The translations under genes were made by a program, and so were the position numbers. DNA of 64,000 nucleotides from Bacillus sp. FJAT-42376 (GTDB lineage: Bacteria > Bacillota > Bacilli > Bacillales > Bacillaceae), in NCBI RefSeq assembly GCF_003816055.1, contig NZ_CP033906.1, positions 1,488,001-1,552,000 on the forward strand, given 5' to 3'. Below the pieces are notes generated by a model, which saw only the letters and a program-made list of their open reading frames with translations, had not been told where the DNA came from and searched no databases. Below, piece by piece: positions 1 to 64,000 of the stretch. Position 1 is the stretch's first letter. The number at the start of each line of letters is the position of its first letter.

Positions 1-89
1 TTTATCTATACTTTCATTCTAGAAAAAGGAAGGGAAAGCGTAAATAGACAAGTTGCACAAAAAACTGAAAGGGCTTTCGTGCAATCTGC

Positions 90-986
90 CTATTCAACAG
101 GAGGAAGCGGATTTTCCCTGTGAATAATCAAGAGATAAACCGCAAGGGCGTTAGAAAAGTATTTAATATCAATCCCTGTCCTCTCAATAAAGCGGTCAAT
201 CCGGTATTGAAGGCTGTTCCGGTGCATATACAGCGCTTTGGCTGCAGAAGAAACGTTTAAGTTGCTGGAAAAAAACACCTTCAGCGTTGAAATCAGCTCT
301 TCCTCCTCAAGCGTTTCAATCAGCCGGTCCGAAATCGCGCTTTGAACAGCCCGATACCGGCTTCCCGTCAGAAATAGGGGACAGGCTTCATAAAAGGTCA
401 TGATTTTATTTTTTGGAAGAAGTCCCGGGAACTCCAGGAACATGTGCCGCTCAGCATCAAATTTTTCTTTCAGCTGCGCATTGCTTTCATGGATTTGTCC
501 GATGAAAAAGGCAGGCTCCATGAAAAAGTCACTCAGGACGGAGGAGGACAGAGCGGCAATGGATTCCATATCAAGCAATCCTGATGCCGCCTTTTCAATA
601 ACAACACACGTCTGCCGGGACAGCCAGACGACTTCAGACTCCTCCATAAATCCTCCCGCCGCTTCCACAAATGCCTGCTTATCCTCAATGCGTTCACTGA
701 ATTTCACATGAATAAAGCGAACAGCAAGAGGAGTAGGGGGCGAAGGATCTTTTCCCGTTAAATAGCCGTACCACCGATTTTCTGCTGAATTTCCGCCAGT
801 ATCCTCATGAAGAAAAACTTCCTCAAAAAGAGCTTGAAGCAAGCTTTCCTCTTTATCTGTCAGCCTGGATTTCCGAATGCCAAAACTCTCTCCGTCAGCT
901 GTTTCAAACCATTTATACTCATCCATCAGCCTTGGTTCTCCCGATAGAAGATCATGCTGGAAGTAAATCTTCAGTTGCTGAAGCAT
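90..986 (-). CDS. PucR-family helix-turn-helix transcriptional regulator
   Basis: The last 70 residues form a PucR-type C-terminal helix-turn-helix domain (about residues 235-290), with the typical 'SSAAKALYMHRNSLQYRI' helix pair followed by 'FSNALAVYLLI'. The first 200 residues match no ligand-binding domain I recognise, so the inducer is unknown. The annotated start is the ATG at 986, because AAGGAG ends about seven bases upstream of it; the ATG at 992 lies only one base from that Shine-Dalgarno. The gene runs alone toward the left edge and no target operon is visible. DNA binding is well supported by family; the regulated pathway is not. Confidence 0.75.
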   Translation of the reverse strand: MLQQLKIYFQHDLLSGEPRLMDEYKWFETADGESFGIRKSRLTDKEESLLQALFEEVFLHEDTGGNSAENRWYGYLTGKDPSPPTPLAVRFIHVKFSERIEDKQAFVEAAGGFMEESEVVWLSRQTCVVIEKAASGLLDMESIAALSSSVLSDFFMEPAFFIGQIHESNAQLKEKFDAERHMFLEFPGLLPKNKIMTFYEACPLFLTGSRYRAVQSAISDRLIETLEEEELISTLKVFFSSNLNVSSAAKALYMHRNSLQYRIDRFIERTGIDIKYFSNALAVYLLIIHRENPLPPVE

Positions 987-1138
987 CGCCATACTCCTTT
1001 ATATTGGTAGTGTGATTTTTATTATAACAGGAAGTCAGTCCCGTAGTACCGGCAGGCGGATAGAGAGCGGAAAGCGGTTTGGAGATGTGCAGAAAACCAG
1101 ATGCTGGCTGATTGTACCTGGAAAGTTACCGGCGGGGG

Positions 1139-1390
1139 TCAGTCCCCCAAAATTTCACCGTACTAAAGCTCCGGCACCGCCGCTTGAAAGCCTTGGCAGA
1201 TAAGGGGTGATCGGCTGAGGTCTCTGTCCCCTGCTGCGGTGAAGCGGAAGGGGACAGGCACTGTGCCAGTCCCCTGAAATTTTACCGTACTAAAGCTCTG
1301 GCACCGCCGCTTGAAAGCCTTGGCAGATAAGGGTTGATCGGCTGTGGTCTATGTCCCCTGCTGCGGTGAAGCAGAAGGGGACAGGCACCC
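1139..1390. repeat. Tandem pair of ~127-bp intergenic elements with GGGGACAGGCA-type ends
   Basis: Two nearly identical units lie head to tail (about 1140-1262 and 1267-1389, period about 127 bp). Each begins CAGTCCCC, contains CACCGCCGCTTGAAAGCC, and ends GAAGGGGACAGGCA. The ends of the second unit are near-perfect inverted repeats (TGCCAGTCCCC versus GGGGACAGGCA reversed, one mismatch). No protein is encoded. They fill most of the 450-base gap between the PucR gene and yheE. A related but distinct pair with CACTGACCCCC ends lies at 53679-53929. Confidence 0.85.
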
Positions 1391-1405
1391 CCGCCATCTC
1401 CGCAC

Positions 1406-1440
1406 AAAAACAGCAGAACGAAAGTGTCCGTTCTGCTGTT
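1406..1440 (-). terminator. Intrinsic terminator of yheE
   Basis: A perfect 12-bp inverted repeat (AACAGCAGAACG at 1409-1420 and CGTTCTGCTGTT at 1429-1440) with an 8-base loop lies just past the yheE stop on the minus strand and is followed by a short U tract in that direction. Confidence 0.85.
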
Positions 1441-1444
1441 TCAT

Positions 1445-1654
1445 TTATTCATAAACGTGAAAAAGCATCAGTTCATGGATCTGGGTAAGCAAGTGTTCTT
1501 CTTCGTCTCCCGGAGGAATGGATGTGCCCCATTCCACCTGTCCATTTTTATGGTAAATGCCATCGTAATGGGTTCCTTTAAAATAAAAGGAAATTCGCCA
1601 TCCCGGCAGGTTTGCCTGCTGGAATAAGGGTTTCCACTGAAAATGCTGAACCAT
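1445..1654 (-). CDS. yheE: YheE family protein (small conserved protein)
   Basis: This 69-residue protein matches the YheE family as I recall it: N-terminal 'HFQWKPLFQ', a central 'LPGWRISFYFKGTHYDGIYH' stretch and the conserved end 'IHELMLFHVYE'. Function is unknown. It has no signal peptide or membrane helix. As in B. subtilis it follows the yheC/yheD ATP-grasp genes on the same strand. A terminator separates it from them (1710-1744), and a short palindrome, TTTACT-AA-AGTAAA at 1682-1695, lies in its upstream region, so it probably has its own promoter. Identity is firm; role is not known. Confidence 0.85.
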   Translation of the reverse strand: MVQHFQWKPLFQQANLPGWRISFYFKGTHYDGIYHKNGQVEWGTSIPPGDEEEHLLTQIHELMLFHVYE

Positions 1655-1709
1655 GTTCCATCACTCCTTGTTCAATGTTTCTTTACTAAAGTAAATACGG
1701 CATAAACAG

Positions 1710-1744
1710 AAAAAATCCTTTTGCCAATAACTGGTCAAAAGGAT
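1710..1744 (-). terminator. Intrinsic terminator at the end of the ATP-grasp operon
   Basis: ATCCTTTTG (1715-1723) and CAAAAGGAT (1736-1744) pair around an 11-base loop, followed on the minus strand by a run of U (A-run 1710-1715). The 5' arm overlaps the last codons of the upstream gene, so the operon ends tightly before yheE. Confidence 0.75.
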
Positions 1745-2763
1745 CGGGTTTCCGCCAGATGAAGGAACAGCCTGGAAAGCTGCGAAATGCGGGCACGTTC
1801 AATTTCGGGTTCATCAAATTTCATGGGCTTGGAATTGATTTCGTAAATGTAAAGGTTCCCGTTTTGATCGAGGCCGGCATCGATTGAAAATTCCCCGATC
1901 AGTCCATACCTTTCTGATAGGGCTTTCCCGGCTGTTTCTGTGAGAAAGTGCAGCTGATTTTGATCAACCCGATTTTCAATCAGGCGGAATGGCACGATTT
2001 CTCCTCCGGCTGGTACATGGGTGGTCAGGTTTTGTTTTTTCGCTACGCGCACTCCGGTTCCAGCGAGCACGTGGGATGTTCCATTAAAAACGCCAAGGAT
2101 TCGCAAATCGTATTTCCTTCCATTGATCAAATCCGAATCGATGGACTGCTGAACGATGACAGGTGTGCCGGAAATTTTCTCCCACACCTCTTCAATCGTT
2201 GTTTGAAAGGGAGGCGCTTCAATCGTTTCTGCCAGTACAGCGTGTTTGCTTAGCATAGTCACCTTCATAATGCCTTTTCCTTTGCATTGATGGACTGGCT
2301 TAATGTAGATTTTTCCAAGTCTTGCCGTCCATTCCTTTAAATCTTCCTCACTTTCTATAAAGGAGGTGATCGGGAGAAAGGGACGGAGAAGGGGGACATC
2401 GGATAGAGCATTCCAGACTTCCCATTTATTGAAAAAGGAAGGATTGCACAGGATGATTTGTTTTTCTTTCAGCTTCTTAAGGCACTCCTCCGCTTTTTGT
2501 TCGGCTGTTCTTGTTGGAATCCGGTTGTAGACAACGTCCGGAAGCGGAGCTTTAATGATTCGCCATTGATGCTTTTCGGCAAAGAAGCTGAATCCTTCCG
2601 CATACCGGTCCTTCATTCCTTCGGGTGTAAGGACATAGCATAGACCGCCGCGTCTGGAAATCTCCCCGATCAGTTTTTTAAAATAAAACTCGCTGCCGCA
2701 GAAGGTCCGGGGATTTTTTCCTGAAGCCGTCAAAATGGCAACCCTCGGCTGACCGGTCGTCAT
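1735..2763 (-). CDS. YheC/YheD-family ATP-grasp protein, fourth gene of the operon
   Basis: This 342-residue protein is a YheC/YheD-type ATP-grasp enzyme. Visible motifs are the family signature 'VVYNRIPTR' (about residue 78), 'NPSFFNKWEVWNALSDV', the nucleotide-binding strand 'IYIKPVHQCKGKGI', 'YDLRILGVF', and the metal-binding end 'LYIYEINSKPMKF'. It lacks the long N-terminal domain of the 456-residue paralogs, so it is close to a bare catalytic domain. Its start overlaps the stop of the preceding gene by four bases (ATGA), implying translational coupling. ATP-grasp enzymes join a carboxylate to an amine; in B. subtilis YheC and YheD are associated with the spore coat. Substrate unknown. 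Confidence 0.85.
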   Translation of the reverse strand: MTTGQPRVAILTASGKNPRTFCGSEFYFKKLIGEISRRGGLCYVLTPEGMKDRYAEGFSFFAEKHQWRIIKAPLPDVVYNRIPTRTAEQKAEECLKKLKEKQIILCNPSFFNKWEVWNALSDVPLLRPFLPITSFIESEEDLKEWTARLGKIYIKPVHQCKGKGIMKVTMLSKHAVLAETIEAPPFQTTIEEVWEKISGTPVIVQQSIDSDLINGRKYDLRILGVFNGTSHVLAGTGVRVAKKQNLTTHVPAGGEIVPFRLIENRVDQNQLHFLTETAGKALSERYGLIGEFSIDAGLDQNGNLYIYEINSKPMKFDEPEIERARISQLSRLFLHLAETRSF

Positions 2764-4130
2764 TGAACGATATCCTCCGGCGATTCAACAGACTTCTTCA
2801 TGAGAAACATGGCATAATCAAGGAATTGCCGTCTTGAAAGCAAATCTCCATCCTTGAGCTTCGGATGGGAAAAGATGGAGCGTCCGGGTTTGGAATTGGC
2901 TTCAAACAGCCAGACCTTCCCTGACTGATCCAATCCGAGATCAAATCCAATTTCCCCGATGAACCCGGGAACTTTACTGTCAATATGACGGCTGAGCAAT
3001 ATGGAGGCGTCGGTTAAATGATGCAGGACACGGATTCGTTCCTGGGGATCATCGAACAGCTCCTCCAGTGTTTTCACAATGCCTCCGCTGTTTAAGTGAG
3101 TCGTGACGCTGCCCCGCCCGGCAACCTTCGCCGCAATCGCCGTTACATTCCACTCGCCTTCCGCATCTTTGTTTGTGTGAATACGGAAATCAACCGGCTG
3201 GCCGCCCTGCTGGAACAGCTCGATTCCCTGCTGGGCAAGATACGCATCAAGGAGCCGGCCTTCGAAGGAATGCTTGAAGAAATGTTCAAGGGAAGGATAC
3301 TTTCTCAGTTTGTTCTGAAAGGTTTCATCCCTGTATTTGCAGAAGTAGCATTCTTCCTTCCGGCTGTACATGATCTGAAACACTCCGAGACCAAGGCTGC
3401 CGTTTGCCGGCTTCAAATACACGCTTTTATAGGAACTGAGCATTTGCTCAATTTTTTCCAGAGTCGGACCGAGGACGGTTTCAGGCAAATACCCTTGGGC
3501 TTCCGGAATGTCGGATAGCGTTTGGTGAATGTCCCATTTGTTGAAGAAGCCTGGATTGAACCATGGGATTCCGTATTCTTCGATCAGCCGGCGTTTCACG
3601 AGCTTCAGAGCCTGATGGTTTTCCACTTTTCGGTTCGGAAGGCGGTCATATACGACGTTTGGGATAGGGACTTCAAGCTCGCTCCACCCTTTTTGGCCAT
3701 ATGTATAGCCGGTGACCGTTCCATTTTCCCAATTGATGTGATGGGCGCCGAAGACAACCGTATACATTCCGGCTGTCTGGTCCATGCTCATCATTTTCGC
3801 AAAAAATAATGAGCGTTCCCCAATCGGACGGAGAAGCGAATCTGTAAATCCTGCTGTGAAAATGCCGATCAGCGGACCTAGATACAGAATTCCGTCATGA
3901 ACGAGAATCCTTGTTTTCCCCGCAAAAGGGAGCTTCAGTTTCTTCACGAGTGCAGGATGGATTCCGATTTCGGATTCGCTTTTTCCGCTCGTCTGAGAAG
4001 TGCACGGAAGGCAGAACGTTCCAAAAGCGGCATGGGTGACGGAATCGAACACATCATGGCCGGCGGGGAAATGAAATTCCGGTCCGCTGTCGTTTTCATC
4101 GAGCAGATAGAGTGTATAAAATTCGGACAT
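2760..4130 (-). CDS. yheD: YheD, spore-coat-associated ATP-grasp protein
   Basis: This 456-residue protein corresponds in length (B. subtilis YheD about 453) and position to YheD. It has an N-terminal domain of about 150 residues and a C-terminal ATP-grasp domain: 'VVYDRLPNRK', 'FFNKWDIHQTLSD', 'SVYLKPANGSLGLGVF', 'DFRIHTNKD', and 'VWLFEANSKPGRS' bearing the Mg-ligand Glu and Asn. It lies 19 bases downstream of the shorter yheC-like gene, matching the yheC-yheD order. A GGAG precedes the ATG by about 13 bases, slightly long. The usual description is endospore coat-associated; the reaction is unknown. Confidence 0.85.
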   Translation of the reverse strand: MSEFYTLYLLDENDSGPEFHFPAGHDVFDSVTHAAFGTFCLPCTSQTSGKSESEIGIHPALVKKLKLPFAGKTRILVHDGILYLGPLIGIFTAGFTDSLLRPIGERSLFFAKMMSMDQTAGMYTVVFGAHHINWENGTVTGYTYGQKGWSELEVPIPNVVYDRLPNRKVENHQALKLVKRRLIEEYGIPWFNPGFFNKWDIHQTLSDIPEAQGYLPETVLGPTLEKIEQMLSSYKSVYLKPANGSLGLGVFQIMYSRKEECYFCKYRDETFQNKLRKYPSLEHFFKHSFEGRLLDAYLAQQGIELFQQGGQPVDFRIHTNKDAEGEWNVTAIAAKVAGRGSVTTHLNSGGIVKTLEELFDDPQERIRVLHHLTDASILLSRHIDSKVPGFIGEIGFDLGLDQSGKVWLFEANSKPGRSIFSHPKLKDGDLLSRRQFLDYAMFLMKKSVESPEDIVQ

Positions 4131-4149
4131 AAGTTCGTTCAGGCTCCTT

Positions 4150-5250
4150 TCATTCTGGTAATGGGCGGTCGCTGCCGGCGAGACTATTCCCTGAAATCAG
4201 GTGCTTGCAGTATGCAAGGGGGGCTTCAAAAAGATTGTTTTTCTGTTCCGGCAATGTTTGCATAATAAGCTGTCGTCCGGGCTTTGAGTTGACGTCGAGA
4301 ATCCAGATTGATCCGTCCCGGGAATAGCCGATATCGATTCCGAGCTCGAACAGGGAAGCGAACGATTCCTCGAGAACAAGGGGAAGCTTCGCCAGAATGG
4401 TGGAAAGATCATCATGGAAAAGATAAGCCTGGCGCCTTGATAGTTTGCTGAACCAGTCCTCGTAGGAGTTGCCTTCTCCGCCGCTTCCCAAATTGGAAAT
4501 GAAGGAGCCTTGGTACCCTCTTCGAATTCCCCGTCCGCGCTCGGTCCAGTTGCCGTTTCCATCCTTTTGCATCAGAATCCGGATATCAAACGGATAGCGG
4601 TTCCGGTCTGAGAGCGAAAGGAGAGGCTGCATTAAGTAAGCGTGGGGGGATTGCTTTAGGAACAGATTCATCCACGATTCAAATTCATCCAAAGAAGGGA
4701 AGGGCTTCGTTTTTTTATGAACCCCGCTGTGATATACGGCTTCAATGGTTTTTCCGCTAAGGGTCAGGGCGATAATCCCGCGTCCCTGAGAGCCTTTTAA
4801 TGGCTTTAACATGCATTGTCTTTCACGGAACAGAAGCGGGAGTACATCCTTGGCTGTCTGAATGAGTGTGGTGTCGGGAAGATAGAAGGAGAGAGTGGAA
4901 TCTTTTTTGACCGCCTCGTACACGGCCCATTTATCGGGCAGTCCCTTTCCAAGAAAAACCGTATCGGGTCTGTTTTTCAGCCATTCGGCTATAGGGCGGG
5001 ATTTAGATGAGCGGTCCCCCTTGCTGTAAAAGCACCGGTCATAAATATAGGCTGGAATGGGCTGGAGAGAAGGTGTCCACGTTTCGTTTTCATATACAAA
5101 TCCTTTTACAAGCGCCGTGCCGGGCTGAATATCAGCAGGACAGAAACGGAACAGTGTCAGTCCGTAGGCACCGGATCTTTTGGCAATTTCAGTGGAATAT
5201 GCTTTTTCCGCTTCCTGATGAAGCGTCATAAATCCGAGTGTCATCTTCAT
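4150..5250 (-). CDS. yheC: YheC, ATP-grasp protein of the spore-coat-associated family
   Basis: The product is 366 residues (B. subtilis YheC about 363). Motifs in order are 'AYIYDRCFYSKG', 'GLPDKWAVYEAV', the ATP-binding 'CMLKPLKGSQGRGIIAL', 'FDIRILMQKD', 'FISNLGSGGEG' and the catalytic end 'IWILDVNSKPGRQ', where Asp replaces the Glu seen in the other three paralogs before V-N-S-K-P. The start overlaps the stop of the upstream paralog by four bases. A sporulation role is inferred from family knowledge; no sporulation promoter could be identified. Confidence 0.82.
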   Translation of the reverse strand: MKMTLGFMTLHQEAEKAYSTEIAKRSGAYGLTLFRFCPADIQPGTALVKGFVYENETWTPSLQPIPAYIYDRCFYSKGDRSSKSRPIAEWLKNRPDTVFLGKGLPDKWAVYEAVKKDSTLSFYLPDTTLIQTAKDVLPLLFRERQCMLKPLKGSQGRGIIALTLSGKTIEAVYHSGVHKKTKPFPSLDEFESWMNLFLKQSPHAYLMQPLLSLSDRNRYPFDIRILMQKDGNGNWTERGRGIRRGYQGSFISNLGSGGEGNSYEDWFSKLSRRQAYLFHDDLSTILAKLPLVLEESFASLFELGIDIGYSRDGSIWILDVNSKPGRQLIMQTLPEQKNNLFEAPLAYCKHLISGNSLAGSDRPLPE

Positions 5251-6617
5251 TTCTTTTCCACCTCATTTCGATTACTTAAATGCATTCCAAAATCCGCCAC
5301 CGCTTTAGCGGAGGGTCTTACTTTTACAAGCCCTGAAACGTATTCGCTGTTTTTGGAAGGCTTGGAATTAATTTCGATCAGCCAGAGACGCTCATCCTCA
5401 TCCAATGTCAAATCAATTCCGAACTCTCCGTAGCAGCCGTCCGTATTCCGTTCGACAGCAAGGCAGATTTCTTCGGATAGTTCTGCAAGCATGTTTCGGA
5501 TGCTGCGGGCTTTTTTATCGCCGTACAGCTCCGTCAGAATTTTTTTGACCGGATAGGCTGTGCCTCCCTGATATAGATTCGAAACGAAGGTGCTGTCTGA
5601 TGAAACCCTTGCTGTCATCGACGTGACCCCCCATACCTGTTCATTCTTTTTATGGCAGAGAATGCGGAAGTCGAGAGGCTTGCTGTGGTACGTAATGATG
5701 CGGATGGTTTCCTGAAGCATGTAAGGCTCTTTTGTCAGCCTCGGATACATATGCCTGAATAGTTCATCGGTTTCCTTGAATCGGGAAGCCGGTTCTATGG
5801 AAGACGTATCATCGAGTAAATATCCGTCATCCGTTTCCCGGACCCTGAATATTTTTTTCCCCTGGCTCCCGTAGATCGGCTTAATAAAAAAATCAGCATA
5901 GGTTGCGGTGTACAGATCGAAATCCTTCTTGGAAGCAAGTTTTTTAGAAGCCGGAACGTATGGCAGCAGAACAGGATCCGATTCAAGCCATTCATAAACC
6001 TCCCATTTGTTTAAGAAGCGGTGATTAAAAAAAGGGATTCCAAGCCGGACCAGTTCTTTTGTAAAAGAAATGAATGGGAACCCGAGCTCCGTTTTTCTTT
6101 GATGCAGCCGGTTGTGAATAACGTCCGGATAAGGCATCACCGTCCTTACCCACTGTTCATCCTGCCGCACCCAGCCGCTGACGTTCCCTTCTTTCCAGTC
6201 TTTCAAAGCAAACAGATAAAATAAATACCCTCTCTCCGCACAGTAAGAAGCAAGCTCTGTAAAATAATCCTCCATATTCCCGAGTGAAATGTGATTCTCT
6301 GCAGCCCGGCTGTCTGTAAGGATGGCAAAAACGGGTCCAAGCGAAATCCGGTCTGCTTCCATGCGAATCTGAAGGGTTTGGCCGCCAATCAGCCGTTCCG
6401 GAATGGAAGCAGAGAGGGCGGCGGACTTGGATAAGGAGAGGAAAGAACTCTTATCATTTATAATTACGAGCCGGACTTTCACACTATTCCTTCCAATCGA
6501 AAGGACACACCATCGGGAATTTGAAAATTCCCTGAATTGTTCAAGCAGTCCGCTGCTGATTTTGACAGACGGATTTGGATCATCGTGAAGAAAAAGATCG
6601 GTTTTTTTCCATTTCAT
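5247..6617 (-). CDS. Additional YheD-type ATP-grasp protein, first gene of the operon
   Basis: This 456-residue paralog has the same two-part plan as YheD: about 150 N-terminal residues without a recognised domain, then ATP-grasp motifs 'DVIHNRLHQRKTE', 'FLNKWEVYEWLES', 'FFIKPIYGSQGKKIF', 'DFRILCHKK', 'GEFGIDLTLDEDERL' and 'LIEINSKPSK'. It has no counterpart at this position in B. subtilis as I recall it. A GAGGGA about six bases upstream fixes the ATG at 6617. The gene is divergent from yheB; only about 115 bases separate the two coding regions, and they contain a strong promoter and palindrome on the yheB side. Confidence 0.83.
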   Translation of the reverse strand: MKWKKTDLFLHDDPNPSVKISSGLLEQFREFSNSRWCVLSIGRNSVKVRLVIINDKSSFLSLSKSAALSASIPERLIGGQTLQIRMEADRISLGPVFAILTDSRAAENHISLGNMEDYFTELASYCAERGYLFYLFALKDWKEGNVSGWVRQDEQWVRTVMPYPDVIHNRLHQRKTELGFPFISFTKELVRLGIPFFNHRFLNKWEVYEWLESDPVLLPYVPASKKLASKKDFDLYTATYADFFIKPIYGSQGKKIFRVRETDDGYLLDDTSSIEPASRFKETDELFRHMYPRLTKEPYMLQETIRIITYHSKPLDFRILCHKKNEQVWGVTSMTARVSSDSTFVSNLYQGGTAYPVKKILTELYGDKKARSIRNMLAELSEEICLAVERNTDGCYGEFGIDLTLDEDERLWLIEINSKPSKNSEYVSGLVKVRPSAKAVADFGMHLSNRNEVEKK

Positions 6618-6630
6618 CGCAATCCCTCAT

Positions 6631-6668
6631 TTGCCGAATGGCGTAACTAGAACTATAATTTGTTCTAG
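6631..6668 (+). promoter_or_regulatory. SigA-type promoter of yheB with a 7-bp inverted repeat around the -10 box
   Basis: TTGCCG (6631-6636), a 17-base spacer and TATAAT (6654-6659) form a good housekeeping promoter. The -10 box lies inside a perfect inverted repeat, CTAGAAC (6647-6653), eight bases, GTTCTAG (6662-6668). A protein bound there would block the promoter. The 8-base spacing rules out the LexA box GAAC-N4-GTTC. Confidence 0.7.
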
Positions 6669-6732
6669 GCAGATGTCCTTATCAGCAGTTTATGGAAAAA
6701 ACGAAAAGTATGTGAAGATATGGAGTGTTAGA

Positions 6733-7869
6733 ATGAGCGTACTATGGACTTTTATTTTTATGATTGGAATTGGAGCAGCGATTGGCGGAATCACGAACCA
6801 TCTGGCCATTCAAATGCTGTTCAGGCCCTATAATCCTGTCTACGTATTTGGAAAGCGGGTCCCCTTTACTCCGGGTCTGATTCCGAAGCGAAGAGACCAA
6901 ATGGCGGAGCAGATGGGGAAAATGGTGATCGAACATTTGCTTACGGCGGATAGCCTCAAGAAGAAAATAACAGAATCTTCTTTTGGACAGGCCCTTGAAT
7001 CATGGGCTGAAAAAATGGTGTTTGACTGGTTGAAACAAAATCAGACAGTGCTCGAAATCGCTGAAAAAGCTGGCGTCAGTCACGCGGATGAGAAAACCGA
7101 GCAAATGATTTTAACAATGATTGAGAACAAATGGAGAGAATTTGAAGCGGAAAACCGCGAAAAGACTCTGTCGGAGCTAATGCCGCCGGCGCTTGAAGCA
7201 AAGCTTGACGGAAAAGCGAAAGAAATCGCTCATTATATAATCCTTTCAGGGATCCGCTATTTTGAGAGCGTGGAAGGCAAAAACAGGATCCGGAATATGA
7301 TCGATGACTTCCTGGCAGAACGCGGCCGCCTGGGAAGCATGATTCAAATGTTTACTGGTAATATGAACCTATCCGACCTCGTGCAGCCGGAGCTGATCAA
7401 ATTCCTGAAAAACGGCGAAACGGAAGCCTTTATCGGCGACTTAATTACAGGCGAATGGCAAAAAGCAAAGCAGCTGAAATTCCGGGAGATTCAGGAGAAA
7501 TTGAATCTGAACGAGAGCATCGGCGAGCTTAAAACCAGGATCATCCGCTCTGCCGGCATCAAGGATTGGTATGGCAAAACGGTCTACGAAATAACAGAGC
7601 CTTACCACAATCAGATGAGAACGAGGTTCATCCCAAATATGATTTCGATGGCACTTGGCGGTTTGACCAATCATATGGATGAGCTCATGAAACAGCTTCG
7701 AATTGAGCAGATCGTCAAGGAACAGGTCGATACGTTCTCCACTCAAAGACTGGAGCAGATGGTGCTCTCCATTACAAGCAGTGAGTTGAAAATGATTACT
7801 TATTTGGGAGCCCTGCTCGGCGGTCTGATTGGAATCATCCAGGCTTTGTTCGCCATTTTCCAAGGGTAA
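6733..7869 (+). CDS. yheB: YheB, DUF445 family membrane-associated protein
   Basis: The product is 378 residues, matching YheB (about 377). It opens with a hydrophobic segment (residues 4-20), then the DUF445 hallmarks 'GGITNHLAIQMLFRPYNP' and 'PFTPGLIPKRRDQMAEQMG', a long helical middle, a second 'GGLTNHMDEL' and a C-terminal hydrophobic hairpin 'YLGALLGGLIGIIQALFAIF'. The start at 6733 is chosen because GGAGTG lies about six bases upstream; the frame extends back to a TTG at 6631 that is the -35 box. Function is unknown. The neighbour yheA follows after 100 bases. Confidence 0.9.
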   Translation: MSVLWTFIFMIGIGAAIGGITNHLAIQMLFRPYNPVYVFGKRVPFTPGLIPKRRDQMAEQMGKMVIEHLLTADSLKKKITESSFGQALESWAEKMVFDWLKQNQTVLEIAEKAGVSHADEKTEQMILTMIENKWREFEAENREKTLSELMPPALEAKLDGKAKEIAHYIILSGIRYFESVEGKNRIRNMIDDFLAERGRLGSMIQMFTGNMNLSDLVQPELIKFLKNGETEAFIGDLITGEWQKAKQLKFREIQEKLNLNESIGELKTRIIRSAGIKDWYGKTVYEITEPYHNQMRTRFIPNMISMALGGLTNHMDELMKQLRIEQIVKEQVDTFSTQRLEQMVLSITSSELKMITYLGALLGGLIGIIQALFAIFQG

Positions 7870-7969
7870 AGACATGAGCCGGCCAGGCATCCCATGAAAA
7901 ACAAAAGCATTTCTGTTATAGTGGGTAGGGGTCCTAAACTAGGATCGTATTAAAAAGGAGGGCGACCAT

Positions 7970-8320
7970 ATGTCAAACCATTTATATGATGAAGCAAGCG
8001 GTCTGGAAAAAGCGCTTCGCGAAAGCACAGAATACAAGCAGCTGAGAGCGCTGTACGATCAAGTAAACGCAGATGAAGCAGCTAAAAATATGTTCGACAA
8101 CTTCCGTGACATTCAGCTGAAGCTTCAGCAAAAACAAATGTCCGGCCAGGAAATCTCACAAGAGGAAGTCGAGCAGGCGCAAAAATCTGTCGCGCTTGTC
8201 CAGCAGCATCCAACGATCGCCCAACTTATGGAAGCCGAACAGCGCATGAGCATGGTTATCGCCGAACTAAATAAAATCATCATGAAGCCGCTTGAAGAGC
8301 TATACGGAGCGGTAGAATAA
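7970..8320 (+). CDS. yheA: YheA, YlbF/YmcA-family protein
   Basis: This 116-residue, almost entirely helical protein has the YlbF/YmcA (DUF964) signature: 'SEYKQLR'-like N-terminal helix, 'AAKNMFDNFRDIQLKLQQKQMSGQEIS' and 'QQHPTIAQLMEAEQRMSMVIAELNKII'. YlbF and YmcA paralogs form the Y-complex with YaaT and influence biofilm, competence and sporulation through RNase Y; YheA itself is uncharacterised. AAAGGAGG eight bases upstream is a strong ribosome-binding site. A terminator follows directly. Confidence 0.9.
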   Translation: MSNHLYDEASGLEKALRESTEYKQLRALYDQVNADEAAKNMFDNFRDIQLKLQQKQMSGQEISQEEVEQAQKSVALVQQHPTIAQLMEAEQRMSMVIAELNKIIMKPLEELYGAVE

Positions 8321-8325
8321 GAACA

Positions 8326-8361
8326 TAAAAAAATCGCCTTCTCCGGGGGGCGATTTTTTTA
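8326..8361 (+). terminator. Intrinsic terminator after yheA
   Basis: AAAAAAATCGCC (8327-8338) pairs with GGCGATTTTTTT (8349-8360), giving a hairpin with a U tract in the sense of yheA. The A-run makes it potentially bidirectional. Confidence 0.9.
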
Positions 8362-8403
8362 TGTTTCTCAATTGGAATTATGGCTGCCGCCCATTGTCAG
8401 TCC

Positions 8404-8482
8404 GATTCAGCATAAAATACGGAAAGTCAGCAAATATCAGAAAAAAGTCAGCATAAACCCCTCAAAAGTCAGCATAACGTTC
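8404..8482. repeat. Four-copy ~21-bp periodic GTCAGCATAA repeat
   Basis: A short motif close to AGTCAGCATAAA starts at 8405, 8425, 8446 and 8467, giving steps of 20, 21 and 21 bases. About 11 bases are conserved and about 10 vary between copies. No coding potential is seen. Confidence 0.75.
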
Positions 8483-8555
8483 AATGGGCGATTCCCTTTC
8501 TCCTCTGGCGGGTCCCCCTGTTCCTAAAAATGGCCCTTTGCATGATCAAAACCTG

Positions 8556-9518
8556 CTACTTGCTGAAAAGTTCTTCCTTCACGTATTCCAGCATTCTCCG
8601 CTGCACGTGCGCAGTCATTTCATGCGCGGTAAAAGGATGGACGTCAAGCTTTTTACGGGATGGAATTCTGTTGTATACGGCCATGATGCTTTCCGGAACA
8701 GAGACCGGATCCTTTAATCCGACTTGGATGTGAACGGGGACTTTAATAGCCGGAGCATGATTCAGTAAATCGAACAGGCTTAGCGTGCTCATGACTTTTT
8801 CAAGATGCTCAGGGTGTTTTTGAATAAAAGCAGCGGCTTCACTTAGAGAGCCGGTTGATTTCATGATTCCAAGATCCATATGGCACATACCGGGAAGCGA
8901 GGCGGCTGCGAATTTTATTTTGTCTCCGCTTAATGCAGCGGCCATCAGCGCCAGTCCGCCGCCCTGGCTGAGACCGGCAGTGAACAGCCGGCTTGCGTCT
9001 ACTTTTGGGTGGGAGGCTGCGGCGTCTAACGCTCTGACAGCATCCAGCACAATCGCAAGATAATAGGAATGTTCAGGATCCAGAATTCCCTGGGTGATCC
9101 ACCCGGACGCCATTCCATGTGCACTCGGCAAATGGTTCCCTGTCTCCCCGCCTTGCCCTCTTACATCAGCCGCAAAAACGGCAACACCCATTAAAAGCAG
9201 GGCCGCATGTTTTTCTGGCAGGCCTTTGCTGTCTCCATACCCGTGAAAAACGACGGCACAGGGAAGCTCTTGATCCTCTGCAAACAGCGGGACGAGCAGC
9301 CGTGCGTGAAGCGGTGTCTCATCATAGCCATAGTAAACCGCAGAATACACATGTACGGAAGGAAATAGATCCGTGGTGTCAGAAAAGCTTGCTCTTACAG
9401 GAGTATTCTTAAGGGATTCCAATTTTTTTTGCCAGAAAGAGGATAATTCCTCCGTTGATCTCGTAGGTTCAGCTGAGTAGGATAAAAGCTGTTTCATCTG
9501 ATTTTCCAATGCATTCAT
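8556..9518 (-). CDS. Acetyl xylan esterase / cephalosporin-C deacetylase family hydrolase
   Basis: This 320-residue alpha/beta hydrolase has the length of B. subtilis Cah (318). The catalytic triad is readable: Ser184 in 'GLSQGGG', Asp270 in 'VGLKDPV' and His299 in 'FTAHEM', with 'FHGYGDSKG' as the oxyanion region and 'DVRGQGGETG' typical of the AXE1 family. It has no signal peptide, so it acts in the cytoplasm, probably removing acetyl groups from imported sugars. It stands alone on the minus strand, convergent to yheA. A link to the galactoside island is possible but not shown. Confidence 0.85.
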   Translation of the reverse strand: MNALENQMKQLLSYSAEPTRSTEELSSFWQKKLESLKNTPVRASFSDTTDLFPSVHVYSAVYYGYDETPLHARLLVPLFAEDQELPCAVVFHGYGDSKGLPEKHAALLLMGVAVFAADVRGQGGETGNHLPSAHGMASGWITQGILDPEHSYYLAIVLDAVRALDAAASHPKVDASRLFTAGLSQGGGLALMAAALSGDKIKFAAASLPGMCHMDLGIMKSTGSLSEAAAFIQKHPEHLEKVMSTLSLFDLLNHAPAIKVPVHIQVGLKDPVSVPESIMAVYNRIPSRKKLDVHPFTAHEMTAHVQRRMLEYVKEELFSK

Positions 9519-9588
9519 CTTCTTACCACCGTCCTTAAAATAAGGTTCTTCCCGAAAACTGAATTTCCTGCTATTTCAGATTGTTTAC

Positions 9589-9618
9589 TTGACGTATCGG
9601 AATTATCGACTTTACAAT
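9589..9618 (+). promoter_or_regulatory. Putative promoter for the monooxygenase gene
   Basis: TTGACG (9589-9594) and TACAAT (9613-9618) are separated by 18 bases. The resulting leader before the gene at 9781 would be about 155 bases. It contains no S-box core that I can recognise. Confidence 0.45.
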
Positions 9619-9780
9619 GGAATATAACGAATATTCGGATGATCCTGGTAACGGAGAGCCTGATGCACCGGATTGAATACAGTGCTCTTTTGGCTTATCA
9701 GGACATGTCCCATCCATTTAGACATAACTTGATTACAAGGCAGTTTCTCAACAGAGAGAGAGGAAGGGGTACAGTACAGC

Positions 9781-10839
9781 ATGAATGTATTCTGGTTTTT
9801 TCCAACCGCAGGTGACGGACATTATTTAGGGAAAAGAGCAGGTGAACGGAAGCCTGACATCCATTATTTAAAACAGATTGCGGCTGCTTTGGACAGCCTT
9901 GGATATGACGGTGCTCTTCTGCCGACAGGTGCAAATTGCGAAGATTCATGGGTTACTGCTTCCTATTTGGCATCTGTTACACAAAAACTGAAATTTCTGA
10001 TCGCGCTCCGGCCGGGACTGATGTCGCCAACCCTGTCTGCAAGAATGGCCGCTACATTTGACCATTTTTCGGATGGCCGTCTTTTATTGAATGTTGTAAC
10101 AGGCGGAGACCCGGCTGAACAAGCCGCTTTCGGAAGCTATCACAGCCATGACGAGCGGTACGAAGTGACCGATGAGTTTCTGGATATTTGGAGACAAGTG
10201 ATGGAAGGAAAACGGGTGGATCATAAAGGAAAGCATCTGGAAGTGACGGGAGCAAGCATCCCTGAGCCGCCTGTACAAAAGCCGTATCCGCCTCTTTATT
10301 TCGGAGGCTCATCTCCTGCAGGAAAGACGGTGGGAGCAAAGCATGCGGATGTATACCTGCTGTGGGGACAGCCGCCTGCACAAATAAAAGAAAAGATTGC
10401 AGAGATGAAAGAAAAGGCTGCAAAGGAAGGCAGAACGCTCACCTTTGGTATCAGGCTTCATGCTATTGTCAGAGAGACGGAAGCAGAAGCATGGGAAGCA
10501 GCGGAGCGGCTGATCCGTCATGTAGATGATTCGGTCATAAAGGAATTCGAAGACCGCCACGCGTCCTTCGATTCAACGGCGCAGCGTACGCAATCTTCCC
10601 TGCACGGCGGTTCCAAGCTTCGTGAAAAATTGGAGATTGCGCCAAACCTTTGGGCAGGAATCGGATTAGCCCGCGAAGGCGCAGGTACAGCCATAGTAGG
10701 CGATCCTGATATTTTAGCCGAGAGAATGAAAGAATACGAGGAAGCCGGAGTAGACACATTCATTTTATCCGGCTATCCGCATTTAGAAGAAGCATACCGA
10801 TTCGCAGAGCTTGTGTTCCCGAAGCTGAATAAAGCATGA
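9781..10839 (+). CDS. ssuD: FMNH2-dependent alkanesulfonate monooxygenase
   Basis: This 352-residue flavin-dependent monooxygenase of the bacterial luciferase superfamily resembles SsuD: N-terminal 'FWFFPTAGDGHYLG', 'LPTGANCEDSW', 'FLIALRPGLMSPTLSARMAATFDHFSDGRLLLNVVTGGDP' with the flavin-binding 'NVVTGGDP', and 'PPLYFGGSSPAG'. SsuD uses reduced FMN to release sulfite from alkanesulfonates. The transporter genes ssuABC and an FMN reductase are absent nearby, unlike the B. subtilis ssu operon, so it must rely on distant partners or act on internal sulfonates. GAGGAAGGGG precedes the ATG. Confidence 0.85.
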   Translation: MNVFWFFPTAGDGHYLGKRAGERKPDIHYLKQIAAALDSLGYDGALLPTGANCEDSWVTASYLASVTQKLKFLIALRPGLMSPTLSARMAATFDHFSDGRLLLNVVTGGDPAEQAAFGSYHSHDERYEVTDEFLDIWRQVMEGKRVDHKGKHLEVTGASIPEPPVQKPYPPLYFGGSSPAGKTVGAKHADVYLLWGQPPAQIKEKIAEMKEKAAKEGRTLTFGIRLHAIVRETEAEAWEAAERLIRHVDDSVIKEFEDRHASFDSTAQRTQSSLHGGSKLREKLEIAPNLWAGIGLAREGAGTAIVGDPDILAERMKEYEEAGVDTFILSGYPHLEEAYRFAELVFPKLNKA

Positions 10840-10851
10840 AAAGCAGTCCGG

Positions 10852-10881
10852 CCGGCTAAGATTCACTGAGCCGGTTTTTTT
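10852..10881 (+). terminator. Intrinsic terminator after the monooxygenase gene
   Basis: CCGGCT (10852-10857) pairs with AGCCGG (10869-10874), followed by seven T. The next 230 bases hold no gene; a degenerate sequence there only loosely resembles the dispersed repeats. Confidence 0.85.
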
Positions 10882-11116
10882 GTGCTGGAAGTGGAGAGGT
10901 GGGATGTCAGCAGGGAGAAAATCTATTCGTCTCTTGCTAGGCTGCTGAGATATCTATTAAAAAACGATGCAGCAGGCGCTAAAGCACGGATGAGGCTCAC
11001 CGCTTTCCCAGCGAAGACTCCTGCTAGGTTCGGCTCCATTTTATTTTCCTCTATACAAGACACATTCCAAAAGAGAGGCGTCTGAGCTCCTATTTCCTGT
11101 CCCCCTATAAAAGCCC

Positions 11117-11190
11117 TTGTCAAAATCAGAAACGGTTGCGATAATAAATGAAAGTGCTTACATAAAGCCTATCAAAATTAACTTAATTAA
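11117..11190 (+). promoter_or_regulatory. Promoter with cre-like motifs and ROK operator candidate, module 1
   Basis: TTGTCA (11117-11122), 17 bases, GATAAT (11140-11145) form the promoter. A cre-like motif CAGAAACGGTTGCG (11127-11140) covers its spacer, and a second, TGAAAGTGCTTACA (11149-11162, one mismatch to TGNAANCGNTNNCA), starts 22 bases later. CTTAATTAA at 11182-11190 is shared with the other three ROK operator candidates. The same arrangement recurs in front of the second repressor gene. Confidence 0.6.
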
Positions 11191-11231
11191 TGAAGCAGGA
11201 GGCGGAATGCATTTATTTTTTGGCTCTGATA

Positions 11232-11318
11232 AAGCCTGATGTTGATTTTTTACAGCTGTTGATCGAAGTGGAAGGCGAGCGCCTGCTAGATGCAATCAAC
11301 ACCCAAGTTTAACAAAGC
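11232..11318. repeat. Dispersed palindromic element, short form (copy 1)
   Basis: About 85 bases reading GCCTGATGTTGATTTTTTAC, a CTGTTGATCGAAGTGGAAGG segment, GCGCCTGCTAGATGCAATCAA and CCAAGTTTAACAAAGC. TTGAT and ATCAA arms pair across a GGCG-rich centre. Close relatives are at 43492-43574 and 44821-44906, and a longer inverted one at 51159-51306. It separates the module 1 promoter from its repressor gene. Confidence 0.75.
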
Positions 11319-11347
11319 TATTTTTTTAGGAAAGGAGGAGAAGAGGC

Positions 11348-12583
11348 GTGGCAAACCACTTAGTCGGAAGTTTTCAGCTAATGAAGTCCCTGAACCGGTC
11401 GCTTATTTTAAATATTATCCGGTCATCGGGTTCGATATCGAGAGCAGATATCGCCAAAAAAACGAGACTCACCCCGCCGACGGTGACGAATATCGTCCAT
11501 GAACTGCTGAATGAAGGGCTCGTGCTGGAGGGGCAGACAGGTCCTTCAAACGGCGGGCGGAAGCCGATTATGCTGAGAATCAATTCAAAGAATTTTTACA
11601 TTATCGGGGTGGATGTCGGGGTCAAAAAAATCCGTTTTGCCATGACGGATCTAAATGCGGACATTCTGTTCAAGAATATGGTTTCCATAAATGAAAAAAT
11701 GAGAGAAGAAGAGCTTGTCAGAACCATTGTTAAGCAGATTTACATGCTGATTGATCAATCTGCGGTTCCGAGGGAAAAAATTATGGGAATTGGAATCGGG
11801 ATGCACGGAATTGTTGACGCTGAAAAGGGAATCTCCATTTTCGCACCCGGTCTTCATATGAAGAACATTCCGCTCAAAAGTATGCTGGAGACAGAATTTA
11901 TGATTCCGGTGAAGGTAGAAAATGACGTGAGGGCGATGGCACTTGGAGAAGCATGGTTTGGCAATGGAATCGGATTTGAAGATTTGATCTGCATCAATAT
12001 CGGATATGGTATTGGAGCGGGGATCATTATGAATGGCCAGCTTTTCAGAGGACGGCATGGACTGGCGGGGGAAATCGGTCATACGGTCGTTGATTTAAAT
12101 GGACCAAAGTGCACATGCGGAAGCTACGGCTGCCTGCAGACGCTTGCAGCCCATGATGGATTGAAGCATGCGGCGGTAAAAGAAATTATTTTGGGAAGAC
12201 AAACGCTTATTTCCGAGCTTGCGGAAGGAAATGTGGAAAAAATCAGCGGAAAGATCATCCACCAGGCTGCAGGGCAGGGCGATGGACTGGCCATTGAGAT
12301 TCTGCGCTCTACAGGCAAATACCTCGGTGCGGCCATCTCCAATTTAGTCCATATCCTGAATCCTCCGAAAATCATTATTGGGGGAGGAATATCGAAGGCC
12401 GGGCATTTTTTGCTGGAACCCCTCAAGGAAGTCGTTCAAAAACGCGCTTTAAGTGAGGAAGCGAGGAATACCCTCATCGTGGAATCGGGGCTTGGAGACC
12501 GGGCCGGGCTTGTCGGAGCCGTCACTCTCGTTCTCGCAGACATGTTTTCGCTAAACTATGAAAATAGGAGACAAACTGTATAA
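11348..12583 (+). CDS. ROK-family transcriptional repressor (XylR/NagC type), module 1
   Basis: The 411-residue product starts with a winged helix-turn-helix (residues 15-60, recognition helix near 'LTPPTVTNIVHEL'), followed by the ROK sugar-kinase fold: 'GVDVGVKKIRFAMTDL', 'VENDVRAMALGEAWFG', and the zinc motif 'CTCGSYGCLQT'. Such proteins release DNA on binding a sugar. It is a close paralog of the repressor at 16252-17487, and the DNA-reading helices are nearly identical, so both may recognise the same operator. GTG start with AAAGGAGGAGAAGAGG upstream. It heads the first transporter module and is probably autoregulated. Confidence 0.9.
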   Translation: MANHLVGSFQLMKSLNRSLILNIIRSSGSISRADIAKKTRLTPPTVTNIVHELLNEGLVLEGQTGPSNGGRKPIMLRINSKNFYIIGVDVGVKKIRFAMTDLNADILFKNMVSINEKMREEELVRTIVKQIYMLIDQSAVPREKIMGIGIGMHGIVDAEKGISIFAPGLHMKNIPLKSMLETEFMIPVKVENDVRAMALGEAWFGNGIGFEDLICINIGYGIGAGIIMNGQLFRGRHGLAGEIGHTVVDLNGPKCTCGSYGCLQTLAAHDGLKHAAVKEIILGRQTLISELAEGNVEKISGKIIHQAAGQGDGLAIEILRSTGKYLGAAISNLVHILNPPKIIIGGGISKAGHFLLEPLKEVVQKRALSEEARNTLIVESGLGDRAGLVGAVTLVLADMFSLNYENRRQTV

Positions 12584-12599
12584 GAAAGCCCTTACATTT

Positions 12600-12659
12600 T
12601 TGAAAAAAGTGTGCTATTTTTATAGTAGTTCGTTATATTATTTAATTAAGTAACGGACT
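12600..12659 (+). promoter_or_regulatory. Promoter and imperfect palindromic operator before the module 1 binding-protein gene
   Basis: TTGAAA (12600-12605) and TATAGT (12621-12626, a short 15-base spacer) precede a 33-base imperfect palindrome at 12627-12659 with arms AGTTCGTTA and TAACGGACT. Its core ATTTAATTAAGTAAC is repeated exactly before the module 2 binding-protein gene. A repressor here would cover the start of transcription. Confidence 0.55.
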
Positions 12660-12705
12660 TTGTATTTGGGGAGAAATGAAAGCGGATACAAAAAGGGGGA
12701 TTTAT

Positions 12706-14013
12706 ATGAAAAAGTACTGGGCAGTTCTGATTGCTGCGGTGATGACAGTTGGGATGCTGTCTGCCTGCAGCTCGAAAGGAACGGGTGGTTCCGCTGGGGA
12801 TGGCGGAAAGCCTAAGGGCGAAATTACCGTTTGGGGATGGAATGTTGCTGCAAGCTCTATGGAACTGGCCGTTGATCAGTTCCAGAAAAAGTATCCGGAT
12901 GTAAAAGTCAAGGTTCAGGATATCGGTCGTCTGGATTTATACGATAAGCTCACAGTGGGACTTGCCGCGAACGGTGCCGGACTTCCGGACGTTCTAATGG
13001 TGGAAAGCGATCGTCTCGATAACTACAAAAAGCAGTTCCCGAAAGGGTTCATGGATCTTTCTGAAAAAGGCTTCGATCAATATGAAGATAAGTTCGGAAA
13101 ATCCAAGATTGCCACAGCGAAAAACAAAGATGGAAAATTTATCGCCATGCCTTGGGACATCGGGCCAACAGGCGTATTTTATAGAACCGATCTTTTTGAA
13201 AAAGCGGGCGTAGACCCAAAATCGATTGAAACGTGGGATGATTTCATCGAGGCGGGCAAAGTCATTAAGGAAAAAACAAATGCAGCAATGGTGCCGGTTG
13301 ATATTGCAAAAGACGATGCTTTGTACCGGATGATGCTGAATCAGCAGAGTGCTTTTTATTTTGATGAAAAAGGAAACATCGACTTTCAGTCAGAAGAGTC
13401 GGTGAAAGCCATGTCGATGATTCAGAAGCTTCAGGAAAACAAGCTTATTGCAAACGTCGACGGCTGGGACGGGACCGTTACAGCCACGGTGAACGGAACT
13501 GTTGCGACTGTGCCATTCGGTGTCTGGTACACAGGCACGATCATGGAGCAGGCAAAAGACCTTGAAGGAAAATGGGATGTTATGCAGCTTCCGGCCTTTG
13601 AAAAAGGCGGCAACCGCAATGCCAACCTTGGCGGATCGGACATCGTGATCCCTGCCGCGTCTAAAAACAAAGAGGCAGCGTACGCATTTGCTGAATTTTT
13701 CACAACCGATAAAGATACACAAGTCAACGTACTAAAAAAATACGGAATTTTTCCTTCCCTGCTTGAAACATACGAAGACAAATATTTTGATGAGCCGGTT
13801 GCTTTCTTTAATAACCAGCCGATCTTCCGCATGTTTGCAGATGAAGTAAAAGACATTCCGGCGGCTAACTATACAAACGATTACCCTCGCGGACTGAAAT
13901 ATGCGGCAGATGCACAGGCTGCGGCCCTGCTGGATATGAAGGACCCGGCAGAAGTGCTGAAGGCAGCTGCTGATCAGCTGGCAAATGAATCGAAACGCGA
14001 AATCAATAAGTAA
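12706..14013 (+). CDS. Sugar ABC transporter substrate-binding lipoprotein, module 1
   Basis: The 435-residue product has a lipoprotein signal peptide with lipobox 'MLSAC' (lipidated Cys21) and the fold of family 1 solute-binding proteins for oligosaccharides ('ITVWGWNVAASSMELAVDQFQKKYP', 'DIGPTGVFYRTDLFEKAGVD', 'NLGGSDIVIPAASKN'). It would bind a galactoside outside the membrane and deliver it to the two permeases encoded next. The ATG at 12706 is chosen for the AAAAGGGGGA just upstream; the in-frame ATG at 12676 lacks a comparable site. It is a paralog of the protein at 17541-18800. Confidence 0.9.
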   Translation: MKKYWAVLIAAVMTVGMLSACSSKGTGGSAGDGGKPKGEITVWGWNVAASSMELAVDQFQKKYPDVKVKVQDIGRLDLYDKLTVGLAANGAGLPDVLMVESDRLDNYKKQFPKGFMDLSEKGFDQYEDKFGKSKIATAKNKDGKFIAMPWDIGPTGVFYRTDLFEKAGVDPKSIETWDDFIEAGKVIKEKTNAAMVPVDIAKDDALYRMMLNQQSAFYFDEKGNIDFQSEESVKAMSMIQKLQENKLIANVDGWDGTVTATVNGTVATVPFGVWYTGTIMEQAKDLEGKWDVMQLPAFEKGGNRNANLGGSDIVIPAASKNKEAAYAFAEFFTTDKDTQVNVLKKYGIFPSLLETYEDKYFDEPVAFFNNQPIFRMFADEVKDIPAANYTNDYPRGLKYAADAQAAALLDMKDPAEVLKAAADQLANESKREINK

Positions 14014-14040
14014 CCGAAGCCATTTTGCTGAGGAAAAAGG

Positions 14041-14071
14041 AGAGGGCTGCTTGTTTTACGGCAGCTCTTTT
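14041..14071 (+). terminator. Intercistronic hairpin between binding protein and permease genes, module 1
   Basis: AGAGGGCTGC (14041-14050) pairs with GCAGCTCT (14061-14068, one bulge), followed by TTTT. It is a weak terminator or 3' stabiliser that would leave more binding-protein mRNA than permease mRNA, common in such operons. Confidence 0.6.
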
Positions 14072-14140
14072 CATTCCACTGTTTCTAAAGTTAATGAACA
14101 AACGCGTTTCATTCCTATGTCCCGAGAGGAGGATTCCACT

Positions 14141-15064
14141 ATGGCAGAACTTCAAAAAAAGACAGCTCCCAGCCAGGTCTTTGAACCAAAGACTTACAGG
14201 AAAAGTTGGATCACACCGAAAAACTTTCCCTATATTCTCATTGCACCTACGGTCATTCTCTTCTGCTTATTTACGGTCTATCCGGTCATCTCTTCTTTCA
14301 TTATGAGCTTTCAGAAAAGCGACGGAGCCGAAATGGCGTTTGTAGGACTTGAAAATTACGTGAGGCTTTTCAAGGATCCTCTATTTTTAACCGCGTTGAA
14401 GAATACGTTCTTTATCCTGATTATTCAAGTACCGATCCAGCTCTTCCTGGCCTTGATTCTTGCCGCGGCCCTGAATTCAAAGCTTATTAAAATGAAGGCG
14501 TTTTTCCGGATTTCCTATTTTATGCCGGCCATTACTGCCCTTGTCGCGTATTCTATCGTTTTCATGATTATGCTGGATGAAAACTATGGAATCATCAACT
14601 ATTTTCTATCTCTGCTGGGAATGGAAAAAGTGGGCTGGCTGACGAGTACTACATGGTCGAAAGTCGCCCTCATGATTGCCATCACCTGGAGATGGACAGG
14701 CTACAATATGGTGATTTACCTTGCGGGACTTCAGAACGTATCCGAATCCTTATATGAAGCCGCAAGCATTGACGGGGCTGGGAGAGTCCGTCAGTTCTTC
14801 TACATTACGATTCCGCAGCTGCGTCCGATTATTTTGTTTACCTTCGTGCTGTCTACAATTGGAACGCTGCAGCTTTTTGATGAACCGTTTATTCTGACAG
14901 AGGGCGGACCGAATAACTCTACGCTAACCATTTCTCTATATTTATACCAAAATGGGTTTAAGTATTTTGATTTTGGCTATGCCTCCGCCATCGCTTATGT
15001 GCTTGTCATCATGATTGCGTTTCTCTCTTGGATTCAGATGAAAGTCGCAGGTGACCGAGACTGA
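14141..15064 (+). CDS. Sugar ABC transporter permease (MalF type), module 1
   Basis: The 307-residue inner-membrane protein has six predicted helices and the EAA loop 'EAASIDGAGRVRQFFYITIPQLRPI' that docks the transport ATPase. I placed the start at the ATG at 14141, preceded by GAGAGGAGGATT; the open frame extends to 13985, but that stretch contains the intercistronic hairpin. It forms a heterodimer with the next gene product and shares strong similarity with the permease at 18861-19712. No ATPase gene is present in the cluster, so a shared one such as MsmX is presumed. Confidence 0.88.
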   Translation: MAELQKKTAPSQVFEPKTYRKSWITPKNFPYILIAPTVILFCLFTVYPVISSFIMSFQKSDGAEMAFVGLENYVRLFKDPLFLTALKNTFFILIIQVPIQLFLALILAAALNSKLIKMKAFFRISYFMPAITALVAYSIVFMIMLDENYGIINYFLSLLGMEKVGWLTSTTWSKVALMIAITWRWTGYNMVIYLAGLQNVSESLYEAASIDGAGRVRQFFYITIPQLRPIILFTFVLSTIGTLQLFDEPFILTEGGPNNSTLTISLYLYQNGFKYFDFGYASAIAYVLVIMIAFLSWIQMKVAGDRD

Positions 15065-15891
15065 TGAAAACACAAAAAACCATTTCAAAAGGACTGCTGT
15101 ATGTTCTTCTTATTGCCGGAGTCATCTGCTCCATTGGCCCATTTTACTGGATGGTAATCGGGGCAACGCATTCAAGCGGGGAGATCTTTAAGGTGCCTCC
15201 GAATTTTCTTCCGGGAAGCGAACTGTGGAACAACCTGAAAAACCTGGATGAATCCATTGGCATTCTAAAGGTTCTCGGAAATTCCCTCACGATTACGCTC
15301 ATTTATACGGCGCTTGCCCTTATGATCTGCTCCGCCTCGGGCTATGCGTTTGCGAAGTTCAAATTCAAAGGGAGAGATGCCATCTTTTTCGTCCTGCTCT
15401 TAGCGATTATGATCCCGTATCATGTGACGCTGATTCCGCTGTTTAAAATGATGGCAGCCCTTGAGTGGATCAACACATACCAGGCAGTTATCCTGCCGAA
15501 TCTTGCGTATCCTTTCGCGATTTTCCTGATGCGGCAGAATATGAAGGCGCTCCCGGATTCTCTGCTTGAAGCAGCGAGAGTGGACGGAGCAGGCGAATTT
15601 AAAATCTTTTTTACCATCGTGCTTCCGACGATGAAGCCCTCCCTTGCAGCGGTGGCCATCTTTCTGTTTATGTTTCAATGGAATAACTTTTTGTGGCCGC
15701 TTGTGATTCTCAATACACAGGATATGTACACTTTACCGGTTGCCCTGTCGAGCCTGATCGGGCTATCAAAAGTCGACTACGGACAGCTGATGATGGGAAC
15801 GGCTATTTCCACTTTGCCGATCATGATTTTCTTCCTGCTGCTGCAGCGCCAGTTTATTTCAGGAATGCTCGGGAGCTCTGTTAAAGAATAG
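15064..15891 (+). CDS. Sugar ABC transporter permease (MalG type), module 1
   Basis: The 275-residue partner permease has six helices, the start 'GPFYWMVIGATHSSGEIF', the EAA loop 'EAARVDGAGEFKIFFTIVLP' and the MalG-like end 'FLLLQRQFISGMLGSSVKE'. Its ATG overlaps the stop of the MalF-type gene by one base (TGATG), indicating coupled translation. A terminator-like hairpin follows and closes the module. Confidence 0.9.
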   Translation: MKTQKTISKGLLYVLLIAGVICSIGPFYWMVIGATHSSGEIFKVPPNFLPGSELWNNLKNLDESIGILKVLGNSLTITLIYTALALMICSASGYAFAKFKFKGRDAIFFVLLLAIMIPYHVTLIPLFKMMAALEWINTYQAVILPNLAYPFAIFLMRQNMKALPDSLLEAARVDGAGEFKIFFTIVLPTMKPSLAAVAIFLFMFQWNNFLWPLVILNTQDMYTLPVALSSLIGLSKVDYGQLMMGTAISTLPIMIFFLLLQRQFISGMLGSSVKE

Positions 15892-15929
15892 GCTGTGATG
15901 GCGGGAGGTCCAAGGCGGCTATCCCTGAA

Positions 15930-15964
15930 AATACCCCCGGAACGCTAAGCGGCCCGGGGGTATT
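15930..15964 (+). terminator. Terminator-like hairpin at the end of module 1
   Basis: AATACCCCCGG (15930-15940) pairs with CCGGGGGTATT (15954-15964), a very stable stem, but the following T tract is short (GGTTTTC). Some read-through into module 2 is possible. Confidence 0.65.
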
Positions 15965-16142
15965 GGTTTTCAAATCTTTCTTTTTGCAATCGTTCCTCTC
16001 TGTCCAGAGATCCAGTCCTGCTCATTCCCATTCAGCCGCGGGGGATAAACCGCGAGTTCCATGGCAGGTGTTAAAACTCCGCCGTAAGGCTTTAGGAGAG
16101 CCGATGAAAGAGCCGGGATGAATGAAGGGACCATTTTCCCCC

Positions 16143-16212
16143 TTGCATAAAATGAAAACGCTTGCCATAATACATGTAAGTGCTTTCGGCGAAACATTAT
16201 TAAATTAATTAA
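16143..16212 (+). promoter_or_regulatory. Promoter with cre and ROK operator candidate, module 2
   Basis: TTGCAT (16143-16148), 17 bases, CATAAT (16166-16171) form the promoter. The near-perfect cre TGAAAACGCTTGCC (16153-16166) fills the spacer, and a weaker second motif TGTAAGTGCTTTCG (16175-16188) follows at 22 bases, the same spacing as in module 1. The palindromic TTAATTAA (16205-16212) is the ROK operator candidate. This predicts glucose repression by CcpA plus sugar-responsive repression. Confidence 0.68.
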
Positions 16213-16251
16213 TTTTCTAGAATAGAGGATAGAAGCAGGGAGGATGAATAG

Positions 16252-17487
16252 ATGGCCAGCCATCTCGTTGGAAGCTTTCAATTAATGAAATCGCTTAACC
16301 GTTCGCTGATTCTCAATACCATTCGGTCAGCAGGCGGGATATCAAGGGCAGAAATCGCCAAGAAAACAAGGCTCACACCTCCCACCGTCACGAATATTGC
16401 GGGAGAGCTGCTCCATGAAGGACTTGTTGTAGAGGGACAGCACGGCCCCTCGAGCGGAGGAAGAAAGCCAATACTCTTGAAGATTAATTCCCAGGGCTTT
16501 TTTGTAGCCGGCATTGATGTAGGGGTAAGAAAAATCCGGTTTGCCCTCACCAATCTTGATGCGAAAGTTATGCTTCAAAATACGATCCCTATCCATGATT
16601 CGATGACAGAGGATGAGTTCGTAAACATTATGACCCGCGAAGTTCAAAGTCTCGTAAAAACGGCAGCCGTTCCGAAAGAAAAACTGATTGGCATCGGAAT
16701 CGGAATGCACGGAATTGTGAACTCGGCGGATGGCGTCGCCTTATTCGCCCCCAATCTGAACCTGAAAAATATTCCGCTGAAGCAAAGACTTGAAGAGGAG
16801 CTCCAAGTGCCGGTCAGAGTGGAAAACGATGCGAGAGCGATGGCCCTCGGGGAGTCATGGTTCGGCAATGGTGCTGGAGCGGGAGATTTGATCTGCATCA
16901 ATGTAGGATATGGAATCGGAGCGGGAATCCTAATGGACCATCAGCTATTCAGAGGGCGCCATGGGCTTGCAGGAGAAATCGGACATACCGTCGCTGATTT
17001 AAATGGATCGAGATGCACATGCGGAAATTATGGATGCCTTCAAACCGTTGCCGGACATGATGGATTAAAGCGGGCCGTTATGAAGGAAATGTCATTTGGG
17101 AGAAAAACATTGATTACGGAATTCACCGGCGGAAATGAAAATCTGATTACCGGAAAACTGATCCATAAAGCAGCTCTCCAGGGAGATGAGCTTGCGATTG
17201 AAACCTTCCGGAATGCAGGGAGATATCTCGGAACAGCGGTTACGAATCTGATTCATATCGTCAATCCTTCAAAAATTATCATCGGCGGCGGACTCTCAAA
17301 AGCCGGATCCTTTTTGCTGGATCCATTAAGAGAGGTCGTGAAACAGCGGGCGCTGGATGAAGAGGCAAAGGAAACGAAAATTGTCCAGTCCGGTCTGGGT
17401 GATCAGGCTGCTTTAATTGGTGCCGTCACGCTCGTTTTGGCTGAGATGTTTTCGGTTCAATATGATCGGAGAGAAGAAGTTTTATAA
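16252..17487 (+). CDS. ROK-family transcriptional repressor, module 2
   Basis: The 411-residue paralog of the module 1 repressor starts 'HLVGSFQLMKSLNRSLIL' in both, and the helix-turn-helix 'AEIAKKTRLTPPTVTNI' differs by one residue over that stretch. The ROK domain is intact: 'GIDVGVRKIRFALTNL', 'VENDARAMALGESWFG' and 'CTCGNYGCLQT' for zinc. Divergence is concentrated in the sugar-binding half (about residues 80-150 and 260-300), so the two may sense different sugars while reading the same operator. GGGAGGATG precedes the ATG. Confidence 0.9.
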   Translation: MASHLVGSFQLMKSLNRSLILNTIRSAGGISRAEIAKKTRLTPPTVTNIAGELLHEGLVVEGQHGPSSGGRKPILLKINSQGFFVAGIDVGVRKIRFALTNLDAKVMLQNTIPIHDSMTEDEFVNIMTREVQSLVKTAAVPKEKLIGIGIGMHGIVNSADGVALFAPNLNLKNIPLKQRLEEELQVPVRVENDARAMALGESWFGNGAGAGDLICINVGYGIGAGILMDHQLFRGRHGLAGEIGHTVADLNGSRCTCGNYGCLQTVAGHDGLKRAVMKEMSFGRKTLITEFTGGNENLITGKLIHKAALQGDELAIETFRNAGRYLGTAVTNLIHIVNPSKIIIGGGLSKAGSFLLDPLREVVKQRALDEEAKETKIVQSGLGDQAALIGAVTLVLAEMFSVQYDRREEVL

Positions 17488-17500
17488 ATGGAAATAGTTA

Positions 17501-17524
17501 GTTTCGTAATTTAATTAAGTAACA
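17501..17524 (+). promoter_or_regulatory. ROK operator candidate before the module 2 binding-protein gene
   Basis: The stretch ending ATTTAATTAAGTAAC at 17509-17523 is identical over 15 bases to the core of the palindrome before the module 1 binding-protein gene. It sits just upstream of the ribosome-binding site. No convincing -35 box could be assigned. Confidence 0.5.
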
Positions 17525-17540
17525 ATTTAGGAGGGATATC

Positions 17541-18800
17541 ATGAAAAAAGTAAGCATCATACTTTGTGTTGTTTTAGGAATGGCGCTGCTTTCCGGCTGT
17601 TCGGGAAAAAAGGAGAACCCGAATAAACTGACGGCCTGGGTTTGGAATGTCAATGTTCCGGTACTGAAAGCTGCTGAAAAACGCTATAAAGAGCAGCATC
17701 CTGATTTTGATCTTGAGATTGTGGAGATGGGGACGAGCGATGTTTATCAGAAGCTTACGACCGGTCTTCTTGCAGGGGGACAAGGACTGCCGGACATTGT
17801 GCTGGTAGAGGATGACCGGATTCAAGGCTATTTAAATTCCTTCCCGGATGCCTTTCTGAACTTATCCAAACAGGGATTTGGGAAAAAGGAAGAATCAATG
17901 TTCCCGGAATATAAAAGAAACCTTGTTTCAAAGAACGGAGATATGTATGCGTTTCCTTTTGACGCAGGTCCAACGGGGGTATTTTACCGGACGGATATTT
18001 TCAAGGCTGCCGGTGTAAAGGCAGAGGATATTGAAACGTGGTCTGACTATGTGGAGGCTGGAAGAACAATTAAAGAGAAAACAGGCAAGGATATGGCGGG
18101 CCTCGACTTAAACGGTGATGATGGTCTTTACAGAATGATGCTGAATCAGCAGGGTACATTTTACTTCGATGAAAAGGAAAAACCGAATTTAACCTCGGAA
18201 GAATCCAAAAGAGCGATGGAAATTCATAAGCAGCTGAAAGATGCGGATCTTGTGAAAAATACAGTCGGATGGGATGCCTGGATCAGCTCCATGGTCCAAG
18301 GCGATGTAGCGACTGCCCCGTCTGGAGCCTGGCTTGCCGGATCCATCACCCAGCAGGGAAAAGAGTCTGCAGGAAAATGGGGAGTCATCCCGCTTCCAGC
18401 ATTTGAAGAGGGCGGGAACCGTGCTTCCAATCTCGGAGGCAGCAACTATACCATTATGAAATCCTCTAAAAATCCTGATGCGGCTTTTGATTTTCTTGAG
18501 TATTTCTCAACCGATGAACAGACACAGATCGAAGCAATGAACGGCGGGCTTTTTCCTTCTCTAACAACCATCTATGATGAAAAGGTCTTTACAGACGGTG
18601 TGGATTTCTTTGGCGGTCAGGCCATCTGGAAAACACTGGCTGATCAGATGACAAGCATCCCATCCGTTCATTACACGGGGTATTTCCCTTATGCCAAGGA
18701 TGAAGCAGTAAAAGCACAATCCCAGGCAACAAGCGGACAGCTCACCATTGAAGAAGCATTTAAAGCCGCGCAAAAGCGATTGAAAAACAGAATGCTGTAA
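17541..18800 (+). CDS. Sugar ABC transporter substrate-binding lipoprotein, module 2
   Basis: The 419-residue product has lipobox 'LLSGC' with lipidated Cys20 and aligns along its length with the module 1 binding protein ('AWVWNVNVPVLKAAEKRYKEQHP', 'DAGPTGVFYRTDIFKAAGV', 'NLGGSNYTIMKSSKN'). Conserved Trp and Asp residues typical of oligosaccharide binding are kept, while the loops differ, so ligand specificity may differ. TTTAGGAGGG lies upstream of the ATG. Confidence 0.9.
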   Translation: MKKVSIILCVVLGMALLSGCSGKKENPNKLTAWVWNVNVPVLKAAEKRYKEQHPDFDLEIVEMGTSDVYQKLTTGLLAGGQGLPDIVLVEDDRIQGYLNSFPDAFLNLSKQGFGKKEESMFPEYKRNLVSKNGDMYAFPFDAGPTGVFYRTDIFKAAGVKAEDIETWSDYVEAGRTIKEKTGKDMAGLDLNGDDGLYRMMLNQQGTFYFDEKEKPNLTSEESKRAMEIHKQLKDADLVKNTVGWDAWISSMVQGDVATAPSGAWLAGSITQQGKESAGKWGVIPLPAFEEGGNRASNLGGSNYTIMKSSKNPDAAFDFLEYFSTDEQTQIEAMNGGLFPSLTTIYDEKVFTDGVDFFGGQAIWKTLADQMTSIPSVHYTGYFPYAKDEAVKAQSQATSGQLTIEEAFKAAQKRLKNRML

Positions 18801-18815
18801 GTTTAAAAAATATGG

Positions 18816-18842
18816 GAGAGGGGTGTGAAAGCTCTTCTCTTT
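18816..18842 (+). terminator. Intercistronic hairpin between binding protein and permease genes, module 2
   Basis: GAGAGGGG (18816-18823) pairs with CTCTTCTC (18832-18839, two G-U pairs) and is followed by TTT. It matches the position of the hairpin in module 1. A GTG at 18825 would lie in its loop, which argues for the later start of the permease. Confidence 0.55.
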
Positions 18843-18860
18843 CAAAAGGCGGGATTGCAG

Positions 18861-19712
18861 ATGAGTCGTTCTCGATTGTTTCCATATTGGTTTTTGGCAC
18901 CGGCGCTCGTATTGTTTTTAATCTTTACGGTGTACCCGGTAATCGCATCCTTTATCTTAAGCTTTCAAAAATTTGAGGCAGGCTCTTACGTCTTTAACGG
19001 GCTGAACAACTATGTGCGCCTTTTCAACGATGAAATCTTTTGGACAGCGCTTAAAAACACGTTTATCATTTTTATTTTTCAGGTGCCGATTATGCTTCTG
19101 CTCGCCCTCGTGCTTGCGGGAGCGCTCAACAGCCAGCTTCTGAAGCTGAAGGGATTTTTCAGGGTTTCCTTTTTCCTTCCGGCGGTTACATCGCTCGTTG
19201 CCTACTCCATTCTTTTTTCTATCATGCTTCAGGAGGAAGGGATCATTAATAACGTTCTGAGCCATCTTGGAATAGCGGCTATTCCATGGCTGTCAGATGG
19301 TTTCTGGGCAAAGGCATCCATCATTCTTGCCATGACCTGGAGGTGGACGGGCTACAACATGGTCATTTTCCTTGCCGCACTTCAGAATATTCCGGAAGAA
19401 ATCTATGAAGCCGCATCATTGGACGGAGCAGGAAAGGTGAGACAGTTCTTTTTCATTACCATTCCTCAGTTAAAGCCGGTGATTTTGTTTGCAGGAACGC
19501 TGAGTACCATCGGAACCCTTCAATTGTTTGATGAGCCGTTCAACCTGACAAAAGGCGGACCGGCAGATGCAACGATGACGCTGGGTCTATACATTTATCA
19601 GAACGGATTCGAATATTTCCAATTTGGCTACGCTTCAGCGATTGCCTATGTGGTCGTTGTCCTTGTTGCCATCTTGACGTTCATCCAATTTAAAGTGGCA
19701 GGTGATCAATAA
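18861..19712 (+). CDS. Sugar ABC transporter permease (MalF type), module 2
   Basis: This six-helix permease of about 283 residues has the EAA loop 'EAASLDGAGKVRQFFFITIPQLKPV' and closely resembles the module 1 MalF-type permease. I chose the ATG at 18861 (GGCGGGA upstream) over the GTG at 18825, whose purine-rich site is too close and is paired in a hairpin. The stop overlaps the ATG of the next permease by one base. Confidence 0.87.
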   Translation: MSRSRLFPYWFLAPALVLFLIFTVYPVIASFILSFQKFEAGSYVFNGLNNYVRLFNDEIFWTALKNTFIIFIFQVPIMLLLALVLAGALNSQLLKLKGFFRVSFFLPAVTSLVAYSILFSIMLQEEGIINNVLSHLGIAAIPWLSDGFWAKASIILAMTWRWTGYNMVIFLAALQNIPEEIYEAASLDGAGKVRQFFFITIPQLKPVILFAGTLSTIGTLQLFDEPFNLTKGGPADATMTLGLYIYQNGFEYFQFGYASAIAYVVVVLVAILTFIQFKVAGDQ

Positions 19713-20572
19713 TGGATGCAGTAAAAACCTTACCGGCGGCAAAGGAAAAGAGAAACAGGAAGCTCCCACAGAAAATAGGCATGTATATCCTGCTCGCTCT
19801 GTTTCTCGTAATCTCAATTTTTCCATTCTACTGGATGTTTATCGGCTCTACGAATGAATCGGGGAAAATGTTTACGAATCCGCCGACGCTGCTGCCGGGA
19901 ACAAAGCTTATGGAAAACTACCAGAATCTGAATTCGACTATTGATATTACGCGGGTATTGTTTAATTCCCTGTTTGTTTCGCTTCTGTATGTGGTGACGG
20001 CGCTGATCGTCTGCTCTCTTGCCGCCTATGCCCTGGCGAAATTTGATTTTAAGGGAAGAAATGTGATTTTCACAGCGTTTTTGCTTTCCATGATGATTCC
20101 ATATCAGGCGACGCTCATCCCGCTGTTTCAGATGATGTCGTCAGCCGGCTGGCTGAACACCTATTTTGCGGTTATCGCCCCGCAAATCTGCTATCCGTTT
20201 GCCATTTTCCTGCTGCGCCAGAACTTTCTTGCGTTTCCGACAGAGCTTATTGAAGCAGCAAGGCTGGACGGGGCAGGCGAGCTGAAGATTTTTGCAAAAG
20301 TGGTGATGCCTGCGATGAGGCCTTCTCTTGCCGCCGCATCCATTTTCTTATTCATGACCCAGTGGAACAACTTTTTATGGCCGCTTGTCGTTCTGAACGA
20401 TTCATCGATGCACACGTTCCCGGTTGCCCTATCAAGCTTAATGGGACTGTCGTACATTGACTATGGCCAAGTGATGATGGGGGTTTCAATTGCCACGATT
20501 CCCATTATTATTTTCTTCCTTGTCCTTCAGAAGCAATTCATTTCAGGCATGCTTGGGAGTGCCGTTAAATAA
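19712..20572 (+). CDS. Sugar ABC transporter permease (MalG type), module 2
   Basis: The 286-residue partner permease has 'FPFYWMFIGSTNESGKMF', EAA loop 'EAARLDGAGELKIFAKVVMP' and C-terminal 'LQKQFISGMLGSAVK', nearly the same as the module 1 counterpart. Eleven bases separate its stop from the beta-galactosidase ATG, and GGAGG overlaps this junction, so transport and hydrolysis genes are co-transcribed. Confidence 0.9.
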   Translation: MDAVKTLPAAKEKRNRKLPQKIGMYILLALFLVISIFPFYWMFIGSTNESGKMFTNPPTLLPGTKLMENYQNLNSTIDITRVLFNSLFVSLLYVVTALIVCSLAAYALAKFDFKGRNVIFTAFLLSMMIPYQATLIPLFQMMSSAGWLNTYFAVIAPQICYPFAIFLLRQNFLAFPTELIEAARLDGAGELKIFAKVVMPAMRPSLAAASIFLFMTQWNNFLWPLVVLNDSSMHTFPVALSSLMGLSYIDYGQVMMGVSIATIPIIIFFLVLQKQFISGMLGSAVK

Positions 20573-20583
20573 GGAGGTTCAGC

Positions 20584-22305
20584 ATGCTGACAGTAAAAGA
20601 CGGACAATTTCATCTCCATGGACAACCGTATCAGATTCTTTCAGGAAGCATTCACTATTTCCGGGTGGTGCCGGAGTATTGGGAAGACCGCTTGAAAAAA
20701 CTCAAGATGCTCGGGTTAAATACAGTCGAGACGTATATTCCGTGGAATGTGCATGAACCGGAAAAAGGGCAGTTCGAATTTACGGGAATGGCCGATCTGG
20801 AAAGGTTTATTCAGACAGCCGCCGGACTTGGACTGAACGTTATTCTCCGGCCGGCGCCTTATATATGCGCTGAATGGGAATTTGGCGGACTGCCTGCCTG
20901 GCTGCTGAAGGGGCAGGAAATGGAGCTCCGAAGCTCGGATCCGCTTTTCCTGAAGCATTTGACCGGGTACTTTCATGTGCTTCTTCCAAAACTGATTCCA
21001 TATTTAGCGTCAAACGGCGGACCAGTAATCGCGATGCAGATTGAAAATGAGTATGGGGCCTACGGGAATGACCGAAAGTACCTTCAGTATATAAAGGATT
21101 TGTACGGCCGCGCGGGAATCGATGTCCTCCTTTTCACCTCGGATGGTCCTGAATTTATCAGGCATGGTTCGATTGAGGGAACCGTAACCACACTGAACTT
21201 CGGTTCGCGTGCAGAGGAAGCCTTCCTGGAGCTCGAAGCTTTTAAGCCCGGTTCCCCGCTCATGTGTGCGGAATTTTGGATTGGATGGTTTGATCATTGG
21301 GGAGGAAAGCACCATACGAGGGAAGCGGCTGATGTGGCGGATGTTTTCGAAGACATGCTGTCAAAAGGGGCTTCGGTTAACTTTTACATGTTCCATGGGG
21401 GAACCAATTTTGGGTTTATGAACGGAGCGAATCATTACGAAGAGTATACCCCGACCATTACGAGCTATGATTATGACGCACTGCTGACGGAATGGGGAGA
21501 CCCGACGGAGAAATATTTTGCGGTCAAGGAAGTGCTGGCAAGATTCAGGGAGGTTCCAAAGGAGAACCCTGAGGCAGGTGCAAAGAAATCGTTTGGGAAA
21601 ATTTCGCTGCCGGAACGGATGAGCCTGTTTGATGCCATAAAAAATCAGCGTCCGATTGAAACCATTGCTCCACGTTCCATGGAAGAGTTCGATCAGAGCT
21701 ATGGAATGATCCTTTACCGGACAAAGGTGGAAAAACAGGGGGAGCTGGAGATGGATATTTCGCCGGTCCGGGACCGGGCGTTCATTTACATCAATGGCCG
21801 GCACGTGAAAACCATCTACCGGAACGACTCGGCAAAAACAATTACCCTCCCCTTTGATCTACCGGTCAATAATCTCGAAATTCTCGTTGAAAACATGGGG
21901 CGGGTCAATTACGGAAAGCATTTGAAAGACCGCAAAGGAATCCTTCAAAATCTGTGGATCGGACAGCAGTACTGGTTTAACTGGGAAGTGATCCCGATTG
22001 AAGGGAAGCCGGACGAAATCGAGTGGCTGCCGGAGTCAGACGAGAGATTCCCCAAATTTTTTAAAGGGTCGCTGACCGTTCATAATCGTGCGGATACGTT
22101 TATTGATATGAGCGGCTGGACAAAGGGAAACGTCTGGATTAACTCGTTTAATCTTGGACGCTACTGGCAGACGGAAGGTCCGCAAGCCCGTCTTTACGTT
22201 CCGGCTCCCCTCCTGCATGAAGGGGAAAATGAAATACTCGTCCTTGAGCTTGAAGGGACAGCATCCGCCGCCGTTGAATGTTTAAGTGAACCCGATATTG
22301 GATAA
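20584..22305 (+). CDS. Beta-galactosidase, glycoside hydrolase family 35
   Basis: The 573-residue enzyme has the GH35 core: 'SGSIHYFRVVPEYWEDRL', 'ETYIPWNVHEPEKGQF', acid/base Glu156 in 'QIENEYGAYG' and nucleophile Glu230 in 'MCAEFWIGWFDHWG', then 'FYMFHGGTNFGF'. A C-terminal beta-sandwich ('GNVWINSFNLGRYWQTEGP') completes the family plan. No signal peptide is present, so it hydrolyses terminal beta-galactosides after import by the adjacent transporters. The family also includes enzymes active on galactan oligosaccharides; the exact linkage cannot be read. Confidence 0.92.
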   Translation: MLTVKDGQFHLHGQPYQILSGSIHYFRVVPEYWEDRLKKLKMLGLNTVETYIPWNVHEPEKGQFEFTGMADLERFIQTAAGLGLNVILRPAPYICAEWEFGGLPAWLLKGQEMELRSSDPLFLKHLTGYFHVLLPKLIPYLASNGGPVIAMQIENEYGAYGNDRKYLQYIKDLYGRAGIDVLLFTSDGPEFIRHGSIEGTVTTLNFGSRAEEAFLELEAFKPGSPLMCAEFWIGWFDHWGGKHHTREAADVADVFEDMLSKGASVNFYMFHGGTNFGFMNGANHYEEYTPTITSYDYDALLTEWGDPTEKYFAVKEVLARFREVPKENPEAGAKKSFGKISLPERMSLFDAIKNQRPIETIAPRSMEEFDQSYGMILYRTKVEKQGELEMDISPVRDRAFIYINGRHVKTIYRNDSAKTITLPFDLPVNNLEILVENMGRVNYGKHLKDRKGILQNLWIGQQYWFNWEVIPIEGKPDEIEWLPESDERFPKFFKGSLTVHNRADTFIDMSGWTKGNVWINSFNLGRYWQTEGPQARLYVPAPLLHEGENEILVLELEGTASAAVECLSEPDIG

Positions 22306-22320
22306 GAAGGAGGATTCTGC

Positions 22321-24546
22321 GTGCCTATTCATATAAATGAATCATCTCAGCAATTTCATTTAACAAATGGAACAATCAGCTATATTTTCAACGTGATGAA
22401 AAACGGGGAGCTTGGCCACCTGTACTACGGAAAAGCAATTCGGCATCAGTCTGATTTTTCCCATTTTCAAAATGACCATGTGCCGACGCCTGCAAGCTGC
22501 CACCGGGAGAAGGAGGATCCCGCCTTTTCACTGGAAACCATGAGACAGGAATACCCTGGGTACGGTACGACAGACTTCAGGGACCCCGCGTTAGCGATAA
22601 GAAGAGAAAGCGGAAGCTCTGTTCACCGGTTCGAGTATGAAAGCTTTCAAATCACAGAGGGAAAGGAACGGATTCCCGGAATGCCTGCAACGTTTGCGCC
22701 GGCTGGGGAGGCGGCCAATCTGGCTGTTGTGCTTGTGGATCGGATAGCCGGATTGAAGCTCACTCTGCATTATACGATTTTTGAAAAGCTCCCGGTGATC
22801 GCCAGAAGAACGGTGATTGAAAACATTGGTTCTGAGAATGTTCAGCTCGAGCGGGTAATGAGTCTGTCACTCGACTTGAACGACCGGGATTATACGATGA
22901 TGCATCTTTCCGGAACGTGGTCGCGGGAACGCCATCTTAAAGAGCGGGTTTTAGAGAGCGGCATTCAGTCCGTTGCGAGCGCAAGGGGGGCGAGCTCGCA
23001 CCACCACAATCCTTTTCTCGCCTTGAGAAGGGAAGAAACAACTGAAACACAAGGAGAGGCGATAGGATTTCATTTCATTTACAGCGGCAACTTCCTGGCA
23101 CAGGCCGAGGTTGATCATTATGACACCACAAGAGTAATGATCGGGATTCATCCATTCCAATTCAGATGGGTGCTTCATCCCGGCGAAACCTTTCAGTCTC
23201 CTGAAGCGGTCATGACCTATTCTGATCAGGGGCTGAACGGATTAACGCAAAGCGTCCATGATTTATTCAGAAATCACCTTCTATCACCAAACTGGCGGAA
23301 TCAGGAACGGCCGGTTCTGATTAATAACTGGGAAGCGACCTATTTCGATTTCGATGCCGAAAAAATTACAAAGATCGCCAGACAGGCAAAAGATCTCGGG
23401 ATCGAGCTCTTTGTTCTGGATGACGGGTGGTTTGGCAAACGTAATGATGATACGACGTCGCTCGGAGACTGGTATGTGGATAAGACAAAGCTGCCTGACG
23501 GGATTGATGCGCTTTCTGAAGCCATCCGCGGGGAGGGGCTCCAATTCGGACTATGGTTCGAGCCGGAAATGGTCAGTGAGGAAAGCGATTTGTTTGAAAA
23601 CCATCCCGAATGGGTCGTTCATGACCCGGACCGTCCGAAATCATACGGACGGAATCAGTGGGTGCTTGATTATACGCGCAAAGAAGCCGTCGATTATTTA
23701 TACGAAAGAATGTCCTCAATTATCCGATCAGCGAAGCTCCGGTACATTAAGTGGGATATGAACCGGAACATCACAGAAGCGTACTCTGCCTCATTGCGCA
23801 AGGATCAGCAGGGGGAGTTTTTTCACCGGTATATACTGGGGGTTTACGATTTATACGAGCGGCTTACGTCAGAATTCCCGGATGTTCTGTTTGAATCGTG
23901 TGCCGGCGGTGGCGGACGGTTTGATGCAGGCATGCTGTATTATGCCCCGCAGGCATGGACAAGCGATGATACGGATGCTGCCGAAAGAATGAAAATCCAG
24001 TATGGTTCATCCTTTGTTTATCCCATTTACAGCATGGGCTCCCATGTTTCCGATATCCCGAATCATCAGACCTTAAGAAAGACGTCTTTAAAAACGAGGG
24101 GCGATGTCGCCTTTTTCGGAACGTTCGGCTATGAACTCGATCCGAACCGGATGACAGAGGAAGAAAAGGAAGAAGTGAAAATTCAGATTCAGCAGTACAA
24201 AATCTGGCGCGCTCTTATCCGGGACGGAGATTTTTACAGGCTGCGCAGCCCGTTCACCTCGAACGAGCTGATCTGGATGGTCGCAGCGAAGGACCAATCC
24301 GCCGCTCTTGCCGGCTGGTATAAAACGCTTGCTGTGCCGAATCCGAAGAAGGATCAGGTGATCAGGCTTGCGGGTCTCGACCCGGATGCATCCTACTCGG
24401 TTGAGGGACGCTCCCGCATTTACAATGGAGACGAACTGATGAGAAGAGGGCTTGATCTATCGGCAGAGTTCAATGGAGCGAACGGAAAGTATGCCCATAG
24501 AGGCGGGGACTTCCAGTCGGAGGTCTTCTATTTAAAAAAAATATAA
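22321..24546 (+). CDS. Alpha-galactosidase, glycoside hydrolase family 36
   Basis: The 741-residue enzyme matches GH36 length (about 730). It contains 'LFVLDDGWFGKRNDD', 'FGLWFEPEMVSEES', the nucleophile Asp479 in 'YIKWDMNR', 'ESCAGGGGRFD' and acid/base Asp549 in 'WTSDDTDA'. It removes alpha-galactose from melibiose, raffinose or stachyose. It is intracellular and the last gene of the galactoside island, 15 bases after the beta-galactosidase, starting at GTG with AAGGAGG upstream. Having both alpha- and beta-galactosidase next to two importers suggests mixed plant galactosides as food. Confidence 0.93.
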   Translation: MPIHINESSQQFHLTNGTISYIFNVMKNGELGHLYYGKAIRHQSDFSHFQNDHVPTPASCHREKEDPAFSLETMRQEYPGYGTTDFRDPALAIRRESGSSVHRFEYESFQITEGKERIPGMPATFAPAGEAANLAVVLVDRIAGLKLTLHYTIFEKLPVIARRTVIENIGSENVQLERVMSLSLDLNDRDYTMMHLSGTWSRERHLKERVLESGIQSVASARGASSHHHNPFLALRREETTETQGEAIGFHFIYSGNFLAQAEVDHYDTTRVMIGIHPFQFRWVLHPGETFQSPEAVMTYSDQGLNGLTQSVHDLFRNHLLSPNWRNQERPVLINNWEATYFDFDAEKITKIARQAKDLGIELFVLDDGWFGKRNDDTTSLGDWYVDKTKLPDGIDALSEAIRGEGLQFGLWFEPEMVSEESDLFENHPEWVVHDPDRPKSYGRNQWVLDYTRKEAVDYLYERMSSIIRSAKLRYIKWDMNRNITEAYSASLRKDQQGEFFHRYILGVYDLYERLTSEFPDVLFESCAGGGGRFDAGMLYYAPQAWTSDDTDAAERMKIQYGSSFVYPIYSMGSHVSDIPNHQTLRKTSLKTRGDVAFFGTFGYELDPNRMTEEEKEEVKIQIQQYKIWRALIRDGDFYRLRSPFTSNELIWMVAAKDQSAALAGWYKTLAVPNPKKDQVIRLAGLDPDASYSVEGRSRIYNGDELMRRGLDLSAEFNGANGKYAHRGGDFQSEVFYLKKI

Positions 24547-24635
24547 CCGAAGCTGCCCGTCTCGTTCTGTCTCCCTTTATCCCGGCATACGCTGATAGGG
24601 GAACAACTTCAGACATCACGAGAGGGGGAGCCTGC

Positions 24636-25502
24636 GTGGTTTACCGCATGCTTGCATTGAACATAGACGGAACGCTGCTTCGTTCAAATGGGCGCCTTCA
24701 CCAGGCGACAAGGGAAGCGATTGAATTTGTGCAGAAAAAAGGGGTCTATGTCACCCTTGTGACAAACCGCCATTTTCAGTCAGCGAGAAAGCTTGCAAGA
24801 GCATTGAAGCTCGAATCGATTCTGGTTACACACAGCGGGGCCTTTATCTCAGAAAAGATAGATGAACCGCTTTTTGAAAGAAGACTGGGCGAAGAGATGA
24901 CCTATACGCTCGTGCAGGTGCTTGAAAATTATGAATGCCACATCCGCATTATTCATGAGCGCTACAGCATCGGCAACCGGGTCAAGGTAACACCGCACAT
25001 GACAGGAAGTACGGTCATCCAGTCATCAGAACCGCTTTTTTACCCGAATCAGTACGTTGAATCACTTGGGGATGCCTTAAGGGATGAGCCAATCGACGCT
25101 CCGAAGATTGAAGTTCTTTTCCAAAGCAAAAGTGAGAAGCAGGCCGCAGAAAATTTCCTGAACGAAACCTTTCAGGAAGTGACACTGTCCACGAGGAACC
25201 CGCTGCGCTTCGATTTAACCGCAAAGGGCGTTTCAAAAGCGACAGGACTGGGGCTGCTTTGCAGCCATCTTCAAATTCCGATGAGCGAAGTCGTGGCGAT
25301 CGGGGACAGTGCGGATGACCGGGATATGATTGCCCATGCGGGACTTGGCGTGGCGATGGGGCAGGCGCCGTTTGAAGTCAAACAGGCAGCCGACTGGATC
25401 ACCCGCTCCAATGAGGATTCAGGTGTCGCCTATATGATTAAAGAACATTTCCGTAAACAATACAGGCTTGGGTATATAGATAAAATCAAATTGGACCGGT
25501 AA
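24636..25502 (+). CDS. yhaX: YhaX, HAD-superfamily (Cof-type) protein with Asn in place of the catalytic Asp
   Basis: The 288-residue product matches YhaX in length and location. HAD motifs: I 'ALNIDGTLL', where the usual nucleophile Asp (hhhDxDGT) is Asn9 while Asp11 is kept; II 'LVTNRH'; III Lys in 'TAKGVSKATG'; IV 'GDSADDRDMI', intact. The cap is of the Cof (IIB) type. Without the first Asp it should not form the phospho-enzyme, so it may bind rather than hydrolyse phosphate esters. B. subtilis yhaX is a mother-cell sporulation gene; a CATACGCT at 24586-24593 resembles a SigE -10 box, but no good -35 is seen. Confidence 0.88.
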   Translation: MVYRMLALNIDGTLLRSNGRLHQATREAIEFVQKKGVYVTLVTNRHFQSARKLARALKLESILVTHSGAFISEKIDEPLFERRLGEEMTYTLVQVLENYECHIRIIHERYSIGNRVKVTPHMTGSTVIQSSEPLFYPNQYVESLGDALRDEPIDAPKIEVLFQSKSEKQAAENFLNETFQEVTLSTRNPLRFDLTAKGVSKATGLGLLCSHLQIPMSEVVAIGDSADDRDMIAHAGLGVAMGQAPFEVKQAADWITRSNEDSGVAYMIKEHFRKQYRLGYIDKIKLDR

Positions 25503-25507
25503 AAGAA

Positions 25508-25538
25508 AGGCTGACCTTCAAGGTTGGCCTTTTTTTTA
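25508..25538 (+). terminator. Intrinsic terminator after yhaX
   Basis: AAGGCTGACC (25508-25517) pairs with GGTTGGCCTT (25523-25532, wobble pairs included), followed by a T tract to 25538. Confidence 0.88.
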
Positions 25539-25583
25539 GAGGGAAATATCTGCTTTTGGGACAGGGGGCGTACAGGGCGTCAA

Positions 25584-26516
25584 TCATACAGGCTTAACCC
25601 CCGGCTCAAGCATGATGAAGGTGTTGGCAGATGTATTCAAATTCGCCTGAGCCCCGATTGGAATGGCCGCCTTATAGTACCCGTGAGCCGTCGTGACATT
25701 TGTCATGAGCGGTTTGCCGAGCGGAATAAAAAAATCGTTTATCAGATCTGAAAAGGTTTTGCTGTACGCCTCCCCGCATTCGGTGCATTCCCCAAGGACG
25801 ATTCCTGCGCAGTCCTCAAACTTTCCGGCAAGCTTTAAATGATTTACATACCGATAGACCGTATTAATCGGTTCGTGCGTTTCTTCCAGAATGATGATTT
25901 TTCCAGCCGTATCGATTTCGTAGATGGTGCCCAGCGTATCAATAAAAGAGGTAAGATTCCCGCCAACCGTTTGCCCGGTTACATTTCCCGGGATCCTGCT
26001 CACCTGGGGGATGCCGGGAGGGTTCGCAATCTGTCTCGGAGATTGCAAAGTTGCCGTTGCAGCAAAAAACTGCTGAAAATTATAGGCTGGTGTCTCGGGG
26101 ACAAAATCAAGCAGCAGAAGGCTTTGAAAGGTAATCAGGTCCGCATATTGCAAAAGAACATTCTGCAGCACGGTAATATCGCTGTAGCCGCTTATAATCT
26201 TTGGGTTCTGGCGGATGATTTCATAATCAAGGTAGGGAAGAATACCCGCTACTCCAACGCCTCCCCTCACAGGCAAAATCATTTTTACTTCCGGATTGGA
26301 AAACATCTTCATTAAGTCAGATGCCCGCTGTTCATCTGTCCCTGATAAAAAACCGTCCGCAGCATATACATAATCTCCAAGAACAATCCGGAACCCCATA
26401 TTGCGCAGCATGGCAATTCCCTGATTAATTTTCTGCGTTTCAAGAGGACTGCCGAGCGAAACAATGCCAATCGTGTCTCCCCGCAGCAATACAGGCGGTT
26501 TTATAGCCATAGCCAT
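25584..26516 (-). CDS. Peptidase S66 / LD-carboxypeptidase family protein (MccF-like)
   Basis: The 310-residue product has the S66 order: 'LRGDTIGIVSLGSP', 'LPVRGGVGVAGILPYLDYE', nucleophile Ser112 in 'SGYSDIT', 'VGGNLTSFIDTLGT', a Glu in 'IILEETHEP' and a His in 'TAHGYY'. Family members cleave the L-Lys-D-Ala bond of murein tetrapeptides or detoxify microcin C-type compounds. The usual 'RGGYGS' is here 'RGGVGV', so specificity may differ. It has no signal peptide, consistent with a cytoplasmic recycling or self-protection role. It is transcribed away from yhaX. Confidence 0.82.
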   Translation of the reverse strand: MAMAIKPPVLLRGDTIGIVSLGSPLETQKINQGIAMLRNMGFRIVLGDYVYAADGFLSGTDEQRASDLMKMFSNPEVKMILPVRGGVGVAGILPYLDYEIIRQNPKIISGYSDITVLQNVLLQYADLITFQSLLLLDFVPETPAYNFQQFFAATATLQSPRQIANPPGIPQVSRIPGNVTGQTVGGNLTSFIDTLGTIYEIDTAGKIIILEETHEPINTVYRYVNHLKLAGKFEDCAGIVLGECTECGEAYSKTFSDLINDFFIPLGKPLMTNVTTAHGYYKAAIPIGAQANLNTSANTFIMLEPGVKPV

Positions 26517-26607
26517 CCCTCCAAAAAGTGATCTGTATTCTATATATATGTGAAAAAAGAAGGAAAAGAAGAAAGCTCAGCTATGTACCTTTCAAAGTAT
26601 TGATGAT

Positions 26608-26625
26608 TGACCGAATGTTCAGTCA
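26608..26625 (+). promoter_or_regulatory. TetR-type operator before the hydrolase-regulator pair
   Basis: TGACCGAA-TG-TTCAGTCA is an 18-bp palindrome with one mismatch, the classic form of a TetR-family site. TTGACC (26607-26612) at its left end can serve as a -35 box with TAGGAT at 26631-26636, so a bound repressor would block the promoter. The adjacent TetR gene at 27431 is the natural ligand. Confidence 0.75.
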
Positions 26626-26666
26626 TAAGTTAGGATGGACTTGTCAGACAAATTAGGAGGGCTAAC

Positions 26667-27431
26667 ATGGATTTGCATGCCGAAGTTCAAGGCAGCGGCC
26701 GCCCCGTTGTTCTTATTCACGGCCCAGGAACAGATTTGCGGGAATGGGTGTTTATCGTCCCTTATCTTTTAAAAACGTGCCAGGTCATCTCGTATGACGG
26801 GAGGGGTTCCGGGAAATCGCCATCACCGCTCGGACCAATGAACCCCGTCGATGATTTGAGAATGCTGATGGACGATCTTCACATTGAAAAAGCAACGATT
26901 GTCGGACATTCAAGAGGAGGACAGGTTGCAGCCGATTTTGCTCTGACCGATCCATCCCGAATAGAAAAATTGATCCTCATCTCTCCATCCTTAACCGGTT
27001 ACGAATATTCAGCCGAATACAATTCATGGCTTGACCGTGTCAATTCAGCCCCACGGGAGATTGACCGTGTTGTCGAACTTGTGATCGGAGGACCTCACCA
27101 TACGATTGTTAAAGCTTCCGAACACCATGAGTTTTTCAAAGAAATGATGACGAACTACGTAAGAAAAGCACTCACAGAATGGAAAAGCTACGAAGTGAAC
27201 TGGCCCGAGCCTCCTGCCATTCAAAGACTGAAAGAAATGAAAGCATCCACTCTTTTTATCCAGGGAACAAAGGAATTTGAAGATATTTATCAAATAAGAG
27301 AGTATTACGGACAGGTCCCATTATTCGACTTTGTCTTACTTCCCAGGGCGGATCATATGTCAACACTCACACATCCCGCAGAGATAGCCGGAAACATTCT
27401 GGAATTTATAAAGGAGGAAGCAAAACACTAA
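26667..27431 (+). CDS. Alpha/beta-fold hydrolase
   Basis: The 254-residue protein has 'LIHGPGTDLREW' (oxyanion loop), nucleophile Ser82 in 'VGHSRGGQ', and a C-terminal His in 'PRADHMSTLTH', the triad of an esterase, lactonase or haloperoxidase-like hydrolase. No signal peptide. The start has AATTAGGAGGGC upstream. Its stop overlaps the start of the TetR gene (TAATG), so the two are one unit whose regulator probably senses the hydrolase substrate. The substrate is unknown. Confidence 0.85.
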   Translation: MDLHAEVQGSGRPVVLIHGPGTDLREWVFIVPYLLKTCQVISYDGRGSGKSPSPLGPMNPVDDLRMLMDDLHIEKATIVGHSRGGQVAADFALTDPSRIEKLILISPSLTGYEYSAEYNSWLDRVNSAPREIDRVVELVIGGPHHTIVKASEHHEFFKEMMTNYVRKALTEWKSYEVNWPEPPAIQRLKEMKASTLFIQGTKEFEDIYQIREYYGQVPLFDFVLLPRADHMSTLTHPAEIAGNILEFIKEEAKH

Positions 27432-28015
27432 TGCCGCGTACCCCTGAAGCATTTGAGAAGATAAGAAAAGAAACAAGCGAAAAAATTTTATTGGCAGCGA
27501 TCGATCTTTTCATTAAAAAGGGCTATCACTCTACTTCTATTGAAGAAGTGACAAAACTCGCTCAAGTTTCAAAAGGCCTTCTGTATCATTATTACGAGGG
27601 GAAGGAAGGCCTTCTCGCTGCGATGGTTCATATGAGAATTGGCAATCTCCGTTCTGTCATGGAGCGCGCGGCTTCAATGGAAAGTCCGGCAGACCAGATT
27701 TGCGAGATTGCAGAAGGATCGATAGAAAATGTATACCGCCAGCCTGAGCTTTACCGGTTTTTTTTGAATATCCAGACGCAGCCTCATCAGGACCTGATTC
27801 TCGCCAAATATGCGATCCGGCTGAAAAACGAGTTTGAACAGCAATTTGAGCTGCAAAGCCAAATGTTTGAGCGGCTTGGTGTATCAGAACCAAGGAAGCG
27901 ATCCCTCTTTTTTTCCTCCACTTTAAACGGCATCATGCTGATGATCTGCAGCTATCCGGACCATTTTCCAATAGAAGAAATGAAAACCCAGGTTACAGAG
28001 GAGTTTTGCAGCTGA
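27431..28015 (+). CDS. TetR/AcrR-family transcriptional regulator
   Basis: The 194-residue product has the N-terminal TetR helix-turn-helix (residues 10-55: 'ILLAAIDLFIKKGYHSTSIEEV', 'VSKGLLYHYYEGKEGLLAAMV') and a helical ligand domain. It is translationally coupled to the hydrolase and very likely represses the operon through the palindrome at 26608-26625. The inducer is unknown. Confidence 0.9.
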   Translation: MPRTPEAFEKIRKETSEKILLAAIDLFIKKGYHSTSIEEVTKLAQVSKGLLYHYYEGKEGLLAAMVHMRIGNLRSVMERAASMESPADQICEIAEGSIENVYRQPELYRFFLNIQTQPHQDLILAKYAIRLKNEFEQQFELQSQMFERLGVSEPRKRSLFFSSTLNGIMLMICSYPDHFPIEEMKTQVTEEFCS

Positions 28016-28084
28016 GAAGCATTGTGTTCACATGAGCCATCATGTAAACTAAGGGAAGTTTTTAAATTAGACAAAAAGGTGATT

Positions 28085-29593
28085 ATGTTGCGCATTCATA
28101 TAAAAGGAATTCAGGACGAGAGGTTTCACCGGCCGCTCCGCCTGATTTCCAATTTGTTTTACGAAGAAACGGAATTGCTGTATGAAGAGGGAGAAGTAGA
28201 CTTAACGGCCTCCTTTCAGATTGAAGACTTGGGCTCCTCTGTCCGGATATCCGGCTCCCTAATGGCAGACGGGAAAAAATACGAGGCAGCCCGTGAAAAA
28301 TATGTCTCTTCTTATCCTTCTGAAAAAGAACGATTTAAACAAGTGAAAAATACGCTTGCTCATGTCTACCTTATGCTTCTGCAGGATCACACAGGAATCA
28401 TTCAGAAATGGGGCATTTTAACAGGCATGAGGCCGGTTAAACTCTTGCATAAACTGCTGCAGGAAGGGATGACAAAAGAAGCCGCCCATCAAAAGCTCCG
28501 CGAAGAGTATTTAATTTCCGGCCAGAAAATTCAGCTTATGCAAAGCATTGTCGACAGGCAGCTGAAGGTGATACCGGATCTGTACAATCTCGGGCGGGAA
28601 ATCAGTGTATACATCGGGATTCCATTTTGTCCGACGAAATGTGCCTACTGTACATTCCCTGCCTTTGCGATGAACGGAAAGCAGGGCAGAGTTGATTCTT
28701 TCCTTGGCGGGCTCCATTATGAAATGGAAGAGATCGGCAAGTACCTGAAGGAGAGCGGGATTAAAATTACGACCGTCTACTATGGCGGCGGAACCCCTAC
28801 GAGCATTACAGCGGAAGAGATGGACATGCTGTATGAACGAATGACCGAAGTGTTCCCGGATGTGAAAAATATCCGCGAAATTACAGTCGAAGCAGGCCGT
28901 CCCGATACGATTACACCGGAAAAACTCGATGTCCTGAAAAAATACAGCATCGACCGGATCAGCATCAATCCGCAGTCCTACACACAGGAGACACTGAAAG
29001 CCATCGGCCGCCACCACACTGTGGAAGAGACCATTGAAAAACTCCACCTGGCGCGGAAGCATGGAATGAATAACATCAACATGGATCTCATTATCGGTCT
29101 GCCCAATGAAGGAGTAGAAGAAATGGCCCATTCTCTGGCTGAAACAGAAAAACTCATGCCGGAGTCGCTCACGGTCCATACGCTCTCGTTCAAACGCGCA
29201 TCTGAAATGACCCAGAATAAAAAACGCTATAAAGTCGCAAGCCGCGAAGAAACGAGTGAAATGATGGATCTCGCCGTGGACTGGACTTCTAAAAACGGAT
29301 ACGAACCGTACTACCTGTACCGCCAGAAAAACATTCTCGGAAACCTCGAGAACGTTGGCTACGCCATGGAAGGACAGGATTCGCTCTACAACATTATGAT
29401 CATGGAAGAACAGCAAACCATCCTCGGCCTCGGCTGCGGAGCGGCAAGCAAGTTCCGCGACCCCGCCACAGGAAAAATCTCGCACTTCAACAATCCGAAA
29501 GACCCGAAATCCTATAATGACGGGTACAAGCATTATACGGAAGAGAAGATCCGGATCATGAAGGAACTGTTTCGTGTGAAAGAGGAAGTATAA
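28085..29593 (+). CDS. hemZ: HemZ, radical-SAM coproporphyrinogen III dehydrogenase-type protein
   Basis: The 502-residue length agrees with B. subtilis HemZ (about 501). The radical-SAM cluster ligands Cys182, Cys186 and Cys189 are seen in 'PFCPTKCAYC', followed by 'TVYYGGGTPTSI' (SAM-binding GGGTP) and 'RISINPQSYTQETLKAIGR'. It belongs to the HemN-like family linked to anaerobic porphyrin synthesis; B. subtilis HemZ matters under anaerobic conditions. ATG 28085 is chosen for the AAGGTG just upstream; the frame extends to 28022 without a good site. In B. subtilis the gene also follows yhaX. Confidence 0.92.
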   Translation: MLRIHIKGIQDERFHRPLRLISNLFYEETELLYEEGEVDLTASFQIEDLGSSVRISGSLMADGKKYEAAREKYVSSYPSEKERFKQVKNTLAHVYLMLLQDHTGIIQKWGILTGMRPVKLLHKLLQEGMTKEAAHQKLREEYLISGQKIQLMQSIVDRQLKVIPDLYNLGREISVYIGIPFCPTKCAYCTFPAFAMNGKQGRVDSFLGGLHYEMEEIGKYLKESGIKITTVYYGGGTPTSITAEEMDMLYERMTEVFPDVKNIREITVEAGRPDTITPEKLDVLKKYSIDRISINPQSYTQETLKAIGRHHTVEETIEKLHLARKHGMNNINMDLIIGLPNEGVEEMAHSLAETEKLMPESLTVHTLSFKRASEMTQNKKRYKVASREETSEMMDLAVDWTSKNGYEPYYLYRQKNILGNLENVGYAMEGQDSLYNIMIMEEQQTILGLGCGAASKFRDPATGKISHFNNPKDPKSYNDGYKHYTEEKIRIMKELFRVKEEV

Positions 29594-29604
29594 AACAGGT
29601 AAAG

Positions 29605-29633
29605 CGTCCGGCTTTTAAAAGCCGGACGTTTTT
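29605..29633 (+). terminator. Intrinsic terminator after hemZ
   Basis: A perfect 12-bp stem CGTCCGGCTTTT / AAAAGCCGGACG (29605-29628) is followed by five T. Confidence 0.92.
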
Positions 29634-29748
29634 ATATGGAACCGAATGGCAGGGACTACGCTCGGTTCCCGGACTTGGGCGATGCCAGGCAACAATGCCT
29701 CGCGTAACGAGGGGGGGTTTTTGTTGAAATTATTCGCATTTCCTCGAA

Positions 29749-29841
29749 TCGATAATAAATTAGGAAAATCGATAATATACGGACCGATTTCGACCATATA
29801 ATAAGATTTTCGATAATAAAACGGCAAATTCGATAATAAAT
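29749..29841. repeat. Five-copy 20-21 bp periodic TCGATAATAAA array
   Basis: TCGATAATAAA or a close variant starts at 29749, 29769, 29790, 29810 and 29830. Conserved 11-base cores alternate with variable 9-10 base stretches. It lies in a 555-base gap between hemZ and an acetyltransferase that shows no other coding sequence; before it, CCTCGCGTAACGAGG and a T-run near 29698-29722 look like a further weak terminator. Confidence 0.8.
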
Positions 29842-29931
29842 GGAATAGCGGACACGGTGAAAGGTCTCTAATACCGGAGAAGAAACAAATCTTATCCCGC
29901 ATAAACCGGTTATTCCAGGATTTTTCCGGTT

Positions 29932-30010
29932 TATGATGAAAATTCGTGAATATATGGTGAAATTCTCGGGGAATATGATGAAATTCTAAGAATTCTTTAT
30001 GCTGAAATCG
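29932..30010. repeat. Second periodic array, TATGRTGAAATTC motif, four copies
   Basis: The motif TATGATGAAAATTC and variants start at about 29932, 29953, 29974 and 29998 (steps 21, 21, 24). It is a different sequence from the TCGATAATAAA array 90 bases earlier but has the same period. Confidence 0.7.
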
Positions 30011-30149
30011 CAAAATGCTTCAATTTCTCCAAGTTAAGCTAAAACCGCACAATCCCTCCATTTCTCACAATCTGTAACTTTACATCCCCCAGGACGTCTT
30101 TTAAAATAGAATTTCCTATGGTTTTTGCTTTAGGACAGGAGGATCAAGA

Positions 30150-30587
30150 ATGTTTGAAATTAAACCGATACAATCATCGGAAGCGATTCCGCTCCGGCAG
30201 CAGGTCATTTCACCGGATTTGCCGGTGGAGGAGAGCAAGTATACCGGAGATGAAAACAAAGAAACAATTCATATTGGGGCTTTTGCGAAGGAGCAGCTTG
30301 TCGGTACGGCTTCTTTTTACAAAGAGCAGCACCCCGAACTTAGCGGGAAAAGCATGTACCGGCTCAGAGGGCTTGCGATTGACCCTGAACACCGGAATGA
30401 ATTGAGGGGACAGACGCTCATCCTTTTCGGTGAAAATCTATTAGCGCAGCATGAAATTGATGTGCTGTGGTGCACGACCAAAATTTCCAATCTCCCCTAT
30501 TATCAGCATCTTGGATTCCGGGAGACCGGGCATACATTTAATGACGGGGAAAAAGGTCTCCAGGTTTTAATGGTTAAGCATATATGA
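30150..30587 (+). CDS. GNAT-family N-acetyltransferase
   Basis: The 145-residue GNAT protein shows 'LVGTASFYKE', 'YRLRGLAIDPEHRNELRGQTLILFGENLLAQ' (acetyl-CoA-binding region, with an altered Q/RxxGxG/A loop) and 'NLPYYQHLGFRETGHTF'. GGACAGGAGGATCAAG precedes the ATG. The acceptor is unknown. It is separated from the beta-oxidation operon by a terminator. Confidence 0.83.
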   Translation: MFEIKPIQSSEAIPLRQQVISPDLPVEESKYTGDENKETIHIGAFAKEQLVGTASFYKEQHPELSGKSMYRLRGLAIDPEHRNELRGQTLILFGENLLAQHEIDVLWCTTKISNLPYYQHLGFRETGHTFNDGEKGLQVLMVKHI

Positions 30588-30597
30588 TAAAAGCAGG

Positions 30598-30631
30598 TGA
30601 ACCGGATGAATTGAATGCCGGTTCATTTTTT
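30598..30631 (+). terminator. Intrinsic terminator after the GNAT gene
   Basis: TGAACCGG (30598-30605) pairs with CCGGTTCA (30618-30625), followed by six T. Confidence 0.88.
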
Positions 30632-30650
30632 ATGTTTGAAAAGCAGGATT

Positions 30651-30726
30651 TTGAAAGAATGATAGGAAAGTATATAGGGAGATGTTTTTTTGCAGGGAAA
30701 AATGAAAGCGATTCCAAATTTGGAGG
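30651..30726 (+). promoter_or_regulatory. Promoter and perfect cre site of the beta-oxidation operon
   Basis: TTGAAA (30651-30656), 16 bases, TATAGG (30673-30678) is a plausible promoter. TGAAAGCGATTCCA at 30713-30726 matches the CcpA consensus TGNAANCGNTNNCA at every fixed position and lies between the promoter and the ribosome-binding site, a typical roadblock position. Glucose repression of the operon is predicted. No full FadR palindrome was found. Confidence 0.72.
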
Positions 30727-30733
30727 GGATACC

Positions 30734-32293
30734 ATGTATTCATCGATAGGGAAGCTTTTTGATTTAGCGGCGGACAAGGACAGGGACAAGGAAGCGCTGG
30801 CCGATGTTTCACGCGGGATAAGAAGGACGTTCAGCGAGTGGAAGACAGATGTGCACCAATGTGCAAATGCTTTGTTTGCGGCAGGGATAAGAAAGGGAGA
30901 CCGTGTGTCTACGTTTCTTTTTAACTGTGCGGAGCTTGCGACGGTGTTCTTTGCCTGTGCCAAGATCGGAGCGGTGCTGAACCCGATTAATTTCCGCTTG
31001 AAATCACAGGAAGCGGCGTTCATCTTAACAGATTGTTCCCCGAAGCTCGTTCTGTTTGAAAAAGCGCTGGAAGCCGAGATCGATGCGCTGCATGAGCAGT
31101 TCCCCCATACGCTGTTCTGGTCGATTGATGCCGGTCAGCCTTCCTATGCATCCTATTACCGGGAAAAGGTCAAAGAAGCCCCTGCTTCTGAAGTGGAGGC
31201 GGATGTAAACGAGGATGACCTGTATGCCATTATGTATACAAGCGGGACGACCGGCCGGCCTAAAGGGGTGCTGCACAGACACCGAGATATGATTGATCAG
31301 GCGATGGTCTGTGCGATGGCGCTCAGACTGACTCCGAACGACTGCGGTCTTGTGGCAGCCCCAATGTTCCATTGTGCCGAACTTCATTGCAGTTTTTTAC
31401 CGAGGGTACTGATTGGGGCTAAAAACGTCATTATCCACCATTTCGACCCGAAGCAAGTACTGGATGTGATCAAAAAGGATCAGATTACGATTATGTTCGG
31501 AGCCCCGACGATGTGGAATATGCTCCTGCAGGAAGATTTGAAAGCCGCGGATTTTTCAAGTATGCGTGTTGGCCTGTATGGTGCAGCTCCAATGGCACCG
31601 GTTCTTGTCAAAGCATTGAAAGAAACGGTGGGGATCGATTTTGTCCAGGCATACGGAATGACGGAAATGGGGCCGGCCGTGACGTTCCTGGCGGAGGATG
31701 AGCAGCTTTCGAAGGCCGGATCCGCCGGAAGAGTCTGCTTCGGACATGAGCTGATTATCGTCCGTCCCAATGAAGAAGGACCTTCTGAACCGGATGACCG
31801 GCTTGAACCTTATGAAGTGGGAGAAATTCTGGTCAAGGGCCCGTCCATTATGGCTGGTTATCATCAGCGCCCGGATGCAAGCGAAAAGGCCTTGTACAAG
31901 GGCTGGTATCATTCCGGTGATTTAGGCTACCTGGATAAGGACGGGTATTTATTTGTCGCGGACCGGCTTCATGACATGATTATCAGCGGCGGGGAGAATG
32001 TGTATCCGCGTGAGGTAGAGGATGCGCTTCATGAGCATGAAGGCGTTCTGGATGCGGCCGTTTTAGGAGAGCCCGACGATAAATGGGGCGAGACCGTGGT
32101 GGCATATATTGTGAAAAAGAATCCTGATCTGACAGAAGATGACCTGGAGGCTTTTTGCAAAAATGGAAGCCGTCTTGCAGCATACAAACGTCCGCGGAAA
32201 TATATCTTCACCGATCAATTGCCAAGAAACGCCAGCGGAAAAATTCAGAAATTCATGCTTAGAGAACAGCTTGCAGCACACACAGAAGCATAA
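30734..32293 (+). CDS. Acyl-CoA ligase (AMP-forming), first gene of the beta-oxidation operon
   Basis: The 519-residue adenylate-forming enzyme carries the P-loop 'YTSGTTGRPKGVLHRH', 'YGAAPMAPVLVKAL', 'QAYGMTEMGPA', 'WYHSGDLGYLDKDGYLFVADR' and C-terminal Lys motif 'PRNASGKIQKF'. It activates a fatty or other carboxylic acid to the CoA thioester with ATP. ATG 30734 is used, with TGGAGGGG just upstream; the open frame extends to 30584 but through a terminator and the promoter. Eighteen bases separate it from the dehydrogenase gene. Chain-length preference cannot be read. Confidence 0.9.
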   Translation: MYSSIGKLFDLAADKDRDKEALADVSRGIRRTFSEWKTDVHQCANALFAAGIRKGDRVSTFLFNCAELATVFFACAKIGAVLNPINFRLKSQEAAFILTDCSPKLVLFEKALEAEIDALHEQFPHTLFWSIDAGQPSYASYYREKVKEAPASEVEADVNEDDLYAIMYTSGTTGRPKGVLHRHRDMIDQAMVCAMALRLTPNDCGLVAAPMFHCAELHCSFLPRVLIGAKNVIIHHFDPKQVLDVIKKDQITIMFGAPTMWNMLLQEDLKAADFSSMRVGLYGAAPMAPVLVKALKETVGIDFVQAYGMTEMGPAVTFLAEDEQLSKAGSAGRVCFGHELIIVRPNEEGPSEPDDRLEPYEVGEILVKGPSIMAGYHQRPDASEKALYKGWYHSGDLGYLDKDGYLFVADRLHDMIISGGENVYPREVEDALHEHEGVLDAAVLGEPDDKWGETVVAYIVKKNPDLTEDDLEAFCKNGSRLAAYKRPRKYIFTDQLPRNASGKIQKFMLREQLAAHTEA

Positions 32294-32311
32294 CAGAAGG
32301 GATGGGAAACC

Positions 32312-33460
32312 ATGACAGCAGCGACTTACGTGAAAGAAGAACATGCGATATTCAGAAGCTCTTTAAAAAAGTTTTTGCAGAAAGAAGCCGTCCCTTACTA
32401 CAATCAATGGGAAAAAGACCGGATCATTCCAAGAGATTTTTGGATGAAGGCAGGCCGGGAGGGGTATCTCTGTCCATGGGTGGAGGAGGAATACGGCGGA
32501 CTGAACGCGGATTTCGGGTACACCGTGATTTTAAATGAAGAAATGGAAAGAGTCGGTTCAAGCCTGATCGGATTTGGCCTCCACAGTGACATCACGGTTC
32601 CGTACATAAAGGAATATGGCACGCCGGAACAGAAACGGCGGTGGCTGCCCGGCTGTGTGACGGGGGATATCATTACCGCCATTGCGATGACGGAGCCGGG
32701 TGCGGGATCGGACCTGGCAGGAATTAAAACAACGGCAGTAAAAGAGGGCAATTCTTACAGGCTGAATGGGCAGAAAACGTTTATAACGAATGGCATTCAT
32801 GCCGACCTTGTGATTGTGGTATGCAAAACGGATCCCCGTGCCGTTCCCGCGCACAAGGGCATCAGCCTGATCGCGGTGGAAAAAGATACGGTTGGTTTTC
32901 ATAAAGGAAAGAAGCTGGACAAAGTCGGTCTCCATGCACAGGATACGGCTGAGCTTTACTTCGAAGATGCAATGGTGCCCGCTGAAAATCTCCTTGGGGA
33001 GGAAGGAAAAGGGTTCTATTACTTAATGGAAATGCTTCAGCAGGAGCGTCTGCTGGTAGGGATTTGCGCGCAGGCTTCGGCTGAAAAAATTCTGGAGCTC
33101 ACTTCTGCTTATGTGAAAGAGCGGGAGGCTTTCGGAAAACCGATCAGCAAGCTTCAAACGATTCAGTTCCGTCTGGCAGAGATGGCAACAGAGGTTCAAA
33201 TCGGCCGGTCTTTTCTAAATGAAGCGATCCAGGAGCACATGGACGGAAAAGATGCGGTGCAAAAGGTTTCCATGGCCAAGTGGTGGCTGACGGAAATGGC
33301 GAAGCGGATTGCGGCAGAAGGCATGCAGCTCCACGGAGGATATGGCTATATGGAAGAATATGAGGTGGCGAGAAGGTACCGTGATATTCCCGTTATGGCC
33401 ATATATGCCGGGACGAATGAAATCATGAAATCGATTATTGCTAAAAAGATGGGATTATAG
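32312..33460 (+). CDS. Acyl-CoA dehydrogenase
   Basis: The 382-residue FAD enzyme is of standard acyl-CoA dehydrogenase size: 'AIAMTEPGAGSDLAGIKTTA' (FAD/substrate loop), 'NGQKTFITNGIHADL', 'YVKEREAFGKPISKLQTIQFRLA', 'LHGGYGYMEEYEVARRYRD' and 'YAGTNEIMKSIIAKKMGL'. It introduces the alpha,beta double bond in the first oxidation step. Electrons would go to an electron-transfer flavoprotein, whose genes are not in this window. Confidence 0.93.
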   Translation: MTAATYVKEEHAIFRSSLKKFLQKEAVPYYNQWEKDRIIPRDFWMKAGREGYLCPWVEEEYGGLNADFGYTVILNEEMERVGSSLIGFGLHSDITVPYIKEYGTPEQKRRWLPGCVTGDIITAIAMTEPGAGSDLAGIKTTAVKEGNSYRLNGQKTFITNGIHADLVIVVCKTDPRAVPAHKGISLIAVEKDTVGFHKGKKLDKVGLHAQDTAELYFEDAMVPAENLLGEEGKGFYYLMEMLQQERLLVGICAQASAEKILELTSAYVKEREAFGKPISKLQTIQFRLAEMATEVQIGRSFLNEAIQEHMDGKDAVQKVSMAKWWLTEMAKRIAAEGMQLHGGYGYMEEYEVARRYRDIPVMAIYAGTNEIMKSIIAKKMGL

Positions 33461-33476
33461 CGAGGGGGAGAAGGGA

Positions 33477-34352
33477 ATGAGTCTGGCAAAGGTAGCGGTG
33501 ATAGGAGCGGGATTGATGGGAAGCGGAATTGCCCAGTCTCTTGCCATGGGCGGGAAACGGGTTGCTCTCTATGATTCTTCTAAGGAATCTTTGAAAAAGG
33601 CGCAGGCTTCGATTGAGGAGAGCCTGCAGCGCTTCGTCAAGGCAGGAACGATGGATGCGGACGTCGTATTCACCGTGATGGAGCATATCCGCCCCGCACA
33701 GGATGTATGGTCAGCGGTTAAAGATGCAGATCTCGTCATCGAAGCGGTTCCGGAGGCCCTTTCTTTGAAAAAACTCGTTTTTGAAGAGCTGGACCGTCTT
33801 GCTCCCCCGGAAGCGATTCTGGCAACGAACACATCCGAATTGAGCGTAACCGCAATCGCGGCTGCTACAAGCCGGCCTGAAAAAGTGCTCGGCATGCACT
33901 GGTTCAACCCGGCGCCGGTGATGAAGCTGATTGAACTCGTTCAGGGAGAAGATACATCTCCTGAAACCATTGGGCTTGTAAAAGAATTCTCCCATGAAAT
34001 CGGGAAGGAAACCGTTGTTGTGAAGGACCGCCAAGGCTTTGTAACAACAAGGGCCATTGCGGCCCATATGCTGGAGTGCATGCGCATGTATGAGGAAAAT
34101 ATTGCCGAAGCCAGGGATATTGATAAAGCCATTCGGTTGGGATTGAATTACCCGATGGGACCTCTGGAGCTCGCCGATCTTGTCGGTCTTGATACGATGC
34201 TGTTTGTAAGCGAGGGAATGGCATCCGCTTATGGAGACCGCTTTTTGCCGCCGCAGATTTTGCGGAAGCTTGTGGAAGCGGGCCACTATGGAAGGAAGAC
34301 CGGAAGAGGGTTTTATCATTATACCGAACAGAGGGAGACGAGTAAGCAATGA
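33477..34352 (+). CDS. 3-hydroxyacyl-CoA (3-hydroxybutyryl-CoA) dehydrogenase
   Basis: The 291-residue protein has the Rossmann motif 'VAVIGAGLMGSGIAQSLAM', 'ATNTSELSVTAIA', catalytic His in 'LGMHWFNPAPVMKLIELV', 'VVKDRQGFVTTRAI' and 'GPLELADLVGLD'. It oxidises the 3-hydroxyacyl-CoA with NAD. The ATG at 33477 follows GAGGGGGAGAAGGGA; the frame's earlier start lies inside the upstream gene. Its stop overlaps the thiolase ATG by four bases. Confidence 0.93.
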   Translation: MSLAKVAVIGAGLMGSGIAQSLAMGGKRVALYDSSKESLKKAQASIEESLQRFVKAGTMDADVVFTVMEHIRPAQDVWSAVKDADLVIEAVPEALSLKKLVFEELDRLAPPEAILATNTSELSVTAIAAATSRPEKVLGMHWFNPAPVMKLIELVQGEDTSPETIGLVKEFSHEIGKETVVVKDRQGFVTTRAIAAHMLECMRMYEENIAEARDIDKAIRLGLNYPMGPLELADLVGLDTMLFVSEGMASAYGDRFLPPQILRKLVEAGHYGRKTGRGFYHYTEQRETSKQ

Positions 34353-35503
34353 CAAGAGAAGCCGTCATCGTGGAAGCTGTAAGGACTCCTGCCGGAAGGA
34401 GAAAGGGGGTTTTCCGGGAAACGCATCCGGTGCACCTTGCCTCAGGGATCTTAAAGGAATTATCAAATCGGTCCGGGCTGGATCCCAGATGGATTGAAGA
34501 CGTGGTGATGGGCTGTGTCAGCCCGATTGGAGAGCAGGGCCTGAATATCGGGCGGCTCGCCGCACTGGATGCAGGCTTTCCTGTGACGGTGCCGTCCGTT
34601 CAGCTGAACCGGATGTGCGGCTCCGGTCTTCAGGCCATTCAGTTCGCCTGTCAGGAAATTATGTCCGGGGACATGGACATCACAGTCGCCGCCGGAGTGG
34701 AAAGCATGACGAAGGTTCCGATTCTGAGCGATGGGAACGATGAGACGATTCCTGCTTCGCTGAAAGAGAAATATGAGTTTGTCCATCAGGGTGTGTCAGC
34801 AGAGCTTATAGCCGAAAAATACAGCCTGACACGGGTCGAACTGGACCGGTTCTCATTTGAAAGCCATCAGAAGGCGCTGGCCGCACAAAAAGAGGGCCGC
34901 TTTGCAAGGGAAATTCACGACATAGAGGGACTGGATCGTGAAGGGAATACCGTTTCGGTCACGAAGGATGAAGGTCCCCGTCCCGATACATCGCTTGAAG
35001 CACTGGCGGCACTAAAGCCCGTTTTCAAAGAAAATGGGGTCATCACGGCAGGGAACGCCAGTCAGATGAGCGATGGAGCGGCCGCTCTTCTGCTGATGGA
35101 AAAAAACAAGGCGCTTGAGCTCGGACTCAAGCCGAGGGCAAAAATCGTGGCCAATACAGTGGTCGGCTCCGATCCGGTTTTGATGCTGGACGGCGTGATT
35201 CCGGCGACCAGAAAGGTACTCGATAAAGCAGGTCTCTCGATGAAGGATATCGATCTTTTCGAAATCAACGAAGCTTTTGCACCGGTCGTATTAGCCTGGA
35301 TGAAGGAATTGGGCCCGGACAGAGAGAAAGTGAATGTAAACGGAGGAGCGATCGCACTTGGCCATCCGCTCGGAGCGACAGGTGTCAAACTGATGACCAC
35401 TTTGCTTCACGAACTTGAAAGAAGAAACGGCCGCTACGGACTGCTAACGATTTGTATAGGCCATGGAATGGCTGTCGCAACAATCATTGAACGACTAAAC
35501 TAA
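34349..35503 (+). CDS. Acetyl-CoA acyltransferase (thiolase)
   Basis: The 384-residue thiolase has the acyl-acceptor Cys90 in 'LNRMCGSGLQAI', 'EINEAFAPVVLAW', catalytic His in 'NGGAIALGHPLGATG' and second Cys in 'TICIGHGMA'. It releases acetyl-CoA in the last step of the cycle. Start coupled to the previous gene by ATGA. Degradative and biosynthetic thiolases look alike at this level; the operon indicates degradation. Confidence 0.92.
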   Translation: MTREAVIVEAVRTPAGRRKGVFRETHPVHLASGILKELSNRSGLDPRWIEDVVMGCVSPIGEQGLNIGRLAALDAGFPVTVPSVQLNRMCGSGLQAIQFACQEIMSGDMDITVAAGVESMTKVPILSDGNDETIPASLKEKYEFVHQGVSAELIAEKYSLTRVELDRFSFESHQKALAAQKEGRFAREIHDIEGLDREGNTVSVTKDEGPRPDTSLEALAALKPVFKENGVITAGNASQMSDGAAALLLMEKNKALELGLKPRAKIVANTVVGSDPVLMLDGVIPATRKVLDKAGLSMKDIDLFEINEAFAPVVLAWMKELGPDREKVNVNGGAIALGHPLGATGVKLMTTLLHELERRNGRYGLLTICIGHGMAVATIIERLN

Positions 35504-35516
35504 AGGGGATGCAGCA

Positions 35517-36287
35517 ATGAAAACAGTAAACGTATCGTATGAAGGACGGATTGCAAAAATTGAATTGAACAGACCGGATGTTTTGAATGCCATGGACAGC
35601 GAAATGCTGAGTGAACTTTTGGCCGCATTTAAGGAAGTCCGCGACAGTGAAGCAGATGTTCTGATTCTTACCGGAGCAGGGAGGGGCTTCTCATCTGGAG
35701 GAGATATTAAGTCCATGCTGTCGAATATGGATGAATCCGCTTTTTCCTCCGTCATGCACACTATTTCACAAATGATTGTCGAGCTGTACACGATGCCGAA
35801 ACTCACAATCAGCGCGATTCACGGAGCGGCTGCAGGCCTTGGCTTCAGCCTTGCCCTTGCAACCGATCATGTTATGGCCCATGAGACGGCCATTCTGTCG
35901 ATGAACTTTATCGGAATTGGCTTAATTCCGGACGGCGGCGGACATTTCTTCATGGAAAAACGCCTTGGTGAAACGAAAGCAAAACAGATGATCTGGGAAG
36001 GCAGAAGACTTTCTGCAGAAGAAGCGCGGGCGCATGGTCTCATTGATCAAATGGTATCCGGCGATTTAAGGGCGGCAGCAGAAGAGAAAATCTCGGAATG
36101 GCTGGAGAAACCGGTTGCGGCGATGATTGAAACGAAGCGGATCTACACGTCGAGAAGCGCGGGCCAGCTTGAGAAAATGCTTAGCCTGGAAACCTCGTCC
36201 CAGTATAAAATGAGACAGACAAGGGATCACAAAGAAGGCATCTCTTCGTTCCTGGAAAAGCGCCAGCCGCAGTTTTCAGGGAAGTAA
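35517..36287 (+). CDS. yhaR: YhaR, enoyl-CoA hydratase/isomerase family protein
   Basis: The 256-residue crotonase-fold protein matches YhaR in length (about 255). It shows 'LTGAGRGFSSGGDIKSML' and the oxyanion-hole 'AIHGAAAGLGFSLALATD'. In the operon it supplies the hydration of the enoyl-CoA made by the dehydrogenase. In B. subtilis, as I recall, yhaR lies in the same neighbourhood without the four upstream genes. Here it is the last gene, 13 bases after the thiolase, so its role in fatty-acid degradation is well supported by context. Confidence 0.87.
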   Translation: MKTVNVSYEGRIAKIELNRPDVLNAMDSEMLSELLAAFKEVRDSEADVLILTGAGRGFSSGGDIKSMLSNMDESAFSSVMHTISQMIVELYTMPKLTISAIHGAAAGLGFSLALATDHVMAHETAILSMNFIGIGLIPDGGGHFFMEKRLGETKAKQMIWEGRRLSAEEARAHGLIDQMVSGDLRAAAEEKISEWLEKPVAAMIETKRIYTSRSAGQLEKMLSLETSSQYKMRQTRDHKEGISSFLEKRQPQFSGK

Positions 36288-36296
36288 AAGCTGTGC

Positions 36297-36331
36297 AAAG
36301 GCTCCATTCTTAATGAGTGGGGCTTTTTTTA
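36297..36331 (+). terminator. Intrinsic terminator of the beta-oxidation operon
   Basis: AAAGGCTCCATTC and GAGTGGGGCTTT (with mismatches) form an imperfect hairpin followed by a run of seven T ending near 36330. Confidence 0.75.
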
Positions 36332-36498
36332 TGCTCTTTTTAAGAGGCTGGTGTTACTGACTTGGATAACGGACCGGCTACTCAGGAAATGATACGAAGG
36401 AGCACCACAAATTCCCTCAAGCAAAAAAGGGGACTCAGGCCCTTACTAGATGGTATGATCACAAAATGAATACTAAGTCGATAAGAAAGGTTGGTTTT

Positions 36499-37701
36499 AT
36501 GAAGCTGTCCACTAAGATTTTAATTGGCCTGGTATCAGGAATTGCAGTAGGACTGCTGCTCAATCTCCTGTTTCCCAGTGCGGTCAAGCCGGTTGATACC
36601 TACTTCTTCTCACCGGTAGGCCAAGCATTTATCCGGATTATCCAGTTTATCGTCGTTCCGGTCGTTTTTGCTTCTCTAATTATAGGCTTAACCAGCTTAA
36701 AGGGTACTGGAAAGGTTGGTGCCTACACAGTCAAGCTCGTTCCGCTTTATATCGTAACGAGTATCATTGCGCTAGGCGCCGGACTGCTCGTCGCTGCCAT
36801 CCTGAAACCGGGGGCCGGGGTCAGCGGCCTTCAGGGGGCTGAGGCAAAAGCCGAGAAGTCTCAAAGCATTCTGGAGTGGCTTGTCAGCATTGTCCCGATG
36901 AATCCTTTTGAAGCCCTCGCAGAAGCGAATCTTTTACAGGTTATTATTTCGGCTATTTTGATCGGTGCAGCTATAAACATGATCAGTGCAGAGAAAGGCA
37001 GACCTTTTGTTTCCTTTATTGAAAGCCTGTATGCCATTACAGAAAAAATTCTGCAAATCATCTTAAAGGCTGCACCTGTTGGAGTTTTTGCGCTAATCGC
37101 ATCCGTCACAGCAACTCAGGGTCTGGACATTATTTCAAAGCTCGGACTCTATGTCATCGGGCTGCTTCTTGCTATTTTCCTGATGATCGGACTATACGCT
37201 CTGATTTTGCTGGCAGCAGGTGCAAGGCCGAAAGCCTTTTTCCAGAGCCTGTCTCCTGCATTTATTCTCGCGTTTGGGACAGCAAGCTCCAATGCTGCCC
37301 TGCCTGTTGCAATGGAAAATATTCAGGAACGCTACAAGATGAACAAAATGCTCGCAAGCTTCGCCCTCCCATTCGGGACAGCGGTCAAACGAGACGGAGC
37401 GGCCGTTTTTCAAGGGTTCAACGCCCTATTTGTTGCGCAGCTGTTTGATGTGGCCATCACGCCTTCTCTCATTGCTGCTGTATTCATCAGTGCTCTTCTC
37501 GTTTCATTCAGTACAGCGGGAGTACCCGGTGCCGGCATTATTATGATGACAACCGTGCTTGCCGCTGCCAATCTTCCCCTTGAAGCCATTGCCATGGTAG
37601 CAGGGGTTGACAGGCTGACAGACGGATTCCGAACCTCCCTGAATGTCATCGGCAATGCCGCGAATGCCGCGATTTTAAACAGGTGGGAAAAATCAGAATA
37701 A
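36499..37701 (+). CDS. Dicarboxylate/amino acid:cation symporter (DAACS family, GltP-like)
   Basis: The 400-residue membrane protein has about eight helices and the DAACS signatures: 'FIRIIQFIVVPVVFASLIIGL', 'FGTASSNAALPVAMENIQ' (serine-rich hairpin), 'FALPFGTAVKRDGAAVFQG', 'FSTAGVPGAGIIMMTTVL' and 'VAGVDRLTDGFRTSLNVIGNA'. Family members take up glutamate, aspartate or C4-dicarboxylates with protons or sodium. ATG 36499 is preferred (AAAGG upstream) over the ATG at 36466. It stands alone. Confidence 0.9.
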   Translation: MKLSTKILIGLVSGIAVGLLLNLLFPSAVKPVDTYFFSPVGQAFIRIIQFIVVPVVFASLIIGLTSLKGTGKVGAYTVKLVPLYIVTSIIALGAGLLVAAILKPGAGVSGLQGAEAKAEKSQSILEWLVSIVPMNPFEALAEANLLQVIISAILIGAAINMISAEKGRPFVSFIESLYAITEKILQIILKAAPVGVFALIASVTATQGLDIISKLGLYVIGLLLAIFLMIGLYALILLAAGARPKAFFQSLSPAFILAFGTASSNAALPVAMENIQERYKMNKMLASFALPFGTAVKRDGAAVFQGFNALFVAQLFDVAITPSLIAAVFISALLVSFSTAGVPGAGIIMMTTVLAAANLPLEAIAMVAGVDRLTDGFRTSLNVIGNAANAAILNRWEKSE

Positions 37702-37756
37702 AGAACAGACATCGAATGAAAAAGAGGCTGGTACAGAAGTATTTAAGCCCAAGATA

Positions 37757-37816
37757 AACCCGAACAATTAGGCGGGAGGTTCGTGAATCGATCGCCTTAT
37801 CGTTCGGGTTTTGTTT
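37757..37816 (+). terminator. Long terminator hairpin after the symporter gene
   Basis: AACCCGAAC (37757-37765) pairs with GTTCGGGTT (37802-37810); an inner AGGCG/CGCCT pairing extends the stem. TTGTTT follows. Confidence 0.75.
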
Positions 37817-37847
37817 GTATTTTCTGTACATTTTACATGTTTTAAAA

Positions 37848-37962
37848 CGAGTGGAATGAAGCGGAAGCACTCGACTCCTGCGGGATGCAGAGGAAAGGAT
37901 GAGACCCCGCAGGCTCATCTTCCTCCCCGCGGAAAGCGAGTGTCTGGAGCGTAATGGAACGG
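37848..37962. repeat. Dispersed 110-bp GC-rich palindromic element
   Basis: The element reads GAATGAAGCGGAAGCACTCG, ACTCCTGCGGGATGCAG, a GAGACCCCGCAGG segment and CGCGGAAAGCGAGTGTCTGG. Nested arms CACTCG/CGAGTG, CCTGCGGG/CCCGCAGG and AGAGGAA/TTCCTC would fold into one long hairpin. Elements of this type recur between genes in many Bacillaceae as I recall them. The rest of the gap to 38076 shows no gene. Confidence 0.75.
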
Positions 37963-38076
37963 CTTACCTGATGATAAAACCAAGAAAGGTATTCTATGCC
38001 AACGGGCAGAAGAATCGAACTAGGATTCGTTTTTGTGGATCATTCATCTTGTTATGTCCCGGCCCCGTTCCTGTTT

Positions 38077-38262
38077 CTACCGTTCAAATAACACCATTTT
38101 ACCGCCGGCGTTCACACAGCGGTGCGTTTTCTTTGTATAATTTTTTTCCTCAAGTTTTTGATAGCCGAGATCCTTTGCTTCCTGATCGTTCGCTGCTTCA
38201 AAGCTTTCGTCCAGCAGCTTTTCTCCGTTTTTTTCAAATACGGTTAAGTAGTACATCCCCAT
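38077..38262 (-). CDS. yhzD: YhzD-like small protein
   Basis: This 61-residue protein has the pattern I recall for YhzD: 'YYLTVFEKNGEKLLDESFEAANDQEAK' and 'THRCVNAGGKMVLFER'. No signal peptide or membrane helix. Function unknown. AAAGGAGATGCAGC stands upstream of the ATG on the minus strand. It lies next to yhaQ. The symbol is by remembered similarity and should be checked. Confidence 0.72.
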   Translation of the reverse strand: MGMYYLTVFEKNGEKLLDESFEAANDQEAKDLGYQKLEEKNYTKKTHRCVNAGGKMVLFER

Positions 38263-38407
38263 TGCTGCATCTCCTTTGTGTTTTAGTCTATTACTATTTC
38301 GGAAACAGCCTGCAAAAATCCTTCTTCTAACTTTGGAATCAATGGATTAAGATGAAAATGAAACTTATTTCCAATTGCTTCGTAATACAGGTGAAGGAGG
38401 GATTCGA

Positions 38408-39307
38408 ATGGCTTTACTTATAAAAGGAGTAACGAAGAATTTTGGCACTCATACCGCTGTGAATAACTTGACTCTCAATATACCGGAAAAAGAAATTTTC
38501 GGCTTTTTAGGAGCGAATGGAGCAGGGAAAACAACAACGTTCCGGATGGTTTTAGGTCTCTTGAATCAAAGTGCAGGTGAAATCAGCTGGCAGGGCGATC
38601 CGATTACTTACAAAACAACGGACCAGATCGGCTATTTGCCGGAAGAAAGAGGTCTTTACCCAAAGCTGAAGGTAAAAGATCAGCTCGTTTATTTAGCTAA
38701 ATTAAAAGGGATGCACAGGCACGAATCGGAAAAAGAACTGATACGCTGGCTTGACCGATTTAAAGTGCCCGAATATTTAAATAAGAGAGTAGAGGAACTA
38801 TCAAAGGGCAATCAGCAGAAAATCCAGTTTATTACCGCGGTTCTTCATAAGCCGAAGCTGCTGATCCTCGATGAGCCGTTTTCTGGTCTTGATCCGGTCA
38901 ATGTCGAGCTATTAAAAGAAGCGGTTGAAGAATTAAGACAGCAGGGAACATCAATTGTTTTTTCCAGCCACAGAATGGAGCATGTGGAGGAACTGTGCAA
39001 TCATTTATGCATCATGCATAAAGGGAAGCCGGTTGTCCATGGAGGCTTAAAGGAGATCAAACGGTCCTTCGGGAAGAAAAACGTCAACATCCATGCGGAT
39101 TTTGATTTAACGTTTCTCGGTGAACTGCCCGGAGTTGTCAAGCATAAGAAAACATCGGAGGGAATCAGGCTGCAGGTGACCGGCGAAGAAATTTCCCAGG
39201 ACATACTGGCTTCCATTCAAAATAAGGGGTTTATCCGCAAATTTGTTCTCGAAGAGCCATCCCTGAACGATATTTTCATTGAGAAGGTAGGTGCCTCCTA
39301 TGCGTAA
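38408..39307 (+). CDS. yhaQ: YhaQ, ABC transporter ATP-binding protein
   Basis: The 299-residue ATPase has Walker A 'GANGAGKTT', signature 'LSKGNQQK', Walker B 'LLILDEPFSGLDP' and a C-terminal extension of about 90 residues typical of NatA-like exporters. ATG 38408 follows GTGAAGGAGGGATTCG. The 3' end overlaps the start of yhaP by eight bases. YhaQP resembles the NatAB sodium exporter; the substrate is not established. Confidence 0.92.
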   Translation: MALLIKGVTKNFGTHTAVNNLTLNIPEKEIFGFLGANGAGKTTTFRMVLGLLNQSAGEISWQGDPITYKTTDQIGYLPEERGLYPKLKVKDQLVYLAKLKGMHRHESEKELIRWLDRFKVPEYLNKRVEELSKGNQQKIQFITAVLHKPKLLILDEPFSGLDPVNVELLKEAVEELRQQGTSIVFSSHRMEHVEELCNHLCIMHKGKPVVHGGLKEIKRSFGKKNVNIHADFDLTFLGELPGVVKHKKTSEGIRLQVTGEEISQDILASIQNKGFIRKFVLEEPSLNDIFIEKVGASYA

Positions 39308-40550
39308 ATTCTGGGTTGTGATGATGTTTACATACTTGAACAAAATCAAATCTAAATCATTCCTGATTACAACGGGAATTTCGCTGTTGCTCATTTTGGG
39401 GATTTCCAATCTGCAAAGTGTAATGGAAATCTTCAATAAAAATGAACCGAAACAAATAGCGGTGATTGATGAAACAGGGAAGCTGTTTGAACCATTCCGC
39501 CAAAATGCAGAAGCACTTGATCAAGATCTGGAGATAAAGCCGTCTTCTGAAAAGGAAGCCGCTCTTAAAAAGCAGGTACTCGACGGAAAGCTTGATGCTT
39601 ATGTGGTGCTGAAAAGTGATGAAGAAGGCTTGCCGGAGGGGACGTTTTATGCAGAATCAGTCGTTGATTCCGGATTCGCCTACAGTCTTGATCAGTCGCT
39701 TCAGCAGACGAAAGTTGCGGTAGGAACAGAAAAGCTCGGTGTGGATGCTGCCCGGATTTCAAAGCTTCTGGCACCGGTAGAGATGGAAAGAATCGCCCTT
39801 CAGGAAAACGCAAAGTCTGAGGAAGAATTGAATCAGGCGCGGGGGCTCGTATATGTGATGCTGTTTGTCATTTATTTCTCTGTCATTACGTATGCCAGCA
39901 TGATTGCCATGGAGGTAGCGACCGAAAAATCTTCACGAGTGATGGAAATACTGATTTCAAGCATCTCGCCGATTCAGCAGATGTTCGCAAAAATACTAGG
40001 GATTGCTCTCGTCAGTTTAACCCAGCTTGCAATCATGATCGGTGTCGGATTCTTAGCTGTCAAAGATAAAATGGCTCAGATTGATGCGATGAGCGGCGGT
40101 GTGATGGGAATTTCCAATACGTCTCCTGCTACCATCGCGTATTGCGTCATTTTCTTCCTTCTCGGCTATTTCCTTTTTGCCACACTGGCTGCGTTCCTTG
40201 GCTCGCTTGTCAGCAGAATCGAAGACGTTCAGCAGATGATTACCCCAATGATATTAATTGTCGTCGCGGGCTTTCTGATTGCCATGTTCAATCTTGGCAA
40301 CCCCGATAATACGTTCGTAACGGTTACATCCTTTATTCCATTCTTTGCTCCGATGATCATGTTCCTGAGAGTGGGGATGCTGGATGTTCCGTTCTGGCAG
40401 GTGGGGCTGTCCATCTTTATTCTGGCCGCGTCCATTTATCTGCTTGCTTATTTCGGTTCCCGTGTATACAAAGGCGGGGTGCTCATGTATGGAAGCTCAA
40501 GCTCGCTGAAGGATATCAAGAAAGCGATTAGCATCGGGAAAGACCATTAA
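39300..40550 (+). CDS. yhaP: YhaP, ABC-2 type permease
   Basis: The 416-residue membrane protein has one N-terminal helix (about residues 20-38), an extracellular domain of about 150 residues, then five or six helices, the NatB-like plan. 'MEVATEKSSRVMEILISSISPIQQMFAKI' is the coupling region. I chose the ATG at 39300; a GTG at 39291 in the same frame is an alternative. It is the partner of YhaQ. Confidence 0.9.
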   Translation: MRKFWVVMMFTYLNKIKSKSFLITTGISLLLILGISNLQSVMEIFNKNEPKQIAVIDETGKLFEPFRQNAEALDQDLEIKPSSEKEAALKKQVLDGKLDAYVVLKSDEEGLPEGTFYAESVVDSGFAYSLDQSLQQTKVAVGTEKLGVDAARISKLLAPVEMERIALQENAKSEEELNQARGLVYVMLFVIYFSVITYASMIAMEVATEKSSRVMEILISSISPIQQMFAKILGIALVSLTQLAIMIGVGFLAVKDKMAQIDAMSGGVMGISNTSPATIAYCVIFFLLGYFLFATLAAFLGSLVSRIEDVQQMITPMILIVVAGFLIAMFNLGNPDNTFVTVTSFIPFFAPMIMFLRVGMLDVPFWQVGLSIFILAASIYLLAYFGSRVYKGGVLMYGSSSSLKDIKKAISIGKDH

Positions 40551-40670
40551 CGGAAGGGGCATGCTTTGTTGAATGAAGGACAATGCATGCCCCTTAAAAG
40601 GTCAAGGCCACACTTCGAAAGATTTTCTGCTGCTGTATGTGAAGACTATGTTACGGAATGAACATACTCC

Positions 40671-41405
40671 TTATCCTTCTATTCTTCCGCTCTTTCTAAG
40701 GACAACTGCAAATAAAACGATGAAAGTAAGAAGGCCTATCGTATATTGCAGGGGAGAGAGTGGATTTGACCCGACCATGATTGGAAAGAAATAACCAGGG
40801 AAATTCTCAATCAACTCTGAAAGGAATTTGTTTTCGATCAAACCCTTGGCATTGGCCAAGGCATTAGGGAAAAACAACATAGTGGCTGTTAAGATTCCAT
40901 AAACCGCACCACTGCGAAGGCCATATAAGAACAGAAGGTAGCCAAATAAGAAATATGCCATTACCAAGAGTAAGATATTCACAGAGAACCCGGCCAAAAA
41001 AGAGATTTTTAAGTCACCTGGAACACCAAGTAATTTCGTCATTAGAAGCAGAACAATACCTGTCATTGTGTAAAGTAAACCGATTGAAAGAGCGATGAAA
41101 CCATTAGCCAAGACATAGTTTCTTCTATTCTGCACTAAGTTATTAATAAGAGAAATCGTTTTTGCCGAGTAATCTCTATTGATAAAGGACAGCGGCATTA
41201 AGACGGCAGCAAGCATTCCTAACATACAATAAAAATTAGAAACATGTTTGATGGTAAAGGGCTTATTTCCGTTTAGGATAAAGGAAGTCATAACGATAGC
41301 AGGCACACAAGCAGCAATCAAGCCAGCAAACAGATAACCGCTCTTAATCAAATCTTTCAGGTTATGAATCACATATCTGTTAATACGAAGTATCACTTTA
41401 TTCAC
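40671..41405 (-). CDS. ABC transporter permease of an AT-rich cassette
   Basis: The 244-residue protein has six hydrophobic segments and no long soluble part, resembling permeases of small antibiotic- or lantibiotic-resistance ABC exporters. The start overlaps the ATPase gene by eight bases. Its base composition and codon choice are visibly more AT-rich than those of yhaQP. Substrate unknown. It closes an operon of regulator, membrane protein, ATPase and permease. Confidence 0.8.
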   Translation of the reverse strand: MNKVILRINRYVIHNLKDLIKSGYLFAGLIAACVPAIVMTSFILNGNKPFTIKHVSNFYCMLGMLAAVLMPLSFINRDYSAKTISLINNLVQNRRNYVLANGFIALSIGLLYTMTGIVLLLMTKLLGVPGDLKISFLAGFSVNILLLVMAYFLFGYLLFLYGLRSGAVYGILTATMLFFPNALANAKGLIENKFLSELIENFPGYFFPIMVGSNPLSPLQYTIGLLTFIVLFAVVLRKSGRIEG

Positions 41406-42258
41406 CTCTCGCTTTGTTCATATATATACTGCGGAGGGTTTTCTTCTCCGCAGTAAAATCAATGAGCTGAATGCCAAGCAGATTGATCATTTCGAAAATC
41501 TCAGCGTTTTCAGCAGCAGTCTCAATCTGAATATCCTTGTCCCCTAAGCGGATCAAGTCCCCAAAGTGTTGTTTTGAAGCAAATGCAGTTACATCAGCCG
41601 AATGATTGAAGACTAGCGTAACTGTTCTTTTTTGCTCAGCTTTTAATAAACTCTGTTCCTCAGTAATTTTTCCATTTTCTAAAAATAAAACCCGATTACA
41701 AATTTCTTCAATATCCTCTAATTTATGGCTGGAAATTAAAATACCGACATTTCGTTCATCAGCCATTCTTCTCAATTCCTGCAAAACCTCAAAAGACGTT
41801 TCCACATCCATGCCGTTAGTAGGTTCATCCAAGATGATGTAGCTTGGATGGTTTAGCAGGCTAATAACAATCCCTAACTTCTGCCTCATTCCAAGGGAAT
41901 ATTCTTTCACCTTTTTATGCAGCACATCAAATAGATCCAAGTTTCGTAAGAGCCCTTCATATTCGTTTAATTTGAACGTGTTCCCGTATATTTCTGTAAA
42001 ATAAGTTAGGTGAAATAGTCCCGTCTTATTACGAAATAGTTTTGGTTCTTCAATTAAGTATCCGACTTGATGATTATCGAAAACGGAACCATCATAAGAT
42101 TGAATCGTTTGCGCTAAAATTTTCATCAACGTACTTTTGCCTGCGCCGTTTCTCCCGATAAGACCCACGATTTCTCCTTGATTGAAATGAAAAGAGAGAT
42201 CTTTTAAAACGACAGAGTTCCTATACTGCTTAGTGATTGATTTTACAAGCATTCCCAA
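41398..42258 (-). CDS. ABC transporter ATP-binding protein of the AT-rich cassette
   Basis: The 286-residue ATPase shows Walker A 'GRNGAGKST', signature 'YSLGMRQK' and Walker B 'YIILDEPTNGMD', then a C-terminal domain like that of bacitracin/lantibiotic exporters (BcrA type). It pairs with the downstream permease. Export of, or immunity to, a peptide is a fair guess from family, not shown. Confidence 0.88.
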   Translation of the reverse strand: MGMLVKSITKQYRNSVVLKDLSFHFNQGEIVGLIGRNGAGKSTLMKILAQTIQSYDGSVFDNHQVGYLIEEPKLFRNKTGLFHLTYFTEIYGNTFKLNEYEGLLRNLDLFDVLHKKVKEYSLGMRQKLGIVISLLNHPSYIILDEPTNGMDVETSFEVLQELRRMADERNVGILISSHKLEDIEEICNRVLFLENGKITEEQSLLKAEQKRTVTLVFNHSADVTAFASKQHFGDLIRLGDKDIQIETAAENAEIFEMINLLGIQLIDFTAEKKTLRSIYMNKARGE

Positions 42259-42272
42259 TCCCCCGTTTAGCG

Positions 42273-42617
42273 TTAGTTTAAAAAATCCCTCTTATATCTA
42301 ACTGCAAGGTATACACCTGCAGCAATGAATGCAATGGAATATTTAAATAAAAAGAAAATCTGCCACAAATAATCTTTCGGGAAGATCAAATCGCATAAAA
42401 CAATGCCGCCTAACATGATGAAAGCACTTTTAAGATAGATTTGATTGGTTCTTTCGTCACCTTTCCCTATTTTATTTTGGTAGATGAATATGAGCACCGC
42501 TCCTGCAAAAACAAGTACCAAACCTGCTATAATCAGCATGTTTGAATGACCATTTGATTGTTCTGCCCATGCTTTTAATGGTGAAAAAAGTGCATTTGTT
42601 AGATTATCTGGCTTCAT
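42273..42617 (-). CDS. Small membrane protein of the AT-rich cassette
   Basis: About 114 residues with three hydrophobic segments and a 'GKGDERTNQIYLKSAF' motif after the first, reminiscent of the DUF2178-like proteins that often sit beside Xre-type regulators. The start at 42617 is an ATG with GGGAATGATT before it; its 5' end overlaps the regulator gene by 14 bases. Probably a sensor or partner of the regulator. Confidence 0.72.
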   Translation of the reverse strand: MKPDNLTNALFSPLKAWAEQSNGHSNMLIIAGLVLVFAGAVLIFIYQNKIGKGDERTNQIYLKSAFIMLGGIVLCDLIFPKDYLWQIFFLFKYSIAFIAAGVYLAVRYKRDFLN

Positions 42618-42846
42618 CTGAATCATTCCCTTTCTCATAAGTGAAAATTTCATTTACATCTGCATTGAAAAATTGAGCTATTCGAAAAGCTAACAGCAAG
42701 GTTGGAACATAGTTTCCTTTTTCCATTATGAAGATGGTTTGTTTTGAAACCCCAACGCGCTCTGCTAATTCTTGTTGAGACAATCTGGCGAGCACACGAT
42801 ATTCATAGACTTTATTTGATATCGTATCTCCAAAATCTTTCTTCAT
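42604..42846 (-). CDS. Xre-family helix-turn-helix regulator
   Basis: The 80-residue protein is a single Cro/CI-type domain: 'YRVLARLSQQELAERVGVSKQTIFIMEKGNYVPTLLLAFRIAQFF'. Such short regulators commonly control an adjacent membrane protein and ABC genes. Upstream on the minus strand lies a very AT-rich region (42860-42960) with TAAAGTAAACTT-like repeats that may hold its promoter and operator. It heads the cassette. Confidence 0.88.
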   Translation of the reverse strand: MKKDFGDTISNKVYEYRVLARLSQQELAERVGVSKQTIFIMEKGNYVPTLLLAFRIAQFFNADVNEIFTYEKGNDSDEAR

Positions 42847-43027
42847 AACTCATCACCTCTTGAATAAAATATAAACTAATTATTTATAAAAGTAAAGTAA
42901 ACTTATACAAATAAACAAAATAGATTTATTTTTAATTAAATTACTTTGACTATATCTAGAATAATCCAGAAACGGATTCCTGAGCCCCATTAGGATCATC
43001 TATCAGTAAAATCCACAATTAAACAAA

Positions 43028-43059
43028 AAATCCCCTTGAAAAAAGCGTCAAGGGGATTT
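43028..43059 (-). terminator. Intrinsic terminator after the DUF3889-like gene
   Basis: AAATCCCCTTGA (43028-43039) and TCAAGGGGATTT (43048-43059) form a perfect 12-bp stem, followed on the minus strand by a T run. Confidence 0.9.
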
Positions 43060-43095
43060 CTTCTCTTCAAGACCTGTCACACAGTCCTTTTAAGC

Positions 43096-43425
43096 TTATT
43101 TCATTTCATGCACTTGCACAGAGTGAACCTTTTTGGTGCCCGTTTTGTAATGAATAACCACGATCACCTGAATGGTTTTTTGCCCTTCAGCAAGTGTCAG
43201 ATGATATTGTTTCAGTGACTGGTCCTTTTTGGTCTGTTCAAATATTAGCTTCACCATCATGACCTGGCTTAAAGGATACACTTTAACCGCTTCTTTTTTT
43301 GCTCTGGCTGTGAAATCGGGTGTTTTGGCCGCCTCTGCCGAATGAATGGAAAATGAAACCTTTTCTGCATTCCATCCGTATAAAAGGACAAGGGAAGCGA
43401 ATAGAGCAATCCACCACTTTTTCAT
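43096..43425 (-). CDS. Secreted YqzG/YhdC-type (DUF3889) protein
   Basis: The 109-residue product begins with a signal peptide ('MKKWWIALFASLVLLYGW', cleavage probably after 'AEA') and continues with the DUF3889 pattern: 'ARAKKEAVKVYPLSQVMMV', 'YHLTLAEGQKTIQVIVVIHY' and a C-terminal strand. Family members are small secreted proteins of unknown function in bacilli. Family assignment is from memory of the pattern. Confidence 0.68.
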   Translation of the reverse strand: MKKWWIALFASLVLLYGWNAEKVSFSIHSAEAAKTPDFTARAKKEAVKVYPLSQVMMVKLIFEQTKKDQSLKQYHLTLAEGQKTIQVIVVIHYKTGTKKVHSVQVHEMK

Positions 43426-43491
43426 TTTTCATCACCTTCCTGCCGGATAGTCTTCCCGGATAGCAGGTACCTATTCTTTAAGAAAAGGCTA

Positions 43492-43574
43492 TGTTAAAGC
43501 ATAATGTTGATTTTTAACACCTGTTGATTGCAGCGGAAGCCTGCTAGCTGCAATCAACAGCCAAGTTTAACAGA
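43492..43574. repeat. Dispersed palindromic element, short form (copy 2)
   Basis: The copy reads TGTTAAAGCATAATGTTGAT, CTGTTGATTGCAGCGGAAG, CCTGCTAGCTGCAATCAACA and CCAAGTTTAACA. Outer TGTTAAA/TTTAACA and inner TTGATTGCAG/CTGCAATCAA arms pair. It lies 30 bases before the next small gene. Confidence 0.8.
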
Positions 43575-43604
43575 GACTAAGAAAAATGGACTGGGGGTAT
43601 TCAC

Positions 43605-43811
43605 ATGGAATGGATTGGCATTGGGTTTGTCATTGTTTTATTTTTTCTAATCGTAAAAGCGGTAAGCGGACAGCCAAAAAGAAAAGGCACTGAAAGTCAT
43701 TCAGGATTTCCTTTCTTTTATTCCGGAGATTCCTCACCAGACTGTTCTTCAGACGGCGGCGGATTTGACGGAGGGTGCGGAGATGGAGGCGGAGGAGGAG
43801 GAGGCGATTGA
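43605..43811 (+). CDS. Small membrane-anchored protein with Gly/Cys/Asp-rich tail
   Basis: The 68-residue protein has one N-terminal membrane helix ('GIGFVIVLFFLIVKAV'), a short basic stretch, then a tail from about residue 44 made almost only of Gly, Asp, Ser and two or three Cys, ending in a run of Gly and Asp. GGGGGTATTCAC precedes the ATG. Bacilli often carry such Gly-rich-tailed small proteins without known function. A metal-binding or surface role is conceivable but not shown. Confidence 0.7.
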   Translation: MEWIGIGFVIVLFFLIVKAVSGQPKRKGTESHSGFPFFYSGDSSPDCSSDGGGFDGGCGDGGGGGGGD

Positions 43812-43977
43812 TGCCTCTTCTTTTTTTGTTTTTCCGCTGAGGTGAAACCCTGCATGCGGAGAGGAAGCAGTAAAACCGAGTTTGATCGTAAATGATTGTT
43901 TATAAACGGTATTTGCTGGAAAAAGGAATTTGCGGGGCACATCGAGAATCCCTTTAACAGATATGAGGAGGGATATA

Positions 43978-44802
43978 ATGCTGACAAAAGACCAGTTATC
44001 CGAGATTAGGGATCTTCAGGATGAATGTGAAGCGGAGGATGGAATCCGCCTTAAACTCAATTGGGATATGCTTGAACGGCGGCAGGATGGCATAAAGCAG
44101 GATTTTCTCGTTTACGATTCAAATGAATTAGCCGGCTTTATCGGGCTGTATGGATTCGGAAATAAAGCGGAATTGTGCGGGATGGTAAAGCCTGAGTACC
44201 GGAGAAAAGGATTATTCTCTTCCATGCTGAATGAGGCATGGGAGGAGGCTCGGAAGCAGGGATTTCATAAAATTCTTTTAAATGCCCCTTCCAGCTCTGA
44301 ATCCGCTAAAAAATTCCTTGCCTCGCTTCAGGCCGTTTACGTTTTTTCGGAGCATCAAATGAAATGGGAAGGCGGCCCGCTTACGCCATCAGATGACGTC
44401 ACACTCCGGTTATCCACCGATCAGGACATCCCATTTGAAACCGGGCTTGAGATCGATTGCTTTGGTTTTACTCCTATCGAAGCGGACATGTATGTGAATC
44501 GGGTGAAGCTGGAGAATAGGGAGCAATTTTTCATCATTGAATTCAAGGGCGAAGCAGTTGGAAAGGTCAGGTTAGCAGAAGAGAAGGAAAAAGAATCATG
44601 GATTTATGGATTTGCCGTCTCACCAAAGCATCAAAAAAAGGGGATCGGCCGCCAAACTCTGCACCGCATTCTGTCAGAAGAAACCTCAAAAGGCCGTTCT
44701 GTCTTTCTCGAAGTGGAAGCGAAAAATTTACATGCATTGAAACTGTATGAATCCGTCGGTTTTAAAGCTTATGATGCACAGGATTATTATCTGCTGCGAT
44801 AG
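43978..44802 (+). CDS. Tandem-domain GNAT acetyltransferase
   Basis: The 274-residue protein carries two GNAT folds. The first ends near residue 125 ('MVKPEYRRKGLFSSMLNEAW'), the second spans about 140-270 ('FAVSPKHQKKGIGRQTLHRIL', 'EVEAKNLHALKLYESVGFKAYD'); the acetyl-CoA loop R/QxxGxG/A is best in the second. GAGGAGGGATATA precedes the ATG at 43978. Substrate unknown. Confidence 0.87.
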   Translation: MLTKDQLSEIRDLQDECEAEDGIRLKLNWDMLERRQDGIKQDFLVYDSNELAGFIGLYGFGNKAELCGMVKPEYRRKGLFSSMLNEAWEEARKQGFHKILLNAPSSSESAKKFLASLQAVYVFSEHQMKWEGGPLTPSDDVTLRLSTDQDIPFETGLEIDCFGFTPIEADMYVNRVKLENREQFFIIEFKGEAVGKVRLAEEKEKESWIYGFAVSPKHQKKGIGRQTLHRILSEETSKGRSVFLEVEAKNLHALKLYESVGFKAYDAQDYYLLR

Positions 44803-44820
44803 AATCTAAAATGAATGAAA

Positions 44821-44906
44821 GCCTGATGTTGATTTTTAGCAGCTGCTGATTGGAGAGGAAAGCGGGCGCCTGCTAACAGCAATCAACAGCCAAGGTGAAC
44901 AGAGCT
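44821..44906. repeat. Dispersed palindromic element, short form (copy 3)
   Basis: This copy (GCCTGATGTTGATTTTTAGC, GGAGAGGAAAGCGGGCGCC, GCAATCAACAGCCAAGG) resembles copy 1 at 11232 and copy 2 at 43492. It sits directly behind the acetyltransferase gene. Confidence 0.78.
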
Positions 44907-44938
44907 AAATTGACAGATAAGATGAATGGCAGTTACAG

Positions 44939-44969
44939 ATGACTCCGGTATAGGGCCGGGGTCATTTTT
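44939..44969 (+). terminator. Intrinsic terminator after the tandem GNAT gene
   Basis: ATGACTCCGG (44939-44948) pairs with CCGGGGTCAT (from 44956, one mismatch), followed by TTTTT. The 190 bases from here to yhaO show only a possible -10 box (TAAAAT near 45119). Confidence 0.78.
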
Positions 44970-45157
44970 GAGCTTGGAAGAATCAAGCTCAGCAAAAGAC
45001 AGCCTGACCGGACACCGGGACACTTGCTAGGAAAAAGTATTTTGCCGCAGAAAGCAGCGGCTGTAAAGCTTCTGTTTTTCAACTTTTATCCAGAACGTGC
45101 ATTCGCTTATCCGTGATGCTAAAATAGAAGGAAAGGCTTTAGAAAGCAGGGATTGCC

Positions 45158-46405
45158 ATGCCATCGATAAAGTTTGTTCATGCAGCGGACTTGCATCTTG
45201 ATAGTCCGTTTAAAGGGCTTCAGCATCTTCCTGAAAACATCCTGAACCGTCTGAAAGAAAGTACGTTTGCGAGCTTTTCGAATCTGGTTTCCTATACAAT
45301 CAGGGAAAAAGCAGATTTTCTCCTTTTAGCGGGGGATTTGTTCGATGAAGATAACCGGAGCCTGAAAGCACAATTAAAGCTGAAAAGAGAGTTTGAGAAG
45401 CTGAACCGGGCCGGAATTGCCGTATATGCGATCCATGGAAACCATGACCATCTTGGCGGGGAGTGGCTTCACGTCGAATGGCCCGAAAATGTCCGCGTAT
45501 TCAGTCATGAAAAAGTGGAATGCCTTCCCTTTTATAAGCAGGGAAAATTGGCAGCGCATCTATACGGATACAGCTACCCAGAACGTTCCGTTGCAGCAAA
45601 TATGACACAGCACTACATAAAACAGCCCGGCGCTCCGTTCCATATCGGATTGCTTCACGGGTCCCTCGAGGGCGGAACAGAAGAACACGATGTATACAGC
45701 CCATTCACAATCAGGGAGCTGGAGGCAGCTGGATTTGATTATTGGGCGCTTGGACATATCCACAAACGGGAGGTTCTTCCTTCCGATGAAACAGTCATCA
45801 TTTACCCGGGGAACCTTCAGGGCAGACACCGAAAAGAAACGGGGAGGAAAGGCTGTTACTCGGTCACTCTGAATGAATCAGGGGCAAGCGCTGAGTTTGC
45901 GCCTCTTCAGGACATCATGTGGGAGGAATCAGCCGTCAATCTTGAAGGGATCGAATCAATTGACCAGGTGATGAACCTCATTAGAGAAGAAAAAGAAACC
46001 GTTCGCGGATTAGGTGTTCCTGTCGTTTTGACAGTGGTTTTATCTGGAAAAACCGATCTTGCCGCGGACTTGAAAAATGCGGAGGTCATAAAGGATTTGC
46101 TTGGGGCTCTTAACGAGGAAGAAGAAGAGCGCAGTGATTTTGTATGGCTGGGCAAAATGGCGGATTATACGCTGCTGCAGGCTGATAAGGAGCGGCTTAA
46201 ACTCGATTCCGTTTTTTACAGAGATTTTTTCAATGTAACCGAGCAATACAGTTCATTCAGGGAAGCCGCAGCTCCGCTGTACGGACATGCAGCCATTCGA
46301 AAGCATCTTGGGCATTTCTCCGAAGAAGAGCAGCAGGACATGATTCGTGAAGCCGAGGCACTCGTTTTGGCGGAACTGCTCAGAGGGGAGGGGGCTCGTA
46401 AATGA
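45158..46405 (+). CDS. yhaO: YhaO, SbcD-like DNA repair metallophosphoesterase
   Basis: The 415-residue protein has the Mre11/SbcD metal-binding series: 'HAADLHLDSPF', 'LLAGDLFDED', 'IHGNHDHLGG', 'GLLHGSLEGG' and 'ALGHIHKRE', each contributing Asp, His or Asn ligands. It is the nuclease partner of the SbcC-like YhaN encoded next, overlapping it by four bases. The pair is presumed to process DNA ends or hairpins. B. subtilis YhaO is about 408 residues. Confidence 0.92.
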   Translation: MPSIKFVHAADLHLDSPFKGLQHLPENILNRLKESTFASFSNLVSYTIREKADFLLLAGDLFDEDNRSLKAQLKLKREFEKLNRAGIAVYAIHGNHDHLGGEWLHVEWPENVRVFSHEKVECLPFYKQGKLAAHLYGYSYPERSVAANMTQHYIKQPGAPFHIGLLHGSLEGGTEEHDVYSPFTIRELEAAGFDYWALGHIHKREVLPSDETVIIYPGNLQGRHRKETGRKGCYSVTLNESGASAEFAPLQDIMWEESAVNLEGIESIDQVMNLIREEKETVRGLGVPVVLTVVLSGKTDLAADLKNAEVIKDLLGALNEEEEERSDFVWLGKMADYTLLQADKERLKLDSVFYRDFFNVTEQYSSFREAAAPLYGHAAIRKHLGHFSEEEQQDMIREAEALVLAELLRGEGARK

Positions 46406-49400
46406 AAATCCGCGAACTGATCATTTATGGATACGGCCAATTCACCAGACGGCACATCGTGCTTGAGGATGCTCCCGCCTCCCTGTTTTTTGGACAAAAT
46501 GAAGCGGGCAAATCCACCATTATGTCCTTTATACATAGTATTCTTTTCGGTCTCCCTCATAAACAGCAGGCTGACAGCAAATATGAACCGAAAAACGGGG
46601 AAGTATTCGGAGGGGCCATTGTAGCTGAGATAAACGGGGCAGGCATCGTAAAAATTGAACGGGTGCGCGGAAAAGCCGGCGGAGAAGCCATCATTAGCCT
46701 TCCGGGGGGGAGAATGGCTGGAGAAGCCCTGCTTCGGGAATGGACAGGAGGAGTCGACAAATCCTTCTTCCAATCTGTTTTTTCTTTTGATCTTCACGGC
46801 CTTCAGCAGATTGAACGGCTGAGCGAAGAGGAAATCGGAAAATTTTTATATGTGACAAGCATGGTTGGTACGGATGCCATTTATAAGCTTGAACAGAAGC
46901 TTGGAAAAGAGCAGGACCGTTTGTTTAAACCGAATGGGAAAAAGCCTGAACTGAATGAAAAGCTTGCCAGGCTCAAACGGGCTGACGAGATGGTGAAGGA
47001 TTCTGCCCGGCGAGCCGGCAGCTATCAGCCGCCGCTAAGGGAAAAAGCAGAAGCGGATGAGGAAATCCGTAATCTGGAATCCCAATTAATGAAACGGAGA
47101 AAAGAACAGTCTTATTTAAACAAGGCTGTTTCACTCGTGCCCCTGTTAACCGAGGAAAAGGCGCTGAACTTAGAACTTAGCCTTTTACCGGATACAAGCC
47201 ATTTTCCTGCGGATGGAATCAGTCGCCTTGAACGGCTTCTCTCTGAGCTTGACCCTTTGAAAGTCCAAACTTCACGGATGGAAGAACAGCTTCGTGTGCT
47301 AAAAGAAAAAGCGGCCGCACTCATACCGGACAAGTCCATCCTTGAAAGTGAGAAGCAGATTCAGGAACTGAAAGAAAGTGCAGGCTCCTATCAGTCTGCC
47401 GTGAAGGAAATAAGGGAACTAAAAAGATCGATCAGCCTGATGGACGACGAGCTATCCGCTCTTTCAGGCCAGGTTTACGAGTCGGCTCCCAGTCCTGAAC
47501 AATTTTTAAAGATGGATACAACGTTAAAAATGAAACATACCATCAGCGAGATGGACGAAAAGGCGAGAACTCTCTCCATTCAAAAGACACAGCTGGATGA
47601 GCAGTTTGACCGCGCGAAAGAAGCGCTGGATTTGAGCGAGTCCCGTTTCACTGCCCTGCTTGAAAAGGCGATGAGCACGGAGGAACGGGCTGACTTGGAA
47701 CGGGAGCTTGCTGCTCTTCAAGAAGCGGGAACAAAACAGGACGCCGGCAAGCTGAGGCAGGAACTGGATAAGGTTTCGTCCGAATTGGAAAGACATAAAA
47801 AAAGCGCAAGCGCGAATCAAAAAAGCCGGATGGCCGGATTTATGCTCCTCTTTCTAATTGCAGCTGCAGGTGTGATTTGGTCATTCAGCCAGCAGCAATG
47901 GGTGCTTGCGTCCATTCTCATTGTCATCCTTGCAGCGGGCGGCCTGTTTTTCAGGAATTGGAAAGCAGGCAGTGATCCGCTTGCCCTGCATTTGGAGGAA
48001 AGGAAGCGAAGTCTCACCGAAGAGCTCAGGAAGCATACAGAACCGTCTGCGGCTCATGTCCAAAGGGCAGAGGAGCTGAAAGGCCTTCTTTGGAAAGACG
48101 AGCAGATGAAACAGATGGCCGACCTGGAAAAGCTCCGCGGCGAACAGGAGGAGCGTGCCTGCGACCGGATCATTGCCAAATATGAAGAATGGGAGAAGAC
48201 CCGTTTTCAGCTGAATGAATGGCTGATGCCTGTTCTAAATTCTTTTTACTTAAACAAAGAAACCACGGCATCCACTCTGATGCAATCCTTTCAATTGATT
48301 GAACAATATAAAGCGAAGCTGCTGGAAAAGCAAAAGAAGGAAGAACAAATGAAACGGCTTCTTTCCGAAACGGCCCTTTTTGAGGAAAAGGCAGAGCGGA
48401 TAGTCAACGGGACCGGCATGAGCGGTGACTCGCTTCTCCAGCAAATCGATCAGGTTTCAGCTGCATTGAGGCATGAAGAAGAGAAGAAAAGAGCGCTTGA
48501 AGAAATCGGGCGCAGGATGACAGAGCTTACCGAAGAATACGAGGAACAGGCTCTTCTAATGAGAACGAAAAATGAAGCCATCCGCCATCTTCTGGACATT
48601 TCAAAGGTACAAGATGAAGAAGCGTTTCGGCAGATGGCCCTGCATCATCAGAAAAGAGAAGCAATCAATCAACAGCTGACTTGGATCTCCAGACAGCTGC
48701 AATCGAGTGAAATTGCACAAAGTATGGCGGGAAAAGAGTGGAACTCTCTAGAAGATGACTTAGCTGAAGCCGTTTTGGAAGCAGAAGGCTTAGAAAAGCG
48801 CCTTAAGACCCGGCAGGAAGACGCAGCCATGCTGCAGGCCAGGCTCGAAGCACTGGAAGCAGACGGGAGCCTTTCTGAACATTTGCATGAATACGAATTG
48901 CAAAAGGAGGAAGCGAGGGCAACGGCAAAAGAATGGATGGTCCAGACGCTTGCAAAAGACTTCCTGCTTCGTACGATTGATTATCACAGAACGGTGAGGA
49001 TGCCCAAACTGCTTGAACAGACCGTTCATTTCTTTGCCAGATTGACAGAAGGAAGGTACGTGAACGTTTATCTGCCTGACCGCGAGCAGACGTTTATCGC
49101 CGAAAGGGCGGACGGACAGAGATTTAAAGCGGGGGAGCTGAGCCAGGCTACGTCCGAGCAGCTGTATTTGTCCCTAAGGCTTGCCCTCGTTTCAACGATG
49201 AATGAATCACTGAACATGCCGGTTTTAATCGATGACGGGTTTGTCCATTTTGATGCAGGGCGGACAACAAAGATGCTCGATATTCTAAAGGACATTTCTT
49301 CAGAGCAGCAGGTACTCGTCTTCACATGCCAGGCCCATCTCGCCAGTCAGTTCCATGGCCCCGTCACCGTCTTAGAACGGAAAGAAGTGGCAAACGGGCA

Positions 49401-49416
49401 CACACAAACCGTATAG
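46402..49416 (+). CDS. yhaN: YhaN, SbcC/Rad50-like ATPase with an internal membrane hairpin
   Basis: The 1004-residue protein has Walker A 'GQNEAGKST' (31-39) at the N-terminus, long coiled coils, and a C-terminal ATPase half with 'LSQATSEQLYLSLRLALV' (signature) and Walker B 'MPVLIDDGFVHFD'. About residues 476-518 form two hydrophobic helices ('MAGFMLLFLIAAAGVIWSF' and 'WVLASILIVILAAGGLFF') where Rad50 would have its zinc hook. No CxxC hook is seen. The protein is probably membrane-tethered at the coil tip. It works with YhaO. Confidence 0.92.
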   Translation: MKIRELIIYGYGQFTRRHIVLEDAPASLFFGQNEAGKSTIMSFIHSILFGLPHKQQADSKYEPKNGEVFGGAIVAEINGAGIVKIERVRGKAGGEAIISLPGGRMAGEALLREWTGGVDKSFFQSVFSFDLHGLQQIERLSEEEIGKFLYVTSMVGTDAIYKLEQKLGKEQDRLFKPNGKKPELNEKLARLKRADEMVKDSARRAGSYQPPLREKAEADEEIRNLESQLMKRRKEQSYLNKAVSLVPLLTEEKALNLELSLLPDTSHFPADGISRLERLLSELDPLKVQTSRMEEQLRVLKEKAAALIPDKSILESEKQIQELKESAGSYQSAVKEIRELKRSISLMDDELSALSGQVYESAPSPEQFLKMDTTLKMKHTISEMDEKARTLSIQKTQLDEQFDRAKEALDLSESRFTALLEKAMSTEERADLERELAALQEAGTKQDAGKLRQELDKVSSELERHKKSASANQKSRMAGFMLLFLIAAAGVIWSFSQQQWVLASILIVILAAGGLFFRNWKAGSDPLALHLEERKRSLTEELRKHTEPSAAHVQRAEELKGLLWKDEQMKQMADLEKLRGEQEERACDRIIAKYEEWEKTRFQLNEWLMPVLNSFYLNKETTASTLMQSFQLIEQYKAKLLEKQKKEEQMKRLLSETALFEEKAERIVNGTGMSGDSLLQQIDQVSAALRHEEEKKRALEEIGRRMTELTEEYEEQALLMRTKNEAIRHLLDISKVQDEEAFRQMALHHQKREAINQQLTWISRQLQSSEIAQSMAGKEWNSLEDDLAEAVLEAEGLEKRLKTRQEDAAMLQARLEALEADGSLSEHLHEYELQKEEARATAKEWMVQTLAKDFLLRTIDYHRTVRMPKLLEQTVHFFARLTEGRYVNVYLPDREQTFIAERADGQRFKAGELSQATSEQLYLSLRLALVSTMNESLNMPVLIDDGFVHFDAGRTTKMLDILKDISSEQQVLVFTCQAHLASQFHGPVTVLERKEVANGHTQTV

Positions 49417-49478
49417 AAAAGCTGTCCTTTAAAGGTTGTGTTATACTTATTCACAGATAAATACAGGGAGGAATCAGC

Positions 49479-50423
49479 ATGTCTAAAGGAGTTATGCATT
49501 TTGATGTAGGGGAGCAGGTTGATCTTTATCTGCTCATCAAATCATCCACGAAAGGGGTAGCAAGCAACGGAAAGCCCTTTTTGACCCTCATCCTCCAGGA
49601 TCAGAGCGGGGAAATCGAAGCGAAGCTGTGGGATGCAAGCCAGGGAGATGAGCAAACCTACAGTGCTCAGGGAATTGTAAAAATCGCAGGGGATATTCAT
49701 CATTACAGAGGAAGAAATCAGCTGAAAATCAAAAACATCCGTCCGCTGAATGACCATGAATCTTTTGATGTCGGGGACTTTCTGGAAACCGCTCCGCTGA
49801 AAAAGGACGAGATGATGAATACCATTACCCAATACATTTTTGAAATGAAAAACCCGAACATCCAGAGAATCACGAGGCACTTAGTGAAGCAGCATCAGCA
49901 GGAGCTTCTGGAGTATCCGGCTGCAACGAAAAACCATCATGAATTTGTTTCCGGACTCGCCTATCACGTGGTTTCTATGCTGAATCTGGCTAAGTCAATC
50001 GCCGCCCTCTATCCGTCGCTTGACACAGACCTTCTTTATGCGGGAGTCATTCTGCATGACTTAGGGAAAGTAACCGAACTGAGCGGACCGGTCAGTACAA
50101 CTTACACGGTAGAAGGTAATCTGCTTGGCCATATTTCCATTATGGTGAATGAAGTCGCACAGGCTGCGAAAGAGCTGGGCATTGATTCAGAAGAAGTGGT
50201 CATTTTACAGCATCTCATTCTGTCTCATCACGGCAAAGCAGAATGGGGAAGTCCAAAGCCGCCGATGATTAAAGAAGCAGAGATCCTTCATTATATTGAT
50301 AACCTGGATGCCAAAATGAATATGCTCGACCGTGCCCTGGAACGGGTGAAGCCGGGTGAGTTTTCAGAACGGGTTTTTGCGCTGGAAAACCGCTCCTTCT
50401 ACAAGCCGGTTTTTCATAACTAG
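49479..50423 (+). CDS. yhaM: YhaM, 3'-5' exoribonuclease
   Basis: The 314-residue protein equals YhaM in length. It has an N-terminal OB-fold (residues 15-95) and an HD domain ('[16 protein letters not shown]', '[11 protein letters not shown]', '[17 protein letters not shown]') that binds two metals. It degrades RNA 3' ends and also single-stranded DNA. The yhaO-yhaN-yhaM order is the same as in B. subtilis. GGGAGGAATCAGC precedes the ATG. Confidence 0.94.
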
Positions 50424-50429
50424 CATATT

Positions 50430-50487
50430 GGTTCCTCCTTCTGCATAAGCATGAGGTAAAAGCTTGGGCTATTTGAAGGAGGAAACC
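50430..50487 (+). promoter_or_regulatory. Anti-Shine-Dalgarno stem masking yhaL
   Basis: GGTTCCTCCTTC (50430-50441), seven bases after the yhaM stop, is complementary to GAAGGAGGAAACC (50475-50487), the ribosome-binding site of yhaL, with one bulged A. The loop is 33 bases. In a transcript coming through from yhaM the ribosome-binding site would be buried. Confidence 0.75.
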
Positions 50488-50490
50488 TGA

Positions 50491-50679
50491 ATGCTGACAT
50501 TGCCTTGGTGGATTTACCTGTGCATGGGCGGAGTGCTCTTCAGCGGTTTTAAATTTGTCACGCTGTCGAGAGAAGATAAGCGGACCGATACAGAGTTTAT
50601 TGAACAGGAAGGCCAGATTTATCTGGAACGGATGAAAGCGGAACGAGAACGAAGAAAGCTTGAAAAAATGTCGGTTTAA
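50491..50679 (+). CDS. yhaL: YhaL, small sporulation-associated membrane protein
   Basis: The 62-residue protein has one N-terminal helix ('WWIYLCMGGVLFSGFKFV'), then a charged tail ending 'MKAERERRKLEKMSV'. Position after yhaM and length (B. subtilis about 70) identify it as YhaL, annotated as a sporulation protein. Its strong AAGGAGGAAAC site is predicted to be sequestered by the upstream complementary stretch, so expression probably needs a promoter inside or after that stretch. Confidence 0.85.
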   Translation: MLTLPWWIYLCMGGVLFSGFKFVTLSREDKRTDTEFIEQEGQIYLERMKAERERRKLEKMSV

Positions 50680-50733
50680 CTAAATGTGCATCGTTCTGCC
50701 CCCATGATGGACCCCTCGGTCAATCATTCATAA

Positions 50734-50766
50734 CAAAAAAAGACTCCTGTGAAGGAGTCTTTTTAT
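50734..50766. terminator. Bidirectional terminator between yhaL and the cold-shock gene
   Basis: AGACTCCT (50741-50748) and AGGAGTCT (50753-50760) form the stem, with an A run on the left and a T run on the right, serving both converging genes. Confidence 0.9.
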
Positions 50767-50777
50767 ATGGGTAAAAC

Positions 50778-50978
50778 TTATGCTTTTTCTACGTTAGCAG
50801 CTTGATCGCCACGGTTACCTTGAACGATTTCAAATGTAACTTTTTGGCCTTCTTCTAGAGTTTTGAAACCTTCGCCTTGGATAGCGGAGAAATGTACGAA
50901 TACATCGTCGCCATCTTCGCGCTCGATGAAACCGAAACCTTTTTCTGCATTAAACCACTTAACTGTACCTTCTAACAT
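50778..50978 (-). CDS. Cold-shock protein (CspB-like)
   Basis: The 66-residue protein is a complete cold-shock domain with RNP1 'KGFGFIE' and RNP2 'VFVHFSAI', and starts '[14 protein letters not shown]', close to B. subtilis CspB. It binds single-stranded RNA and DNA and prevents RNA structure in the cold. ATG 50978 is chosen for the GGAGGTAAC upstream. Insertion of a csp gene between yhaL and prsA differs from B. subtilis. Several csp paralogs exist in bacilli, so I give no symbol. Confidence 0.93.
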
Positions 50979-51158
50979 TTTGTTACCTCCTAGTGCATGA
51001 CGCACAAACGTGTTACTATTCTTGCTCTAAAAATATCAAGCTGAAACGTATTCGATCTTAATATCCGAACAAAAATAATTCTTAATAAGGATAACAGGAA
51101 CAGGGATAAATAGCAAGTGTCTAAAGCCGGGCAATGCGCAGGACCCATAAAAAGAAAA

Positions 51159-51306
51159 GCTCTGTCTAACTTGACTGCTGATTGCTGCTAGCATTCGCTC
51201 GCTTATTCTTGGGCGGGCGGTGAGCCTTGCGGGTATCACCTGTCCCTCTGCTCTCAAGCTTTGAGTCTCACGGTTTCCGCCCAAATCCACAACATACTTT
51301 AACATA
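51159..51306. repeat. Dispersed palindromic element, long form, inverted (copy 4)
   Basis: Read on the minus strand, this element begins TATGTTAAAGTATGTTG and ends TGCTAGCAGC-AATCAGCAG-TCAAG-TTAGACAGAGC, matching the two ends of the short copies, with a centre of about 60 extra bases containing GGGCGGGCGG and TTGCGGGTATCACC. It fills the gap between the cold-shock leader and prsA, together with the prsA terminator. Confidence 0.65.
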
Positions 51307-51309
51307 GAA

Positions 51310-51345
51310 AAAAAGAGAGGCAGCCGTGCGGCTTTCTCTCTTTTT
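51310..51345 (-). terminator. Intrinsic terminator of prsA
   Basis: AAAAAGAGAG (51310-51319) and CTCTCTTTTT (51336-51345) pair, with inner AGCCG/CGGCT; the run of A gives a U tract on the minus strand. Confidence 0.9.
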
Positions 51346-51350
51346 GCAGA

Positions 51351-52235
51351 TTATTGAGCCGGCTGAGCAGGCATTGCAGGCTGTTCAGGGGCTTTAAATG
51401 TATCTTTAAGTTTTTTATCTTTGACTTCGACCTTTGCGTCTTTAAGGGCTTTGTCGATAGCCTTCTGCATCGTTGCAGGATCCTGGGTTTTCTGTTCTTT
51501 TACTTCTTTCTCCAGGCTCTTCTTCATCTGATCATATGGCTTGTACGTCTCATCAATACGGATGATATGGTAGCCGTATTGTGTTTTTACAGGAGCGCTG
51601 ACTTCGCCTTCTTTCAGTTTAAACGCAGCTGTTTCGAATTCCGGTACCATTTGGCCTTTGCCGAACCAGCCAAGGGTTCCGCCGTTTTGAGCAGATGGAT
51701 CCTGAGAATATTCTTTGGCAAGGTCTTCAAATTTCGCCCCGCCGTCAAGCTTCGTTTTTACTTCTTTCGCCGTTTTCTCATCTTTAACAAGAATATGGCT
51801 AGCCTTCACTTTATCTTTTAAGCTCTCATGATACTTTTTAATATCATCTTCGGATACTTTAGCCTCAGCTTCAGCGGCTTTTTTGCGCAAAAGCTCTGTT
51901 TTAACCATATTGTCTACGGCTGCCTGGCCCTGCTCCTTGACAAGCATGTCAATTTGCTCCGCACCATACTGAGCTTTAATCGTTTCAAGCTCTTTTTTAA
52001 TTTCATCTTTTGATACTTTGTATTTTTCACCCAGTACTTTGTTATGAACAAGTTCAGTAAGGACCTGTTCACCTGCACGGGATTTCATAGCTTCGTAAAG
52101 CTCGTCCTTTGTAACGTTTCCAGCTTTCGTCTCAGCCACAACATCGGAACCGCCTCCGCCTGCTGCTCCATTGCTGCATGCGCCGAGAGTGAAAAGGCTC
52201 GTCGCTGTAATAGCCGCTATAGCCATTTTTTTCAT
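51351..52235 (-). CDS. prsA: PrsA, foldase lipoprotein (parvulin-type peptidyl-prolyl isomerase)
   Basis: The 294-residue lipoprotein (B. subtilis PrsA 292) has lipobox 'TLGAC' with Cys20, an N-terminal helical domain, the parvulin domain ('KASHILVKDEKTAKEVKTKL', 'YSQDPSAQNGGTLGWFGKGQM', 'GYHIIRI') and a Lys-rich C-terminal domain ending in a Pro/Ala/Gln tail. It folds secreted proteins outside the membrane. ATG 52235 is preferred because a signal peptide starts there; the frame extends to 52337. Confidence 0.95.
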   Translation of the reverse strand: MKKMAIAAITATSLFTLGACSNGAAGGGGSDVVAETKAGNVTKDELYEAMKSRAGEQVLTELVHNKVLGEKYKVSKDEIKKELETIKAQYGAEQIDMLVKEQGQAAVDNMVKTELLRKKAAEAEAKVSEDDIKKYHESLKDKVKASHILVKDEKTAKEVKTKLDGGAKFEDLAKEYSQDPSAQNGGTLGWFGKGQMVPEFETAAFKLKEGEVSAPVKTQYGYHIIRIDETYKPYDQMKKSLEKEVKEQKTQDPATMQKAIDKALKDAKVEVKDKKLKDTFKAPEQPAMPAQPAQ

Positions 52236-52245
52236 TAGTCGATAC

Positions 52246-52304
52246 AACTCCTGCCCTATAGTGTTTGTACTAAATACTATAGAACATTGTGCCATGTTCA
52301 TTGG
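52246..52304 (-). promoter_or_regulatory. prsA promoter with a downstream inverted repeat
   Basis: On the minus strand TTGCAA (52304-52299), 17 bases, CACAAT (52281-52276) form a promoter. Directly after it, CTATAGT (52272-52266) and ACTATAG (52252-52246) make a perfect 7-bp inverted repeat with a 13-base spacer around the start of transcription. It may be an operator. Confidence 0.55.
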
Positions 52305-52591
52305 ACTTTTGCAACCCAATCTGAAAAGAGGAGACAAAGGAACGAGAGAAGATGCTGAATCGAGCTAAAGCCCCGCACACAGCCATTCTGGACAAGCCCA
52401 ATGTTTAAAAGGATTCATTAGCGGAACCCCCCACAGCAGATGACGGCAGGAACCTAATATGTGAAATTATGTGAAATGATGAAAATAGGTTTAACCAGCT
52501 GCGAAGAAAGTTTTCTGAAGTAGGCAATAAGCCCATGCAAGCTGTTTTCGCGTTCATATAATGTCTTGACTGCGAAAGGAGGCTGAACGTT

Positions 52592-52675
52592 ATGGGAGGA
52601 TATAATTCCGGCTTTGCGTTAATTGTTGTTCTATTTATTTTGCTGATTATTGTGGGTGCAGCATACATCTGCTAG
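52592..52675 (+). CDS. YjcZ-family sporulation microprotein, copy 1
   Basis: A 27-residue peptide starts 'MGGYNSGFALIVVLFILL' and ends 'GAAYIC', the pattern of the YjcZ family (Gly/Tyr-rich start and one membrane helix). AAAGGAGG stands nine to ten bases upstream of the ATG. In B. subtilis the YjcZ-type gene yhzE lies at this position. The 350 bases between it and prsA show no other gene. Confidence 0.85.
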   Translation: MGGYNSGFALIVVLFILLIIVGAAYIC

Positions 52676-52778
52676 TCAATAAGGGCTGCCGATAACTGCA
52701 AAACTCAGGGTAAAAGCCCATTCGCAATACAAGGAAATTGCATAGTATATCTTAACCATCAGCAAGGAGGTGTTATAA

Positions 52779-52862
52779 ATGGGCGGTTCTTACGGCGGAG
52801 GTTTCGCGTTAATCGTTGTACTTTTCATTTTGTTGATCATCGTTGGTGCAGCTTGGCTATAA
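52779..52862 (+). CDS. YjcZ-family sporulation microprotein, copy 2
   Basis: A 27-residue paralog starts 'MGGSYGGGFALIVVLFILL' and ends 'GAAWL'. AAGGAGGTG is an almost perfect ribosome-binding site. The hydrophobic core is the same as in copy 1, and synonymous positions differ, so the duplication is not recent. A repeat cluster begins exactly at its stop codon. Confidence 0.87.
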   Translation: MGGSYGGGFALIVVLFILLIIVGAAWL

Positions 52863-53172
52863 GAAAAGCGTAGGCGGCTTGACCAGCCCCGACAAGCATA
52901 AGACGATCAGCCGGAGGAAGGTGAACTTTCCTTCCGCAGGATGAGCGGCTTATGACCTCGAGGGGCTAGCCGCCGGAGCTGGACATCAAGAAAAGCGTAG
53001 GGCGCTTGCTTAGCCCTGAAAGACGGTGGAGCTTCTGACCGAGGGGCGTTTTGTGCCCCGACCGAAGAAGCGAAGCGGCCGAAGGGCTAGCGCCCGGAGC
53101 TGGACACCAGTGCTGGGTTCAAGGTGTTCAATAGTATAAGGCGGAGCGCTCCTTGTGGGGCGCTTTTCTAAT

Positions 53173-53235
53173 GAAGTTCTGCTAAAGGCGCGGCGTCCTG
53201 CCGCAACGCAGAACTGACCCGCTTCCTGCGGGCCT
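53173..53235. repeat. 63-bp nested hairpin module C, copy 1
   Basis: GAAGTTCTGCTAA to TGCGGGCCT; arms GTTCTGC/GCAGAAC enclose GCGGC/GCCGC. It stands where the 5' arm of hairpin A2 should be. Confidence 0.8.
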
Positions 53236-53406
53236 CCGACAAGCATAAGACGATCAGCCGGAGGAAGGTGAATTTTCCTTCCGCAGGATGAGCGGCTTAT
53301 GACCTCGAGGGGCTAGCCGCCGGAGCTGGACACCAAGAAAAGTGTAAGGCGTTTGCTCAGCCCTGAAAGACGGTGGAGCTTCTGACCGAGGGCCGTATAA
53401 GTTAAG

Positions 53407-53469
53407 GAAGTTCTGCTAAGTTCGCGGCATCCTGCCGCAACGCAGAACTGACCTGCCTCCTGCAGGCCT
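53407..53469. repeat. 63-bp nested hairpin module C, copy 2
   Basis: A second copy of the same length, differing from copy 1 at about eight positions, lies inside hairpin B2 at the place of the small GGGGC/GCCCC apical stem of B1. Confidence 0.8.
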
Positions 53470-53678
53470 GAAGAAGCGAAGCGGCCGAAGGGCTAGCGCC
53501 TGGAACTGGACACTGGTACAGGGTTCGAGGTGTTCCGATATAAATGGCAGAGCGCTCCTCGTGGGGGGCGCTTTTTCCATTGGGGATGGGAGTTTTGGGG
53601 CACAGGATACTGATCAAGAGTGCTTTTTTTGGATGAAGAGGCTGTGATGCTGTGCGTCAGAACGGAAGCCGGTCTTGG

Positions 53679-53929
53679 CACTGACCCCCGGCACACCACC
53701 GCAGCGGGGGAATGAGCAGCGATCATGGAGCAGCTTCTGGGACAAGGGGTCATGAAGAGCGGGGACGGAGGTTTAGTGCTTTAGCGAAGTGGGGGTCAGT
53801 GCAATGCACTGACCCCCGGCACACCACCGCAGCGGGGGAATGAGCAGCGATCATGGAGTAGCTTCTGGGACAAGGGTTCATGAGGAGCAGGGACGGAGGT
53901 TTAGTGCTTTAGCGAAGCGGGGGTCAGTG
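53679..53929. repeat. Tandem pair of 123-bp elements with CACTGACCCCC terminal inverted repeats
   Basis: Two copies (53679-53801 and 53807-53929) are nearly identical. Each begins CACTGACCCCCG and ends CGGGGGTCAGTG (one mismatch in the first copy), and contains AATGAGCAGCGATCATGGAG and TTTAGTGCTTTAGCGAAG. The five bases CAATG separate them. No coding potential. They resemble in design the GGGGACAGGCA elements at 1139-1390. Confidence 0.85.
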
Positions 53930-53991
53930 TAAACTTCGAAATACCCCACAGCAAACTCCGAAATCCCCCCCTGCAAACCCAATTCCCATAC

Positions 53992-54017
53992 AAAAAAACC
54001 GGCCATATACCGGCCGG
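53992..54017 (-). terminator. Terminator of the 59-residue membrane protein gene
   Basis: CCGGCC (53999-54004) and GGCCGG (54012-54017) pair; seven A at 53992-53998 give a U run on the minus strand. Confidence 0.7.
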
Positions 54018-54059
54018 CTTTTCTGTGTATAAATTGATCGGAGCTGCAGATTCCGAGTT

Positions 54060-54239
54060 CTATGTATAAAGAATTTCAATATACGAAGAGATCAGCAGAA
54101 TCGTAACAAGGACATTAATCATACGAAACACTCTCGTTTGACGGTCTTCAGGAATCTCACGAACTAAACAAAGCCTGTTCGTTAGCGTGTTAATATAAAA
54201 CAGAATGAAGACAGCAAAGAAAATGAACAAGATGATCAC
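54060..54239 (-). CDS. Small two-helix membrane protein (59 residues)
   Basis: A GTG-started frame gives 59 residues: a first helix ('IILFIFFAVFILFYI'), a charged loop ('REIPEDRQTR') and a second helix ('MINVLVTILLISSYIEIL'). The GTG is preceded by AAAGGGGGATCTCAT, a good ribosome-binding site, and a terminator follows, so it is a likely real gene. I do not recognise a family. It lies between prsA/YjcZ and yhaJ, where B. subtilis has yhaK; equivalence is unproven. Confidence 0.65.
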   Translation of the reverse strand: MIILFIFFAVFILFYINTLTNRLCLVREIPEDRQTRVFRMINVLVTILLISSYIEILYT

Positions 54240-54331
54240 ATGAGATCCCCCTTTCCTTACTGATACTTATAAGATTACCAAATATTCGCTGAAAAAGATA
54301 GGAAAAAGCCGGCTTGGTTTGCTTAACCCTT

Positions 54332-54366
54332 AAAAAAGAAGAGCCCTGTTCCCTGGCACTCTTCTT
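54332..54366 (-). terminator. Intrinsic terminator of yhaJ
   Basis: AAGAAGAG (54336-54343) and CTCTTCTT (54359-54366) pair, and the A run at 54332-54337 gives U residues on the minus strand. Confidence 0.75.
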
Positions 54367-54377
54367 AAGGATGACTT

Positions 54378-54914
54378 CTATTTTTCTATTAAAATTTCCA
54401 GTGCGTTTCGGTCTTCTTCGACCATGCAGGTGCGGGGAGCTGCCATAACCTGCCGCGCATAGATTAAATCGGGCACGCACCAGCCGATATGAAGGGCTGC
54501 CGCTAAACAGAAATAATGAACGTACTCAGGCATGATCAGGCTTGCCTGGATGCATGCTGCTGTTAGAATAAAGAAAGGAAGCAGCAGGGTAGCGAGCATC
54601 ACCTGTTTTGATAGTTTAACGCATGGCTTTAACCGTATAATTGGAATCATGGCTGCGTATTCCATCTTCATTTTCGGGACATTTCCGCACAGAATAAGCG
54701 GGAGGGCATGAAGAAGTTTATGCACAGGCAGAATAAGAATGAGAATAAGCAAAAAATAAAAGATATGGCCGGCATCCAGCTTTTGCCTCGCATCTACCAT
54801 CGACAGAGGAAGGTAAAGTGCGATAAAAGCGGTAATGGAGGCAAAAATGAAATACAAAAAGAGACGCTGAAATCCATAATCTTTCGACAGGTCGATGGTT
54901 TTCCAGCAGTTCAT
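54378..54914 (-). CDS. yhaJ: YhaJ, DUF3267 family membrane protein
   Basis: The 178-residue protein has four hydrophobic helices and 'VHKLLHALPLILCG' in the second, resembling the HExxH-like motif of DUF3267 (site-2-protease-like) with Lys in place of Glu, so it is probably not an active protease. ATG 54914 is chosen for the GGGAAGGTGATT before it. Its place between prsA and yhaI agrees with yhaJ. Function unknown. Confidence 0.75.
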   Translation of the reverse strand: MNCWKTIDLSKDYGFQRLFLYFIFASITAFIALYLPLSMVDARQKLDAGHIFYFLLILILILPVHKLLHALPLILCGNVPKMKMEYAAMIPIIRLKPCVKLSKQVMLATLLLPFFILTAACIQASLIMPEYVHYFCLAAALHIGWCVPDLIYARQVMAAPRTCMVEEDRNALEILIEK

Positions 54915-55086
54915 ACAATCACCTTCCCCTAAAAATAAATCCTTTCCTACTTTACTGCCGAACGATAAAAAAATCAATACGCTTCAAGGAATTGTAAACG
55001 GTTTAATAAAAATAAATATCTATCGCTTTTTTTATAGAGGGGTTTTTCGCTAAAATAGAAGGATAAGAGAGAAAGTAGGGGTTAGT

Positions 55087-55425
55087 GTGGACTTATATGA
55101 GGAAAGGCTGAACAGGCTTGAATTTCAGATGCGTCTCCTTTTATCGATGGTTCGGACAGAGGACCATCCTTTTACATATATGGTGATTCAAAAACAGCTG
55201 CCGGAAAAGGAATATGTGGAGGTTCTGGAGCTTTGCCGGAGGCTTGAGGAGCTTCATCAAAAACAAAAAGCGCAAGGATTCGTCCATTTTGAAGGACTCC
55301 TTACGCTTTTTGTACAGGAATTGAACGATAAACTCGAGGTGAAAGAAACCGCAGAGGCTTTATTCAGAGAAGGGATGTTTCCCGGGCTGATGCGCGATTT
55401 TCTGTCCATGCTTGAGTCTTACTGA
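55087..55425 (+). CDS. yhaI: YhaI, DUF1878 family protein
   Basis: The 112-residue, helical, acidic protein (B. subtilis YhaI about 113) has '[16 protein letters not shown]' and '[28 protein letters not shown]'. No membrane segment. GTG start with GTAGGGGTTA upstream. It converges with scoC, and their 3' ends overlap by seven bases. Function unknown. Confidence 0.88.
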
Positions 55426-56030
55426 TTGGCAGCTGCTTTTGGCTGCTCTTCTTCTTCCTCTTCTTCGGCAACCTTCTTTAAACTGCCGTTTTCTTCTTCA
55501 AATTCCCGCTCAATGTTGCTGAATGACCGTTCAAAGATCTCCATAAAGTCATCACCGTAAATGTTCCGGATGATGGCCATCATTTCAATTATCTCAGGAA
55601 ACTTGCCATACAGGCTCTGCAGCGGCATGGCGCCCTTAAAGACGGCGTTCCGCGAAGGATCGTAGTCCTCCATTAGCTGAAGAAAGATGGCTTCCCCTTT
55701 AGGTGTCAGTTCAATATACGTATTCCGTTTGTCATCGAGCTTCTTGGAAAATTCCAAGTAGCCTCTTTCCTCCAGCTTTTTAGAGAAGTTAAAAGCGGTT
55801 GATACATGCATCACTCCGAATTTAGCAATCTCGGAAATGGATGCTCCTTTCAAATGGTAAGCAATCCAAAGAATGTGATGTTCGTTTATGTTCAAATCAT
55901 AAGGCTTGATCCATTGCTGCCAGTCTTTCTCGATGGATTTCCATAAGGCTTTGCTTAACTGAGCGATTCTCTGGGTGAAGAGCATGGCCTCTTTTACGGT
56001 GTAATCCTTTTCATTTTTCTTCAAATCCAC
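55419..56030 (-). CDS. scoC: ScoC (Hpr), MarR-family transition-state regulator
   Basis: The 203-residue protein equals Hpr (203). The MarR winged helix spans about residues 45-120 ('[24 protein letters not shown]', '[23 protein letters not shown]', '[15 protein letters not shown]'). ScoC represses extracellular protease and sporulation genes. The C-terminus is a Glu run that varies in the family. Convergent with yhaI, so antisense overlap of the 3' ends is expected. Confidence 0.94.
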
Positions 56031-56154
56031 TCACCTACTTTTCCGCATTTCTAATATTCTCTATTATCCCAAAAAAGTAAAGATTAATAAAGATGTAAAT
56101 TAACAAAATTTTTAAATAAATATCTCGAATCCAGTATTGTTCAAAAAAAGACGG

Positions 56155-56193
56155 AAAAAAGGTGCTAAACCGACAAAGTTTGAGCACCTTTTT
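56155..56193 (-). terminator. Intrinsic terminator of yhaH
   Basis: AAAAAAGGTGCT (56155-56166) pairs with AGCACCTTTTT (56183-56193), with AAA/TTT extending inward; U run on the minus strand. Confidence 0.88.
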
Positions 56194-56224
56194 GTTACAA
56201 ACATTTCTTATATGGAAATATTCA

Positions 56225-56581
56225 TCAATTTTTAATTGTATCTTCTAATTGTTTAATTTTCTTTTCAATGGCTTCAATTTCTTTCTGGAGACTCTCACGG
56301 TGCGGCTCAATTTCCTCCTGAAACTCTTTTAAGGAGGTTTGCAGCTCTGCAGAGACTTCCTTTATGACATCGGCACTATCTTTCGCCGCCTGCACAACCT
56401 GTTCTTTTAAGGCAATACTTTCTTCCTTCAGCTGATTGATGGTATCCAGCATCCGGTCCTTACTGTCTTTGATTTGTCCTCTCAGATCTTTACCGGAAGA
56501 TGGGGCGGAAAGCAGGGCTGCTGCGCCGCCGGCGACGGTTCCGGCAAGAATACCAAGAAAAATGGATTTAGCTTTTGACAT
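56225..56581 (-). CDS. yhaH: YhaH, YtxH-domain protein
   Basis: The 118-residue protein has an N-terminal helix ('IFLGILAGTVAGGAAALLSAPSSGKDLRGQI', the YtxH pattern) and a long coiled coil (about residues 35-115) rich in Glu and Lys. It is a predicted general-stress-type membrane-associated protein; function unknown. Length equals B. subtilis YhaH. Confidence 0.9.
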   Translation of the reverse strand: MSKAKSIFLGILAGTVAGGAAALLSAPSSGKDLRGQIKDSKDRMLDTINQLKEESIALKEQVVQAAKDSADVIKEVSAELQTSLKEFQEEIEPHRESLQKEIEAIEKKIKQLEDTIKN

Positions 56582-56829
56582 TGACTCATCACTCCCGTTA
56601 TCCGTTCTCTTTACACATTCAACATTCTTATGAAAAAATCCTTCTTTACATGATACCCCTCAGACCGTTCCTTAAACGAACGACTGCTTTTTATCCGGAA
56701 TTCAGCCCTCTTTGTGCTGAGAAATCCTTTGCGCTTAGCACAATCAGCAAACAGTTTAAAAAGGGAAACAAGTTTCATAGCCTGATTTTTTCGGCATATA
56801 CATAAGCGTAAAAGGGGGAGAGGGGATGC

Positions 56830-57015
56830 ATGTTGGGAATCCTATTTTACATCATTAGCCTCGTATTTTTAATGGTTGCCCTGAATTATGCCAGACAAGC
56901 GCAGCAGGCTGCTTCCTATCCGCCGAAATGGGTGTTAAAGCAGCGGGCTATGGTGATGGCGGGGGGAGCAGGGGTCACCCTATTGCTTGGAATCATGCTG
57001 TCCATTCTGCATTAA
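56830..57015 (+). CDS. Small two-helix membrane protein (61 residues)
   Basis: 'LGILFYIISLVFLMVALNY' and 'MVMAGGAGVTLLLGIMLSIL' form two helices around a Tyr/Pro-containing loop 'AASYPPKWVLKQR'. AAAGGGGGAGAGGGG precedes the ATG. It is followed by the bidirectional terminator shared with trpP. I recognise no characterised family. Confidence 0.75.
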   Translation: MLGILFYIISLVFLMVALNYARQAQQAASYPPKWVLKQRAMVMAGGAGVTLLLGIMLSILH

Positions 57016-57028
57016 ACTGCGGTGCCAT

Positions 57029-57060
57029 AAAAAAAGGACTGACAGAGTCAGTCCTTTTCG
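57029..57060. terminator. Bidirectional terminator between the small membrane gene and trpP
   Basis: AAAAGGACTGA (57032-57042) pairs with TCAGTCCTTTT (57048-57058), with A and T runs on the two sides. Confidence 0.9.
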
Positions 57061-57062
57061 GG

Positions 57063-57581
57063 TTATGCCGCCGAAGCCGGCTTCGAACGTTTTTGGATAG
57101 ATGTCACGATCGGATAAATCAGAGTAATCGCAACCGTGTTCAAGGCAGCGGCTGGAAGGACAACGGTTAGGAACAGCGCTGTAAATCCGCCTGGAAGTCC
57201 TACAATTAACAGGGCGCTTCCAAGGAAGATGACCCCAGAAATAATCGTACCGACTGCTGTTAGTGAAGCAACTGTTACAGGTTTCGCTGCAAGCTTGCCT
57301 GCTAAAGTGATCAGCAGGAAGAATACAAGGGCAGTAACCGGCTTATCAATGATGTTCGGCAGCTGTCCTCCGGGAAAACCGGTTGTCAGAGCGGAAAGGA
57401 TGCCTGTCAGTACTCCTAATAGAAGGGTATTCTTTAAATTAGGAAAAAGGGCAATTCCCAAAAACATCATCGTCAGCATCATGTCCGGCTTCATTCCAAG
57501 GAATATAGGCGGGATAATACTGTGCAAAGCAAGGCCAATCGCAACAAACAGCGACATCGTAACTAGTTCTTTCGTTTTCAT
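57063..57581 (-). CDS. trpP: TrpP, tryptophan transporter
   Basis: The 172-residue membrane protein (B. subtilis TrpP 172) has five to six helices ('LVTMSLFVAIGLALHSIIPPIFLG', 'FPNLKNTLLLGVLTGILSALTTGFPGGQLPN', 'FTALFLTVVLPAAALNTVAITLI') and belongs to the TrpP family of ECF-like S components. It imports tryptophan. Its leader contains TRAP-type triplets over the ribosome-binding site, indicating translational control by tryptophan. Confidence 0.93.
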   Translation of the reverse strand: MKTKELVTMSLFVAIGLALHSIIPPIFLGMKPDMMLTMMFLGIALFPNLKNTLLLGVLTGILSALTTGFPGGQLPNIIDKPVTALVFFLLITLAGKLAAKPVTVASLTAVGTIISGVIFLGSALLIVGLPGGFTALFLTVVLPAAALNTVAITLIYPIVTSIQKRSKPASAA

Positions 57582-57583
57582 AA

Positions 57584-57606
57584 CTCAACTCTCCTCTTCT
57601 TGGCTC
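57584..57606 (-). promoter_or_regulatory. TRAP (MtrB) binding site over the trpP ribosome-binding region
   Basis: On the mRNA, five triplets in a row are separated by exactly two bases: GAG-CC-AAG-AA-GAG-GA-GAG-TT-GAG, ending two bases before the ATG at 57581. Further GAG triplets lie at 57616-57620 and UAG at 57631-57633 and, in the coding start, 57563-57565. The array overlaps the AGGAG ribosome-binding site. Confidence 0.78.
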
Positions 57607-57680
57607 AAAAGTCTGCTCTCCAATGGTGAACTAATTTCCCATTGCAAAAGCGGTTAATATGATTATAACAGGGGCAGTGC

Positions 57681-58784
57681 TCATTGAAAAGTAAAAGAAC
57701 GGGCCGGATGATTTTTCCTGTAGGCATTCATAAAATCAGCCAGCTTTTCGCATGCTTCCAGCGGAACAGCGTTATAAATAGAAGCGCGGCATCCGCCTAT
57801 GCTCCGGTGGCCGTTTAAGCCGATGAATCCCTTTTCTGCGGCTTTTAATAGAAAATCCTTTTCCAGTTCTTTATCCGGAAGAGTGAATGTGATATTCATG
57901 TGGCTTTCGCTGCCCTTTTCCGCATGGCCTCTGTAAAATCCTTCACTGCCGGCAATCGAATCATAGAGAAGGGAAGCCTTCTCGCTGTTTTTTTTCTTCA
58001 GCCCGGCTGTTCCACCTTGAGACTCTGCCCATTCGAGTACAAGGCCCAGCATATAAATGGCAAATGTCGGCGGGGTATTGTAAAGAGAATCGGTCGAAGC
58101 ATGAGTATTGTAATCGAGGAATTTAGACAGGCTGTTTGTGCTTCCGCTCAGCCACTGCTTATCAGCGATCACAACCGTTACCCCGGAAGGTCCGAGATTT
58201 TTCTGGGCTCCACCATAAATCAATCCGAATTTGCTGATATCGACAGGCCGGGAGAGAATATCACTGGACATGTCCGCTACAAGCGGAGCATCTGTATCGG
58301 GAAATTCATGCCATTGTGTTCCGTAAATGGTGTTGTTTGAAGTAATGTGCACATAAGAGACCCCATCCTCTCCTTCCCATTCAGAGCGGGAGGGGATGGA
58401 TCGGTATTGATTCGCCTTGGAAGAGGCAATCACTTTTGTCTGCCCGATTTTTTCGGCTTCCTTGAGGGCCTTCTCAGACCAGGATCCGGTAAGGATATAT
58501 CCCGCTGTCTCCTGTTTTTTTAGAAAATTAAGCGGCACCATGGAAAATTGAAGACTGGCTCCGCCCTGTAAAAAAAGGATGTCATGGGTATCCGGAACAT
58601 CCATTAGTTTTTTCAGGCGTGATTTGGCCTCCGCATGGACAGCCTCGTAATGCTTTCCCCTGTGGCTCATTTCCATAATGGACATCCCTGTGCCTTGAAA
58701 ATTGATAAATTCTTTCTGTGCCTTCTCCAGAACGGAAATCGGCAAAGCAGCAGGTCCTGCGCTGAAGTTCAAAGCTCTCACCAT
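57681..58784 (-). CDS. serC: Phosphoserine aminotransferase
   Basis: The 367-residue PLP enzyme of the class V aminotransferase fold starts 'NFSAGPAALPISVLEKAQ' and carries the PLP Lys in 'IYGGAQKNLGPSGVTVVI', 'HITSNNTIYGTQW', 'ADMSSDIL' and 'GHRSIGGCRASIYNA'. It converts 3-phosphohydroxypyruvate to phosphoserine in serine synthesis (and acts in pyridoxal phosphate synthesis in some bacteria). It has its place between trpP and hit, as in B. subtilis. Confidence 0.96.
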   Translation of the reverse strand: MVRALNFSAGPAALPISVLEKAQKEFINFQGTGMSIMEMSHRGKHYEAVHAEAKSRLKKLMDVPDTHDILFLQGGASLQFSMVPLNFLKKQETAGYILTGSWSEKALKEAEKIGQTKVIASSKANQYRSIPSRSEWEGEDGVSYVHITSNNTIYGTQWHEFPDTDAPLVADMSSDILSRPVDISKFGLIYGGAQKNLGPSGVTVVIADKQWLSGSTNSLSKFLDYNTHASTDSLYNTPPTFAIYMLGLVLEWAESQGGTAGLKKKNSEKASLLYDSIAGSEGFYRGHAEKGSESHMNITFTLPDKELEKDFLLKAAEKGFIGLNGHRSIGGCRASIYNAVPLEACEKLADFMNAYRKNHPARSFTFQ

Positions 58785-58914
58785 TTGTATAGCCCCCTAA
58801 AGCGTTAATGGAATAAATTAGTTTCATGGTATCATAAATGACTGAGTGTTTTGAATATTTTTTCACAAAACACCTCCGGGGCCGGGTCGTTCGGCTGTCC
58901 GTCAGAACTTCCGG

Positions 58915-58950
58915 AACAAAAAGACAGGCAGCCTTAATAGCGGCTGCCTG
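58915..58950 (-). terminator. Intrinsic terminator of hit
   Basis: CAGGCAGCC (58925-58933) and GGCTGCCTG (58942-58950) form a 9-bp stem; AAAAAG at 58916-58921 gives a U run on the minus strand. Confidence 0.88.
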
Positions 58951-59022
58951 CTTTATAGACCGAAAAATTATTTTGTCCTGGGGAAGTTTCTGCATCTCCG
59001 TCAAGAGCGGCTAAAGCATTCG

Positions 59023-59445
59023 TTAAAGACGGATTCCATCGCGGATTTGAGAAGCAATTTCCTGAAGCTTCTCAGGAGTGTAATCATTCGTATGGGTTTT
59101 CCAGACGGCCCCAAAGCCATCTCCTTTGCCGTACCGGGGAAGAAGATGCATATGATAATGAAAGACCGATTGGCCGGCAATCTCGCCATTATTATTCAGC
59201 AGGTTTAACCCGTCAGGCTGAAACTGCTCCTTGATGGAACGGGCTATAGCGGGCACCGCTTCAAAAAAATGACGGGAAATCTCCGGTGTCATTTCATAAA
59301 TGTTCTCTTTATGTACTTTTGGGACGACTAGCGTATGGCCTTTTGTTACTTGACTAATATCAAGAAAAGCAAGGACATGTTCATTTTCGTAAACTTTCGC
59401 GCCCGGAATTTCTCCGTTAATAATTTTGCAGAAAATACAGCTCAT
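59023..59445 (-). CDS. hit: Hit, histidine-triad nucleotide-binding protein
   Basis: The 140-residue HIT protein shows 'CIFCKIINGEIPGAKVYE' (Cys pair for zinc), 'VLAFLDISQVTKGHTLVVPK' and the triad 'FHYHMHLLPRY'. It hydrolyses nucleoside phosphoramidates. Start 59445 is chosen because the family begins at 'M-x-C-I-F-C'; the open frame extends upstream without support. Divergent from a small membrane gene. Confidence 0.95.
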   Translation of the reverse strand: MSCIFCKIINGEIPGAKVYENEHVLAFLDISQVTKGHTLVVPKVHKENIYEMTPEISRHFFEAVPAIARSIKEQFQPDGLNLLNNNGEIAGQSVFHYHMHLLPRYGKGDGFGAVWKTHTNDYTPEKLQEIASQIRDGIRL

Positions 59446-59552
59446 CCAATCATTCCTTTCACTGGGATTGTTTAGAGGTATTTTACCATAACGGCTTAAC
59501 TGATTGAAACTTATGGAGAAAGCATACGTATAACCAGCAAGGGGGGATGGAT

Positions 59553-59870
59553 GTGAATAAGATAGCAAAGGGACTTGTAACGATGATTGTGCTTGGTGCG
59601 ATCAGCTGGGGAGTTTCAAATGCCGCAGGTGGAACAGCCATTGATTATGCCTTTTTCGTCGGATTGGGCGGGTGTGCTTTTATCCACTATTTTTTTTCAA
59701 CAGGCGGAGCATGGAGTAATTCGGTTAATTCTCTTATCCAATCTGACACCGGAACGAAAATGAATCAGCAGCCATTCCGGCTGCAGGTTAATGTGGTGCT
59801 GTTATCCGCCGCTGTCTTCACGTTCATTGCTCTCATTGCGATGCTGGTGAAGTATGCGAGCTATTTTTAG
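59553..59870 (+). CDS. Small membrane protein with three predicted helices
   Basis: About 105 residues: helix 'LVTMIVLGAISWGVSNAA', helix 'AFFVGLGGCAFIHYFFST', a polar linker with 'SVNSLIQSDTG', and helix 'VVLLSAAVFTFIALIAMLV'. The GTG at 59553 fits the AAGGGGGG spacing better than the in-frame ATG at 59547, which directly abuts it. No family recognised with certainty. It lies between hit and ecsA. Confidence 0.75.
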   Translation: MNKIAKGLVTMIVLGAISWGVSNAAGGTAIDYAFFVGLGGCAFIHYFFSTGGAWSNSVNSLIQSDTGTKMNQQPFRLQVNVVLLSAAVFTFIALIAMLVKYASYF

Positions 59871-60024
59871 GCATAATGTAAAACCTGATGGGGATCACGT
59901 GTGAATTGGAAGAAAATAGATTGGGATTTCAAACGAAGTTTTTGAGGAAAAAGCCGCCGGGTAATCAAGCTGCAGCTGAATTTTTTGCGAAGCAGTAAAG
60001 TGGTTTGGGATTGCACAATAGGAA

Positions 60025-60057
60025 AAGCAGGGCCAAGCCGATCAGCCAGCCCTGCTT
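60025..60057. terminator. Stable hairpin downstream of the small membrane gene
   Basis: AAGCAGGGC (60025-60033) and GCCCTGCTT (60049-60057) pair perfectly. Neither side has a long U run, so termination is uncertain. The 150 bases before it show nothing. Confidence 0.5.
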
Positions 60058-60100
60058 AAAGAAGAAGGTAAGGACCCATTTAAAACGATAATATGCCTTC

Positions 60101-60262
60101 GACAAACACCTCATTTACAGAAGTGAACAGCTAAACATTTCATTCAGAAATCCTGTCCTTTAACAAACACCTCATTTTTAGGCGATGTGCTCGCGGATAA
60201 AATCCTTGACTTTCCCTCTGTTGAACCGTTTAAGCAATTGCGTCTTTGACAAACACCTCATT
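60101..60262. repeat. Three spaced copies of ACAAACACCTCATT upstream of ecsA
   Basis: RACAAACACCTCATT occurs at 60101-60115, 60162-60176 and 60248-60262, each preceded by a CTTT/CTTC-like stretch. On the other strand the motif reads AATGAGGTGTTTGTC. A degenerate copy, TAAACATTTCATT, lies at 60132-60144. Confidence 0.75.
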
Positions 60263-60428
60263 CTCGAAAGTAAATGAACTTCCTTCTTCCTTAACTAGAA
60301 TGTGCTGAAAAGAGGAATTGTATTCTTGGGAAAATATGGACTTAAAAGCGGTGTGGAGGAGACATGAAGCGGGCGCATTTGTTATGATGGGAATTATGAA
60401 GACTAAAGGTATGGAGAGGAACATTCAG

Positions 60429-61178
60429 ATGACATTATTGCATGTAGATGGCGTAACCGGAGGATATACCCGGAACCCTGTCTTGAAGGATGTTACGTTT
60501 CACGTGGAAAAAGGCCAGATTGTGGGGCTGATTGGATTAAATGGTGCAGGAAAAAGTACGGCGATTAAACATATCATCGGTTTGATGGAACCCCGTAAAG
60601 GCAAGATTTCCATTAATGGTCAAACCTTTCATGAAGGTCATGAGCATTACAGGCAGCAGTTTACGTTTATTCCCGAAACACCGATTCTTTATGAAGAGAT
60701 GACGCTGCATGAGCATCTGGAATTAACGGCTATGGCTTATGGTCTCAGCAAAGCAGAATTTGAAAAAAGACTGAAGCCGCTTTTAAAAGAATTCAGGATG
60801 GAAAAAAGGCTGAAATGGTTTCCGGCTCATTTTTCAAAAGGAATGAAGCAGAAGGTCATGATCATGTGCGCCTTTCTTGCAGAGCCGGAATTATATATCA
60901 TCGATGAACCCTTTTTAGGGCTTGATCCGCTTGCGATCAACTCCTTGCTGGAGCAAATGAACACGGCGAAGAAGCGGGGAGCCGGCATATTGATGTCTAC
61001 GCATATTTTAGCGACAGCCGAACGATATTGTGATGCATTCATCATTTTACATAACGGAGAAGTCCGGGCAAAAGGAACACTTGCCGACTTGCAGAAAGAG
61101 TTTGGCATGACGGGGGCCAATCTCGACGATCTCTACATTCAGCTGACGAAGGAAGAAGAAAATGAAGAACGTTCTTGA
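60429..61178 (+). CDS. ecsA: EcsA, ABC transporter ATP-binding protein
   Basis: The 249-residue ATPase (B. subtilis EcsA 247) has Walker A 'GLNGAGKST', signature 'FSKGMKQK' and Walker B 'LYIIDEPFLGLDP'. EcsAB affects secretion, competence, sporulation and intramembrane proteolysis (RasP) in B. subtilis. ATG 60429 is chosen for GGAGAGGAAC upstream. Its end overlaps ecsB by 17 bases. Confidence 0.95.
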   Translation: MTLLHVDGVTGGYTRNPVLKDVTFHVEKGQIVGLIGLNGAGKSTAIKHIIGLMEPRKGKISINGQTFHEGHEHYRQQFTFIPETPILYEEMTLHEHLELTAMAYGLSKAEFEKRLKPLLKEFRMEKRLKWFPAHFSKGMKQKVMIMCAFLAEPELYIIDEPFLGLDPLAINSLLEQMNTAKKRGAGILMSTHILATAERYCDAFIILHNGEVRAKGTLADLQKEFGMTGANLDDLYIQLTKEEENEERS

Positions 61179-62382
61179 GCTTTGGGGCGCCCGTCTGGAA
61201 GAGCATATAAAAGAGGTCCGCTCGTATTTGCGGTACATGCTGAACGACCATCTCCTGATTGTCATGATTTTTTTGCTCGCAGGAGGTGCGCTTGGGTATC
61301 AGTCCTGGCTGAAAGAACTGCCGGACTCCTTTCCGGCTGAGATTCTGATTGCCGCTGTATTTGCCCTGATTTTAATTTTTTCAAGCGTTCGGACGTTATT
61401 TAAGGAAGCAGATCTCGTATTTTTGCTTCCGCTCGAGGAAAAAATGCATACCTATTTGAAAAAAGCAAAAGGATACAGCTTTATTCAATCCCTAATTCCC
61501 CTGATCCTTTTATACCTGCTGCTGGGCCCGCTTTATCTTGCGGTTTCGGTTTCCGGGACCCCTTACATCTATACGGGGGTTCTCCTGTTGGTTCTAAACT
61601 TTTGGAATATGGAATCCGATTGGTTTATTTCTTATTCAGATGATGCGTCATCTGCGATTTGGGACCGTATCGTCCGGTTTGCTTTGAACGCGGCGGTCCT
61701 TTATTTTGTTCTTACTGAACATTATCTGTTTGCCGTGATCGTGATCGTGCTGATGCTTGGTCTGATGATCTATTATGCAAAGGCAGCGAAAGGCAAAGGG
61801 CTTAAGTGGGACCGTCTCATCCGGACGGAATTAAGAAAGAAACAGTCTTTTTACCGCCTGGCCAACCTTTTTACGGATGTGCCGAAGCTGAAAAAAGAAG
61901 CGCACAGAAGAGCGTATTTGGATTGGGTTTTGCAAAGCATCCGGTATGGGCGTGAACATGTATACATGTACATGTTTGCGCGCGCATTTATTAGAAGTAC
62001 GGATTACCTTGGCATTTTCATCCGTCTGACGGTCATATCGGGACTCGTGCTCGGATTCGCGGACATGAGTTTATGGGCGGCGGTGCTCGTAACAGCGGGA
62101 ACGATTTTTCTGACTGGAATCCAGCTGATTGTTCTTGTCCGTCATTTTGATATGCTTTCCATTCCGGATTTGTATCCCGTTCATCCGGAGACTAAGCTGA
62201 AAAGCTTTTTAACCCTGCTGCGCAACATTCTTTTTGTGCAGGGGCTGATACTGGGCGCCGTTCTGCTCGTGAAAATGGAGTGGATTCAAGGTGCTGCTTC
62301 GATTGGAGGAGCCATCGTATTTGTTCTCATCTTTGTCAGCGGCTACGCGAAGAAACGCATTGAGAAGATGTACAGGGGGTAA
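61162..62382 (+). CDS. ecsB: EcsB, ABC transporter permease
   Basis: The 406-residue membrane protein (B. subtilis 408) has about eight to ten helices, with an early cytoplasmic start 'LELWGARLEEHIKEVRSYLRYM' typical of EcsB. It is the membrane partner of EcsA; the transported substrate is unresolved. Start lies within the ecsA 3' end. Confidence 0.94.
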   Translation: MKNVLELWGARLEEHIKEVRSYLRYMLNDHLLIVMIFLLAGGALGYQSWLKELPDSFPAEILIAAVFALILIFSSVRTLFKEADLVFLLPLEEKMHTYLKKAKGYSFIQSLIPLILLYLLLGPLYLAVSVSGTPYIYTGVLLLVLNFWNMESDWFISYSDDASSAIWDRIVRFALNAAVLYFVLTEHYLFAVIVIVLMLGLMIYYAKAAKGKGLKWDRLIRTELRKKQSFYRLANLFTDVPKLKKEAHRRAYLDWVLQSIRYGREHVYMYMFARAFIRSTDYLGIFIRLTVISGLVLGFADMSLWAAVLVTAGTIFLTGIQLIVLVRHFDMLSIPDLYPVHPETKLKSFLTLLRNILFVQGLILGAVLLVKMEWIQGAASIGGAIVFVLIFVSGYAKKRIEKMYRG

Positions 62383-62385
62383 AGG

Positions 62386-63093
62386 ATGAGCTATGAAAAG
62401 GAAGTGCAGGAAGAGCTTTCTCTCTGGAAACTGAGGTTGCTGAAACGCCCTTCCATATGGCAGAGGAAATCGAAAGACGTTCAATCGGTCATAACAGCCC
62501 GCATCCCAAAGAAAGTTCATGCTGCCCTTACGGAGAGCATCCGGCTCATGACTGAAATAACCATTAAAGGGTCACAGTGGACAAACGGAGAGGCAGGAGC
62601 GGATTTTAAAACGCTTGAGGAGAAAGACGAAGCGATACGTGCTCTGCTGTCCAGGTATAAGAAAACAGCCGCATTTGAGGGAGCTGCCACAGGTGCCGGG
62701 GGATTTGCTGCAGGGATGGCGGACTTTCCTCTGCTTTTCGGCATCAAAATGAAATTTCTTTATGAGGCAGCAAGCATCTATGGTTTTCCACCCAAGAGCT
62801 TGGAAGAAAGACTGTATATCTTGATGATTTTCCAGCTCGCCTTTTCAAGCAGTGAGGTAAAGCTTGCGACGCTTGAAATTCTGGAGAAATGGCCGGAAGC
62901 TCCTCTCAGCGCTGAGGATATGGACTGGCAGCAGTTTCAGCAGGAGTACAGGGATCACATTGATCTCGTGAAAATGCTGCAGCTCGTTCCGGGAATCGGG
63001 GCTGCGGTCGGCGGCGCTGCAAACTTCAGACTGCTCGGCGAACTGGGAGAAACGGCAATGAAGGTATATCAGATGAGAATATTGAACGGTTAA
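62386..63093 (+). CDS. ecsC: EcsC family protein
   Basis: The 235-residue protein (B. subtilis EcsC 236) has the EcsC-domain motifs 'GAATGAGGFAAGMADFPLLFGIKMKFLYEAASIYG' and 'LVPGIGAAVGGAANFRLLGELGETA', glycine-rich hydrophobic stretches. Three bases separate it from ecsB. Function unknown. Confidence 0.94.
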   Translation: MSYEKEVQEELSLWKLRLLKRPSIWQRKSKDVQSVITARIPKKVHAALTESIRLMTEITIKGSQWTNGEAGADFKTLEEKDEAIRALLSRYKKTAAFEGAATGAGGFAAGMADFPLLFGIKMKFLYEAASIYGFPPKSLEERLYILMIFQLAFSSSEVKLATLEILEKWPEAPLSAEDMDWQQFQQEYRDHIDLVKMLQLVPGIGAAVGGAANFRLLGELGETAMKVYQMRILNG

Positions 63094-63096
63094 AAA

Positions 63097-63132
63097 GAAG
63101 AGCCTGCCCAGCTTGTGTGGCAGGCTCTTCAT
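63097..63132. terminator. Bidirectional terminator between ecsC and yhaA
   Basis: AAGAGCCTGCC and GGCAGGCTCTT pair around a 10-base loop, with T-rich stretches on both sides. Confidence 0.9.
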
Positions 63133-63133
63133 T

Positions 63134-64000
63134 TTATAGCCCGGCTGCGTTTTCAGCCGCTCCCATCCTTGCTTCTTCATGCTCATAGTGGACAAATAAA
63201 GAAGCGAACGTTTTGGCGGCGATCAGCATTGCTTTCTCGTCAAAATCAAATTTCGGATGATGGTGCGGATGGGCAGCATCAGGATCTGACGGCATGGCAC
63301 CTGTGAAAAAGAAGCTTCCTTTCAGCTCCTGCAAATAATAGGCGAAATCCTCTCCGCCCATTTGGAGCGGACTCTCTTCTACATTCGTTACCCCGGGCAC
63401 ATCCTCGGCTAATTCTTTTACATAAAGGGTTTCTGCCAGGTGATTCACCACAGCAGGATAGCCGCGGTCATAAACATACGTATAATCCGCATCGTAAAGC
63501 AGGCAGGCAGCCTGAATGGCTTTTTCAATCTCCCGTTCCGCCTGATCTCTCACTTCTTCTTTAAAGGTTCGGGCCGTTCCAATGAGTTTTGCCGTATCGG
63601 CTATGATATTAAAGGCGTTTTCGGCCTTAAACGTTCCAACTGAAACAACCGCTGCTTCGACCGGGTCAACTTTCCGGCTGACGATCTGCTGCAAATTCGA
63701 CATGACCTGAGCGCCGATCATGATGGCATCCTTCGTTAAATGAGGCTGTGCTCCGTGTCCGCCCTTCCCTTGAATGCCAATTTCAAATCGGTCGGCCGCA
63801 GCCATAATGGGGCCATTCCTGTACTGAATCGTTCCGAGAGGAGCAACGGACCAGAGATGGGTCCCGAAAATAGCGTCTGCGCCATCCAGGCAGCCGGCCC
63901 CCACCATGCTTTTCGCTCCGCCCGGCGCATATTCCTCGGCATGCTGATGGATCAAAAGAACATTGCCGCTTAAAGATTCACGGTACTTATGCATCACCTT
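63134..64000 (-). CDS. yhaA: YhaA, M20-family amidohydrolase (partial, cut by the right edge)
   Basis: About 289 C-terminal codons are present; the reading frame stays open through the edge, and the M20D family is near 395 residues, so the N-terminal metal site lies outside. Visible are 'VLLIHQHAEEYAPGGAKSM' with the catalytic Glu pair, 'GIQGKGGHGAQPHLTKDAI' (dimerisation domain), and the metal ligand region 'MGGEDFAYYLQ'. The family deacylates N-acyl amino acids (hippurate or N-acetyl-diaminopimelate type). The family is firm; the substrate is not. Confidence 0.9.
   Translation of the reverse strand, partial: KVMHKYRESLSGNVLLIHQHAEEYAPGGAKSMVGAGCLDGADAIFGTHLWSVAPLGTIQYRNGPIMAAADRFEIGIQGKGGHGAQPHLTKDAIMIGAQVMSNLQQIVSRKVDPVEAAVVSVGTFKAENAFNIIADTAKLIGTARTFKEEVRDQAEREIEKAIQAACLLYDADYTYVYDRGYPAVVNHLAETLYVKELAEDVPGVTNVEESPLQMGGEDFAYYLQELKGSFFFTGAMPSDPDAAHPHHHPKFDFDEKAMLIAAKTFASLFVHYEHEEARMGAAENAAGL

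Follow-up and report, generated by a model that had tools for sequence, protein, structure and literature searches.

The BOX elements of Streptococcus are modular small interspersed repeats of the form boxA-boxB(n)-boxC, with MITE features, TIR and target duplications, that are found clustered and inserted into one another (PMC3049150). In the Bacillus cereus group, the elements bcr1–bcr18 are intergenic, mostly chromosomal repeats of 100–400 bp, of which bcr1–bcr3 are termed MITE-like and of which copies occur in transcripts of two strains (84/165 and 62/155); the first bcr element is described as restricted to this group (PMC6542083, PMC3446304). The bcr elements are described with TTTAT repeats, a motif to which their mobility is linked (PMC6542083). 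GTAG-REPs are palindromes of 20–40 bp with a GTAG foot, and the RAYT genes are often flanked by such repeats; the phyla named for them in the accessible text do not include Firmicutes (PMC3733652). Bacillaceae-1 (RF01690), which Rfam types as an sRNA gene, is listed for Bacillaceae in a 2010 paper (PMC2864571).

The window analysed here, that is, the whole stretch of 64,000 nucleotides comprising positions 1488001–1552000 of the 4.25-Mb genome of Bacillus sp. FJAT-42376 (label G000), contains a cluster that shares features with each of these systems. The cluster runs from the TAA at 52860–52862 to about 53580 and comprises four copies of a repeat and two Bacillaceae-1 RNAs, as follows:

52592..52675, + strand: first of two ORFs for 27-aa proteins of the YjcZ_2 family (PF09680, E 5.7e-14)
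52779..52862, + strand: second 27-aa YjcZ_2-family ORF (PF09680, E 1.7e-13)
52861..52987, + strand: copy A1, constant frame with A-type interior (model R1 52863–52987, E 1.8e-35; stems read directly)
52988..53108, + strand: copy B1, the frame of A1 with other stem letters and a B-type interior (R1 52990–53108, E 4.3e-17)
53141..53170, + strand: terminator-like hairpin with T run, 3' of copy B1 (fold of 52860–53170)
53166..53232, + strand: Bacillaceae-1 RNA copy 1, occupying the 5'-arm place of copy A2 (RF01690, 74.3 bits against a gathering score of 35)
53236..53334, + strand: copy A2, only A-type interior and 3' arm, first part of direct repeat D1 (R1 53208–53334, 5' arm broken)
53335..53514, + strand: copy B2, frame whose interior encloses Bacillaceae-1 (R1 53337–53514, E 1.1e-11)
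53400..53466, + strand: Bacillaceae-1 RNA copy 2, within B2 (RF01690, 78.5 bits against a gathering score of 35)
53548..53580, + strand: terminator-like hairpin with T run, end of cluster (fold of 53160–53580)

The cluster begins on a stop codon, as the earlier note had reported, with the TAA of the second YjcZ_2 ORF merging directly with the GAAAAGCG of the repeat. The 5' flank reads AAGAAAAGCGTA at 52861 and 52988 and AAGAAAAGTGTA at 53335, and is followed by a 7-bp basal stem (GGCGGCT/AGCCGCC, GGGCGCT/AGCGCCC and AGGCGTT/AGCGCCT), a 5-base bulge (TGACC) and a second stem (AGCCCC/GGGGCT or AGCCCT/AGGGCT), all of which lie where they had been claimed to lie, with the stem letters correct. The third copy, A2, has no proper 5' arm but a Bacillaceae-1 RNA in its place, and the two units of D1 (52889–53049 and 53236–53396) are 96% identical. 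Folding of 52860–53170 and of 53160–53580 gave z scores of −4.74 and −3.73, respectively, versus dinucleotide shuffles, with 0/100 shuffles reaching the observed fold in either case. The covariance model R1 places four copies on the + strand of the window, with E values from 1.8e-35 to 1.1e-11, the best of which belongs to A1, itself one of the 33 rows of the model, as well as two weak matches on the − strand that echo the near-palindrome. In this region, Rfam also matched Thr_leader (26.4 bits) and ceN109 (18.8 bits); both hits fell far under their gathering scores and were discarded.

The frame was derived by reading 12 stretches around genomic copies of Bacillaceae-1, most of which share it. 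It consists of GAAAAGCGnA, the 7-bp stem, the 5-nt bulge and a second stem of about 6 bp, and closes with CTAG, the stem and GGAGCTrGACA, giving a repeat that is typically about 122 nt long. The frame is modular, enclosing exchangeable interiors of type A (GACAAGCATAAG...CTTATGACC), type B (GGTGGAGCT...GAAGCGGCCGA) and other types, at least two in all, as well as nested Bacillaceae-1. R1 was built from 33 A-type copies, 32 from other genomes and one being A1 of the window, which were chosen from 128 candidate frames by A-type motifs, length and redundancy over 93%. The earlier note had proposed a genome search with the flank. The exact 12-nt 5' flank occurs three times and a reversed control pattern twice, so that the flank letters alone prove little and the structure carries the proof. 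The structure model finds 31 matches at 16 places in this genome, the window cluster being one of these places.

Beyond this genome, R1 matched 39 of 80 genomes of the family and about three quarters of those sampled in this well-studied order (221/299 genomes, 86/117 genera), copy counts per genome being lower bounds because 44 candidates per genome were scored in the family and 11 in the order. Many genomes hold dozens of copies. Presence within the family is uneven, with one genus positive in only 3 of 44 genomes, at one copy each, and the remaining 36 genomes (five genera) carrying at least nine matches each. Genus-to-family assignments, and Bacillales as the name of the order, are our assumption. 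A scan of named genomes for the exact 3' pattern gave at least 120 loci, which share this one pattern and are not a random sample; among the 80 titles of matches listed, one names Chryseobacterium and the other 79 belong to what we take to be Bacillaceae and allied genera. Rfam recognised only the Bacillaceae-1 module of the repeat in the window stretch and ten further loci. In the CC-licensed papers searched, neither a description of the repeat nor a match to its sequence words was found. Many intergenic regions would be annotated differently if the element were recognised as a whole.

The repeat constitutes a structured, covarying nucleic acid family in which compensatory stem changes exceed chance. 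In the 33-copy alignment, 26 of 39 pairs have changed on both sides, bearing out the double changes that the earlier note had seen among the window copies; 94.0% of cells are paired versus 78.2% after shuffling, double-change cells number 205 versus 61.8, and the covariation score is 0.428 versus 0.144, falling to at most 0.102 when the partner is slid. The 33-copy structure was taken from the very alignment scored, and so the copies outside the fetch pattern, which comprise 39 of 153 unique elements, were tested separately. Perfect 7-bp basal stems are present in 26 of these 39, compared with 6.6 on average and never more than 14 when the arms were re-paired (1000 shuffles), and five or fewer of the seven basal pairs form in 16 of the 153 unique elements, 10 of them among the 39. 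Twenty-eight different basal arm pairs occur among the 137 copies with at least six pairs, and second stems can be swapped outright, as with GGGG/CCCC for CCCC/GGGG at one locus (L084) and GGGA/TCCC at another (L087). Chance hairpins are rejected on the shuffle folds, the covariation and the re-pairing test. The cells that depart from Watson-Crick pairing comprise 53 G-T, 8 A-C and 69 others on the given strand, with 19 of the 53 G-T cells falling in one column pair. This excess of G-T over A-C, together with the covariation, points to one folding strand, be it RNA or single-stranded DNA (ssDNA), and supports the selection on a folded single strand that had been suggested from the window copies. 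The structural claim of the earlier note was right and understated.

Bacillaceae-1 behaves as a module of this frame. Of its 26 copies in this genome, 23 directly follow a 5' frame-arm motif (GGCGCTT, GCGCCTT, GAGAGGCG and similar, a list drawn up post hoc with the copies already seen), compared with 2.7% at random window positions. An AAAAGCG-like 5' flank precedes 13 of the 26 (8.75% at random), the 3' end of the frame lies downstream of 16 (1.2% at random), and at least one frame motif is near 24. Of the two matches without a frame motif, L002 has, by eye, an A-type interior behind it (L036), and L026 lies under the family cut-off. Within the frame, Bacillaceae-1 sits at two places, after the basal 5' arm and within the B interior. 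The window cluster holds two full-length matches to it, and it forms one interior module of the repeat. Other species likewise carry Bacillaceae-1 within frames (for example L055 and L136). The frame itself lies outside RF01690, to which only the module belongs. The sRNA type given by Rfam differs from what is observed here, where 23 of the 26 copies follow a repeat arm, and a stand-alone sRNA reading is rejected for this genome. Bacillaceae-1 should not be read as an sRNA by default.

Among the systems described above, BOX resembles the repeat in being small, interspersed and modular, with copies clustered and inserted into one another. The repeat appears to work like BOX, as a stem frame with a variable interior. 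BOX differs in its TIR and target duplications, no duplication having been found here, and in belonging to other genera; moreover, the stems of the present repeat covary through many sequences and one of its modules is an Rfam RNA (for BOX, PMC3049150). With bcr elements the repeat shares its intergenic, mostly chromosomal location, whereas its spread over 86 of 117 genera differs from the restriction of the first bcr element to one group (PMC6542083, PMC3446304). Identity with bcr1 is not supported, no TTTAT target duplication having been seen. Like GTAG-REPs, the repeat is palindromic, of high copy number and clustered, has alternative complementary stem letters, and is often 3' of coding regions (PMC3733652), but it is longer, at about 122 nt, has a foot that is mostly GnAA or GnAG, and has no linked RAYT. 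The earlier suggestion, namely a mobile element resembling bcr1 or REP or else a structured RNA, was right in kind, with neither named family shown to fit, and the family assignment was half right.

We consider it probable that the element is a non-autonomous, modular interspersed repeat of BOX/REP-like character, one strand of which must fold. Such a repeat would spread by copying into intergenic DNA, after which unequal recombination would build arrays and swap modules; its stems would stay paired because whatever copies or recognises the repeat works on a single folded strand, ssDNA or RNA, with a defined polarity. This reading rests on the covariation, the polarity, the wide and patchy spread and the nesting set out above, and movement is supported by several comparisons of sites. 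Of eight 23S-5S spacers in one genome (G065), only one contains the repeat, located 5 nt beyond where 23S conservation ends, and the other seven operons are without it; the spacer next to the copy has itself diverged from the empty spacers. Comparison of loci and congeners yielded arrays and shared copies and did not yield a letter-perfect empty site at a protein gene, the comparison of congeners covering two sites, with four of the six loci parsed at one of them; the rRNA operons of G065 are the best substitute for a clean empty site. In three species, the same two genes, presumably ATP-synthase genes, have the repeat between them, sense in two and antisense in one. One intergenic spacer, which we take to be pgk-tpiA, carries the repeat in four genomes (G000, G001, G002, G005; degenerate in the last two) and lacks it in G003 and G004. 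Behind one gene, tandem arrays vary between congeners in copy number and stem letters, and copy 1 of this array in G000 has arms of two different types.

Several findings speak against this reading, among them the 16 of 153 unique elements with five or fewer basal pairs and the Y1_Tnp and RAYT counts given below. A copy common to G079 and G090 has flanking sequence that matches between the two genomes over 900 bases at 99%, and a 901-base query had no match in 40 of 44 genomes of the genus, so this copy need not have moved alone; no empty relatives of the G079 site were found, the short matches in G065 and G080 not spanning it. At the sensitivity of the searches made, the repeat is rare on mobile DNA: a 250-base query with the window's own copies matched 1 of 72,556 plasmid records and 0 of 50,697 phage records, and the exact pattern was present in one viral contig. 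Neither the 52 short copies nor the 34 long ones showed a target duplication of 2–9 nt that clearly exceeded the level in shuffled pairs.

Copies lie in both orientations relative to the neighbouring genes. Among 99 clusters from the named loci (five without an upstream gene; genes called crudely as longest ORFs of at least 90 codons), strands were mixed within a cluster in 0/99, and between co-directional genes 25 clusters were sense and 40 antisense. Of the sense clusters with a neighbour on each side, 27 of 39 begin no more than 8 nt from the stop codon, compared with 2.8 expected and a maximum of 12 in 200,000 simulations when copies are spaced evenly across the gap, a simple null that takes no account of terminators or promoters. 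Antisense copies abut the opposing stop in only 1 of 54 cases (4.7 expected). With a home-made detector, a terminator was found within 110 nt 3' of 13 of 28 flush copies and 0/28 in one shuffle, and of copies antisense to the downstream gene, 32 of 56 are separated from the stop of that gene by its terminator, a count made without a shuffle control. Behind genes, sense copies thus tend to lie before the terminator and antisense copies after it, a pattern that could reflect selection, target choice or the short space between stop and terminator.

One extension of the mobile-repeat reading, which we regard as possible yet doubtful, is that the repeat recognises, or is recognised at, gene 3' ends. 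Its sense strand would insert or be retained directly after stop codons, and once after the 3' end of a 23S rRNA, as folded RNA or ssDNA, so that many relatives of Bacillus would carry a mobile, self-folding 3' UTR and the Bacillaceae-1 'sRNAs' would be pieces of it instead of independent genes. The same placement data bear on a rival, namely that the repeat is a functional RNA structure whose sense copies act in the 3' UTR or between cistrons after the stop, for example by blocking 3' exonucleases or serving as a processing site, with the other copies being neutral. The crowding of sense copies at stop codons, the scarcity of antisense copies at opposing stops, the terminator counts, the G065 copy just past the 23S rRNA gene and the polarity of the G-T wobbles all agree with such a function. 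We nevertheless judge it unlikely: antisense clusters are at least as common as sense clusters between co-directional genes, the sites inspected follow different genes, a short stop-to-terminator interval alone could push sense copies towards the stop, and one large genus is almost wholly without the repeat. Sense copies may have a role at the transcript level. As a large natural set of covarying hairpins near gene ends, the family lets mobility that depends on a single strand, or effects in 3' UTRs, be tested.

It is improbable that these are classical REP elements mobilised by the RAYT transposases of the genome. Four Y1_Tnp genes are present in G000, two of them RAYT-like, of which L162 scores above the cut-off of 80 for NCBIfam REP_Tyr_transpos (85.6 bits) and L161 below it (69.4 bits), and RAYT and repeat co-occur among the 299 genomes (both 146, repeat only 75, RAYT only 24, neither 54), with an odds ratio of 4.4 that ignores ancestry. 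However, repeats other than the frame repeat flank both RAYT-like genes here, and a RAYT hit at E 1e-15 is lacking from 41 of the 146 high-copy genomes. Identity with GTAG-REP is rejected, since GTAG stands at the stem foot in only 3 of 137 unique copies and the 3' end motif of the frame is found at 0 of 16 Y1_Tnp loci (15 distinct genes, 3.2–3.5 kb each).

Long copies (18 by strict definition) terminate in TATrCTTTCTTA, which is close to an inverted form of the 5' end, their tail ending in CTTTCTTA as an imperfect inverse; in short copies, conservation drops to background past GACA, which the detector requires. If the repeat were a MITE belonging to an ordinary DDE insertion sequence, TAAGAAAAGCG...CTTTCTTA would be its short terminal inverted repeats, and these ends would be accounted for, as would the TAA that precedes GAAAAGCG at 34 of 94 cluster starts (8/28, 4/12 and 22/54). 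This reading is very improbable given the absence of target duplications in short and long copies alike, the strong stem covariation, which is not expected of such elements, and the distribution of the tail, which is common where a copy faces an opposing gene (28 of 56), is rare where co-directional genes flank a sense copy (2 of 25), and may not be the end of the element.

Several other repeats were met during this work. Two units of a different repeat (GGTCAGTGCA...TGCACTGACCCCC...GGGGACGGAGGTTTAGTGCTTTAGCG) lie immediately 3' of the window cluster, at 53669–53935; a very similar repeat flanks the RAYT-like gene L162 of the same genome, and the repeat looks like that enzyme's own. Ahead of the second RAYT-like gene is an array of about 1.1 kb of CCCGGACATTGTTCCCGGACATCAC units (L161:240–1360; G000, about 3,760,500–3,761,600), and related units adjoin a frame repeat at about 391,200 of G000 (L185). 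A further repeat (GTGAGACTCCTGCGGGAGCAGCGGGACAGGTGAGACCCCGCAG...) is present at L038:500–700, and at L059, L073 and L116 the frame repeat lies within what appears to be a repeat of this type, with a possible GGACAG duplication in L116. Six loci of genus g4 (L203, L204, L208, L212, L217 and L220) share a short, conserved motif of hairpin-like form around GATTwGTCGCGACATC that has no relation to the frame repeat. In another genus, L201 and L202 hold, at the same stop codon, a sequence (TAAGAAAAGCGGAATCGACC...GGTCGATGTAGCTAGACA) that appears to be related to the frame repeat but diverged; we take this spacer, like the g4 spacers, to be the one behind pgk. Finally, a stretch of 114–117 bases at 736142–736258 of G000 and five other places is 99% identical at the six sites.
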